Assembly: GCA_034687125.1 (NCBI GenBank)
Contig: JAQGBZ010000053.1
Location: 62,001 to 126,000 of the forward strand
Direction: 5' to 3'
From: Neelides folsomi
Lineage: Eukaryota; Arthropoda; Collembola; Neelipleona; Neelidae
DNA length: 64,000 nucleotides
Positions 1 to 64,000 of this stretch are shown piece after piece (the stretch's first letter is position 1; each line of letters begins with the position of its first letter). Below the pieces are notes generated by a model, which ran no database searches, was not told where the DNA came from, and saw only the letters and a list, made by a program, of their open reading frames with translations. The position numbers were made by a program, and so were the translations under genes.

Positions 1-3000
1 ATGAAATATAACCTTAAAATCTCCCTCTGTATATCGTTCCTATAGCTTTGCTCCACTGTTCTGAACTCATGGTTATATCCCGCTGAATGAGCATAGGTTA
101 TCTTTTACAACATGACTCTCAGTTTCAGAAGTGGTTGAGCATCGATGAAGGGTTCCATATAGGAATAATAATATAGAGCAATAGGGGAATTTTTGTTCAA
201 TTTGTTCACAAATTTGGGGTAAAAGGTCCGTCCCTTCTTCCACCGCAGGATATCATTAGTGTGACAAAGGTAGTCAAATATTGAACTTATTCCATAAGAA
301 TATATACAATCGGTAATAGAGCTGTTGCTTTATTGGCCTCTTACATATTAAGCCTGATACTGTGTGCGATATATCTCTATTGAATAAATGTGCGTGAATT
401 TCCCCTTCGCCTTCCCACTTTTTCACTGGTTCTCAATTGAAGTAACCTCTTGCCCTTATTTACGATGCGGATTTATTCAATTTATTGAATTATCCTCCTG
501 AAGCCAAAGAATTCGAATATATTATTAAAAAACTTTAGAGCATTCAGGAACTCTGTAACCTTTTTTCATTACCTAAAAGGTTCTTTTTTAATAACTCAAG
601 TGGACGAATTGAAGCCCGGGAAGTTTCATACAAAAGTTTTCCAATATGTTCCAGATATTATAAAAATTATTGCATTTTCATCATATCTTTTTACCGATGA
701 CAGTGCTATATGAGTATTACACTAATATTCGAACATTTCTTTAAAAACCAGACTCGCTTTTTAGTACAATTTATAGATTTGAAAAGTCGCTTTCTTGAAA
801 GCCATGAAGAATTGTGATGATGAGATATTAATTCTTCGTACATATCATAAAGAGATGAGGATTTGAAGGTTTGTTGGTTCCTAAGTATCCTTTTGTTAAA
901 TCGCTCTTGAACATTCATCCTCTCGTCACTTAGAAGGATTATCGTTTTACACAACGTTTAAATGATACCTGTTACATTCTCCATGTTCCATCTGTGTCGA
1001 AATACCGTTTTCACAGGCTTTTGAGTTTTAAAGTTGATTCCTTGTTAAAATTGTGGATTTAATTTTTGTTGGTTATTAAATAAAACCCCATCATTGTTCT
1101 TCGTCCAAAATTTATAAAACTATCATTGTCTTATAATTTAATTACCTTAAAGTTCCAAGTCCTCTTCTTAAAATCTTACAACAATTTTATGTTCAATTAT
1201 GTATGCATGTCAGTATGTATTTACACAAAGATCTTTCAGATGTGAATATTATTTTACCTAGTTAGAATGAGAATATGTGAAGCTCATGGCTTCCATCTTT
1301 ACACACATATTAAGTTCTGCTTATTTATGACTAGTCGAGTAGAGAAAGAATAGCGAGGAAATTTCAGAATCCTGATAATGAGAAAGAAACACAGAGCCTG
1401 ATTTCGAGAAGCAAAAAATGAGGAACACACACTAAATAACTTTAAATGTATATGATTCCAAAATACCTCTCATATGAGGGTGAATATGAGAAAGCTTTTT
1501 CTCCACATTAGGACATTTCATATCGGAGTGTGTGAGCTCATTTGGTAAAGCCGCCGGAAAGTATTTAGGAAATCGTAGGGATCCTGAGAGAGAGTTTGAA
1601 CATTTTTACTTACATTATTCTTTTACATCTCCTCCGTTTCTCTCTCATGTTTGTACTTTGCATCTTATTTGTTTAAGCTTGTCCTTGGTTCCCCTTTAAC
1701 TCCACTTCGGCCATTTATTCCAAGTTTACATTCTCAAGAATCCATACATGTGGTTATGTATTAAACATGCCACTCCTGAAATGTATTGAAATGTTGAAAT
1801 GAGGAGATGATGAATATTTAAATGTGCCATGAGACGAGCTCATCGAAATCCTCAGCTCAGGCTCTCGTATAATAAGAACCAAAGAAGTTTTATGAGAAGG
1901 AGGAAAAAATAATCTCTTTTCCCTCTCACATCCTAAACTCTCGACAATCTGTTCTAATTCTAGTTTTCCTATACATTTTCCTAAATGAACCACTTGAACT
2001 CCTATAGCCAAATTATATTAATAGGCGCAGTACCTTACTAACATGTATGTATAAGAGTCAAATCTTCAAGGATTGAATATGTGAAATTAACATCAGCAGC
2101 ATAATGAACACATACATTATGTATTTAAAACCCAAGTATTAAGAATAAAAATGTGATTGAAATTGAATAAAAAAATCCCTATAACTTATCCTCCTAGTCT
2201 GAATAAATTAAGTTTGAAATTAGACATGTAGCTTATTCAATTTCCGTATGTTTATCAAAATGATTAATTTTCAAATGTGAGGAATCTACTAATCATAAGC
2301 CACTCCCATTAAAAAGAAATACACTCATGTTATTCCTTGAGATTCCTTGCGGATTGGAATTGTAGCAGACCGCGATTATTGATGATATGCGGAGCATTAA
2401 ATAATAATGCAAGTGAGAATAAACGCTAGTGTGAAATTTTACAAGGGGAATGAGCATGAAAAAAAATTGGGAAGGTGGCCTGGAAAGTGTGAGTCTTGTT
2501 GTAACATTGTGGAAGCGTAATCCAGTAAATCACGATAATTAGGGCCCTTCGAAGCCTCAAATGCTCTCAAATGGGGCTCGGGTTGGAAGAAACGAGGAGT
2601 TTGTGGCAATTAATTCCGAATCATAACCTCCCCGTCAGCCACCTCAAATAAATTATCATAAGTTTAGTTTTATTGCCCAAAAGGTAAGATAGACAATTCA
2701 TGCTCCTGCTTTAATTCCGCTCTCAGTTCCCTTAATTAGAAAGATAATTATTCTATTAAACCCCTCAACTCCTGAGTTAATTTGAATTTCTTAAAAATTC
2801 GTCTATCCATTCATTATGCCCAAATGCGGCCAAGAGTTTCTTTACAAATTAGTTAATCGATAGGGTAAATGCGAAGAAAAATAATATTTATTGCTTTATC
2901 ATTTCCACATTTTTTATAGCTTATTAAAATTATTAATTTATTATAAAGAAATTAATATGGGACGAATTATAATATAATTAATAATAATAATAATTCTATT

Positions 3001-6000
3001 GAAACATGTTAACAAGTAGTTAAAAAGTTCTTTTTAAAACTCAAGAGCTTAATAGGAATTTAACTAAGTTTGTGATTAGGGTAATAAAGTAGGTTAGAAA
3101 GCTTCACAATAACATTTATTAATATTCCATTATCGCGTAAATTTTTTTCACTTGTGTATCCGGAAAGTACGGAGTTATGCATATACTACATAAGTATGTG
3201 TACATTATTGGTCATACGTAAGTAATTGCACCAACTCGTAAATATGCTAAAGGGGGGAATGGAAAATGAGAAATTAATAGAAATAAATTGACTCAATTGA
3301 CACACATTTCATGGTAAATATAATATTAATTTTGCCAAAGGACTCGTGGAATTCCTTTTCTCCAATTTCATATGTGTGTTAAATGAAGAATATCTCGTTT
3401 TCTTCCATTGCACAAACACTTTTTGGCACATTTGGAAAAGGGGTTATAAATGAGCTTTTATTGCTAAATTGGTAAACCCTATTTTTGAAATTCAATTTGT
3501 CATTAATTAATGGGCTAAGCATGAGAATAATGGATTTGTTTTATAGTAAAATATTACATCATGGAATATTAATCGTTTTTCCTCTTAAATACAAAGTGTT
3601 TCCTTATTTGTGGAAACTCTGTTCCGTGAGTTCGCATGTGTTTTTAATTACTTGTTGATCAATATTTCAATGAAGCGATTAATGATTCCTATAATCATTA
3701 TATATTATATTTATCCGATAAGTTGGCTTCATAAATATCTCACTTATATAATTTACTGAGAATAATATTTCAAATTAATTGCTTACATTTATAGCAAATC
3801 AAAAAGATGCTTTTATAAATATTCAAAGAATTCATTTGAATAGATTACATAAATACAATATAGGGACGCTAAATATGTTAAAGGTGAATAGATGGATGGA
3901 CTCATTGTTAGTTTATGAGAAGATCTGAGATGCTCTTGTAGTCATTTAAGGAGAGATGAATGAAAAGATGATTGTGATTAAGAGACGGTTCCTATTAATA
4001 GAGGAATGCTAATGCCAGTGGGCAATTGATATAAATCGTAACTGGAGTCAGGTTCAAAGGGCAACGTCTTGTAATAAGATCCTTACGAGTATTAAAATAG
4101 AATGCTCACTACGCTACGCTTCATTCTACTCTCAATTATTTCTTTATGGACGTGAAGGATTATTTGAGGTACCTCAAATCCCCTGTCCATTGCTTCAACC
4201 TTAATCTGCGAATTTAAATTTTCCAATTTTGATTCTGCTCTTATCTACTCAACGATGAATTTCTCAGCAGTCTCTCCAAAGACGGACAATAATGAGCCAA
4301 TATCTCTCTAATAAACATTAGAATAACAATCAAAGGGCGAGACTCCCATTGAGCCACGAGAAGAATGTTCCTATGTGCATCTTGAGGATAAAAGTAGAAG
4401 GATGAATATTAAAACGAGAATCATGGAATCGGAATCTATTGAGTGTCTCGACATTGAGCTCTCAAGAATTTTCATCTCATCGCTGAAATAGGAAATGCGA
4501 AAAAAAGGCTAAAGAGAAGAGACATGAGGAGCTGAATAATAAAATGTTAACACGAATGTCCATTTAGAGACGAGGAGGATATTTATTCCATTAATACCAA
4601 AAGGATCATCAATCATCGGATTTGTTTTGATTGGAGATCTTTTGGGGAGTTAAGATTGGAATGCGAAGAGCGTCGTCGATTCCTCCTCAAAAGAATTCAG
4701 AGAGCCGTGAATAAGAAGAGATTTCGGAAAGGCTAATATGCTGAATAATAATACCACACGATTCCATCCCTTTAGCTCTTTATTTGAGCTCAACATATCT
4801 TGTAAATGGTTGGTCGGATGAGCCGAAAAAAGAAATGTAATTAATGAAACCTTTTCTATTCTTTTCATTCCATTTGATGAGGGCCGACGTCGGAATATCA
4901 AAATCATAAAATTGAATATAAAAAGGTTTAAAAATTTATTTGGTTTATAATGACTTCTCATGTAATGAATATGGAAAGAATTCTTCTATTCAACGAAGCA
5001 AAATAAATAAATATATTTGTAATTAAGTGTTATCGACGATTGTAAATGACAAATTGCTATATAATTTCCCTACTTTCATTCCTCCTTGCCCATTGCAATT
5101 TAAGGAATGATTAGTTTAATCGAACTTACATATAAGAGTAAATGAAATATGGAAATATTTAATAGTAATAACTAGGTATAATCAATAATTTCTTAATTCT
5201 TATTTTTCTTATTCACACACCCAAATCGTTCCACTCATTGTTAGAGGCGTGTTATTTCATAAGCATAATATTTTATTGCAAGCTACAATTACAATCATTC
5301 CTTATTATATTTGGTTATATCATATTCACATCTTGGTTAGAATTTGTTTGATTCGTTCGTAAAGTCCATTGAAATGGAAAGGGATGGAATGCAATTAATA
5401 ATCAATATATGACTTAGTCTCCCATTTTTATTGCCCAATTTACCTTCCTTTAAAAGAACAAACTGACTGAGAGATCCCCTTTGTTGAGTGCGGAACATGA
5501 AGTGATGCATGTTGTCTAGTGTATGTATTTGTGCGTGAGACTCTTGCAGTTTCCCCTTCAACTGTCCTCCTGTCGAACAAAGTTGGATCTTACATCTCTC
5601 ACATGCATTAAATGGTCAAACATCAGTTGCAGGAATATCGAAGCCATTTGGGAAGGAGTGAGAGAGCAACTTTCTAAATTAGAAGTTTCTTTCGTAGAAT
5701 TCACAATAAGTTTAAATAAATGCTCATTTAATGAACAATCAAATGTTTCCCTTAAAATTAACAAGTTGCACAAGGTTGCTTTATCGCTATCAAATTCACA
5801 TAAATAAAGCTCTTTATTTCTCATCATACCTCCGACGACTCAATCACGACTATACAAGCTATATATGACTTTAATATGAAGGCTTTATTTAAATATAATA
5901 TATGTACACACGCATTTATAATCTACATAGTTTCTCTCAAACGGATTTTTACAAAGATTGAGAAAATAGCCATCATTTGAATCATTTAGTGTTAATTTAT

Positions 6001-6573
6001 TCCATTTCAAATTTTATGTCTTTATTTACACGTACATTCAATTTCATTTTCCTTTTCTCGACTTTTTGTTGGCGTTTTCCAATTTTATATTAGCAAATAT
6101 TCTGTTTTTCATTTCAATTTGAAAATCCTTAATGGGTAAGCTTTCAAATGGTTAAATTAGGGCTTCATGGCATTTTAGTAAATTATAATTTTGTATATAA
6201 TTATCCAAAGGGGGTGTAAATTGAAAAGACCGTTGAGTATTAGTATCAATATGTTGGTCTTATTTTTCTTGTGAGTTGGGAGATGTTTGGTCAAAATCCC
6301 CCGATTCCACTCCATATTCATCATCTCCTACTCCTTGTAATTGTGAACAAATGGTTGTAGGGAGTTGAGGGCCGGGTTAAAAAAAGTGATACGAGGAGAG
6401 ACCAACCGTGGGCCGGGAAGGAGAGAATCCACAATATATTAATCCTATACGTGAGCAGACGGGGGAAATGGGGAAGGGTTGAACTTTCTTTTCATAAGCT
6501 CGTGGAGTCTCCCCAAAGTGAGCCGGAGCAGAGCGGCCCTCTAAAAAGCTCTTCCCCTCCTTTGCTGTGAGAT
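1..6573. other. Upstream non-coding region
   Basis: No gene can be supported here. Open frames on both strands are short (up to about 100 codons), have no recognisable domain, and lack paired splice signals. The sequence is AT-rich with a few short AAT/TAA runs, for example near 2975-2996. It lies upstream of the ATG-free leader at 6574 and may hold distal regulatory DNA for the castor gene, but nothing specific can be shown. Confidence refers to the absence of an evident gene. Confidence 0.6.
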
Positions 6574-7567
6574 GCCTGTGTTCTTCGACCAAAAAGTTTC
6601 CCTATTCTGTCTAAACGGCACGTTAGTCTCGACAGAGAAGAGCCGAGAGCTCCCCGCTCCTCGCCCCGCTCTCCTCACTCACTCACGAACACACTCAACC
6701 ACTCCGACTCGGATCCGATTACCTTCTAATTAATAAGATCAAAATCTCATTATTAATTAAATAAACATATCAACTCAACGAACTTTTTCAACCATCCGTC
6801 TCTTACTAAACAATCGAATTTAAATTAAAATATCAATATAAAATTGACAATAAATTATTATATTGCTATAAAGCACAAACTATCAGATCCCTAATTAAAA
6901 AAACAAGAATAGAAAATTGGACTACATTTTTATCGACTTTGATCAAAATTTTCAATAAAATTCAATTGAATTGAAATTTATCTAATCAACGATTAAATTA
7001 TTAATTAGTTGGATAATTAAAGTTGGAAATAATTAATCAAATAATTGAAAGCACTACCGCTTGATTTTCAAAGGAACCAAAAGTGACCTGTGAAAGAATC
7101 TTTAGTGAATTGAATTCTCGTTCAGAGTGAGACAGAATCTTACAAGTGTGTGTTTCATTTCTTCGAAAGTTTTCGGATTTAAGATTTGAGGATTTGGTGA
7201 AAACTTTGGGTGCCGTGGTTCTAAAGGACGATTAAATTTTAAAGAGGGAGAATACACGGAATTGGAATATTAAGAGACATTTCTGGATAATATTTACGAT
7301 TGTGAGTGTTGAAACAAACCCACCTGGGTTTCTCTCCGTGTGTGAGACAAAAAAGGCCTCTCTGGGCTCATTATTGATTGCCATTCCACCGGCGGAAACG
7401 AGCTCGACAGAGTTAAATTACCATTTATTTTGCAAACTCTCACCGCGAAGGGACCACTTGCTCATATAAGCCACCCAATACCATAAACTTGATAAATATA
7501 CAAAAATATTTTTTACGTTTCTTCTCTTCACCTGGCATTCTAAATCCACCTACTGCTGTATAAAAAG
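6574..7567 (+). promoter_or_regulatory. Candidate castor 5' UTR exon (ATG-free leader)
   Basis: No ATG occurs on the + strand from 6574 to 7662, while CAT (ATG on the other strand) occurs about 12 times between 6574 and 7567. This strand-specific depletion is typical of a long 5' untranslated leader. It ends in AAAAAG|GTACGTAT at 7567/7568, a near-ideal splice donor. The 5' part (6600-6720) is more GC-rich than its surroundings, as promoters often are. The transcription start is not resolved and could lie anywhere from about 6570 to 6700. The next + strand coding exon with matching features is castor exon 1 at 22508, so this is inferred to be castor's first exon. It could instead serve an unannotated transcript. 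Confidence 0.5.
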
Positions 7568-10500
7568 GTACGTATCTGGATACATTAAAACACATTTTTA
7601 TTCATTACTCATATCCGTTGCTACAAAGCATTTTCACAAAACACATTTTTACTTATTGGGATCTATGGACTTATGGTACCAGAAGACCAATTTAACCGAC
7701 AATGAATTTAAAACTTTACTTTCGATATATTTTCATGTTTTTTCTGGAATAGGGGTCAATTGGTGTTTATAGATTAAATAAACATTACGAATATAATTGC
7801 TATTAAAGGTTTTTTGATACTTTTGGTTTTTATAAGATTGACGTTTGAAATCCAATTTTTTGATTTTTAAGGATTAAAAAGTGAGGGGAATGAGAGAATT
7901 CGTTCTATGATTCCTTTCATATGGTGAAAGAAGGAAGCGGCAAGTGATGTGATAACAGTTGTTCTCATGTTCTTCGGTTCTTATATCCTTAATCTTGATT
8001 TCCCATGAAAGTTCATGCATACGAGAAACATCAGTACATAAACGCTTGTTTCAATTCCTTAAACTATCCTTAGATTGAAGGGCAGATAGGAGCCGAAGTT
8101 TCGGTTCCCCCTTTTAACCCGTAGCCATTTCTTCGCATTTTAAGGGACAAATAAGAGACGTGTCCTGACTTTGTTTTCCACGTACAATTTCCCTCAAATT
8201 CCGAGAAGATAAACGTTTACCATTTAAATGTAAAAGGAAGGAAATTCTGACAATTGACGAAATTCGACTCATTTAGCAGAATGGGAAAAGAGCCGTTTGC
8301 CATTTGTGTTGTATTTTTACGAAAGTTTTTTTATGCGCAAATGAACATTAAAACTCACGTGAATTGTTGCATGAATTATTGGAAATAATATAATGATTCA
8401 GTGTATCGATGCTTATTTGAAAAAGTGGAGTAAGAGATACATAACACGTCATGGACATGAAAGGATCATTTAATGAGGAAGTTGAATTACTCTTAGATTT
8501 ACCATGAAAATGGTTAAATGCCGAGAGGCGACTCTTGAATATTGCAGACGACGGATTAGGTTTATCACTTGTCTGGTAGCTTTGAACATTTCCCAACTCA
8601 ATAACTTCCATCTCTCCTTTCTACTCCTTGAGATAAATGTCCCATTGAGGTTCTCATATATTCACTCCTTTACCACATCATTATTCCTTTATCTTTATTA
8701 TTCAATCGAGTTTAATACGTATGTGATAGTAGAGAGAATTTGTGCAAAAATATTCCAAGATAACAAACACTCCGGTTTATTCATTTGTGTATTTATATAA
8801 AATAATCGTTGAGAAAATTGATATGTTCGAACAATGGTTTCATTTTCTTATCAATTCCTCTGTCCATTATAAGGAAACTTTTATGATATACCTATACTGG
8901 CTCAATTAATGTCAATTGAACGCATTTGCCAATAATATAAGAGGAGGACTCGTATGGAGAAGAGGTTCAATAAACAATCGTAAGAGTAATTTAAACCGAA
9001 TAAAATTCATCCTTAAAGAAATAAACTGTCAGAGGCTGAGACATCCGTCTTGAAATTTTATAAACAGAGCTAAAGTTTAATTCAAAAAATTTGTATGGAA
9101 GAGACCCAGAAGATTCTTTATATGAGATGAAAGGCGTTTTAAAAAGTAAAGATTAAACTGCAGGAGTCGGCAAAATATTTTCCATATGATGCGAGGACTC
9201 GAACCCTCTCAGCATAATAAACTTGTTTAGTCTTCCAATTTATTTTCTAATCTTATTTTTCTCTTTTACCCACTAATTTATGTGGAGGCTCAGGCAAGAG
9301 AGTGGGCGATAAATAAAAAAAATAAAGCTAAAGACCATAAATAAGGTCATTACTCATAAATCGCATACATTTTGGAATTCTTTTATTTTCCTTCTATACA
9401 CACTTTACCTATTTTATATCTCTCCAACAAAAAAATATTTTTTGACATTGAGTGAGTTTAATAATAAAAAATCCGATTATATAATTTTATGTTTTCCTTT
9501 TGAATTCAAATATTTATCTTACTATAATACTACCCTTGGTAAACTAGATGTATGGTATTGTTGAATTGCTCCAAATATCCAAATTTTTACTTTTTGAAGC
9601 ACTTTTCAAAATTTCGATTTCGTGCTTAATTCACTTTCGTGATTGAGAAGAGTTGAAGGAATTATGGAGAAGGTAATCGCGGTTGAGTTGGTATTTGAGA
9701 GAAAGAAGGGGGAGCTTTGGATCATTTGTTTACGTCTTTATCCGAGGTTTTGGATAAAGGTATAAATTTAAAGAGGCTCATTTCTCCCTCTACTTTACGA
9801 CGAATAATAAAATGTGGAGAGCAATAAAGGGACATTAAGCTCAAGATGCATTGGGAACGAAGTTGGGTGAAGACGTAGCATATAAATGATTTTTATTTTA
9901 TGGCCCCAAAACGACTCCAATTGGATTTAATCAGGGCGGTCAATAACTCTCAAGACTCTCTTTCTTGAGAACCTTCAATGCTCTTGGGCTTGAATGGTTT
10001 AAGGAGAACTCCAAGAGCTTTTAACATCTTGAAATTTATTATGAGCGGGAGCGGAATCTGTAGAAATTGAGACAAAACGTAAAGAGGGATCTGAAGGAAA
10101 AAATTTAATGACTTTTCCTTAGATTTGAATACGAGTTTAGTAGCTAGTTTTATAGATTTTCATTGAAGGCTGGAAAATCGTAGAGAGTTTGAGGAGAAAC
10201 TGAGCGTAGTGCGATCTCTTTAAATGAACCTTTATCCCCCTGTAGATTCACAATTAACTTGGAGTGAATGAGTCGAAAAGAATTTTGAGTTTAATGGGAA
10301 ATGTAATTGGGAAGCTATTGACATTATAAACTGCCGTCCGTCTCCCTCTTCCACTAAAGCTAACAAGAGAGGCAATTAGAGAGACTTCAAACATTTCATT
10401 TATTTGCCATTATTGTAAGAGATGTTCTATAAAAATGTTGAGGAAAACTGGATTATCGACTCGATTGGGAAGTCTTTTGAATTCATTTTGAAATGATTTC

Positions 10501-13500
10501 CCTAATTATCCATTCGCATCCTTCGTCGGCTCTGCTTCTCCTCAGCTTCCCTTTAATCCTCCACTTCCATCCATTTTGTAATGGGAGAAAAAATGGGGCT
10601 GGGAGGAAGAAAGGTACAGAGGCACGTTGGCTCAAGTGTTAATAAGAACATGCATACAATGTTTCATATATTAAGTAGTGGATATAAGAAGAAGCATTCC
10701 GTCCGTGATCTGACTGGTGGTACACATAAACATAAATTTATCAGAAAATGTCAATTTTGTTGGAAATTCACTTTTTCTCGAAGGCGAGAGAATGGAAACA
10801 GGTTTCCGCTCTTGAAGTCTCTTTCGTTGGGCGTTGTCTCTCATTCTCTCTTTTAACTTCACCTCTTCTTCTTGAGTGAGGGAAGAAAAGGAGAATGCAT
10901 TTTATTTCCACATTATTACTCACATTCGACTCTTCGGCTCCTCTCCTCCGCCTTATATACACTAAATACTCTGTCCGTATATTTTGATCCTATAAAATGG
11001 CCTTTAGAAAGAGTGTTTCCCCAACTTAACTCCTCCGTCTCACCTTTAATCTCAAATTCTCCTCATTAAATTGAGCTGTAATTGTATTAAACAAGGGAAG
11101 ATTCCTTAATGAACCTCTCCACCTATAGCTCACTCCAACCTCCAATTGAATTGGTCGAGGTAGGAGCTTGGAAACTTGAAATGTATTTAAATCCCTCTGG
11201 ACCTCTCTGTGTCTCTGTGAAGAATTCGACGAGCCGGCCGGCGTCACGGCGTCTCTTGAACGGTCAATGTTTTTTCTGTAAAGGACTCGAATGGGTGTGG
11301 AAACTCACCCTTTACATTCCCTTCATATCCTCACACACAGAGTCACATAAGCAGACGTGCAGACGGTCGAGCCGGAAAGTTTTCCCTACACGAGAACCGC
11401 GCTTCTTTTGAGCTCTCAATCTTTTCCTAATCATTTTATTTTTAAGGTATTTATCTTTCCTCTATCATAAAGAGATGGGTGAATGTAATATAATTTCAAA
11501 TTCCATCAATTCCTGTTTTACAACATCACTATTACTTTGAGGAATTTCCTTTCTTGGTCTTCATCTTCAATTTACGGGAAACTGTAGAGCATATTACTTT
11601 CCAACAATATGATCCCGTGTTCAATCAATAATGCGTTCCTTGCCATTACAATCTTCCTCTTCATATGGTAATCATCAAATTTCTAGTTTACCTTAATAAA
11701 TGCAAGATGTATGTATATGTAATTAGGTAAATATTTCATCATATCTTTAGTGTAAGTTCTTTTCATGGGAAGAGTTTAAACCTTGTGGAGGACACATGTG
11801 GATTCTCATACCGGATAAAGAGCTACCGAATGAATCCACTTCGTGAGGCTGGAAAGATACGATCGAAAATGGAAACTGTAATTTTCTCCTAAAAAGTGGA
11901 CGGGGTAGGGTTATAACGACGCGGGGGATCGAAGCCACTCTGAAACTGATACACTTGCCCTAAATTTCTTTCTCAGGGAAGGCTTTTCTCGTCAGCCTGA
12001 ACTAAAATGAGGCTTGAAGTTACATATGTATGTATACATATGCAAACACAGGAGTTGGGCATCATCTGTATAATAATAATATAAAACTAACACATTTCTC
12101 AAAATCTCGAGATGAGGAATGAATCTTTACATCCCCTTGATTTGTAGTTTTAATAAGGGAGTAGCAAAAGAGCTTAAATGTTTGCTCCACACACGAAAGA
12201 TCCTCCGCTCAAATGATCCTCTCATGAGAGCAACATCATAATTCAATATGGGCCTCATTCGACTCAATCCAATCAAATGAGCAAAGAGTTACTCTTGTAA
12301 TGTAAATGAGTCGAAAACTCGTTCTATCCTTTAAGCTATATCTGTGTGAATATGGTCATATCTTCCCTGTTTTGCTTTTGAGGAGCTTTGTGTAGATTAA
12401 ACGTGTGAGTTTGGCGATATGTGGAATTTTGTTTGGACGATGAACCGTCGGTAGCTTTTTTCCTTCATAAGTATTAGATGAGTATTTGTATGCTCTGCAA
12501 TGTAGACATAGTCTAATATTTAAAATCCTCATCACTTCCATACAATCTTGAAATTGGGAATGAGATGAAGGAGTGAATACGGAAAGAACTCGTTGTTTCA
12601 ACTCTAAAGGCAATTCATCACATTTTGAAGTGTGGAAAGAAAAGGTATTAGAACTCTCGAATAAGGAGAAATTTGATCCCCTTTTGCGTTTCTTCGCATT
12701 TACCTTCTTTTAAACTGTCTGGTTATAATCTTTTAACTAACTCTCATCAACTACTTTTTTTCTTACCAAAACCCCACGTGATATGATTACCCTATATTAT
12801 GCATTCTGCACAACATTTCCTTTCGTTTGTTCAACATCATAAAAACTCAATGTCTTGTATTACCTTCTAAGCTCCATATCATCTTTCAATTTAATGGATT
12901 TCCTAATTTTGTACTCCAATTTTAGCCAAGTCGAGAAATTCAAAGAAGCAGTTTAATTACCCTCATAAGAGCCCAATCGAGAATTGTTAATGAAGCGCGG
13001 AAAAGAAGGTTAATTAAAAAAGTTAAAAGTAATTAAGCTGGGCCGATTTTCTTAATAATAGAATCTATTATGTATGGGTTTTAAAGAACAAAGTTCCAAA
13101 TTCCACTTTACTCTTATGGTAAAAGCTAGATATTTCCACCCGTAATTTGACATCAAAATCATCATTATTGGTTCTTGAAAATAAAATTTGGCAATTCATT
13201 TATTGTCGATTCATTTGTGTATTAGGAAAGGAATGAAAGGGTTATTGTTTAAGAAATAGAGATTGAAGTTTGAATCGAGCGGATTGGGATTGAGAGCAAT
13301 AAGTGAACGGATGACACGTGGAGAATGAATATTCAATGATTGTATGTATGTATATTAAATGAATATATTCTTTCCATCCACATGTGAAGACATAACGTTG
13401 GTTCCCAAAGGGGCGTTGGAATCAGATGAGAAGGAGATAAGGGCGAGAAATGAGGGCCAAAGAGAATCGAAATTATTCTAATGAATCCACTGACTGAATC

Positions 13501-15810
13501 CACGCTTGCTAAGTCGTCCTATAGGTCCGACAGTGAGGGGAATGGGCCATCAAACACTCAGTTTACTCCACTACTTAAGACATAGGAACAACCATCCAAT
13601 TTTTCCTCCCACTTCCATTTACATCGAGAGATTGAGAAAGGAAAAAGAATTGTTGGATTGAGAGATGAATAATTTTCCTCTTTCCACCCAACAGTGTTTA
13701 CAATAATATTAGGGATACCTTCTGGACGACTGCTACCTTCTGTGTGATCAGAGTTGAAGTAAGAGGTAGCGGAAATTCACGTTTACATGGATGATAAATA
13801 ATATGTATGTTCTTAATTGTACGACCTGCTCTTTGAGCCCTGGCATGGGGATACAAGAAATCACCTATGGTTCATTACTACTGGATTGTATACATATTAA
13901 AAGTACGTGTGTTGCTTGTCGTTTTATTAAAGCGCATATTAATTCCAATTTGAATCGAACTATGGAAAAAAACTTGAGCTGTGGAAAATGTATCTGTTAT
14001 GTTAATCCCAGTTGTTTTCTCATTGATGTGAACTCGTATATATTCTTTTTCTTCCCTTTGTCTCCCATTCCTCCTCACACATTTGGTATTCGGAGAGCAA
14101 ATCAACTCAAAATGAATACAAATTGATGGTTTTTAACTTTTAGCCCTAAAACCTGTTTTGTCCCTCCGCTATCGGATCTCATTCTTCTCCTATTATATGC
14201 ATTTCCACTTTTTACTCCTTTTTTCTTCCCATGTGTGAGGAGGGGGAAAAGCTCTTCTTTTTCTTAATCTCAATAAACTCATCCCAGTTTCCTAATCCCC
14301 ACTGGCCATTTGAGGGCTCCCAATTTCGGGCTTAATTTATAAATTTCCATTCTGCTCCCAAAGCCTTAAAATTTTATATTTTGCTCTCCGTTACACCCGC
14401 TCTAGATAAGTATATAGCCACCTTATATTTAAAAAATACACACAGATGGGCTCCCAACAACTCCCGTTCTCCAATGAAGGTAAAAAAGAGGGGAGAAAAA
14501 GTTCCAGGAGAATTAAACGCGTGGAATCACTGGGTATAAAATTACATGAAGAGAGATACATCGAGTAATTTATGCCTCGTAGAAGACAGTGGCGAGAGAT
14601 ACGGAGCTTAATTTAAGTCCTCGACCCTTAAGACTCAAAAGTATGGAAATGGGAAACGAATGCATTTGATGAGGAGGAACATCTTCTTGGCCTATAAAAT
14701 GAACCATGGTTCTTTTTTTACATATGAGCCAAACGATTCTTTTGATCGTAAAGGGGCAGAGTATAATTTTTATTCCCAGTTTGTGTGAGATTAGGCAGAG
14801 AGTCGTCCAGGGCTCAACAGATGTTTTCCTTTGGGGAGATAGGAAGACTCCTTTAATGTATTTATACGAACGTGGATGAAGCTGAAGGGCTGGCTACTTA
14901 ATTGAGAATTTTATTGTCTCTCCCTGCAAACAAACGAGTGCATTAGGGAGATAAGGGATGAGTTTTCTCAAAACAGGAAATTAAAAGCCCTTGGCCCATT
15001 ATCTTCGACTCCCGTGGAAAATTCCGAAATGCTTCTCTCCATGCAACAAATTTAAATGGGTCTTCCTAAAAAACTGGCCAGTAGGGACAGAGGGAAAAAA
15101 CAAAGAGGCTTTTTCCAATTTTATGTTTATTTCCTACCTTTTATTTTTTTACATTAATTACCTTTACTTTACATACTCGCGCTTTGGGTAAATACTTTCG
15201 CTTTAATCGGGCGGCTCTAATGTAAAGGGCTTTTTCAATTTCAAGTTTTATGGCCGCAGTTGAGGATTTAAGGATTTGAGCTCAAAACATGTTCATAAGA
15301 ATTCCCAACGTAATAAATAGTGAGAGAAATATTGGTTCATTTTTCACGATTCTTGGCTCTGCTCTTGACTTGAAGTCAATTTTCATTATAGGATTTTGAA
15401 AGTAAATCTTCATGGTCGGGCTATTAGAGGAGGGGCTTGACTGAAAGGACGCTCTCAAATAAGCACAGAATCAGAATTAAATTTTGTGGAGTCGTCAGAC
15501 GATTGGAAATGTGTTTATTCGTTACAGACTTCTAATTCTTCCAAACTCACCACTACATAAATTGAGTCCATGAATATGTAATTATCACCCTCCTTCTGCT
15601 TATAAAAACTCTCTTCCACTCTCTATTAGAGATGCAGCCGAGAAGAATTACTCATTATTAGTCAATATTAGTATAACGTACGGCAAATGCTTTCAACAAT
15701 TTTTCAAATTGAGATGAGAATATAATATTCTTACATCTGCATCAATTTAAATATCCAATTAATATTAAAAATAAAAGATAACTCTACTCACCACCAAGTC
15801 CACCAACTAA

Positions 15811-15876
15811 AACTGAGGAAGATTATGAAATGAATATTTATATACCCATCAGCGACGGGATCCAGAACTTTGCTCT
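15811..15876 (-). promoter_or_regulatory. Mirror-image TATA/Inr promoter arm
   Basis: On the - strand TATATAAAT starts at 15844 and TCAGTT, a very good arthropod initiator, has its A at 15814, 30 nt downstream. Upstream there is only one TTCTGGA heat-shock half-site pair (near 15867-15861), separated from the TATA box by a 13-nt segment that the right arm lacks. The left arm also lacks the ATG found in the right arm. It may be a weaker or decayed copy. Confidence 0.5.
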
Positions 15877-15912
15877 TATATAGTATATATTTATTTATAA
15901 TACATAAATAGG

Positions 15913-16024
15913 TAGGAATAAAGTGAAACAAAAGAAATAATATAATATTATAAATATGTAGGAGCAAGGTAAACAAAAGAAATGATAAAAATAGATAATA
16001 GGAGCAAAGTGAAACAATTGAATA
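15913..16024 (+). repeat. Three imperfect direct repeats, TAGGAGCAAAGTGAAACA type
   Basis: Copies begin at 15913, 15959 and 15999, each about 26 nt with the pattern TAGGA-CAAAGTGAAACAAAAGAAAT and a few changes. They fill the centre of the inverted promoter element. A partial inverted copy (GAGCAAAGT) lies in the left arm near 15868-15876 on the - strand. Confidence 0.6.
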
Positions 16025-16026
16025 GA

Positions 16027-16107
16027 CCAATCAGAATCGTTTCCAGAAGGTTCAGAACGTTCTGGTGGGTATATAAAGATTCATTTCATAATACTTCTTG
16101 CAGTTAG
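16027..16107 (+). promoter_or_regulatory. Heat-shock-type promoter (CCAAT, HSE, TATA, Inr)
   Basis: In order: CCAATCAG (16028-16035); alternating TTC/GAA units at 16041, 16046, 16051, 16055 and 16060 (three at exact 5-nt spacing, then two shifted by one base); TATATAAAG starting at 16070; and GCAGTT with a candidate +1 A at 16102, 32 nt downstream of the TATA start. Heat shock factor binds alternating nGAAn pentamers, so this is a classic stress-inducible layout. A short frame (ATG at 16126, eight codons, stop) and a possible donor CTAG|GTAATT at 16158/16159 follow. The promoter points the same way as castor and lies 6.4 kb upstream of castor exon 1. Confidence 0.6.
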
Positions 16108-18372
16108 TTGGTGGACTCGGTGGTGATGAGTAGAGCTATCTTTTATTTATAATACTAGGTAATTGGATAATATCATTTATTATTATTTATTTTTATCATC
16201 AATGAAAATATTTTTATTTTAATTGATTTTACATGTTAAATTGTGCGGATGGCAAATTAAAAAGAGAAAGGATGGTACTACTATCATGGTAGCGAGTAAA
16301 AGCACCAGTTGATAGGTTTGAGAAGTGTTTGTGTGTATCCTAATAACTCGTTTAAGATTCCCCGGAGAGCCGAAATGATGAGAGAAACATAAAAATAGAG
16401 TTGGTTGCATAAATAAAAAGGTAAAAAAGACGGAAACGGGCTTCTTCCACCCAGAGGTGCAAATGCGTGAAATCCGAGCGAATCTATCTGAGAAGTCATC
16501 CGGGCCAGGGAGGCTGAAAGGCTTCCCCTGAGACATGAACAAGCTGTAAGCTGTAATTCCTCAATCTCCTCCCTCTGCATAAAAAGGATGTTTCAAAAGA
16601 GGGTTTTCTTCCAACTTCACCCCAATCCTCGTCTGATGCTCAACCTCTGTGTAAATTGGTGACGAGAGAAGCAATTCTTTGTCTAAATTTAATGAGTCGA
16701 TTTCTCCGTGTCTCTGTGCCTTGTTTCTTCTCCTGGCTCCTCAGTTGGGGAAAAAATCTTCATTTTATTTTAAGAGTTTTTCATTATATTGTACCTTCCC
16801 GTATTTCAATCCCACTTGTCCGCCCTTTTGGCTCCGTTCTTTAGGTATGGGGACTCCATGTGTCCTATATGTATTTAATACATGTAGTGGGACCGAGAGG
16901 TGTGCAGATCCAACGTGGATAATATTTCCCATGTAGGATCTGATACAGGGAGTGATAAGGAAAAACGTAGATTGGCTCTGCTCACAACCGTGGAATTGTG
17001 CTAAGAGAAAAATGCAATCTGGGAGAGGAATGTCGAGAAAGTATTCCGTCTTACCCGAATTTTATTGTGCAAAGGGCAAAGAGTATTTCTCGTTAAAATT
17101 GTGAAAATTGTCGCTTCATTGTGCCAAAGTGTCTATCAACGGAGTCGGGTGAGTGAAAATCGTGTAATACTAATGTTATACAATCCCATGAAAGCACATA
17201 GGGAGATGGGCCGAGAAGGCAATTCAACTCCTTGATTACATTTTACAACTCTCTCTTAATGTTACTTTAATGAGCCTCTTTTGCATGGAGTGGGATAGAG
17301 GAAGGAAGAAAGTAAAAAGATCTGAAAGATTCTCTCTCTTTTTCTCCTCCGTCTTCTCATCTTCCACAGCCGAACACTTTCCTCCTCACTTCCGCTCGTA
17401 TATCTTTTTTCGGTCTTTGGGGCATGAAAAAACGGGAGAGAGATGGAAGACTCCCAATACGAAATGCCTTCAATGACTCGAGTGTGAATTCAACTTGTGT
17501 AATAAGAGGAACAGAGACAAACATTTATTTTCCATCTCTGTGTGTGTATTAGGTTGTTCCACGTAGTTGGGCCCTACACACCTCGAATTTAGAATTGTGA
17601 GTGCCAAAAAACCCCGAGACTTCTTTCCCCATTACGATCCAGGAAATTATTCATCTGTGAAGAGGGAATGGAAATATTTTCTCATTCCAACGTTGAAGGA
17701 AAATACAAACAAAGGGGAATGGAACATTCATTTTAATTTCCGGTTCTTGTTTTTTCCTCTTTTTTATCCTTTGTAATATAGGAAGGTATGTGAGTAATTT
17801 ATATTTCTGTTAATAATATCTAAATTGTATAATGGATAATGGAGTTATTATCCAACCAACGTTCAATGAACAAAAGTCGCCCAATCCCATCATTTTCATT
17901 TTGGACAATTTGTCATTATTTTATATTAAAAGCAAGCATAAATTTAAACTTGCACTGTTATCTTTCTCTAAATTGATGACCCTTTATAAACACTTAAGGC
18001 GTGTGATTGGTGATCGCCCGAATATTTAGATTTGAGAGAGACCCGATTGTTACAATTTACATAATGAGGGAGAGGAAAGGGTTAAAAAGTGGTGTATAGG
18101 CAGATCTGGGGAGTTTTTATTACTTGTTGGGGCCTGGAAGAGCTTGGTGAGAGTTCTTAAAAAGGAAATTATTACGACTTCCTAATCATTTTCAATAGGG
18201 ATATGTTGGCCGTTTTCGTTGGCTGGATTTTCTTGTCCAGACTGCTCGAACCTCGGTGGTTGTAGAATAATAATATAACAATGGGCTCCTCCCAGAGAAC
18301 GAAGAGTGATCTGGCCTAAATCGAACGTTTTTGATTTAAGATAGGGCTTTAACATTATGTTCATCTCTTACC

Positions 18373-18803
18373 TCAGCTCAGATTGGAATTTTATAGCTTT
18401 GGCAGGTAGGAGGGGGAGGAGGAAGGGCGGAGCTAATAATGTACATACCTATATCTCTCTTCTATTATCCTTGCCTATATGGTATATTTATATAAATTTT
18501 ATGCCTAGGTATATGTATATTTATTATTTTATATACTTATATGTATATTTATTTATTATATTGAGTAATTATTATTTGAGTAAATTTTGACTCTATATAC
18601 CATCCTTTCACGTTTTTACATTTTCCAATATAAACATTACACGCTATAATATCAATTGATTTGAGTCTCCCTATATAAATAAATATTTATAAATTTATAA
18701 GAAAACTTTTATTTTATTTCTAAATCTGAGCTGACGTTTTCAATCCGAGCTGAAATCAAAATAAAATCTTAGCTGAATCAGCTCAGATCCCAATCCGAGC
18801 TGA
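18373..18803. repeat. Cluster of the 12-mer AATCYGAGCTGA
   Basis: Direct copies lie at 18723-18734, 18742-18753, 18765-18776 (two changes) and 18792-18803. Inverted copies lie at 18373-18384 (perfect) and 18778-18789 (one change). Similarity extends slightly beyond the 12-mer around 18373 and 18853. The copies are interspersed rather than strictly tandem, which suggests a binding-site cluster or the remains of a small repeat. No protein is encoded. Confidence 0.65.
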
Positions 18804-21800
18804 TTTATATTGTATCATAGGAAATCTGGCCATCTTTTCGTTCGCTGGCTCCTCCTCAGATTGAAATTGCCATTTAAGGGGATGTTGGAAACGTCTCTTC
18901 ATCAACTTCTGTTTTAAACTCATTCGATTCCTACAACCTTTTAAATGAGTTTCGAGGGCTGAAAAAGAAATAGAAAAAAAACCAACATGTTGTTGGTAGC
19001 TAAATGTATGTTGGAGGGAAGGCGAGTAATTCCGAAACTCTCAATCCACTTGAGGAAACAAAAGCCCCTCTTTTCATTTTTCTTATTTGAGAGAACAAAT
19101 GCGTTTATTATCCACAAATTCCAGTACTTCATCTCATTTGATCCTCGCGTGGTGAAGTTAATCCTTGGAAATCCACTTGAATAATATAAACTTTTACATC
19201 ATTGAACATCACCATGTGGGTGATATTATTTAAGTTAATGTTTAAATGACTGAGGACTCTTTTTATATTTCCAATTTCGAAGAAAGATGAAAAGGAAGAA
19301 ACGACGTCGCGTCATTTTGAATCAATGCCAAACCCATCTTCTCTTCCTTTTACAAGGACCGTCCATACACACGAACACACCCCACACAACAAAAGACAAT
19401 TCATCAATGACAAGGGAAATTTTTCCAACAAGTTTTTTAAAACACTAAAAATAAGACCATTCCGCACATGAATTTCCCTCTTTCCTTCATATCTCAATCC
19501 ACCCGTCATATGTTCCCTCCATAATATTAAATTTATGTTGCATCAATATGAGAAAATATTCCTTTTATTTTCTCGAAACACTTTTTTTACAATTTACTTT
19601 TCTTATTAGGAGTCCTCTGTAACAATGTATTGAAATGAGGGTGTAGCTCAAGGGTTCCTCTCCACGTGAAAAAAGGAAGAAAAGGTGGTCAACGAAGGGA
19701 TGATAGAAGAAGATGATTACATATATAGTCAAGGGCCCATTCTTTCCTCGAAAAACTTTTTTCCTGGTTGTTCAAAGGGGTTTGATTAGAAATAATTTTT
19801 TCACCCCTTTCTTGAAGCTCTAATAGAATAGTAATGGGGAGTTACAGGGCCTTCAATCCGAGCCCAAATGAACCTCAAATTGACGGGCGTGATGAAGCTT
19901 AAGGAACATTTCTTTAAATCCTTTTTTCACTATGTTGGACGTGTATTCTAAAGGGATAGAGTTTCATATGGGCAATAACTTCAGCTGGCCTTCTCCCTTT
20001 TCGTGTGTCCATTGAGTGACCGTGCTTGTATTGTTCGAAATAGCTGTCTCTTCAGAGTCAAATGCACGGAGAATTCTTTGCCTTCACCCACCTCCTCGAT
20101 CTTATTCATTAGAGAAGACGTTATTAAAGGGATTTGAATGCAGCTGCGGAATTAGATTGGGAAGGGAATTCAAATCACAAGTTCTCAGAATTTTCTTCAA
20201 ACACATCCGGACTTGATTTTTTATCGTAAAAGTGCTTCGCTCTTGGGGCGATGAGAGTTTTATCTCAATCAAATGCCTCATTTTACTCATTACAGACCGG
20301 AACGAGAAAGGGATTGTTTATTCTTCAACCTTTTAGAAATGAATGCCTTCAACTCACGAGATCATTTTTAACGTCGTGAAATTATTTTTTAAATTAAATA
20401 TAAATTTTTTAAATATTTATTTATGGTATATTAGTTTGGTTGTTGCTTCTACTCTTATAATATTTTTACTTATAATAAATGATATAAAGTATGAAAGGCT
20501 TTAAATAGTACATTGGAACTCCTTAAATTAATTTTTGGATTCTGATCAATGAATTAAAGGAATGGGTGGAATATTAGATTGTGAATTAAAATGTGAAGTC
20601 ATGCGGGGGATTTGGCATATGTTATTTTTATAGAACCGCCCATTTCCTTCTAGTATTTAATATTAGCAATTGTGTAGGTTTGGTTGTGATGGCTAATGGG
20701 ATTCTCATCATGGGCCCATGATTTCAAATACGTGTGTCTTGATTAAAATTTAATTATTTAATCATAGTCATATTGAAGTGGGAGGCATTAGCATTCGTCG
20801 GATTCACTCTGCATGGGCTTCAGGGAAAAATCATCCCTACTTCTATATTAATGTTTTCCTCTTTTGAAAGCGACCCGGACGGCCGCTGAAGTTCGACAGA
20901 GATGATGAATGGATCTTAACTCATTATTATTGGGGAGAAGTTGGAATAAAGTGAGTCTGCTTATGCAAATGATTCATCTGCCTTTTCCTATCCATATTCG
21001 TTTGTTCCTTGTTACAGGGCATTGTAACGAGAGGAGCCTTGTACACAGCGACATACATGACACATATTGAGGCTTCTGTTCCCCCTCGACCAACGCACAT
21101 CCCTTGACACTTTAGCGGCAATGAATAGTAATAGTAAAATATAAAAAATCAAATGTACACTTCTTATTCATAACCTCCCTTTGGATCCCTTATACATATT
21201 TTACATTTCTCTTGGTTGGATTTTTGGATATATCCTCTGTGTTACGGCGGTTATTTGGTCATATCTGGACCGGTGTACGAGAGAAGAAGGGGTGAGGGGC
21301 GAAGCTCCTCTTTCCGATTCCATACTTCATTTCATAACTCATCATCATTCATTCCTCTTATGGACTTTTCACTATTTCCCTGACGCATATGCAGATTTCC
21401 CATTTTCAGCTTCCAAACCCATTTTATATTTTAAAAGAGTCCAATTCCCTCGTATTTATGAGAACGGGTGGGATAAAAGGAGCGATGTAGAGGGAAAACG
21501 AACATCCATTTCCCTTCCCAATGATTTATGATTTATGATTATTATTCTCAAAATGGGATTGTTTTGTCCGGGGAGTTTTGGAGCGGTGGTGGTGGACGAG
21601 CAGGAAGTTTTTAACCATTTTCATCCCCCTTTGAACTTCACCCGTTCATTACTCTCTTGCCGGGCATTTGCATATATCAATTTACAAATGACATTGAATG
21701 TATAAGTTTGATTTTCATCCTCAGACGCTCCACATATTTCCCTGTTAATGGTATTAATAGCTCCCGCTAATCGTCCGCCTCGGAAAGAGCTAAATGAAAG

Positions 21801-22507
21801 TATGGGGGAATGGACTCTTGTAAAGGCGTTGTCGAGCGACATGGGGCCGAGGAATTGACGGTTGGAATTAATAGGAAGAAAAAAGATTAATATCACTTAT
21901 TGGTAGGAAGGAGCCGTAGGGGAAATTAATATTACATTCAACCATTTTAAATCATATCGCCTCGATTTCTAATCAAGTTTCCTTACCCTCTCGATGATTG
22001 TAAATGATCTCCGCGCATTTAGCATTCAATGGTCGAATTGGAATTTAAAGGATTGAAGTGGAAATTAGAAGTATTCATTAGTTGCGAGTCCCTCTGAGCA
22101 ATTCTTCTCCCTCGCCCTTCTTTGCTTTTTAATGAAGTAATGAAATATGAGTTTGGGAAAAGAGAACATGTTTCCTATCAATAAAACCAACTTTATCATC
22201 ACAATTCTTAGATTCTAAATCTAAAAACAATACAGAGAAAGGGACATAATTTAAGCGCAGTAATATTCTTAGTTTTAAATTAATATTTAAGAATTAGAAA
22301 ATTAATTTATTTGGAATTCAATTGTCTCATGAATAAAGGGAAAAGAAGTGCATGAACTCTTGTAAAGTTTATTTACATGAGCGATCTCATTTTTAATTCA
22401 CCTGAAATGTGTATGAAAATGTAATTTGTAAACTGGTTCGAGATTTAATGAGGAAAAACTCGAGCATTTGGTAGAAGCAAAGCAGTGAATGAATATTTTT
22501 GTTCCAG

Positions 22508-22624
22508 ATGTGAAATTGCCGGAGGAGATTGAATGCGGGAGTAGCCGAGGATCGAAGATGTCAACACTTGCTGGGATGTTCTTTATGCGGTCAGGAACAC
22601 CAGGACAAGAGATTCAGCCACCAG
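22508..22624 (+). CDS. cas: castor exon 1 (first recognised)
   Basis: The acceptor is GTTCCAG|AT and the donor CCAG|GTGAGA (phase 1). The ATG at 22558 (AAG before it, so A at -3) is the preferred start. It is preceded by a start-stop ATGTGA at 22508 and a three-codon ORF at 22533-22544. The open frame upstream (VKLPEEIECG) would be coding if another 5' exon exists. Confidence 0.7.
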
Positions 22625-25600
22625 GTGAGATGATAATTGCTCATATAGAACCCCATACCTTCCCATCCCGACCGAGAGTTGTTTCCATTCGTGTGAAGGA
22701 TGAGTGAGGGCTCGTGAAAATGAAGCAGTCTACTTACAACTCCTGACGACGGAACAAAAAACTCGGAGGAGCACGTGCCATAGCGTGGACGAGGAATTTA
22801 TTATATCCTCATCACTGCTCACTCCGGCTTCTAACGATTCATAATACTAAAGCCTCATCATCCTCATTGTTATAGAACCATCGTTTCAATGTGCGAGAGA
22901 GGCTTTTGAAGATGATGATGACACACTCCCTATAGATCTCTTAACTAAATTTCCTCTACTCGACAAATTCCCCTATAGATTTGACGAGTTGGGAAAATGA
23001 GCATTAATGAGTGAATACGCATCTTTCTTTTTAGCATTAAAGTACAGAATAATAGATCTGTACATATTATGTATTAAAATATGTAGGAATGTCGTAGGAT
23101 TATCTTTATAAGATGGCTGAAAAAGTTATGTAATTTTAATTGAGAATTGTTTGTAAAAGAACCACTAGATTATTAATTTGAATAATCCTTGTTTAATGAA
23201 GAATCTGTTAAGTAAAAGGAGTGATAGGAGGACATGAGTTGGACATAGTTTGGGAATGAATAATAGTTGTTAAAGTTCGGACAGTAGCAATGAAGAAGCT
23301 TAATGAGTTCCCTCATCTCATTGTTTATTCTGTAGAGGGTGAAGGGCCTCAGTGGTTGAGATTTGTGTAGTGGACAGAGGCTTATTTGTCACTTTGTCAC
23401 AAGAAAGACCAATTTGTTTACTTGTTAGGTGTTGACTCCCTCCTCTCTATGCATCCCTAAAGAACACTTACTTATTATTAAATTCCCCCCTTCGGAAAAC
23501 ATCATTCCCTCGTCTTGAAGGCTCGACTTATTTTCCAAGCGAGAAATTTTGAGTGTAATGTGACACTTGGAACATTTGAAATACACGAAACGTCCATCGT
23601 TCCTCAGCTCCCTGAAACAAATGAGGAATTGAGTGGAGATGAGGGAGAGATGAGGAGAGTTTTATGACCGAATCCACCAGACTCGTTTGGGAACGCGATA
23701 CCCCTTCCACCATATCAACTCATACGGATTAAAACACATACAAACATAGAGTTTATATGTTTTTGTATTATGGATGCATTTCTTTGCTGACTGAGAGTAT
23801 AAAGTTCCATTTGCATTTTTCAGGCTGCCCTGTGGTCGACGCTGAGAACAACTTGAACTTGTCTGATGACGATAATACGAGTTGTAGTGCCAGGTTAGTT
23901 AAGATAATTTAATGAGCTTCCTTCGCCAATTCCTTCTCCCGTAAAACTACACTTTACTCGCCGTTTACACTAAAGAAAACATTCGTTTACGACCTAAACT
24001 GACTCTTCTTCCTCACACGCCTCCTTATAAGACTTTTTTACTTCCTTTTTTCCTCAACCAATTCTCAGTAATTCTTTTGACACTAAAGGCCAATTTATTC
24101 TTAATTATGTTCAAGCTTATCAAACTACAAAATTGTTACTTTTTCTCGATTTTTACAAATTATAAAATTTGTATATGTATACCTCAACATTTCGTACATA
24201 GATACCTATCCTACTTATCTAAAATATACTCGAAGGCCATTACAATAATTTAATAAATTGATTAAAAATTAAATGCCACTATAATTTGCCCATTACTTTA
24301 CACAATTTGAATTTTTTTCATTTATGTATCTGCGAGTCTGATACTATGATGTGAGTCTGAACTCTGAAACTGTCAGAGTCAGATTAAAAGTCAGAGTCTG
24401 AATGTATTGCATGTAGGTTTTCCAATTTTCAATACTTTCCTTTGCTTTGCTTATTTGAAGTTATTTGATTTACACATTTAAAAAATGTTAAAATATTAAA
24501 AAAGTTATTTAGGTATGTGCAGTAATAATTTTTATTTTAATTTATAGCGAGATGGGCTGTGACTTAACGTTGAATTTATCAGCAAAGTCATCCTCAGAGG
24601 AATCGTCTCGGAGGAACAAAAGAAAGAATTTTATGCCGCGGAACATCATGGAATACGCGGGGTCAGACGAGGACGAAGAAAATTACAGAAACCACGTTGG
24701 GAAACGTGGAAATCATCCTGTTGGTGTGGGTCGAAGAGATTACTTTTCTCATGGAATCCTCCCCAGTCCCGATGCAGATCTAGGGGAGAATGGACACGAA
24801 GAATTGGAAATGGACTGCGGCGACGAAGATGAGGAGGAAGATTATGACGAAGAGTGTGAGAGGGATAATGGTCCACTTGATTTAAGTGATGTTCAAAATG
24901 GTGAGTTTAACCACAATTTACATTATTACCTACATCGCTCATTGTTGTTTGAGTAAAAATTCCTTTATCTTTCATTCATTTTGGCCAGCCAATTAAGTCA
25001 ACCAATCGTTCATTTACGACTCCTACAAATTCAGTTTCCATTCCATCATGTGCCATTAGAGATAAGGAAAAGGAATCCTTGCATTAAAGGGAGGGATCGG
25101 TAATTCTCGAAACCTGATCTTTTAATCTCCATTATAAAACCACAAATGTCTCTGGGAGTATAAATTAAATTAATTATTGTTATCCCTCCTCATGTTGATT
25201 TATAGACGAGAGGCTAATCAATACCCTCTTGAGATCTTGACTTCGAAGATCACCTCTTTCTCACCAAAAACCTTTAACGAGATGCTCTCAATTGCATTCT
25301 GCACGGAGCATTTTTTTTCAACCACAACACTCAATATTCCATCCTTTTGGAGATTCACCAACAATTTTCCCCATTTGACCCAATATTATAAAAGATGAGG
25401 AATTGAATGGTGGGCGGTGCATTGGGCTTTCAGCCTACAATTCAACATTTCTCATTCCAAGCAGCTTAACCTCAATTAACCTCTCTTAATGGCAAACCAG
25501 ACCAATTGAGGATTTTTTCTCCTTTTCGCCCTTTTGTGTGTTTCAGCAAACAAAGGAAAAGTTCATTTACTCGGCGATTAATTTTGCAAATCTCAGGGCT

Positions 25601-28600
25601 TCATCTCAAATATTTTGCCTCACTTGGCAAAATTTGTCTTTTGTTATTTTCCTTTTATTTAATTTCAATATTTACGACCATACATCGTATGTTATTATCT
25701 GTGAGTGTCGGTTGGGTGATAAATAAGAGTAATTGTTTGCAACAGACAGCAAAAGATTATGGCGTAAGCCAGAGGGAGAAAATAAGCTGTTCACCCCGAC
25801 GGGACTCCCAGGGAGGAAACCAGGAGTTTCTTCCGGTAACGGTTCAGTTGCAATGGACCTTCGCCTCTCAGCCCGCCCAGACCTTTATGAAGACGGTCGC
25901 TCATCAGATGTGATGATCAGCTCGAGCAGCAGTTCCAGCGCCCAATTAACGTCTAATAATTCTTCCGCCCTCGACTTTGCTGAGAGCACGATGAAAGAGC
26001 TCCTGGGGTTATACGGCATTGCTGAAAACTTTCGTCAAGGTAAGACACAACCAAATATCCCATGACGAGATTTCTCAGCCACCTTCAGAGCCACCAGGTC
26101 ATAAATTTCCACGTTTTCCCACCTTAAACCTCTCAGAGGCAAAGGGGGTAACCATTTAACATCATGAGCTCCCATGAGAGAAATTCTCATATTTCTTATC
26201 CTGCAGCATCTTCCTATTTGTTAAAGATGCGCAACAGGCAGTTGGGGATCTCTTATAGTCTTTTTCCCTTTTTCAAATTCTAACTTTGCGCTGCTAATTT
26301 AATCGTCCTTTGCCATTCAATCTTCCCATGTAGTGCAAAAGTAGTCGCATTGGTTGATAGTCTTTATATCACGGTCGTGGTTTTTTGTGTTGGGACTATT
26401 GAAGGCATATTTCCAAATTGCATATATTTTATTATTTTTGAGTGCCTCAAGGCCCACACTACACATGTCCTTATATATCAACTTAATTCATCGAGGGGAT
26501 TTTGTAAAGAAAATAAGGAATCACTCAAGGGTTGGAAATATCAATAGGTGCGGAGAAGGGATTTAGAGATTTAGGAATTCAAACATTTTACATTGTTCAT
26601 TCATCCATAAGCTCCTGTGTATACCTCCGCCGGCTTGTAACCCTCTCTTAATACAAATGGAGAAGAAAAAGGCGAAGTCTTCACATCCGTAAAGTGAGTT
26701 GGGCTCCATAGCACTCCATTTCATATACATATCTCGGGTTGTGAGTTATAGGAGTATTTTTAGAAGAAGAATTTCTTCATTCTTCGTCCATCGTGCTTTG
26801 AAGGGGAATGAGTATGTTTCATGGTGAGTTATAGATGCTTGACTGCTTGACGCTTGACTTTGAGTTCAAAGAATCCAAAGATGGAAATGAGGAATATTGT
26901 GTTAGATATTATGAGTCAGCGGAAAAGTTTCTTCGACCTCTTCTCTTCAAAATCCCTCTCGATCAGGGCTATACTGGCCGCAATACTCCTACTATTTTAT
27001 TGCTAACTAACTAAGTGTGTGTCTCCATGTTCCTCCACAAGAAGTGTTTTTCTTCTATATATTACATCTGAGGGCATGCTTAATTTAAGATCCCACTTGA
27101 AGAGTCTGTTTGGAGAGGAGATCTCCTTTAGGCCAATCTATACGCATTCAACCAAACATATTTTCAAAATTCCACCAACTTTGATGAGATGTGACGAGGG
27201 AGTGTGGGGGGAAGAGGACAATGAGTTTTAATCGTCTCAAGTGGAGCCAATCATGTTGTGGACGAAAGAGATACAATGATTATAGGAATAATTTATAAGA
27301 TTTTTTCACCCTCTTTTTCCGTTGGACACGAGGTGAGGTCGAATTCATCTTTTTATCCGGAGAGTATGGAACATATCTTTTCGGATGTCAGTTTCTTCAC
27401 TCCCCTTCACTCACCACAGTTAGAGCGGAGAGTCATGGAGGATATAAATATATAACACATATCCCCTTATAGATTATATCCATAAAAATACACTTCTTGG
27501 CTCCGTCACCTGAAAAACTTTTCTTCATTGTGTTCTCGATGATGTGCCATATACCTCAACGTCAACTTCATTTTGACAAATTTGAAACTGAGGGTTGGAG
27601 TTAACTCATAAACCCCTTTCTCGACTCTTGGAAAAAAAGATCCAGAGATCTTCATCTGTCTTTTAACTCATAATACACGAAGGAGTTTTCTATTCTTAAA
27701 ATTCTCATAGAGTTTCATAAAAGATGCATATGAAATTTGAATAAGCATTGATCCATAAGCATCTGCCCAACATGCTGTGTACAATTTATCTATACAAACT
27801 TGCAGTGGAAACAATTGTTGAATATTATTTTTATATAACTGTAAAGATAATTATCAAGGATAAGTAGTAGTACTTATGATTTTCAATCATATATCATGCA
27901 CGTACATACTTACTCTTAAGTTCCTTACCATTGGTTTAAGTTGGATGAAGAGAGGAGTAGAGGTAGTTAAGGAACGAGCCCTTTTTATTAATGACTCTTT
28001 TTCTACAAACTGACTTTCTATTTATCGGAGTCAATTTCAGAATGACCCTTCAGATGTTCTCAAGTTCATCAAGTAAGGATGTGGATGCGTATTCCTTTGA
28101 TGGGCTATAGGGTCTTAATGCGTAATGCCCGACAGAACAGTCAGCAGTTTTTATTATGAATTATGAAAATTAGAAGAGATGAAGTTGATGTATGCTTCGG
28201 AGACTCCGTTGCTGTTTTTCTTGACCCTTGTAAATTAAGGATAAAAAGAGGTAGCAGGAGTAGACGCATATTAAAAATTTTTCTTCTTTTATAATTCCTC
28301 CTCGTCACTCTCGGTGGTTGTAAAGTATTGTAATTATGCAAAGGATAAGAGCCACAATCGACCAAAAAAATAAGAAAGAAAAATTTCCTTTTCTTTACAC
28401 TTTACATCATTACGACGCGAGATTCATTACTTTTGTAGCATAGTAGTTATTCTTAATTTGAGTTTCGGAAGATATGAAAAGCTTCATCAGAGTAAAAGAG
28501 AGTAAAAGACGCTTTTGGAGGCGTTAAAAATACGAAGGATAAAAACTTTACGAGATAACAATAGAGAACTCGAGGACAGGTTGATTTTGGCTGTAGATGA

Positions 28601-31600
28601 AATAATAACTTTTTACACACTTGAGATTTAAATCCATGAATTCATCACATTCATTCGGGTAGACATATGACGGTTGGATTTTATACACTCTATTAGAAAT
28701 AATGTTAGTAATAAAGTATCGAGTCGATTTATCAACCTTATGGGATAGTATGTGTATAAATATAATATAAAGAGGATTTTAATCTTTTTTCTCATCTTTG
28801 GATTCGGCATGTCTCTGATGAGACTTTTAAAAAGATCCTTCGAAAGGGAAAACGGAATAATGCATTTTTATACGCCTTTTATATATCCATTAAGAGGACT
28901 TTTCCTTATGAGAGTCTGAATAGGTCAATTTAGAATCTCAATCTTTGAGTCCCGTGTGACTCCCAGCTTGGAAGGTTCTGAATTAATAGGGGAGATCAGC
29001 TCAATTGAAGATTGGGGTTCTTGAAAAATTCAGATGAGACGAGATGTTTTTTTATTCAGTTTTTCCTCGTGCGGAGCTTCATCCTTACACATACACACTA
29101 CCTTCTCAATTTATGTATTAAATGGATGTATTCATATTACATCGTTGGAGGAGACTCCTATGGACAACCTTGGGGGAGAACTCTTTTATCAGCTTGTTCA
29201 TTTTGAAAAATCTATCGTTATTTGTCTTACTCTTCTCCTTATATACGAAGGGCAAAAAATGGGTAAAAGAATTCCTCGACAATGATTAATTATGGAGAGG
29301 CGAAGGAGATTTCTGACGGCCGGAGAAGGAGCTCTCAAATAAGTTGGATAAAGTCCTGTCAGGTCCATGAAGAAGGCGAGTTTATCCTCATTCTTTTCCT
29401 TCTCATTTCATAAAGAGTTATAGAATTGTATATGGATCTGAATATGCCAAAAGGAATGAAAATGAAGGATCGGACACTTCAACTCTGAACTGCTCGTAGT
29501 GGGAAGGGAAGGAAGGTGATGAGGAAGAGGAGCATAAAGATCCATCAACCCTTGGTGGAACACATGAAGGGTAACTTTATGGTTGTAGGAGGAGGGTCGA
29601 ATCACCACGTTATTACTACTTGTTAGTAAAGGGTAGGGAAGGAATTTCGTGGGTTTTTGACGAGGTAGCCCAAACTCCGGCCACAAGTGTTGAAGGAACG
29701 TGTTGAAGAGGAGGCTTTGATAGACAATCTCGCTCCACCACTCCGGCCACTACGCGCACACACACACACACACGAGAGAGAGAGAGAAGAGAGAGGTAGA
29801 ACAAAAAAATGACAAATTCGTGTAGGCGGTCGAGAAATTCACTTTCCGGTTTTTAATGAAAGAGTCGGGGGAAGAGTGAGGCGTTACGCAGTAGCACACG
29901 CGAGCCGTATTACTGTCAATCTTACAACCATCCTCTCGACAACACTTATGTGGGATCATAATGACTAAATTTCATTTATTTACATTATCTTATAGTTAAC
30001 TACAGGATGTAGGATTAAGTAGGCATTACTTATGTAGTTACATTATTTAAAATTGTAAATGTAAGGAACAAATTAATTCATAGGTTCGTTAGGTAGGCAT
30101 CAACTACAATAAGCTTTATCGTACTAATATTAAAAATCATTAACATATTTTTAAATTAAAAATTTATAAAATAAATTATACGATTTGAAATATACAAAAA
30201 TATTAGAAATTAGATTTAAACATTTTGGGAGTGTTCAGCTTTGAGGGTTATTGTCTTCTGTTGTTTACTTTGGCCGAGACGTTAGGAGTAAATTAGCATG
30301 AAAACGGAGTCGAGGAAGAGAATTCATCATAATCAAGGATGAAAAAAGGATTGTGAGGGAGTTTAAGAGTTAAAAGTAGGAATTCCATCATCTTTGGGAC
30401 TTCTCTTATTTGCACACCACTTGGGAATGATGTTCAAATAAAGGTGTGTGAAGTAGAGAAGAGATTCTTTCTTAAATTTCCATATATTTCCCCTATCCTC
30501 TTCAGTGGAATATTGAATTGAGTAGCTCGACGTCTCATTGAGGCTCCAAACACTTTTTCTTCGTGGACCCAAAGAGTTCAAACATAACCTTAAATTTGAA
30601 TGGCTGAACATGCATGAAAACTGAGTGAGTGAGGGTGGGATGGTTCCTCTATGTGGCCAGTTCAATGTTGGTTGGATGTGTTCTCACATATTATATGGGC
30701 CCGAGTGTTAAAAATGGCATTAATTGCTAGAATTGTAATAATTGTTGATTTGTGGGCTGTTAGCCGAGAAATTAGCGTCTTTCCAACATCCCATTCACCT
30801 TTTAGTTCTTTCAAAAACGATTTTCTCTTGATTTAAATCTACAAATTCCGAATGTAAATATTTCATATAAATATGATAGGCATATTTCAATTTTCAATTA
30901 ATGCCAGACACCAAAAATTATTTTAATGGCTATTAATTTATTAGACTAATAAAATGGTTAAATTTGTGTTAAATTAAAATTAAAATAAAAAAAATCGGCC
31001 CCAAATAATTTAAAATATTAATTGCATCAGAGGGTAATTGATTAACAATGTTAGTAATTATCAAAATATCTAATAGTGCATTCCCATCATGAGGCCAATG
31101 TCTATTATCGATTGTTAAAGTTCGGTTAAAGGGAGTTTTTTATAATTGTCCACACGAGCCGAACCCTTTGGTCGGAAAAAAGGTAATTTTCTTTCCTCTT
31201 AATCACCATTTGCCGATGGTCGTAATGTTTTCATTTGCCCACTCCTCAAGTTCGGCAGAGAGGGGATTCTGGCTCGCAACTATTAATATCCTCCAAACTG
31301 TCAAGTGTCAATCAGCCCAGAGAAGCCCGTGTTTCGATGAATAACAATTTTTCATGTGGGAACTCTCGAGTTTTTTCCCTTCTCTTGCACTCCTTGGAGG
31401 AGATTCGACGGTTGTCGAAGACAATCAACGACCGCATGCTGATCACATTAATGAGGAAATTCTTATCGGATCCGACCCATTACGGAGCCTCCAATCCCCT
31501 CGACGAGTAAATTGTAAATTCTAATTTCTGCTCACTCACACCCGTTTACTATATAAAGTCCGACAATCGACTCCTCCATGAGCAACAAGTTGAAGTTTTG

Positions 31601-34600
31601 ATACATCAAGACTTTTTTGAATCTCTTCCGTTTCTACTGTGTGAGACGGCCAGGCCTCAAAATTCCTCATCTCCTAATGGAATGGCAATCGAAAATAATT
31701 GTTCTCGATCGACTATTTTATCTCCAATTCTCATCGTTTCTGATTACCAAACGCTCTTGGGAACAAAAATGAGTTCTTTTCAATTCTCTTTTTTCATTTA
31801 ATCGGCCCCTTCAACTTACCATATGTGTGTCGAATTCTTAGACCAATACATTGAAAAAAGAAGGCTATGTATTAAATATACACAATCGTTCCTCATCACT
31901 CTCCCGGCCTTTCTATGGGGAGGAAAGAGAAGCAAAAAATATACTTTTATTTTTTCCTTTTATTTCTTTAGGATTCCATATAAAACAAGGTTTGAGGAGA
32001 TTCCCTCAACCCTTCTACTCCTCAAAAATCTTTATTCCTTATCGTCACTCGCGTATTAGATTCCATATTTATCCAAGGAGGATTATAAAAAAAGTCTCGT
32101 CGAGGGATGCCTTTATAATACAATATTAGCCTCCGTCCAGAGCCATCCAAGGGAGGGTGAGCGGGGAAGAATGGGGAAAAGGAAACCCAATACAACCATT
32201 GAAGTGGATTTCCTAGCCGGATAAACTCAGGGGTACTTCTCCACACACACATACTCTCACATAATATGTGGTTTTTTATGCCCTCAGCTCTGCCGACCGA
32301 ATTCTTTCAGCTTCCCCTCCTTTTTCTCAAAAATATAATCTGGAGGAAATCTTGATGGGAAAAGGGTTAAAAGAAGAAGAAATCCACTCAGGTTCTTTTT
32401 GGTTCTTCTAAAGGATTTGATATAAAAAATAGAATGATCATCCATCTCGTAGTTTTTCTCTATTTCTCCTGTGGCTCTTAAAAGGGATCAAATCCAAGGG
32501 ATTTGGGAATGTATTCTTATCTCAAAGAATCCCGAGTCATTTCTCTTCCATATATAATACAAGTTTTAAAATTATAACTTTCCACTTTTGCTCTCGAAAG
32601 GGGTAGCTTTTGACTTTTTTGACCACATCGTGATTCCTCAAGGGATTAAAAAACGGTGAAGGGTTCGAGGCCCTTCAACACTCGCACACAGACACTCAAG
32701 TGAGTCTTGAGGACTGGGAAAGGAAGGTCAAGCGAATTACTCACGCTGTGTAATCATACTAAAGGAGTTTCCTATTAAATGAGACTTTCGAGGGCTTCAT
32801 TTCCTATTATCCACAATTTACTGAAATCGAAGGAGATTCCCAAAGTTGGGAAAAGGGAAGGCGCGTCGAGTCAATGGGAGAGCGTAATAGGAGTAATGAG
32901 ACGGTGAGGAGGGAAATGACTATCATCAGATTGGCTGATAAACGAAAAGGGAATCGGCCCACGTCTGGTCTCTATCTTCGTCTCATGGGCATGTGAGTTG
33001 TAATCTTGGACAATCATCGGAGAGCGTCATATATAAATACAATACAGGTATATTAGAAGCACACACGTCATATGTATCGTCATTTCTTCATTTTAAATAA
33101 TAATGATCCATTTTGAGGTAAAAGGTAAAAGTCTTCACATGTAGGAATTACTTATTGTTTTATTTCCCATTGTAAAAGGCCGATTTCATTTTTTCCTCTC
33201 TTGCTCCCCTCTCGTATCATTATCTCCTTTTTGGGATTTGGGAGAGAATGAGATTGGCCCAAATTGCTCCTCCTCAATTAAATAATCACATGAATTAACA
33301 AATTGGAGCTGAAGGGATCGTATAGGTAATTGTGAAAGCCGAGGTAGAATTTGAAGACTCATTATCATTATGTTCCGCATTCAATGTTGTTCATTCAATC
33401 TGCAAGACGTTATTAAATCCTTGTAGCCTTCAGTCCATTATGCTAAATTGTCATTTGTGAAATTGTGAAAGGTGGAGAAAAATCCTTAAAAGAGCGACAG
33501 GCCTTTCGAGAACAAAGATTTTCCCAAATGGAGGTATGAGACTATAAAAAAGAGAGCAATGAAGAATTGCTTTGTGTATAATTTTCATCGTAATAATCGT
33601 GTCGTTCCATTCTTTTTGAAGTTTGCCAGGAGGGAAGTGGAGGAGGCAAATGGTGATGGGGATGAGAATATGAAGTGAAAAGAAGGATTAGATAAGAATC
33701 ATAAAGTTTTTTCCCGTAAAATCCCCCTTATTCCTCAATTGAAGTTTTTTGAGGTGGAGGCATTCCAAGTTAACACAATCAAAATTGGGGGAAGGAGTCG
33801 AGATTGAAGATTCCGATCAGAGAAAAGAGTCTTATTGTGATAAAAATGAAATGCGAGGAGGCCTGGAAGGCAAACGTGCTTGAATGGAAAAACTCTGAAT
33901 CCTCATTTTCCCCTTCTTTGCTCCAACGTCAAAAATTCATAATTATCTTCTCTTTCGTCACATTCTGGACGGCGGCAGACTGTGGGCAGAGTTAAACTTC
34001 TCTTTATGGGAAAATACAATTTTCAATTCTTCTCCATCGTTTGCGTCTCCTTTTATCCATTTTCCCGTCCCTTTCTTCTTTTTCCTAGTAGTGAAAGAAG
34101 CATACGAGGAAAAACTTGGTTCATTTCCTTTCATTCCTCCGTCAACTTCATTTTCAGGGAAATTATTACGAAGCTATTATGGAGATGAACTTTCCTTCCA
34201 TTGTTTGCTCTACTTCCATTAGGCCTTTACAAATCTTTTATAAGTTATTTTAACAAGTTTTTATAATCAATTCGTTTAAATCTCAATTTCGAATTGAGTT
34301 TTTGTAGTCTTTTCTTCCATGTTTTATTGGTATATTCTTTTATATACGAGCGGATTTAAAGCCATTTAAACGGATAGGTGACATTTAAGGCAGTGAATTA
34401 GATAATGGATTATTATTGTGGGGAGGGAAATGGACAACGTTGATTCAACAGGTGCTTGTAAGGCATACATATATGATTCAAAGGGGGGATAGAGAATAAG
34501 CCTCTCCTTTTTATTCCAATTCCAATCATCTTTGAAAGGGAAGAAGGAAACGGGTTTTCTGTTTCCACAATTCCGACATTCTGAACTTGTATCTCATCAT

Positions 34601-37600
34601 CGAACTATGGAACCGGTCCTTTCCTTACCTAAACATCCCCTTATTTCATAAACTCAAACTTGAAGGCACTCTCTTTTGGAATGCGACGGTAATCGGGAAG
34701 ACTCAACCCAATTTCATTTGTTCTCTTTAAATTAAAATTCTCTCCGCGATGCTCCTTATAAACATCACACATCTTTGAAAAGGAAACGACAATTTTACAT
34801 AAAACTCGCACGCTTTCCACACATCTGGAACAAAAAATTCATTAAAATTTGTAAATTATTAACGATTTATTCAAATATTGGTCTACGGCTTTAAACTACT
34901 TGGAAGAAGGAAGAACTTGATAAAAAAATTGGCCCAGAAAAAATCTCATTTCTTTTTTAAACAGTGAGTTGAAACGAGAAACTCTTTCTTTTTTAAGAAA
35001 AATCCTTTCCCAAAGACATTGATAGATTTTGAAGGATTGAAGAGAGTCCAAGCAAAATGTACCGTTTTGAATTGAGAGGATTCTCTTTCAATTTCCCCCT
35101 TTGAAATCGGAAAGAGAATTTTTAATCGGAAACGCAACTCTCGTTCAGTCTTTGTGAGATTGAAAGCCGGATTTTCTCACCCTTTTCCTCCTTGATATTT
35201 GAGCTGTGCGTCCAATTTCCCGAATAGCGGTAAATCGTGTCCCTGGATCCACCACGACGACCTAAATGATACATAAAAAATGAACAACAAATAAACAGTC
35301 TCATTCTTTTCTATTTTAGAACGTAACCCTATCTTTATTCCATTTCATTTTAACGGTTCATCACCCATCCCTTTTCTCATGAGTGAATTGATACACTTTT
35401 CCCACTTTCATCCGACCCTCTCCCTCAGGCCCTTCAAGGGATATAAAAATACTTTAGATATTGGGCTATTGGGTGTACAGTTCCTGGGCGACATGTCGCA
35501 TTGTCTTATATAAATTGTTGAGAACCGTGTGTGTGTGCTCCATATGAGAGCCCGGATGGATGTCTGGTGATGTAAAGAAGGGATGACCTTATTCTTTTGT
35601 CTCCCTTTGGATTCTCCCCTTTTTATATGAAACTCATCTCAGGTTCGAATCTTGGTCCTTTGATCCCCAATTCGACAGCTTGACGTGACATTTTCACTCC
35701 TTCCCTTTCATATGAAATTTCGCATTTTATCCAACATTTTATCCCTTTCATTCCTCCGATCCTCATATTGAACCTTATTGAACATCTCCTTTATTTAAAA
35801 AATCTTCTCATTCTTTCCCAAAAGCGATTTTCCATTTGATAGTATTTATAATAGAGCCGAAGAGCGATTCCTTTGGATCACCCACAGACAAGAAGGATAA
35901 GGAAATTGAATTGATTCCGTTTGATTCAATTGAAATGAATAGATTCGTAATAGAGAAGATTCAAATCCTTTTCCCTCCTTTGTGTCATTTGTATCATTTT
36001 GACTCTTTTGGACAAAACAGAGAATTTCAGGTCCTGGTAATATAATGAGGGTTTGAAGAAAAGGAAAAGAATTTTTAAAACTATTCATTTTATCTCTTCC
36101 CATTACTCCTGGATGGAAGTTCTTACGTTATGAGTATAGCTGGAGGAGCGACAACAGGAGGTACTTATGGGAATTTTCTTTGACTTGCGGTTCTCCTCCT
36201 CTTTCTGTTGTTGGTTTTTCTGGGAAGTTTTTTTATTCCTTGCTTTTCTCCATTTATTGCCTCAGTGAGGTTAAACAGAACTCCCGGCAATCACTTTGAT
36301 GAAAGTTGGACTCTCCTGTGAACGAGAGATAAGAATTTGACATTATCTTAATTACGAACTCTTTCATTTCCAATTACTGAGGGAAGCGATGTGACGGAAG
36401 ACAGAAAGAATGAGAATTTTTAAATTCTTTTAATATCCCCCGCGCCTCTCCTTCCTCCTCATCGAAGGAGAAATACATTGTCCGTATGGAAAGCACCGAT
36501 AAGTTCACCAATAACTCACACAGACAGCCCGAGTTGCTTCATAAGCATAAATTTTTAGTAGTAAATCCTCCACCTTGGGAAAATCAATTTCAAGAATCTG
36601 TCTGGACCATTTGTATTCTTTGGAGGGATTAAGGGCGAAAGTAAAATAGCGCTAAAGGCATTCCGTCCTCATCCATTTACGCTCAAATTTATCATTTTGA
36701 GTATTTTGCATTTGGCTTACAATATCTTTCGCGAGGCCAATTCTTATAAAAGTCACTTGTAAAATGCCATTAAGACCAAATTGTATCAGTGAAAGTTTGA
36801 GTTGTGAATTCTCCACCTCGAGTCTCTTAAATACAATCAATTAATCTGACTGTGAAAGGAGATAGGAATAGAGTGAAGAAATCCCTTTTACCCCAATTAC
36901 TCTCTGTTCTCTCCATCTGAGAGCCGATGAGCTCGAATAATGGAATTCCTCTGTAAAGGATATTCCGAGAATGATAATCTCATAACAACGCCTTCACTTC
37001 CTTCTCAATGGTTATATGAAGTTATAAATTGGAATATTGAGACGGGGAATGAATATTATTTCTTTCTCGATGATTCCTAGGCCATCGGAGAGTTGAGGGT
37101 GAATGAATAATTTTTGAAAGTGATCCAAATGGGAGACAATGGGCCTTCAGCTCACGACTCACTTCTCCTCACGTCCAACGTCAATGTCTTCCTTCATGGT
37201 CTAATCTCTATAGCTGACTGTGTGTGGAGAAGAGAGAAAGAGAGATCCTCATATATATCAATACACTTTTGGTCCGTCCGGATTCCTCCATCCACTTGTC
37301 AATCTCCTTTCTTGTTCTTCTCGGAATTCTTAATTTCTTTCATATCCCAATTTATCTCTTGATTCTTTTTATTTTACCAATTTTTTCTAAAAGCCCATTC
37401 TCTTTAGCCTTCGGTAATGAATTTGGAGTTAGGTACATTGTGAGTTTAATGTACGTTTTTGAGTTATTGAATCATCAACCTTTTTATTCAAAACTTGCAT
37501 TACGTAATCATTTTGCTAATTGTCAAAATAAAAATTAGGTCTGAGATATGATTGAAACTTTAATGAATAGAATTGCATTGAGGGTATGATTTGTTTTTGC

Positions 37601-40600
37601 ATTGTGAAATTTTATTCAATCGGAATAGCGATTTCAGATATTAAATTTCTATCTGAATAATTGAAATTCAAATTGGTTTTTAATAAGAAAGATATTAAAA
37701 TTTTGTAAAGAAGCCGAAGTAAGCATTAATTGGCTCAGAGTGCGAGAAGAGGGAGGGTGAAAAAAAAGAAACATAAATAAAAGAGTTGAGTTGTAAAAGG
37801 TCTTCTGAACCTTTTTCAACTACTAGACATTAAAGTTAAATTCTCTTTTGGCCTACATACTACAGATATTACTACTACTTTGTCTTTCATGATTCCAGCC
37901 AATACTCGGAATACACATGAGAAGAAACTAGGCATGTCTTAAGTAGTTGTGTATTATAAGGGTGCATGAGTCGGAGAGAACAAGTGGAGTGCGAATGGAG
38001 TAAGTATGGGTATAAGAGGTTGATAGGTAATAGGATTTAGGAATAGCATCGTTGCTCTACTGGCATCGTATTTGGAACGGAAAATGAGAAAAAAGTAAGA
38101 ATGTAAATGTGAAGCAAATGGGGGAGAAGAGAAAGAAGTACATTAAAGGATCCCAACTTATAAATCAGACTTCGTAAAGGAGCGACTTTTAAAATATGAG
38201 CCAATTCATTTTCCAAATCTTTGAATATGCTCAGTACACGAAGGAGGATTGGAAATTTGTATATAGACTCATAATACTCATTATATCATTTACCAAGGAG
38301 AGACCTTCTTCCATGATCTTCCTCATCTACATCATCCGAATGTTCCAGAGAAGGAAAAAAGTCTTGAAGTTCCAGAGCGGTTTAAAACATTCATGAATAA
38401 ATAACGGTTGAAAGTTGAAAAGGGAAAAAGGGCGAGATTTTTGAATCCTTTGAATAAACGTCTTTCATCTCTTTAGCTCCGTACTACTTAAGGCTCAAGT
38501 CAAGAGAAGATGAGGAGGATTTGAAACATTTCTTAGGCGGATTTACCTCAAGTCACCCTCAATTTCAACTTTTCCTATTTAAAGGACCTGGATTGAAAAA
38601 ATGTTTTCTTATCTCCTGTGCACCTCTCAGGTCCCATTGTAAGGGAAGTAATAGGAAAATGCACACATGGATAGTTATAATAACTTATTGTGGGTTCTGT
38701 GGGCATTATAATGATTTCGGAAATCTTTATGAGAATTTCTCCCAGACACTTTGGCTGTGTGTATTCCCAAGTGGTGGTGTGCCGGGTGTGTATAAATAGG
38801 AAGAGACGGAGAGGTCTCCCATTCCACTGTCACATTTCCTCAGTTTAATAATGAATAATGAAATATAATTCGTATTCCACTTTTTGCTGGAGAATTCGAA
38901 ACAAAAGAATTGTTTCTTGTCCAAAAGACCCCCTTTCATCCCGATTCCTAGGGGTTGTGTGGAGGAGAAAAAAGGAAGCCTCCTTCGCTTTTCACAACCT
39001 CAAAACTTCAAAGGAGTCCCCCTGAATGTCTGGAATTTGAATTTGAGCTGAGAATTAGAATCGCGTCTCCCTCCGGGTTTATCTCCAATCCTGGCTTCTC
39101 TCCTACACTACTCCACTAATTATCCTAGCAATTAATTAAGTTTCTTCCAACTTGCTCTTCTTTTCTCTCCCCACGTATTCCTTCCCTATAGCCCATTTAA
39201 GAAGGTTCTCCTGGCTCTCGGATCATCATTATTATAGGGACGGAAATCTAATGGACTCGCTGGGAGAGAGACAGAGGTTCCATTGGATCCTTTCATTATA
39301 AAAATTTTTAGGTCCCCAATTCCTCTCTCATGAAGATTCGACTCTGTGAAATGTTTCCAATTTAAATATTTCTCTCTCTCCTCTTCACTTACCCTCGGTT
39401 TTGTTTTTTTTACTCTTTAAACCTCGTTTCATTCCATTTTCAATCCCCATTCACATTCAAATGATTGCCGGTCCCGAGGAGATTCTAACTTCATTTGACG
39501 AGGGTTTTTATGGGGAGAGGAATGAAAGCCTTCGTTTGAGCCCAGAATTGAAGAATCCAAGTATTAGAGATGCATGAGGAGTGATGGGCGGTGATTTTTA
39601 GAGTCTGCGAACGACGGGGGAAAGGAATTGAGATCAATTAAGATCAATTGTACCCCATTCAATGGATAAGGATATGAAGATCATTCATCAACTTTCGTAA
39701 TATTATTTCAAACTTTAAAAGCCCCTCACATCACACTCATACCAACGAGAGGTTCATTTTAAACTTTCATACACTTTTATATGTCCATTATATCCTTCAT
39801 GGCTAAATCATCAAAGACTTTGAACAGACTCCACATGGCGACATTGGTATGCTTTACAAGTGCTACTATTTATAATAGGGATAAAAATTACATTCGGTCA
39901 AATTATACATTCAAAGAATCGACTTGAGCTTGGGATCATGCAATGGTAAATATGGTTAATGGTCTTTATATGGAAATAAGTATATGAGGTTTATAAGAAG
40001 CATATTATTATCTATTTCTTCTCATTAGAGGAAAACTGAAGGAGGGTTTATTGAAATGTGAAGTATTGTAAGCTTCATAATATGTAGATATGTACAAGTT
40101 GATTCTTTTACAATTTAAATTCCAATTCTTCATTGTTCATGAGCAAGGCTTAGGAAAATATGTATCTAATTGTATCAGAATCTGTCAGAGTTATTAATAG
40201 CCTCAATTCGAACTGTATTGTGAATAAGTAATGAGAGTTGGAAATGTGAAATCTGCTCGTAAGGCTTATTCCTTCAAGTTTGAAGAGCTCTTGAGGGCAT
40301 TTGGCTATTGAGGCTCTCCGCGTTGCTCAATTCTCATATTCCAATGTGGATTTTTAAGTAGGTTTATTGGGGGGCTACTAATAATTTCTCTTATTTGTTA
40401 AAGAGAATTATGCGCAGTTTACCCTTTCCCTCACCACAATGGTTATTATTTTATTAACTCCCGATGACTCGCTTCCACAGCAAGACCAATTACGGCTACC
40501 TTCATATAAATAAGTGACTATATTTATTATGTACTTGGAAACTTTTGAGGGGTACGAATTTTTACTTAAGTTAGTGTATATCTCCCTACATTTGTAAATG

Positions 40601-43600
40601 CCTTCTGCTCTCCCTCTTTCTCTAATTTATGAGGATATTTATTTTCTCGCGGATCACAAGAGCAAATGACCATGTTCGCTGGTTATTCCGCCATGTTAGC
40701 CACAGTTTCATTATCGAGAGAACATTTGGAGACTCAAAGGAATTTTTTCTCTTTAAAAATGTCTTCATTTTCTTCATCCTTCATTTGCATTTCCAGAAAT
40801 GCAAGAATTAGCCCTCGTTGAGAATGAGCGATTGGGAACGAATGTCTTTTCTGACCCTTTGATGGAAGACATCATCATGATGTGAATTGATCATGAGATG
40901 GACATAGTTAAAAGGGGCACAATAGATAGAGAATGATTCCCAGAGTCCCCCCATTGCTTCAATATGTATTTCCTCTCTTCATTGTTCTTCCTGATGTATG
41001 GGCTCTGGGGTGTTGGAGAGGCGGAGTGAGAGGTGAAAACGTCACGTGGGGCTATCTCCTTCCGTCTGTAAAATAGAGTGAAATGACAGAAATGTTGAGT
41101 CTGAGGCAAGGCGTGGCAAGATAATTGTAATTAAGTAGCAAACTCGTAAATTCTCCTCTTCCACAAATTACGTGTAAAATCTCCTTCTCTCTCTGAGGAG
41201 AAACGGCCCTTCCATGTCTCTGAAGTGGAGGCACAATATAAAATATGTATTATGTTCAATAAATACTCGTCTCGGCTCCTCGAGGCTTCAGAGAGAGAGA
41301 GAAAGAAGCAGAGCAATCCAATTCCCTTCTTCCTCCATGTGTTTCCTCCATTGAGCCTCGTGGGCCTTTTGGGCAAATATTCCTCGAGATGAGTTGGGAG
41401 CGAAGAAACGAGGTAATAATCTACATATAGGACTCTTTTCATGTACGAAGAAGTAAAGGTAAAAACGTAACTTATTTCGATTGTGGATTGATCAGAAAAA
41501 TGGAGAGAAAAGAAGGCATTTCCAGCTCTCGAAACTGGTTCGTCCAGTTTTGGGAATAAATTTTGACTCGTTTTTTTAAGGTAGTGCCAAGTTAGGGATA
41601 TTCCTTTTGTGTCCTTCTTCCCTTCACTAATTCCACTCACTCAGGAGACTCCTCCGCGAAGGAGTCAAAACAGAATAGGAGGCTCCATCATCCACACGTA
41701 CTTTCCTCCTTCTAGAATAATGGATTTCAACCGTTTTCTCCCCTCTTTTTCATCTGAGCCACATTTAGTGAAAGATATTACTCTCGTTTCTCATAACCTC
41801 TGGAAGGCTCTCACTGCCCAAATTCTCCATCTAATCTTGAAATATTTCTTATGGGCTCTTCTTAATCTCCAGAAGACCTTTATCACTTTTTGCCTTCTTT
41901 TGCCCAAGTGTGCAACACCCTTAAACATATTTTACTCCCTGCATTGTCAAAATATCAACATTCATTCATGATTCATGTTTCATTACGGAGTTTGATGCTT
42001 TGAATTGCTTATCTCGACTTTCCTCCAATTCCTCCTTCTGGCTTTTTATGTAATAAAATGATTTTGATCTTTTGATACAAAACATATCTTTTCCTCCTTA
42101 TTACTTATTACACGTCATGTATTTAAACATGTAAGTACAAATTATTATACATGAACTTGTGGGAAACGTCTAGACTTGAAGAGGAGGAATGGAAATAAGC
42201 CATAATGAGAGAAATTGCCTTGCAATGAATTCCTTGGTTTGTGAAGCTCGTGTGGTAGCTGGCTAGAATGATTTTTGACATTTTGATATTAACTTTGATA
42301 ACCTCAAGAATTTTATTTCCTCATCCTCACCCATTTCATAAACAGTTATGTTCTTCGCCGCCAGTTACTCGGCTCTCATGAGGAACACTAACGAGACATT
42401 TCCTTGTATTGAGACATGTGTCTCAGGAGACTTCCAACTACATATGAAAGAATTATGAAAATCAATATAACGTGGCGTGGTAATTCATCATGAAATATTG
42501 ATAAGCTCCTTTCATTCAATAGTGTTTACATTACTTTTATTCGCCTATTACTCTGTATGTTTGTACAGCATTTATGGTAGACTACTAATACTACTAATCA
42601 TAATTGAGACACAACCACTTGGGAATAAGCATACAATAACTGGTCGTTGCTTCCACCACAATTTTGACCATATGAATTATGATTTAAATAATTTTATATT
42701 AATGAATAAGACAAAACAGTTAACTCAACATCTTATATTAAATGTATTTAAACGAGTCGGAATTCTACTTTCACACAATGGCGAATTTCCATTAACTCTA
42801 CCGGACATTTGCATTTTATTCTGTCTTTATTCTCAGCGAGTATGCAAATCTGTCTTGATAGAATGCGAAATTGTGATAGGCAATAAATTATAATTAATAA
42901 TAATAATAGAAAATCACTTCTCTCTTTCTGCCTCCTTCCTCTTGTAGTTTTTCAATATTTAATGGAATGAATGTAAGAATGTAAATGAGATTGTCACATG
43001 TGTTGTACGTCTGAAGAGTTTATTATTACCTCCTCAAATTTCATGGAAGAAGGGAAACGAGTGAAAATATGATAAGACGCATCTGTTTGAACAACTACAA
43101 AAATAGCAAAATCTGTATGAGCCGTTTCGCGACACGAACCGTCTTGGGCACCGCAGGAACCGAGAATCTCCGGTCCCGTTATCTCTTCGTACAATCACTG
43201 CGAAATGAGCTCAGGCCTCCCTCCATCACATTATTATTAGGAGTGGAGGACGAGCGGAGGATGAGAGATGACGATGAGAGTTTTGAGGGGAGGAAAAAAG
43301 GAGTGCGGCTGTGAGACACATCTTCAGCATTATTATTTGAATGAGGTAATCTTGAGAGTCAAGTCTGAGATTTTTATGTGTAGACTCTTTTTCTTCCTCG
43401 AAGTGTATGAAGCGGGTCATTGGGGTCGAGACATTTTATGGGAAATTCTAATTTCATTCTCTCCAACACTCGAGCATTCCCATGACCGCCGCTCTCAGAT
43501 GGTTTCCCCTTCTTGGATGTGATCATAATTCCTTTTCATCTCTCCCCCTCGGAACACCAGAGAGGAAAATCTTAATCCTTTCCTTTCCAGGTTCAATACC

Positions 43601-46600
43601 TCCGTTTTTGTGGAACTCTTTCAAATTTTTCATCCTCATTATTATGTCAGGAGAACCTTTTCCTCCATTTTGAGAAGGGGATTCATTTCCACATTTGACT
43701 TTTCATTACAGAGAATTACACGGCCCTATTCTTTATCGTTGAATAACTCTTAAACTCAATTAAGGCTTCATAAAATGAGTAAATTTTTGATCTACCTGAA
43801 GCCTAAAGTCCAACACAAAAAATCATTTATTTTTTACTTTATAATTTGAATTATTAAATCAATTCCAATTATATTTAAAAGTTTTTATGTCTTGATGATA
43901 ATAAAATTTTACAGATATCTGAAATAAAATAAGGTTCGGGTTCTTTGATTTAAAGATGGACAAAGAGCGAAGGGTTCGAAAAGGCCCCAAAGTAAAGTAC
44001 GCTTGTATCCAATTCCTCAAATCCCCATTTACAATTTTCATACTTCGACGAACCATGTACCCCTCCTTTAAAGATAAGGGCCGCTCTTAACTCTTTTAAC
44101 CCCTTCTATCTCCCATTGAAGAGTTTTGTACCACCAAGACACGGATGGTTAAATGAGTTTAAAAAGATTTTCCAAAACTCTTCACTCTACGCCTCTCCAA
44201 TGTTCACGAGCTATCCGGTTAAATCTATATACAACCCAGGATCATAAAGGTTTGCGCGACCCCTCGTCTAACATTGATAAAGGGAGCGCAAGCCTTTCTG
44301 CTGTTGGGTAGTACATGAGTAAATTGGAATGGAACAATTTGTTCTAGTGATTCCGGGAACGTCGATGAGGTTAATCATTTCCATATTTCATAGAAGTTCA
44401 AACGAGGGGTGAGGGGAATCATCATGAGTTGGTCTTTTCCAATGAGTGGAATTGATTGTCTCGGCGAGGAGGCGAACGAGAGACATTTATTATTATTGTC
44501 TCGAGGGTGAATAGTCGCCAAGTGTCCATTTATTGGTTTTGAATGAGAGGCTCCACTTCATTGTCATGAATCCAAGAGATCGATTAGAGACTCACAAGCT
44601 CCATTGAAGGGACATATAAGAAATGATTTCATTCTCCCATTGTATTCCTTCCTATATCTTCTCCTCATCGACTCAATGGGACATTTATATTATGAATTCC
44701 TATTTGAAATCTTTCTTGGTTCATTGGCATTGAGGATTCCGGGGAGAGGCGATTCGCTCCTTCATTTATACCCTAGTAGATGATGTGAGATAAAATGGTG
44801 AAATCCCTGTGGAGGAAACTGCATTTATGGTCTTAATACTAATTTAACACCTTTTCTTATAGCATGTAGCTTTTAATGATAATAGGCTCTTCTAAATTCA
44901 AACATGAAAAAATGTGATAGGCCTTCTTTTACATTATGTTTCATGTGTAAAGTTTGATTTGAGATTGAGTTTTGTTCCTTGTGTATTTTAATAGCATAAG
45001 AGAGATTTCGAAGTAGATTTACATTCTCATAGCTTTCCCATTCATACACTTTCGTATATGCATGATAGACACAAACAATTTGAAGCGTCGGAAATTGCAA
45101 TTACTTAAAATTAGAAGGTAAAGCTTTTGTATCCTCACCTCTCTACTTTTTCCCCTACTAATATTTGTTTAACAAATTTTACCCAATTCTTAAATATCTC
45201 TCAGTGCTCTTAGGAAATGTAAAACTTGTACGCTTCTTCACCATTACTCTGCTTTTATGACTCAAAATATGCGGCTTTCTGTTTAGAGCATCTTAATGCA
45301 TCCAAGTTTCCATTTCCAATGTACAAGACGAGTGTTTCGAAAGAGTACTCTGAGATCCATTTCTCTTTCAAAGTCAATGAATGGGTTTTTTCTGTTAATT
45401 TAATCCCATTCTCGAGGTTGTAGAATTAGGGAAAATAGTTGAAGATTGAGAGAGACGGAATGGGCCTTGAAGAGCATTTTCCATGATTTCATGCAAGAAG
45501 AGGAGGAAGAGACTGCAGTGTTTTGTGTGCATTGGATATGATGTTTGTTCTCCCAGGTTTCCATATTTGAGCTGATGAGGTTCTTCGTGAGGTAATGAGT
45601 ACGTGGAGGAAATGAGACTAGAAAGGTGAGGAACGCATTTGCAGCCAAATGTGACATTATGGGTTTTATGGATGGGAAAAATCTCCATGAATCCTCATTT
45701 TAAATGGGCTTTGGAAAAAGAAAGGGCAGAAATTATTGAAAGGAGGAATAATAATTACTTTTGATATAACCTCCTTTGACTCTCTTCACAAGTTCTCACT
45801 TTTAAGAATATGAGGACAAGAAAAGATGAGTTTTGCTCACACGTTCCTTTTCTTCAATTTTCACTCCTTGGTTTACTCAACAAGATCTCTCCATTAAAGA
45901 CTTTTTTCTATACTAATACTATACAGATTGCTTCCTATATGTTTTCTTTCTTATATGGTACATGTGCATCATATGATATTAGTGATGTGTGCATGAGTCT
46001 GGTGATCTGCTAATGGATGGTAAAGTATAGAATTGTATATGTGGAGAAATTGTTCTAGCAGTGAAGATGTAAGGAGTTGAGAATGTACACGGTTCTGACA
46101 GCAAGGCCCAATTTTTCCTACTTAAAAATACATTTATTTAACTGACATGTAAATTGTGTGGGAAGGTGGGTGTCGAACCTTCGGTGCCCTTTTGCTGTCG
46201 TGGTTTTTCTCATCCATTCACCGCCGTGGTCGTCATTCGAGTAACTCCAGGGATTCTGTACTCTTGTTGAACAAAAATTTCAAATCTCAATTCCTCCGTC
46301 GGCAATAAAAGGAGGAAATTCTTGAGTTTTTCTATTACTTCTCAAATTCAAATTACGAAGTCAACAATGAATAATTTGTCCCACCAACTCACCTTCTAGC
46401 TTTACACGACGACGACGTTTCTTGTGCTTTTCTTCCGCTTTTTCACCTCTATCCTCGTCAAGCTGATTCTCAGAAGCGTGCCGAATTATGAAAAACCTCC
46501 TTTTCATAAAACGACATGAATCCTTCAACCTCAGGGGATTCCGTAGGGAACTTACAAATCTCTTTTTCACATTTATTTCCTTTATGCTTTTTCTAACCTT

Positions 46601-49600
46601 ATTCCTAATTTTCCTATATTTATTTTTCACCATCATCTTATTTTTGTAAGAAATACTACCTGAACATTAATGATGCATGAACAAGCATGGAATGAAGAAT
46701 GAAACTGAATTTGGGTAGTTTTAATGAAGATGAGAAAAAATTAGATTGGTCATTGAACATGGTAGCCCTTTTATTCAAATGTTGGTCGGCCGTGGTCGGT
46801 CAAAGGGAATATTTTGAGCATTGGTTGTTGAAGAAGCTACTGGTCGTTTCCTCCAGGGTAATCAAAGTGGAAATTTATGAGAATTGGCCTGAGAGTTCGG
46901 TAGCCGAGAGGCTGATGATGTTTTAATATTGCGCAATTTAATGCGATCTCTTCTAATGATTCACAGCGGGGAAGCAGGCGGAGATCTCAGGGATTCATCG
47001 CCATCTCGAAACCCCTGGACAACATGCCAAGGTGAGAATTTATATTTCTTTTTTTCTCTTTATTCATTTTTACCCTGAAATGCCTTTATCCTCATTTTCA
47101 TTTTTCTTATATAATCACCTTTATGATCAATTATGTAAAAATTCTTTGCATTATATTTTTTTATCACAAAGTATTTGATCGCAAACAAAAAAACTCTAAT
47201 ACTATATATTTTAATACCATTTATTTTAATATTTTAATAATAATTTAAATAAGGAAATGTCGCCTATTCAATTTACTAGCAGGAAACATTAGTTTTTATT
47301 CCTAATTTCATTTCATGAGACAATGGGTTTAATGATTACAAATAGAGCCACGAATACATTCATTAATGACACCAATGACATGTTCATAAAAATTACATGG
47401 ACATAATAATAAGTTGATATAAGCAGTTGATTCAGTTATTTAATCATGTATATGTAGTAGACATAAGGAGAGTTTATTATTTAACTGTATCAAGTACGCA
47501 AATATAAAATCCGGACCGAATGAGTCGTCGATGAGTAATGGAAGGCTGAGCCGGTGAATGGGGATGTAATTGTGGAGGTTGGCCCGACGGTCTCATTATT
47601 ATTTTCCGGAGGAATCGCCCCAAGATATCTCTAGGCCACCGTCCCTTACAGGCAGAATCATCGAAATACCCATTATATGCAAATGAGGTCTCCATTCTTC
47701 CTCCTTTTTCATTCTTCCCTTTTCCCCAAATATTTTTTTGTCTTTCCCCGCTGCGGGTCCCGAAGCGGAGAGCTAAATAGAGATACGCCACGACGTTAGA
47801 TTACATTCTGGACCTCAATGCGTCGCACAGCTGGATATGTGATCAGGGGATTTTGGCTTGTACTTTCCCTTCACCTTCTCGATCCCTTCAATGATTTTTT
47901 TTACCCATTCTTTGGCCCATCATTACTCCTCCACGTCCTTCTTCATCAAGGAACTATAGAGTTGTACAAGTAAAAATCAACCCAATCAAATCCAACAATC
48001 TCTGATGTTTTATTCCATTTCATCCTCAATTTCAAGTTTGCTCTCTCACTCAGGACCTTTTTATTTTATTATTCTTCCTTTTTACTCCCCGATTAAACCA
48101 GTGATAGTTCACGGGTTTGGGTTTTTTGCCTTCAAAAAATTGTCTGGTTTTCGTAATTGAACCGAGTCGATGGAGTCGAGAAGGCATTTTTCAATTCAAC
48201 GCCATTGGGAGTAGTTTGTCACAAGGAATTTTGATGAGGATTTATTTGGAGAGAGACAGAGGAATTTCGATTTTCAGATCAGAATAGATACTTAGCCTAT
48301 TGGACCCCAACATTGTATAAGCATCGTTATAATACCAGAACCATAGGCTATGCACTAATCCCTATTTTACTGCATTTAAAAGATATAAATGTCTCTTGGT
48401 TTGGAAAAGACGCAGAGACAGGGGAGGAAATTACGCATGCAAGTTACTTTTAAATGTTATAAATGAGGAGAAGTTGGGAGCTTGTGATGGAAGAGAAATA
48501 CAAGTAAGAGATTTATTGAATAAAAAGGGTTTCCAAAAGGTTCATCTCTCAATTACTCTCTTTCCCATTTTCCCTGACATTGTTGTGAGAAGGTGAAATC
48601 TTTGGCATCAACAAGGGGAGAGTTGAGCCGTTCTTTGATCCTCAAACTCATCCACTTCATGGATTCCATGAATCCACTAACGACGCTCAACATCTCTCTT
48701 GGCATTTTACCTAATACTCTCCAATAATTGAGTATCTGGTGGAAAGAGCCATTTGTCTAATATACATGGGGAAAGGAAAGACTCTATAGAAAATTATATG
48801 GGATGAGAAGCATATGATCATCACCCACATGGATTTTAAGTGATATTTTTCAAGTTTCAGCCCCTACTGTCTCCTTAAAACCTTTAAATCCCAACTCATC
48901 TTTCTCCAACAAACTTACATTTTCAAACACAAAGACCATTAAGCCTCGTTTGAAAAGCCGAAAGAAAGACATTTTCCTATGGATTTGCGTCTCTCCTAGT
49001 TTAAATCTCCCTAACTGCACCTGACGCCGCATTTGTCATAATCTAAAAGGCTAATGGAAGGGAGCTCGTAATTATTTAACATTTTCACTCCGCCAGAAGA
49101 GGAACTTTGAAAAGTTCTTCCTTTTCTTTCTTCTCTGACGGTGAAAGATTCACTGTGACCGGAGTCTTCTCACCGGAGATTGGGGGAGACAGTTGCTCAA
49201 GAAGAACCAAATCCACATGTTGCGTTTTCTCATGGCAGCGGAACTAGATCAACCCAGGGAAGAGAGATTCATTTGAGGAATCTTAATTCCCCCATCGCAC
49301 ATCTCTCACATGTTGGTTAATATGAGACGATTCCTCCTTCATCTCTTCCCATTAATTCCCATAATGACTCACACTATCTCCTCCTATCATCTCACACGAA
49401 ATAGAGAATTCCTTCTCTGGCTTTTCATTCATTTACATCCTGAGATAATGAAACTTTCATCTTGATACGCATACATCTGTCGAATAAAAGCATAGTGGTA
49501 ATAAAGGAATTAAATTATAGACGGACATTTAAAAAAAAGTTCCAAGGAGTATCATATAGCTAATTAAAAAATGTAAAATGGCTTGAGAATTTATTCTCAT

Positions 49601-52600
49601 GAACTTGAATTTAAAATGTGTTTTATTTCAGATGATCCTGCCGGAGAACATGGCTCGTCTTTTGGCCGCAATGCAGGAATCAGTGACAGGCGGAGGCAAT
49701 GTGAGCGGGTACGTTGGACTCGGCGGTCCTCAAGGTGTCGTTCAGCAGCCCACGGTCTCGTCTCCCACGCCTACCAAGAACCATTCAATGAGCCAGAATA
49801 ACAATAATCACCACGGAGGGGAGACCAACTTCTCACACGGACAGAAGGGGAAGGGGTCGAGAGGAACTTCAACAGGTAGTTCTCCTATCCTTTCACCCAC
49901 CCCCAAATGCTTTCCCTTCACACAGGAGAGAAGGCATTTAAGATGATGATAAAGATTGGGGAAAACAAGACAGTTGGGCTTTGTCACAATCATCAACTTT
50001 GATTTTAATGACCAGATGTCTAGTCAGCTTCAATTTAGTCCGACATAATGAGAAAAAATGGATGTTTGAATTACTCATATATTTTAATTGTAATTAGGAA
50101 AGGAATGAATTCTAAAGTCAGAATCATTAAATGAATTAATTTAAAAATGTGATCATTTTGTAAACTTTTACGACCATTTTTAAGTTTCCTATATTCATAC
50201 ACAAATAAAGGTTCTATTTATTTGTAAATGAATTATGGGAAAATGGAAGTGAAATATGAGCTCCGAAGGGTAAATGAAATTGAGCCCAATTCGTAAAATG
50301 AGAGGAAAATTGAATAAAAAGATAATAATGTGTTTCCGAAGTTGATGTCGGAAAATGGAGGGCGTTGAAATGAGGGGAAAAGCCAGGGGTTCCTTTTGTA
50401 TGACCAACTCCTTCTCTTTGGAATGAATGCTGAACTATGACTCGTAAAGAGTGGAAGTTCCCCCATTTATTCGCTTTTTTATAATTTATGAGTTCCCCTT
50501 CTCGTGTGTTCCTTTTCATCCGTCCACACTGCTCGCTTCCTTTTCTCAACGAGAATACTCTCAATTGGAGAATTAAATGGAGGTGAGATTAAATAGGGAG
50601 CGGTGTGAGACCTCGAACCCTTTTTACTCACAAACTTGTCGAGTTCATTTCCATTATTATGAGTTTTACCCTTTGGTCTCGAAATTCTATTCGAGAAATG
50701 ATTTTTTTCTTTCCACCCTTCTTCGTTTCTCATCAACCCTAGAAGCCGTTTTGGACTTCATTTGATTAAAACTACAATTTGACTGATTTTATATGCAGAT
50801 GAATCCATTTTAATATTACATTGTACTGAATAGTGCTCATTGATCCGATGTAATTTTAGAAATCAGGGAGAAAGATAATTTTATTTTGACATTTTATAAC
50901 CTATAGTCGGATCAATAATTTTATTACTTTTATCAAGAAAAGACATTTTACTAAATTACATATTAAGTTTATTTTATAAGTCAATTTATCCCCTCTATTA
51001 TAAAAAGGGTAGAAATAATTAATTTACACAATCACCATCTATCCTGCTCGGTTTAGCGACTTTACATTAAAAATACTCATTAATTCGGAATCATTCTCAA
51101 ATAGTGCCTTTTGGCATTACAATCAGAGACTATTTTCATCCTGCACGTCTTCAGGGGCTTTTGGTATCCTTAAATCCAAGCATTAAGTGACCCGTAGGTT
51201 GCTGGTGACCGGCTCGTATTTTATTAGACTTTAAGTTAGCTAGGCATAAAATAATATGAAAAGCTTGAAATATTTTCTCAACGATTTTTATAAAAGGGCT
51301 TAATATTTTCCTTACATTTTATGATTTTATTTATACAATTTTTTATAAGCCTTACAAGCGCATTATCAAATTGAATCCTTTCTCTCCCAATTTCGTATTT
51401 CTCAGAGGTTCCTTTTTATCACGAACGGTTTTTTTGTCTCTTTGGGTTCCGAGTTGTCCCTTCAACCCTTTGATTCTCACTTTTATTCCTTGTCCCGTCT
51501 CCTCGATTGAAGTTTTTGTCCTGGAGTTTTACAACTACTTTATACTATTTATTTACCGTTGCCCTCTCCTAATATACGAGCCCTTACGAGTCTCCGTCAC
51601 ACGATCTGGCCGAGAAATAATATATAAAGTAGTAAAGTGGAAGGAAACATTTCTCTCGTTAACATTCGGAAGGGAAATCCCTTACGGACATTTTACTCTA
51701 TAAAACTTTCAAAGATTCTTTTCTACATTGTGGAACCCTTTTCTGTTCCTCATCTCTGATGGACTCTGATCGTATAAGTATACTTTTAGAATAAAGATTT
51801 ATATATTGAAATGGGAAATGCATGTCGTTTTTAACTACTTTGCCCTTATTATGTATTTATATTACAAGAATTTTTTATTCGAAATGCAAGGCAGCTGTTC
51901 TTTCCTCAAATATTTACTCCAGAAATCCGATTCTATCGGGAGGAAAAGATTTTTTATATTAAAAATTGTAGTGGGAAAAGGGTTACACGTCCAATGTTTT
52001 TTATTACATTATTTTTTAAACAACAAAGAATTTTATTTCTCTTCCGAGTCCCCTTCACATTCCCCTTCCTCGCACCAATTTCCTCACAAGTGAATCTCAC
52101 GGAAAATTCCAAATGTGAACAGCCTTTTGAATTGGAGCATAAATACCTTATATTACATTTTCAACATAGTTATACGGAGAAAATAATTTGGTTTGATGAT
52201 TTATATAATTCAACTTGTAAATATCATAAATATAATATCTTGTCTAACTACTAAATTTTAGTTAGCATTGTATTCTTTCAAGATTTCTTCATTGGTCATT
52301 AGCAGTCATTTCACGCTTGGCGTAAAAGGATATTATTGAAAGGTTATTGGAGTAACTTTACTAGTTTCTCTTATTAAAACAAAATTGGCCCAATGGTTTA
52401 TTATAAACATGATTAATGATTATTCCTTATCCTCTCCATTGTGCTCCTAAATGAAAAAGTGAATTTTCCTTGCTTATCGTTTCCTTCTTTGAGGGAGTAT
52501 TTGAAGTTAACCGTTCAATTTTAAATTAACTCACACGCAAGACAAGTCTTGTTTAGGTAGGAGCGTAGGCAGCAAGTTTGATAAAAGAGAAATGAAGTGG

Positions 52601-55600
52601 GAGTCAAAAGGAACTCGTTACCTAATGTTATTATGTGAGGGCAGAGAGCAAATCGGACAAAAAACAGAAGCGAGATGAAGGAGAGAAAAAAGATTGAATC
52701 TATTGAACTATCCCTCACTTTCTACTTATTTTTTCCCCTTATTTATTCATCTTAAACTTATAATTTAATGCTAATTTACCAATATTCCTTAATTATGTTT
52801 TGCCGATCAATTAAATTAAAGAGAAGGATAAAATTAAACGTAATTGATATCCTTAGATTCTAGTTAGATTCCTCATCTCCTGATTCTTATACCTACTCGT
52901 ATTATATATATTTTTAAAACATCCAGTGTTAATTCAATAAAAAAATTAGGTTGAAATTACTCATAGAATTACCATTACTCAATTTCTGTAAACTTACAAA
53001 TAAGGTATTGAAGGGGATTCACAATATTTTCTCGGTTTTGTGGAAATGAGTGTTTGGAAGGTGTGTAATAATAAGGTTAAAAACCCCACCCGTCGGCGAC
53101 CCTTCAAAAATTACAATTGCATTTGGTAGGCGACGGGGGATCCTCGGAGTCCTACTACGATGAAAACAATTATTTTCCATTATATTCCCTTTTTCCTCAC
53201 TTTTCAACATTTCCCCTTCTCTCCGGTGTGCCATGACGGGTAGGATCTGCTCAAGTAGGCGAGTAATTCCAAGTTCCATCAACCATCAATCCAACAATGC
53301 TCTTTAACACTCTCACACTTTTCAATTCTTCCAATAAGCCACTTTTACCCTATTATGATGTTTTGGGTGCTCCTGAAGACATTCTTCTATTTGTCGAAAG
53401 CCCCTAAACAACTACACACAAGCCCCTTTTTCAAATATATAAGGTAATTCCAACCTAAGGGAGTAGTTGTCGAAGAGAGCCTTCATTTACAAGGATTGAA
53501 TAAGCGGATTCTTCCATTATTTTCCTCTTTTCTCATTTTCTAAAGCTACACGTCCTCCATTGTGTTCTTTTTATGCCTCGTTACTTCAATCCCTTTAATT
53601 ACATCTTGTCAAGCTCATACGCTCCTAACTCGTCCCCTCCAAACTTGGAAAATTCTTTTTTCCCCAAATAAGTAGTTAAACACGGGAGATGTGTCGCGGG
53701 CTCCTGTGTTCATGGACCGTAAAATTAAGATTTTTTTGTGACTACGCGTAAAATCTTTATCATCTCTTACCATTTTACCCATGGAGGAAAAATGAGTTTA
53801 AATGTCAATAAAAAAGCTATGAATAGTTGATGGAAAATTAGGTAGTTTGTCTTATTCCAAAAAGGGCCTCAATTATAAAAAAAAACTATTTAGAGCCGAA
53901 ATGCAATTAGAAGAATAAAATTAATATTTTGACTTCCCTGCAGGGCGGGGTTTAACCTCCTTCCCAGTAATTCGAGAAGGACTTCTTGGCAAAGGGACTG
54001 GACCTGTGGACTACACAAGATATGTCCGAAGGTACGGAAATGCTGCCGAATGCGGGTATCATCAATGTAGAGAGCTCAACTACCGGGAACATTTTCACTG
54101 CCTTGACTGTGGAGATGGAACTCGCGTATTTGTGAAGAAAGAAGAAATGATCCGGCATTTTAAATGGCACAAGAAAAGGGACGAATCTCTTCAGCATGGT
54201 TTTATGAGGTACTTACATTTATCTACTTAAATATTTTTATATCTTTACTTAATTAAAGATACGATTTAAAACATTACGACAGTATGAGTCTTTTATTGTA
54301 TAATAGTATTGATTGAGATTTGAGTATTTCATTTGAAGTGAAATTAGAATCTAGTGATTTATAATTTGTTGAGGCGTTTTATGAATAAGTGCTAATTTGG
54401 TTGTGATTGTTCAACAGGTATTCACCAATGGATGACTGCTCGGATCGTTTTCGAAATTGCTCTCATAACCGCAAGCAGACTCACTACCATTGCCTTCAGG
54501 TAATTTAATCAATTTTTTATTCTTTTCAAACGACTCTCAAAGAAGAATCAAATGGTTTTATGAATTTAATTATTAGCGCAATAACTGGTTCATTGAGAAT
54601 TAAAAGATTACAAAATGCCACATTGAAATGTAGATAAATGTTGGTAAATGAATAGAAAAGACATTTTCTAAGGTGAGGAATAAATAGACGGAAAGGCGTG
54701 CCGTCATATTTTAGATTAAATCTGTCACTTGCTGACTTCCACAGCTTTGTATTATTTTGTAATCACTCCTAATTGCTCCTTCCGAGAATTAATTAATCAT
54801 CTCCTGAGCTTTTTCGTTCTCTTAATTCTTCCCTTTCATAGAATTCCTTCAATTCTTCCTCCTTCCACTCCTCATTGTTCAGAAAGAAGAAAACGGTTGT
54901 TAATTAAGGAGTTGGCGAAGATTGTTGCTTATTATTAGTTTATTCTAATCGTTTCTATTTACTCCTGTTAAGGAAATGCTCCGAGGGTTAAGAGATTGAT
55001 GAAGTTCCAATGTTTTTAAATACTTTGGTTATAAAATGAATTGAAGAAGATGTTTCGTATCCATTTGAAGAAGGCTTAATTTGGAATTCTTTTGAATCCT
55101 GATAGGACGGCTGCGAGAAAGTGTACATTAGCACGAGCGACGTCCAAATGCACGCGAATTATCACCGGAAGGACTCTGCTATCATTCAAGAGGGTTTCCA
55201 AAGGTTTAGAGCCGCTGAAGACTGTGGAGCTGAGCATTGCACATTTCGAAATCAAAGGACAACTCATTTCCACTGTAGGAGAACTTCTTGCTCCTACACA
55301 TTCAAGAATAAAGCTGATATGGGTAAAATTATATTTTCATATTTATTCAATCAGGCAATCTTTATTAACTAACCATTATGTACGATGATTTTTATTATCA
55401 ATTAATTTAATAAAAACTATCGTTGACTCTTTGAAATTCATAGAAAAATATAAATATGTTATGATTTTATAACCAAATAGAGTAATTTTAATAAATCAGA
55501 AATGTCGGGTTTCTTTGAGCCAAAAAGAATGAATGAGAAGTCTGGGAGTCTGAATGACATGTTTATTTGAGTATGTTAAGATGTAGCGACATTTCCTCAA

Positions 55601-58600
55601 TGAGGATGATGGGGGAAGAGTTAATAATAAAGATGAACTTCGTCTCAATCGTTTCTCTGTTGTGTGAAATGTAGAGAAACACAAGTCGTACCATATCAAA
55701 GATGAGCAGCTGAATCGGGATGGGTTTAAGAAGTTTATGAAGCACGAAGCGTGTAACTACTCAAACTGCCGATTCTCTCGTGTTTGCAATCACATCCATT
55801 GCATTCGTGAAGGATGTCATTATGTTCTTCATTCAAGTGGACAGCTTTATTCTCACAAGGCAAGTTGTTTTATCAGAGGAAACAGGAGCCGAATGGCTTA
55901 AGACATTAAGATGTTGATGAACAAAATAAATAATTAATTATTGACTTGTTATTATAGAGGAAGCACGAGCGGAGAGATTCGGAGTTGGCCTATCGTAAGT
56001 TCAAACTGGCGCAAAGCGTAATGCGAGGATCGTTCGGGGCTGACTTCCCTGCTTTAGCCGGAACGGAGTCTTTGTTGGTTGGGAGATCAGAGGAAGAAAA
56101 TTCGAGATCTTCCCTCACTGACCAAGGCGATCTTGATTCTGATGAAGTAATAAAGAAGTTTACAGAGCCGTGCAAATGCGACTCGGCTGAAGATGAGCAT
56201 TACCATTGTCGTGTTGAGAATTGTCTCAATACGCTTTTCAAGTAAGCTATTAATTAAATTATTTTAAAGTTATTTAATATAGTGATTACGTTTCAAAATT
56301 TTAATTTTTACCTTATACATTATTTGTAGAACGTCTGAAGCTGCGAATGAGCATAGCAGAAACCATGAACTGGAAGATAGAATTTCTTCATTGGCTTTCT
56401 TCACAGTTGATCCTGCTAATTTTGATGCTCAGGATTCGACAATCCCTTGTGTGTCGGCAAAGTGCCCTTATCAGACAAGAGAGAAACATTATCATTGCTT
56501 ATGGGTATTTTTAAATAATTTTAATTTCATAATTTCTCCAATTGATTAATTCAGTGAATTAATATAATAATTTTCAAATTGATGAATAGGATGGATGCAC
56601 TGAAGTAATATTATCGATGGAAGAACCATTCAAGCGCCTTGATCATTTCAAAGCTCATGAGTATTCTCAAAAATTGGAGTTTTCTGATAAAGGAGAAAGT
56701 CTTGATGGGTTCTTTAGGAGGAAACGTGGAAGACCCCCAAAGAATAGGATGATTGAGGTAAAATATAAATCTTAAGTGTATTTATATTTTTACGAGGATT
56801 TCCAAATTTCAACGAAGCTATTTTTCTGATTTGAAGTTTGTCTATAATTTAACACTATTGAAAAATATTAGGTGTCGTCTGGGGCTAATGAGGCGATATT
56901 TACAAGTTTCAAGTTACCAAAACCAATTCTTTCAAGTGGAAACGCTGATGATTCCATTGAACAAGATCTAAAGGTAACTAGTCAATTTGTATGATTATTT
57001 AAACAATTAACTTTTAGACTGGTTGATTCTAACATCATTTTATTCTTTTAGGATCCGATTGGATTCCTTTCATACCCTGAAGGAACTGCTTGTCCGGATC
57101 CAACATGTGCTTTTAGCAACTCAACTTCCACGTTCCATTACCATTGCGGACATCCAAGATGTCACTTTTCAGTATCCGACGTTCATAAATTGTCTCTTCA
57201 TCTTAGAGATTTCCACACAAACATTGACATTTTGGATGGTTATGAATTCTACGATCGGAACTCTGAGTGCCGCGAAGGTCAATGTGAATTCAATGGGAAT
57301 TTGGATCATTTCCATTGCTCGAGAGATGGATTTGGATTTGTTCGAGCCTCAGTGATGGGAAGTCACGATAGTGAAGCTCATGGTTCGGAAACAAGATCTA
57401 ATAATTCCAGTGACGATGATGAGAAATATAGTTCATCTGCACAAGGTTGGTTATTTCTTAGCTGCTAACATTTTTGTTTATAAAATTATTTTTATTTATC
57501 TAATAACTGTTTTTTACTTTAGTTGTGAAAGCTGCCGGTACTTTTTATCCAATTTCTACCGTGAAGAAAGAAGCTTTGAACAACAATACGATTAATAATA
57601 ATAACCCTGTTGATCTGTCCAGCCCTAACGGAGATATTCAAAACGGTAATTGACAATCAATTAATAAATCCAATTCTTATCATATGAGGTCATTGACTAG
57701 AAAAACTTGAAAAAAATTCCCATATGAATGAGTCATAAATGAAAACCACACTGTGGTTACGAAGATATCTCATAATGGAACTTGTGATTGAAGAGGTTAA
57801 TTGTTAATTTAGAATCAAAGGGGGTAACTGATCATTCGTTGAGCCGAATTCTCCAACTTCCAGCCCAAGACAATGGAGAAACTCAATTTGGACCGGATGC
57901 GGCTTGTGGTCGTCCTTTCTGCAAACTTAAACGAAAGACTCATTTTCACTGTCATTTGTGCAATCAAGTAAGCCAAAATTATTTAATTAATGAGTCGAAT
58001 ATTAAAGTTCAATGTGTGGTCAATTGACCACAAACTTTCACTTATTATCAAGTTTATTTCACCTTAAGTGACCGTCAATTATTTTCTTTACTAAATATAA
58101 ATAACTATATTTAACATAGCATAAAAGTTGATAAAAGTTACTATAATAATTTTAATAACCCCAAACCCACCCCAAACCAATAATTTAAAACCCATATTTA
58201 TAACCAAAATTAGCACCAATTGACATAATCTTATCTGTACTTTCTTTTCTCAGGCATTTTCCGAATTGGAAAAACTGCGACCTCACGTGCTGAAGCATAA
58301 CAATTTCCCATTAGTGAAAAATGAGCCATCGGACCTTTCAACTGACGAAGATTCAAAGAAAGGAGATTCGGATTCCGAACAAAATGATAGCTACATTATT
58401 CCGAAGAAAGAAATTGGTCGCAAAGGAAGCCCAATGGATCATTTGAGAGGGAGTGAACCTTCTTCTCCTTCAACTTCATTTCCACCAGCGGCTCTTTCCA
58501 ACTTCTTGGGCTACCCTCCCTCTCATTCCCCATACATCTTTCTCCAACAAAGTGGATTGTCGTCTCTATACGCCAACATGATGTTCGGAGGTGGTGGAGC

Positions 58601-59527
58601 GACTCCGTTCCCTCCAGGAATTTCCCCGCCGACGACTCCAATCATTGTTCCAACAGCTGCTGACTTGAGCCTTCCATCCACACCGCTTTCAATTCCATCC
58701 GTCCTTGTGAAAGGCAAACGCCCACCTTCGGCCTCCTCTTCATCTCCCTCTTCCCCACCAGATCCAAAGAAGCAAAGACTTCAAATGAGGATCTTGAAAG
58801 ATGAACCTGTCCCAGATGGATATATCCGCTTTAGATTCAATGAGGATTGTGCGTATGTTCATTGTGGTTACAGAGAACATCAAACTCACTTTCATTGTAC
58901 GAGAGAAGACTGCGGGTATAGCTTCTGTGACAAGACGAGGTTTGTCCAACACACGGCAAGACACGAACGGCTCGACACCTTGATGGGTGGAGATTTTAAA
59001 CAATACAGAGCCAACATTCCATGTGGAAGGTCAAATTGTGCATACGTACCAAATTCAGGTAATTGAACGAAATTTAATCATTGAATTAGTAATGTGCTAT
59101 GTAATTGTAAACAGTTTAATAATTATGGTTTTGATTTTGATTAATTTTAGGTGGAACACAAGGACAGAACAAAGCTTCGCATTTCCATTGCGCTAAATGC
59201 GATTTCGTCTGTACTGATACGAACAAAGTTGTCGCTCATCGTCGACAACATCAGAAACTGGATTCGATTATGGCAGCCGGCTTCGAAAAATTTACACCAT
59301 CTCAAAGTTGTCAAGTAAGTTTGCACAAATGGGCACTCTAACTGCCATTAAAGACGTTTCTTATATTATTATCAAATATTAAATAAATTAATTGAATGGT
59401 TGTTTTGTAGGTCGAAGGCTGCATTCATGCTCAAAAGCAAACGCATTACCATTGCTTAAAGTGTAGCTACGCCGTCCTGGGTCTTTCTCAAATGTCAAAT
59501 CATAAATACCGTCACGCTGACTGCTGA
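22558..59527 (+). CDS. cas: Castor / CASZ zinc-finger transcription factor (20 exons)
   Basis: Nuclear zinc-finger transcription factor of the Drosophila castor / vertebrate CASZ1 family, which controls neural and other cell fates. Joined exons give 1442 residues. Residues 1-364 are acidic and low-complexity, with a basic patch near 60-70, PLDLS at 155-159 and a conserved [15 protein letters not shown]-type motif at the end of exon 4. Twelve CASZ modules (C-x4-C, HxHC, H-x3-H types) lie at about 401-440, 460-500, 520-559, 579-617, 686-721, 749-790, 871-912, 930-967, 1061-1096, 1280-1318, 1338-1383 and 1408-1439. The first four match CASZ1 closely (for example [13 protein letters not shown]). 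An AT-hook KRGRPPK is at 812-818; PVDLS is at 1017-1021 and PSDLS at 1106-1110. The start at 22558 assumes no further coding exon upstream; the frame is open back to 22508. Every exon junction keeps frame. Confidence 0.93.
23824..23893 (+). CDS. cas: castor exon 2
   Basis: The acceptor is TTTTTCAG and the donor CCAG|GTTAGT. It encodes [20 protein letters not shown], an acidic serine/aspartate segment. Phase 1 in and phase 2 out match the neighbouring exons exactly. Confidence 0.8.
24334..24401. repeat. GAGTCTGA repeat cluster in intron 2
   Basis: Exact GAGTCTGA occurs at 24334-24341, 24353-24360 and 24394-24401, with variants (ACTCTGA at 24361, GAGTCAGA at 24377) in between. It is a short irregular minisatellite-like stretch with no coding potential. 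Confidence 0.55.
24548..24900 (+). CDS. cas: castor exon 3 (acidic region, PLDLS)
   Basis: The acceptor is TTTATAG and the donor AATG|GTGAGT. It encodes residues 46-163: a basic SRRNKRKN patch that may be a nuclear localisation signal, several acidic runs including [10 protein letters not shown], and PLDLS at 24873-24887, a CtBP-type co-repressor motif. Confidence 0.88.
25746..26039 (+). CDS. cas: castor exon 4 (N-terminal conserved motif)
   Basis: The acceptor is TGCAACAG and the donor TCAAG|GTAAGA. It encodes residues 164-261: a basic KRLWRKPEG segment, a polyserine run, and the family motif [15 protein letters not shown], comparable to the DYAASTMTEFLGMFG stretch of vertebrate CASZ1. The exon is symmetric (phase 1-1, 98 codons). 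Confidence 0.88.
29757..29795. repeat. Compound (CA)n(GA)n microsatellite
   Basis: A CA run at 29757-29773 passes directly into a GA run with one interruption, to 29795. Ordinary simple-sequence repeat. Confidence 0.9.
46393..46473 (-). other. Exon-like segment antisense to castor (uncertain)
   Basis: On the - strand an open frame reads [18 protein letters not shown], then four arginines and VKLE, and stops at GAAG|GTGAGT, a very strong donor (46392/46391). Candidate acceptors are CTTCTGAG (end 46470-46475) or GAATCAG. The charged composition and codon run look coding, but no partner exon was found and no family is recognised. It may be part of a nested gene or chance. Confidence 0.25.
46967..47031 (+). 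CDS. cas: castor exon 5 (short)
   Basis: The acceptor is GATTCACAG and the donor CCAAG|GTGAGA. It encodes [18 protein letters not shown] with an HAK end. Phase 1 in and 0 out fit exons 4 and 6. Its small size and the very long intron before it make it less certain than the finger exons. Confidence 0.7.
47032..53943 (+). other. castor introns 5 and 6
   Basis: Intron 5 (47032-49631) and intron 6 (49876-53943) flank exon 6. Neither contains a recognisable gene, RNA or repeat family. Open frames such as 50214-50564 (-) and 51371-51703 (+) have no domain and no supporting splice structure. Confidence 0.7.
49632..49875 (+). CDS. cas: castor exon 6 (Gly/Ser/Asn-rich linker)
   Basis: The acceptor is TTATTTCAG and the donor CAACAG|GTAGTT. 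It begins [17 protein letters not shown], a possible short helix, then a Gly/Gln/Pro and Asn/His-rich low-complexity linker ahead of the fingers. Phase 0 in and 1 out. Confidence 0.85.
53944..54208 (+). CDS. cas: castor exon 7 (finger 1)
   Basis: The acceptor is CCCTGCAG and the donor TGAG|GTACTT. It encodes [19 protein letters not shown], the HFHC core, and an H-x3-H end followed by [13 protein letters not shown]. This is an almost diagnostic match to the first CASZ finger. Confidence 0.97.
54209..55105 (+). other. castor introns 7 and 8
   Basis: Intron 7 is 54209-54417 and intron 8 is 54500-55105. Both have GT-AG ends and no other content that I can see. The AG of intron 8 is preceded by only a modest pyrimidine tract. 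Confidence 0.85.
54418..54499 (+). CDS. cas: castor exon 8 (finger 2, first half)
   Basis: The acceptor is TTCAACAG and the donor CTTCAG|GTAATT. It encodes [13 protein letters not shown] and THYHCLQ. The intron interrupts the finger between its two cysteine pairs, as in several later fingers. Confidence 0.96.
55106..55322 (+). CDS. cas: castor exon 9 (fingers 2 and 3)
   Basis: The acceptor is CCTGATAG and the donor ATATGG|GTAAAA. It completes finger 2 ([15 protein letters not shown]) and encodes most of finger 3 ([29 protein letters not shown]). Confidence 0.97.
55323..55674 (+). other. castor intron 9
   Basis: GT-AG intron of 352 nt within finger 3. No other feature seen. Confidence 0.85.
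55675..55859 (+). CDS. cas: castor exon 10 (fingers 3 and 4)
   Basis: The acceptor is AAATGTAG; it continues [11 protein letters not shown] and then finger 4 ([16 protein letters not shown]). The donor is CACAAG|GCAAGT, a GC donor: no GT near the site keeps the frame, and the next exon resumes exactly at KRKHERR. Confidence 0.95.
55860..55957 (+). other. GC-AG intron 10 of castor
   Basis: A 98-nt intron starting GCAAGT after CACAAG and ending ATTATAG. Apart from the T-to-C change at +2 the donor matches the consensus perfectly, as GC donors usually do. The flanking exons encode an uninterrupted finger 4 (SHKRKHERR). Confidence 0.92.
55958..56241 (+). CDS. cas: castor exon 11 (finger 4 end, linker, finger 5)
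   Basis: The acceptor is TTATTATAG and the donor TTCAA|GTAAGC. It finishes finger 4 with KHERR, then a variable linker rich in Ser, Asp and Glu, then finger 5 starting [15 protein letters not shown]. The first cysteine pair of finger 5 is C-x-C rather than C-x4-C. Confidence 0.95.
56330..56504 (+). CDS. cas: castor exon 12 (fingers 5 and 6)
   Basis: The acceptor is ATTTGTAG. The donor TTATGG|GTATTT is weak, but the frame continues cleanly. It supplies the histidine end of finger 5 and the first half of finger 6 ([19 protein letters not shown]). Confidence 0.93.
56590..56757 (+). CDS. cas: castor exon 13 (finger 6 end, AT-hook)
   Basis: The acceptor is GATGAATAG and the donor TTGAG|GTAAAA. 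It ends finger 6 (H-x3-H at 786-790) and carries [12 protein letters not shown], an AT-hook core that binds the minor groove of AT-rich DNA. Symmetric phase 0-0. Confidence 0.94.
56872..56973 (+). CDS. cas: castor exon 14 (linker)
   Basis: The acceptor is AATATTAG and the donor CTAAAG|GTAACT. It encodes 34 residues without a finger ([18 protein letters not shown] and on). Symmetric phase 0-0, so it could be skipped without a frameshift. Confidence 0.88.
57052..57445 (+). CDS. cas: castor exon 15 (fingers 7 and 8)
   Basis: The acceptor is TTCTTTTAG. The donor CACAAG|GTTGGT is atypical at +4/+5. Finger 7 is complete (C871, C876, H888, C889, C894, H907, H912). Finger 8 has HFHCSRDGF in place of HFHC-x4-C, so one zinc-ligand cysteine is replaced by Phe (codon TTT at 57331). 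Confidence 0.95.
57523..57645 (+). CDS. cas: castor exon 16 (PVDLS cassette)
   Basis: The acceptor is TTACTTTAG and the donor AAACG|GTAATT. Its 41 codons are Asn-rich and contain NPVDLSSP at 57603-57626, a good CtBP-binding consensus, and a VKKE site that could be sumoylated. Symmetric phase 1-1. Confidence 0.9.
57813..57967 (+). CDS. cas: castor exon 17 (finger 9, first half)
   Basis: The acceptor is GTTAATTTAG and the donor AATCAA|GTAAGC. It encodes a linker and then [21 protein letters not shown], the first part of finger 9, cut by the intron before its histidine pair. Confidence 0.95.
58254..59058 (+). CDS. cas: castor exon 18 (fingers 9-11, Pro/Ser linker)
   Basis: The acceptor is TTTTCTCAG and the donor TTCAG|GTAATT. 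It is the largest exon. It completes finger 9, has [10 protein letters not shown] (PxDLS at 58326-58340), then about 130 residues of Pro/Ser/Gly-rich linker, a basic DPKKQRL that may be a nuclear localisation signal, all of finger 10, and the first cysteine pair of finger 11. Confidence 0.96.
59151..59314 (+). CDS. cas: castor exon 19 (fingers 11 and 12)
   Basis: The acceptor is TTAATTTTAG and the donor TGTCAA|GTAAGT. It encodes a Gly/Gln spacer inside finger 11, then [12 protein letters not shown] and an H-x3-H end, and the first cysteine of finger 12. Finger 11 has about 16 residues between its second cysteine and first core histidine, against 7 in finger 10. Confidence 0.94.
59411..59527 (+). 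CDS. cas: castor exon 20 (finger 12, stop)
   Basis: The acceptor is TTTTGTAG. It encodes [19 protein letters not shown], an H-x3-H end, and ADC before TGA at 59525-59527. The protein ends three residues after the last finger. Confidence 0.95.
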   Translation, partial: VEGCIHAQKQTHYHCLKCSYAVLGLSQMSNHKYRHADC

Positions 59528-59846
59528 TCATTCGATTTGCCTTCAACTCACCGACTCCCCTCCTCATCATGGCCTTATATGATAATGAAGAACAATATAT
59601 TTATTAATTAATCACAAATTAAAGTTAAAGAGAAATTGTTACAAGTATCATGCAACGTTTAATAGTGCCTTTGAAACGCAAATATTATAAAGATGTTAAA
59701 AATCGAACCACATACAAGAAATGTATGAACAGCGATGTTTAAAATTTGAATGTGAATAGTCTAATTAAATTTAAATGTAAGGGTTAATGGATGGTATTTA
59801 AATAATGAAATGGGAAGGTTAATATATTTATTAGAAATATTTGAAC

Positions 59847-59852
59847 AATAAA
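59847..59852 (+). terminator. First AATAAA poly(A) signal after castor
   Basis: AATAAA 320 nt after the castor stop codon. Further AATAAA copies downstream mean the 3' UTR may be longer, up to more than 1.5 kb. Confidence 0.4.
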
Positions 59853-62379
59853 TCAATGAACTTAAAATGTAAAGAAAAATTTTGTTAAACGAAACACATT
59901 TTTGACTTTGTTTCGTTAATTTTTATAGCGTTTGTAGAATTGTAATTTAAATGTGATAATTTTATATACATGGTATGATGATGGTTATGGTCATTTTAAA
60001 ATTCTAATAATTAATACAGTAAAATGTAATGTATAAACAATATCCTATAAATTTTAAAATGTAAACGGGAACAAACACTGTTTTAAAGGAAATGATGAAG
60101 TGCCATTAAAAGACAGGTAAATTGACTTTTTAAATATTCAAAGTATTAAAAGAGAAAGGGAGTATAATTTAATTTTTATTATTTTAAAATTATCGTGCTT
60201 ATTCGATTCCAAATACATATAAAATGACTTTTAGTTAATTAATATTTTTTACTTATTTGTACATTTTGTGCCAAATAGTATTACATGTAGGATTTTTTAA
60301 TTTTTTCAACCATTACTGTGTGAAAATTACACATTTTTCTCCTATTTTCTAAATATTCCGAAAATTAAAACTACCATGTTTGTTTCCTTTAAATTCAATT
60401 CTCTTATTTTCTCCTAGTCAAGTTTTAAACCATTTTAAAGGCTTTATTTACACTTTGCTAGTTCTTACCATCATAATTTTTATACCGTTGAATAAATCTT
60501 GAACAATTAGCCTAATTACGAAAAAATTATTAAATAGTGTCTTCATTGCAAAATACGATCATCCGAGTTAAGGAATCGAAGTATTTTTACTTTTTACCAA
60601 TAATATTATTTATTGATTAAATATTTTAACTGAATGTTATTTTTTTAAATTTTATTGTGCCATATACATACATAGTGTTGCTCATAATATTGGTTGGTTT
60701 AATTTATTTTAATTTATAAATGTAATTTGCATGTTAGGTACTATATTTAAAGTTTTGTTATTATAGAATAAATGTGCTAATTATCGACTTTCTTTTATAC
60801 ATAAAATGTATATGTTCTGTTAAAGTTAAATGTTAGTTTACTTAATGTTAGCATATAAAATGACAAAAATGTTAAGTTGTTTAAATAAGTTTAATTATTT
60901 TAATCCGCGAGCATTGCGAACCAATGAATTAAACCCTGTTGTATAGGCAATTTCTATCTTCTCATTGTTCAAATATGTTACAATTATTGTTTTTTGCGTT
61001 ATTTCTGAATTTTTTGGATTATAACAATAATATTAATTGAAATATTTGATAAATAATTGTGTATTTAATATCGATGATCTACCATTTATTGGTCAATGTG
61101 TATGATTGTAAAGAATGTAATAATTATAAATTTTAATTTGGCTCATCATTCAATAAATAATTGTATACGTGAAAAGACTAAATATAATAATCGTAATAAC
61201 AATTCAATGAATTTGATTCAATTTTAGAGGAAACTGACTCGGTATTTAAAATAACATTTTAACTTTGTCAATTTGTAAGTAAAATTAAGTTTAGCAGTTT
61301 TAAACTTTATAATCATTAATATTTAAAGTTTTAAACTCTTTAATGCTAATACTACTTTTTGATAAACTGTAAATTTATATGGTAAATATGTAAGTTTTAA
61401 GACTTTTGGAACAACATCGAAGGAGCAAATGTGATGAAAACGGTTAACATTTTTGTGATTTTTCCAATGTAAAGGAAAAACTTCATCGAATTTTCAATGA
61501 ATTTTGCTTTCATTTTGATTGAGAAGCTTTAAGACATGTCGGCTCCTAAGTTTTAAATAATAGTTTTTCGACTTATTCACGATCTAACATTTTATGATTA
61601 TAAAAAATAGTTTTAAGATAATATGAGTATTACTTTCATTTAATTTTGTATATTTTAAATACTTAAAATATTATAATTAAAGTGTCATTATTCCTATTTT
61701 CCTTTTCAACTTTTAAAACATATATCTAATACAAGAGACCAAAGTTTAATTTTAGGCAGAATTCTTTAATGTGTAAATTAATTACACTGGTTTTTGGATA
61801 TTTTGACAATTGATTTTATTTTTTCTCGGAAATCTCATTCCCTTTGATCAAAATTGAAATGTAAAGACATTATTTTTAAAAGTTAGACATTCCTAAATAG
61901 AAAGACAAAGTAAATTATACGAGACGAAATTAAAGCTTCATCAATTAAGACATTCTAAATTTTCAACTAACTGAAATATGGGATGTTTTTCTGAATAATT
62001 TAACTAAATAACGTTTGTACCATTAACCATATTAAAATGTTTTTACTTTATCTTTTGTTCTTAAGCAAGTGAATTAAAAATCAATACTGTAAATTTTGTT
62101 CTTTATTGTTTGTTCTATTTAATAATGTCTCATAACTCGTCGTTAATGATTTTGTATCGCCAATTATTTTTTAATGTATAGAATGTGTGAACAATTAATG
62201 TGTGCTGAATTAATGAGTTCAGTATAGAATGAATCAAATGTTAAATTAAATCGATTTGAAGATGAGATGATAGTTTCCCATTATAAAGATCTGTTAGACG
62301 GTTCATTTTAGTTTGTATTTATATCATAATTTAATGAAACTGAATAAAAAATAATGTTTATTAAAATCGAGAATGAAAA

Positions 62380-62385
62380 TTTATT
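62380..62385 (-). terminator. Candidate filamin poly(A) signals
   Basis: AATAAA on the - strand (TTTATT on +) occurs at 62439-62444, 62380-62385 and 62357-62362, about 260-345 nt after the filamin stop. This gives a plausible short 3' UTR. Confidence 0.4.
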
Positions 62386-62701
62386 CCTAAACTAATTAAT
62401 CATTTAAAGATTGCGATATATCAATTATTAAAATTCTTTTTATTGGCATTAAATGTTGATTAATATAAAATAGGCATCATATTAATACATCATACAGTAT
62501 TTTAACATAATATTTTAACAAATAAATTCAACAGATTTTTAATCTTATATCCGCAATTAAATAAAAAATTTAATGAATGGTCGTTCATTCTAAAAACAAT
62601 AAAAGTATAATTTAAACAATTTTAACTTTATAACGCATAATAAATAAAATAATTATTTGTATGTAATTATGATTTATAAATTTTCTATGTATTTGAAGCA
62701 A

Positions 62702-62800
62702 TCAAAGCTGAGCTTGGGATCCTCGCCAAGACATTTGTCCCATCGAGTATCCGGTTGAACCATAAAAGTCGGAATGATTTCCAGGACCTGGTGACCCTCC
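62702..62800 (-). CDS. filamin terminal exon
   Basis: The acceptor is TTTTAG|GGAGGG. It encodes 32 residues rich in Gly, Ser and Tyr (GGSPGPGNHSDFYGSTG to WRGSQAQL) and then TGA at 62704-62702. Phase 0 joins cleanly to the previous exon. Confidence 0.88.
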   Translation of the reverse strand, partial: GGSPGPGNHSDFYGSTGYSMGQMSWRGSQAQL

Positions 62801-64000
62801 CTAAAACATAAAAATTAAATCAATTGACAAACAAGAGTAATTATTAATTATGTTTGGTGATAAATATAAAAATGCATACTTGAACAAAGTGATGAAGTTC
62901 TTCTTGGGTGTCAAAAATCATAACAGAAAAGGGTGATCCTGGAACGTGTTCTCCTGCCCAACGAACTTCAACCCGATAATCTCCCGGTTCCGTAGGATCG
63001 AATTTGCAAAGAATTGTTCGATCCTTTTGGCTCTCCCTTTGCATTTCAACTCTAAATGCACCTATTTAAATAAATAAAGTTTGTTAATTCCATTCAACAT
63101 TAAATTCTGTATGTACTCGTATGTTACTTCTATATACAAGGTAGAAATATTAGTTTACCCTTTGGTCCTCTAACTCTGACAGTTAATTGTCCAGCACCTG
63201 CACCTCTTGTGTCGCAAATAAATCTTGATTGAAAGGTTGCAAGCACACCATGTTCAATTCCTGGCCCATAAACTTTAACTCTGGATGCGTCTGGGGGTCC
63301 TACGACTCTCAAGTTGAAAGGACTTCCTGGAACATGATCCCCAGAGTATCGAATACTCAATGCATGTTTGCCTGGTTCTTGTGGACGGATATTGAGCTAA
63401 AGAATTAATTTTACATTTAGTTTATTGTTTAGATTTTAGAATTGAAAAATATACAATTTATTAAATGAAAAGAGGAAAATAAAATCTTACTGTAAACGTT
63501 CCATCTCCATGATCGTAAAGTTCACAATAAGCTGTTTTCCTTGGCCCAATGCATTGTGCTGTGAGTTCACCTGGGCCAGCCCTTCGAGTGTCAAGAAAGG
63601 ATCGAATGTCTTTACCAACAGTTCCGACTCGAAGACCATCGCCAGTGCAAATCACTTTTGAGGCATCACCAACCGCTCCGATTTGAATTGTCATTGGACA
63701 TCCAGGAACAGGCCTATAAAAATATTTTTATATCAGTATAAAATATGTATATCATTTTATTTAAAATTGTAACTTTAATGATTAATGTGAAATCTTACTT
63801 TCCAGCCCAATTAACGTTTAGCTCATAATTTCCAGGGACCCTTGGCAGATAAACAGCTTTGTAAACACCTCCACCGACAGGTTTGACTGTTACGGGAACG
63901 TCGCTATCGGCAGAGTGCAATGAAACTTGAGCAGGGCCAAGTCCAGCTTGTGAAGCATCAATTGTGAAATATGCCTCTTCCCCACAACGTGCAGAAATAA
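62702..64000 (-). CDS. Filamin-family protein, C-terminal part (5 exons)
   Basis: Encodes the last 313 residues of a filamin, an actin cross-linking and mechanosensing scaffold built from repeated immunoglobulin-like (filamin) domains. The repeats are plain: PGNYELNVNWAGKPVPGCP, EPGKHALSIRYSGDHVPGSP and EPGDYRVEVRWAGEHVPGSP, each the conserved end of a filamin repeat, plus DTRGAGAGQLTVRVRGPKG at a repeat start. All five exons join in frame. After the last repeat comes FDTQEELHHFVQ and a 32-residue Gly/Ser-rich tail ending WRGSQAQL; a typical filamin dimerisation repeat at the very end is not seen. The gene continues beyond 64000, so the actin-binding CH domains are outside. It could be a jitterbug-type or a cheerio-type filamin; I cannot decide. 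Confidence 0.93.
62880..63061 (-). CDS. filamin exon
   Basis: The acceptor is TTAAATAG and the donor GTTCAA|GTATGC. It encodes AFRVEMQRESQKDRTILCKF, then DPTEPGDYRVEVRWAGEHVP and IFDTQEELHHFVQ: the end of the last visible repeat and a short charged extension. Confidence 0.95.
63159..63396 (-). CDS. filamin exon
   Basis: The acceptor is TTCTTTAG and the donor CAAAGG|GTAAAC. It encodes LNIRPQEPGKHALSIRYSG through GPGIEHGVLATFQSRFICDT to RVRGPKG. Phase 0 in and 1 out. Confidence 0.95.
63491..63713 (-). CDS. filamin exon
   Basis: The acceptor is TTTATAG and the donor TTTACA|GTAAGA. It encodes PVPGCPMTIQIGAVGDASKV, then GKDIRSFLDTRRAGPGELTA and YDHGDGTFT: the end of one repeat and the first two thirds of the next. 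Confidence 0.94.
63799..64000 (-). CDS. filamin exon (partial, window edge)
   Basis: It runs from the window edge to donor GGAAA|GTAAG (phase 2). It encodes ISARCGEEAYFTIDASQAG and on to VPGNYELNVNWAGK, most of one filamin repeat. The upstream boundary is not in the window. Confidence 0.92.

Follow-up and report, generated by a model that had tools for sequence, protein, structure and literature searches.

The window, which is the whole 64-kb stretch of DNA analysed here (C53:62001-126000, within a 75.1 Mb assembly of 840 contigs), contains castor-like zinc-finger exons on its + strand from position 24548 onward, which are tentatively assigned to castor. No Pfam family was found in six castor-like exon frames, and a search of one frame against PDB sequences returned nothing. 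The first recognised coding exon (24548..24953, + strand, its 3′ end being the end of the open frame) opens at an acceptor AG/CGAG with an ATG at 24552. Upstream of this exon lies an element composed of two inverted arms, identified by repeat finding and BLAST, on either side of a spacer (15896..16017, + strand) in which a 45-nt unit with GGAGCAAAGTGAAACA-like boxes is repeated in tandem 2.8 times. The left arm (15752..15852, − strand) is a promoter and leader copy reading to lower coordinates, and the right arm (16062..16169, + strand) is a copy reading towards castor. Elsewhere in the window, positions 60001-62000 are AT-rich (GC 22.7% versus 30-40% in the other 2-kb steps).

The arms represent an inverted duplication. 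When the window was compared with itself by BLAST, positions 15752-15852 and 16169-16062 paired inversely over 110 columns at 83.6% (E 5e-23), a pairing also recovered by repeat finding, which bears out the inverted pair of ~100 nt arms proposed in the sequence-only reading. In a global alignment, the two arms differ by 7 substitutions over 101 paired columns, of which 94 are identical, and by 6 gap events. They form the sole inverted pair in 64 kb at E<1e-6 with starts less than 3 kb apart. The same test on five other stretches (~50 kb in all) detected two more such pairs, one each in L005 and L070, indicating that sizeable inverted repeats also occur elsewhere. The similarity of the arms does not require selection, as a fairly recent duplication or a gene conversion could account for it. 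The folding energy of the element is -152.7 kcal/mol versus a shuffle mean of -73.5 kcal/mol (100 shuffles, z -13.9); such a strong fold is expected of any inverted repeat of this kind, and a hairpin RNA is a possibility if castor pre-mRNA spans the element.

Each arm contains a TATA box, TATATAAA (16070..16077 on the + strand in the right arm and 15837..15844 on the − strand in the left arm, both by motif scan), and an initiator located by motif scan and arm alignment, namely CAGTT at 16101..16105 (+ strand, predicted +1 at 16102) in the right arm and TCAGTT at 15811..15816 (− strand, predicted +1 at 15814) in the left arm. The predicted promoters in both arms point outward. CAGTT lies 31 nt downstream of TATATAAA in the right arm and 29 nt downstream in the left arm, and the distance from the first T of the TATA box to A+1 is 32 and 30 nt, respectively, in agreement with the spacing of 30-32 nt previously noted. 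However, the correct spacing in both arms had been regarded as double evidence; since the arms are homologous copies, it amounts to one observation, that is, a single event that was copied. The strict combination of TATATAAA and CAGTT (24-36 nt apart) has just two sites in the window, one in each arm, compared with a mean of 0.05 per simulated window (60 Markov samples, with spacings of 28-34 nt), and a looser TATA/Inr consensus has 14 window sites at 24-36 nt versus 4.95 expected at 28-34 nt. A leader common to both arms, delimited by genome pattern scans and arm alignment, occupies 16104..16154 on the + strand. Donor-like sequences are present in the right arm at 16123 (GTG/GTGATG) and 16159 (TAG/GTAATT), and the left-arm form is GTG/GTGAGT. 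A bacterial promoter scan was discarded as inapplicable because the host is a eukaryote.

Additional promoter-type motifs, absent from the sequence-only reading, lie further upstream in the right half of the element. These include an upstream box, TAGGAGCAAAGTGAAACAATTGAA (15999..16022, + strand), which is related to two copies on contig C32, a CCAAT box, CCAATCAG (16027..16034, + strand, by pattern scan), and a perfect three-unit HSE, TTCCAGAAGGTTC, followed by A and then by GAACGTTC, one base out of register (16041..16062, + strand). The GGAGCAAAGTGAAACA-like box of the spacer unit also precedes the right CCAAT box. The window has no perfect three-unit HSE other than TTCCAGAAGGTTC at 16041; at least three alternating nGAAn/nTTCn units are present, in the right arm only, with a TATA box and an initiator at the proper distance downstream. 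About two perfect three-unit HSEs per window are expected by chance in simulated windows, whereas the exact form with an adjoining GAAnnTTC (0-3 nt apart) appeared in none of 60 simulated windows. Scored strictly in register, the HSE at 16041 is ordinary: counting the site itself, its four-unit score (10 of 12) is attained at nine placements in the window and its five-unit score (11 of 15) at 35. Moreover, a three-unit HSE 3-30 nt from TATATAAA has 9 matches in the genome versus 10 for the reversed control, and hence an HSE near a TATA box does not rise above background in this genome and, taken alone, proves nothing.

The CCAAT/HSE block is missing from the left arm, and the idea of symmetric twin promoters is therefore not supported. 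By eye, AAGAGCAAAGT directly joins TCTGG in the left arm, whereas 50 additional nt intervene at this point in the right arm, a placement of the gap that differs from those of the automatic alignments. The dinucleotide GT, a 2-nt microhomology, is found by eye at both ends of this 50-nt block, suggesting a microhomology deletion in the left arm. An upstream-box remnant (15867..15879, − strand) is present in the left arm, which also carries ~13 nt between TCTGG and TGGGTATATAAA that are absent from the right arm.

Repeat counts from the DNA search of the genome are lower bounds, as common words are skipped, and pattern scans with controls provide firmer evidence. Besides the query and its two arms, the DNA search with 521 nt returned a single match, at C32:177558-177621 (87%, E 4e-14). 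The whole-genome search for dispersed MITE copies that the sequence-only reading had proposed found the leader only in these two arms: leader stretches of 23 and 27 positions, with up to 3 mismatches, match nothing else in 75.1 Mb (2 hits versus 0 in the control in one scan, and 2 hits versus 2 in the other). For TATATAAANATTCATTTCATAAT, 87 hits with up to 3 mismatches compare with 44 in the control, and only the two arms match without mismatch. A high-copy MITE is thus ruled out by copy number, only the two arms being found in these genome searches. A lone surviving small TIR element (MITE-like or foldback), inserted at TA and with promoter-like content that is its own sequence, seems somewhat unlikely. 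By eye, the ~105-nt arms end in TATCCAATTA/TAATTGGATA, where complementarity falls off, and TA flanks both arm ends as after a Tc1/mariner-type insertion, although TA is palindromic and often arises by chance in AT-rich DNA. Such an origin is also difficult to reconcile with the failure of leader patterns (up to 3 mismatches) and DNA search to detect a further arm copy, with promoters that point outward whereas transposase promoters point inward, and with a C32 relative that has the cassette, not the leader, in common with the element.

This relative constitutes a second locus of the cassette formed by the upstream box, CCAAT box, and HSE, which recurs only at C32:177427-177621, in two tandem copies. 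The pattern CCAATCAG...GAACGTTCTGG, covering the CCAAT and HSE portion of the cassette, has three places in the genome versus 0 in the control, once here and twice in tandem at C32, and a narrow CCAAT/HSE pattern has a single genome match, which is this element. The upstream box alone has nine hits (up to 3 mismatches) versus 7 in the control, the best three of which are the element and the two C32 copies; the remaining six look like background. Two more CCAATCA...GAACGTTC places, on C4 and C702 (5 places versus 1 in the control), were set aside as chance; the former lies within a 55-aa frame and the latter, by eye, within a cysteine-protease-like frame. The three cassette copies are identical in 46 of 85 alignment columns, and when 346 nt of C32 were used as a query the window was matched over the cassette only (64/346 nt). 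That the likeness is confined to the cassette is consistent with possible constraint on it; alternatively, the cassette alone could have been duplicated. By eye, the C32 HSEs have no TATATAAA right after them, and no Pfam family was detected at E 0.1 in the eight ORFs of at least 100 aa (0/8) in the 20 kb centred on the C32 cassettes. Several minor features were observed in the same region: CGGGAAGGGG and CCCCTTCCCG, which are mutually complementary, follow the first and second C32 HSE cassettes (L004 1432-1585, by eye), a perfect 33-nt inverted repeat lies ~10 kb from the cassettes (L070 424-615), and another inverted repeat (L005 4786-5883; 78 columns, 75.6%) lies ~4-5 kb from them.

A profile search of the genome recovered 37 exon matches to PF00012 (HSP70) and 5 to PF00011 (HSP20), the two families searched, none of which (0/37 and 0/5) lies on C53 or C32. 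No Pfam family was found at E 0.1 in any of the four ORFs of 100 aa or more located within 2.5 kb of the element, and among nine further ORFs (six in the window and three in L069-L071) two have matches below the Pfam cut-off (E 0.05 and 0.033). Rfam returned no match at gathering score in the window. The previous statement that no heat-shock coding sequence follows on either side therefore stands, none being recognised on the contig, and the arrangement that defines a head-to-head hsp pair, with heat-shock coding sequence downstream of both promoters, was not found in terms of HSP70 and HSP20. The element was also compared by BLAST with 35 hsp loci (covering 30 of the 37 exon matches to HSP70 and the 5 to HSP20, with flanks of up to ~1.5 kb, a set from which some promoters may be missing). 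Matches at E<=1 were obtained for 26 of the 35, the best with E 0.001; in each case the best match falls in a part of the element with no more than 11% GC, implying low-complexity likeness only, and an origin as a copy of one of this genome's hsp promoters was rejected on these grounds. The suggested descent from hsp genes is thus not supported for the recovered hsp70 and small-hsp loci, which may not include every promoter, as they share neither leader nor cassette with the element. Upstream of two of the five HSP20 loci (C254 and C323) there is a strong HSE (scores of 11 and 12 of 12) together with TATATAAAA, indicating that the genome makes use of promoters of this type. The motif ATGAAATGAA, common to the arms and two small-hsp promoters, was dropped from consideration, as it also occurs in other loci, such as L005, L070, and L071, and twice more in the window.

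These results bear on another rather doubtful explanation, in which the element would be the dead remnant of two head-to-head heat-shock genes that have lost their coding parts, with no present transcription. The left arm without an HSE, the HSE-TATA module that is no rarer than in its control (9 versus 10), and the 0 HSP70/HSP20 matches on C53 or C32 would all suit a relic, and a precedent is found in PMC3355041, where an altered Hsp68 gene of a head-to-head pair in D. mojavensis (Hsp68a) is described as having no detected promoter or HSE. However, the HSE, TATA box, initiator, and leader are all retained in the right arm, and no coding fragment was recognised.

The relationship of the element to castor should also be considered. 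The sequence-only reading had placed it in a castor intron; the AG acceptor before the coding exon at ~24548 implies that a 5′ exon lies upstream, which agrees with that placement in part, but the element may be located either in an intron or upstream of the gene. It is very unlikely, though conceivable from the sequence, that the right arm is the castor promoter with a first non-coding exon ~8.4 kb 5′ of the first recognised coding exon, with the left arm acting as an antisense promoter upstream. The right arm lies on castor's strand, the splice acceptor of that coding exon calls for a 5′ exon, and donor-like sites are available at 16123 and 16159; on the other hand, the first donor would yield a first exon of just 21 nt, and the right-arm donor GTGATG is weaker than the left-arm GTGAGT.

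We consider the best explanation, with a probability of roughly 45%, to be an inverted duplication of one HSF-type promoter, with no chaperone gene found attached and a right arm that is plausibly heat-inducible. One Pol II promoter, comprising an upstream box, CCAAT box, HSE, TATA box, initiator, and a leader of ~50 nt, would have been duplicated head to head. The right copy retains the elements needed by an HSF-driven promoter; under stress, HSF would most likely bind 16041-16062, and transcription would then start from ~16102 towards castor, the product being either non-coding RNA or a 5′ exon. The left copy apparently lost its CCAAT/HSE block via a 50-nt microhomology deletion and may now be weak, or dependent on the HSE ~200 bp away. 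The original suggestion of a heat-shock-type promoter pair is thus supported in that CCAAT box, HSE, TATA box, and initiator occur in an inverted pair that is not a high-copy MITE, whereas symmetry and descent from the recovered hsp loci are not supported. If active, the element would represent an HSF target that lacks a chaperone gene, and may provide a route for heat to a neural transcription-factor locus or a source of stress RNA; if dead, it would be a clean case of inverted promoter duplication in which one copy is missing its control site. A more far-reaching version, which we consider unlikely, is a single-copy, protein-less divergent heat-shock promoter giving rise to stress non-coding RNAs or to a heat-inducible 5′ form of castor, with C32 as a second orphan HSF target, so that one of the two targets would lie next to a developmental regulator.

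Comparison with known systems places this inverted promoter duplication in a broader context. In Drosophila, hsr-omega and the 87C1 alpha-beta heat-shock RNAs have a heat-shock promoter without a chaperone gene, as the element would; unlike in those loci, its tandem repeat sits between the promoters. MITE and foldback elements combine small size with long terminal inverted repeats and a TA on either side. The element resembles them in size and inverted arms and has TA at both ends as a possible target-site duplication (palindromic and likely due to chance), but is single copy and has outward promoters. The Drosophila hsp70 genes at 87A7 form a head-to-head pair. Hsp68 genes are likewise arranged head to head in four Drosophila species, according to PMC3355041. 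The element resembles such pairs (hsp70 87A7, Hsp68) in having two very similar divergent heat-shock-type promoters, and differs from them in being flanked by no recognised heat-shock coding sequence and in having an HSE in one arm only. In Caenorhabditis, Helitrons contain HSEs, and HSF-1 and Pol II occupancy is raised on heat shock (PMC6927752). Similar to these, the HSE of the element sits away from classical hsp genes; in contrast to the substantial numbers of HSE-Helitrons described in PMC6927752, there is here one element and one partial relative. Among the listed titles on divergent or inverted heat-shock promoters, none describes a protein-less twin promoter, which does not prove that the literature contains no such description.

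Some additional features of the hsp genes in this genome were observed. An HSP70-like gene in L011 (C361:5834-7794) has two long open frames and ~110 residues before the usual domain start. The longest single match among the 37 HSP70 matches covers 372 of 599 profile positions, and no intronless hsp70 was seen. Two divergent small-hsp genes are located in L052 and L053 (C96:51949-56348), with ~3.9 kb between the matches.
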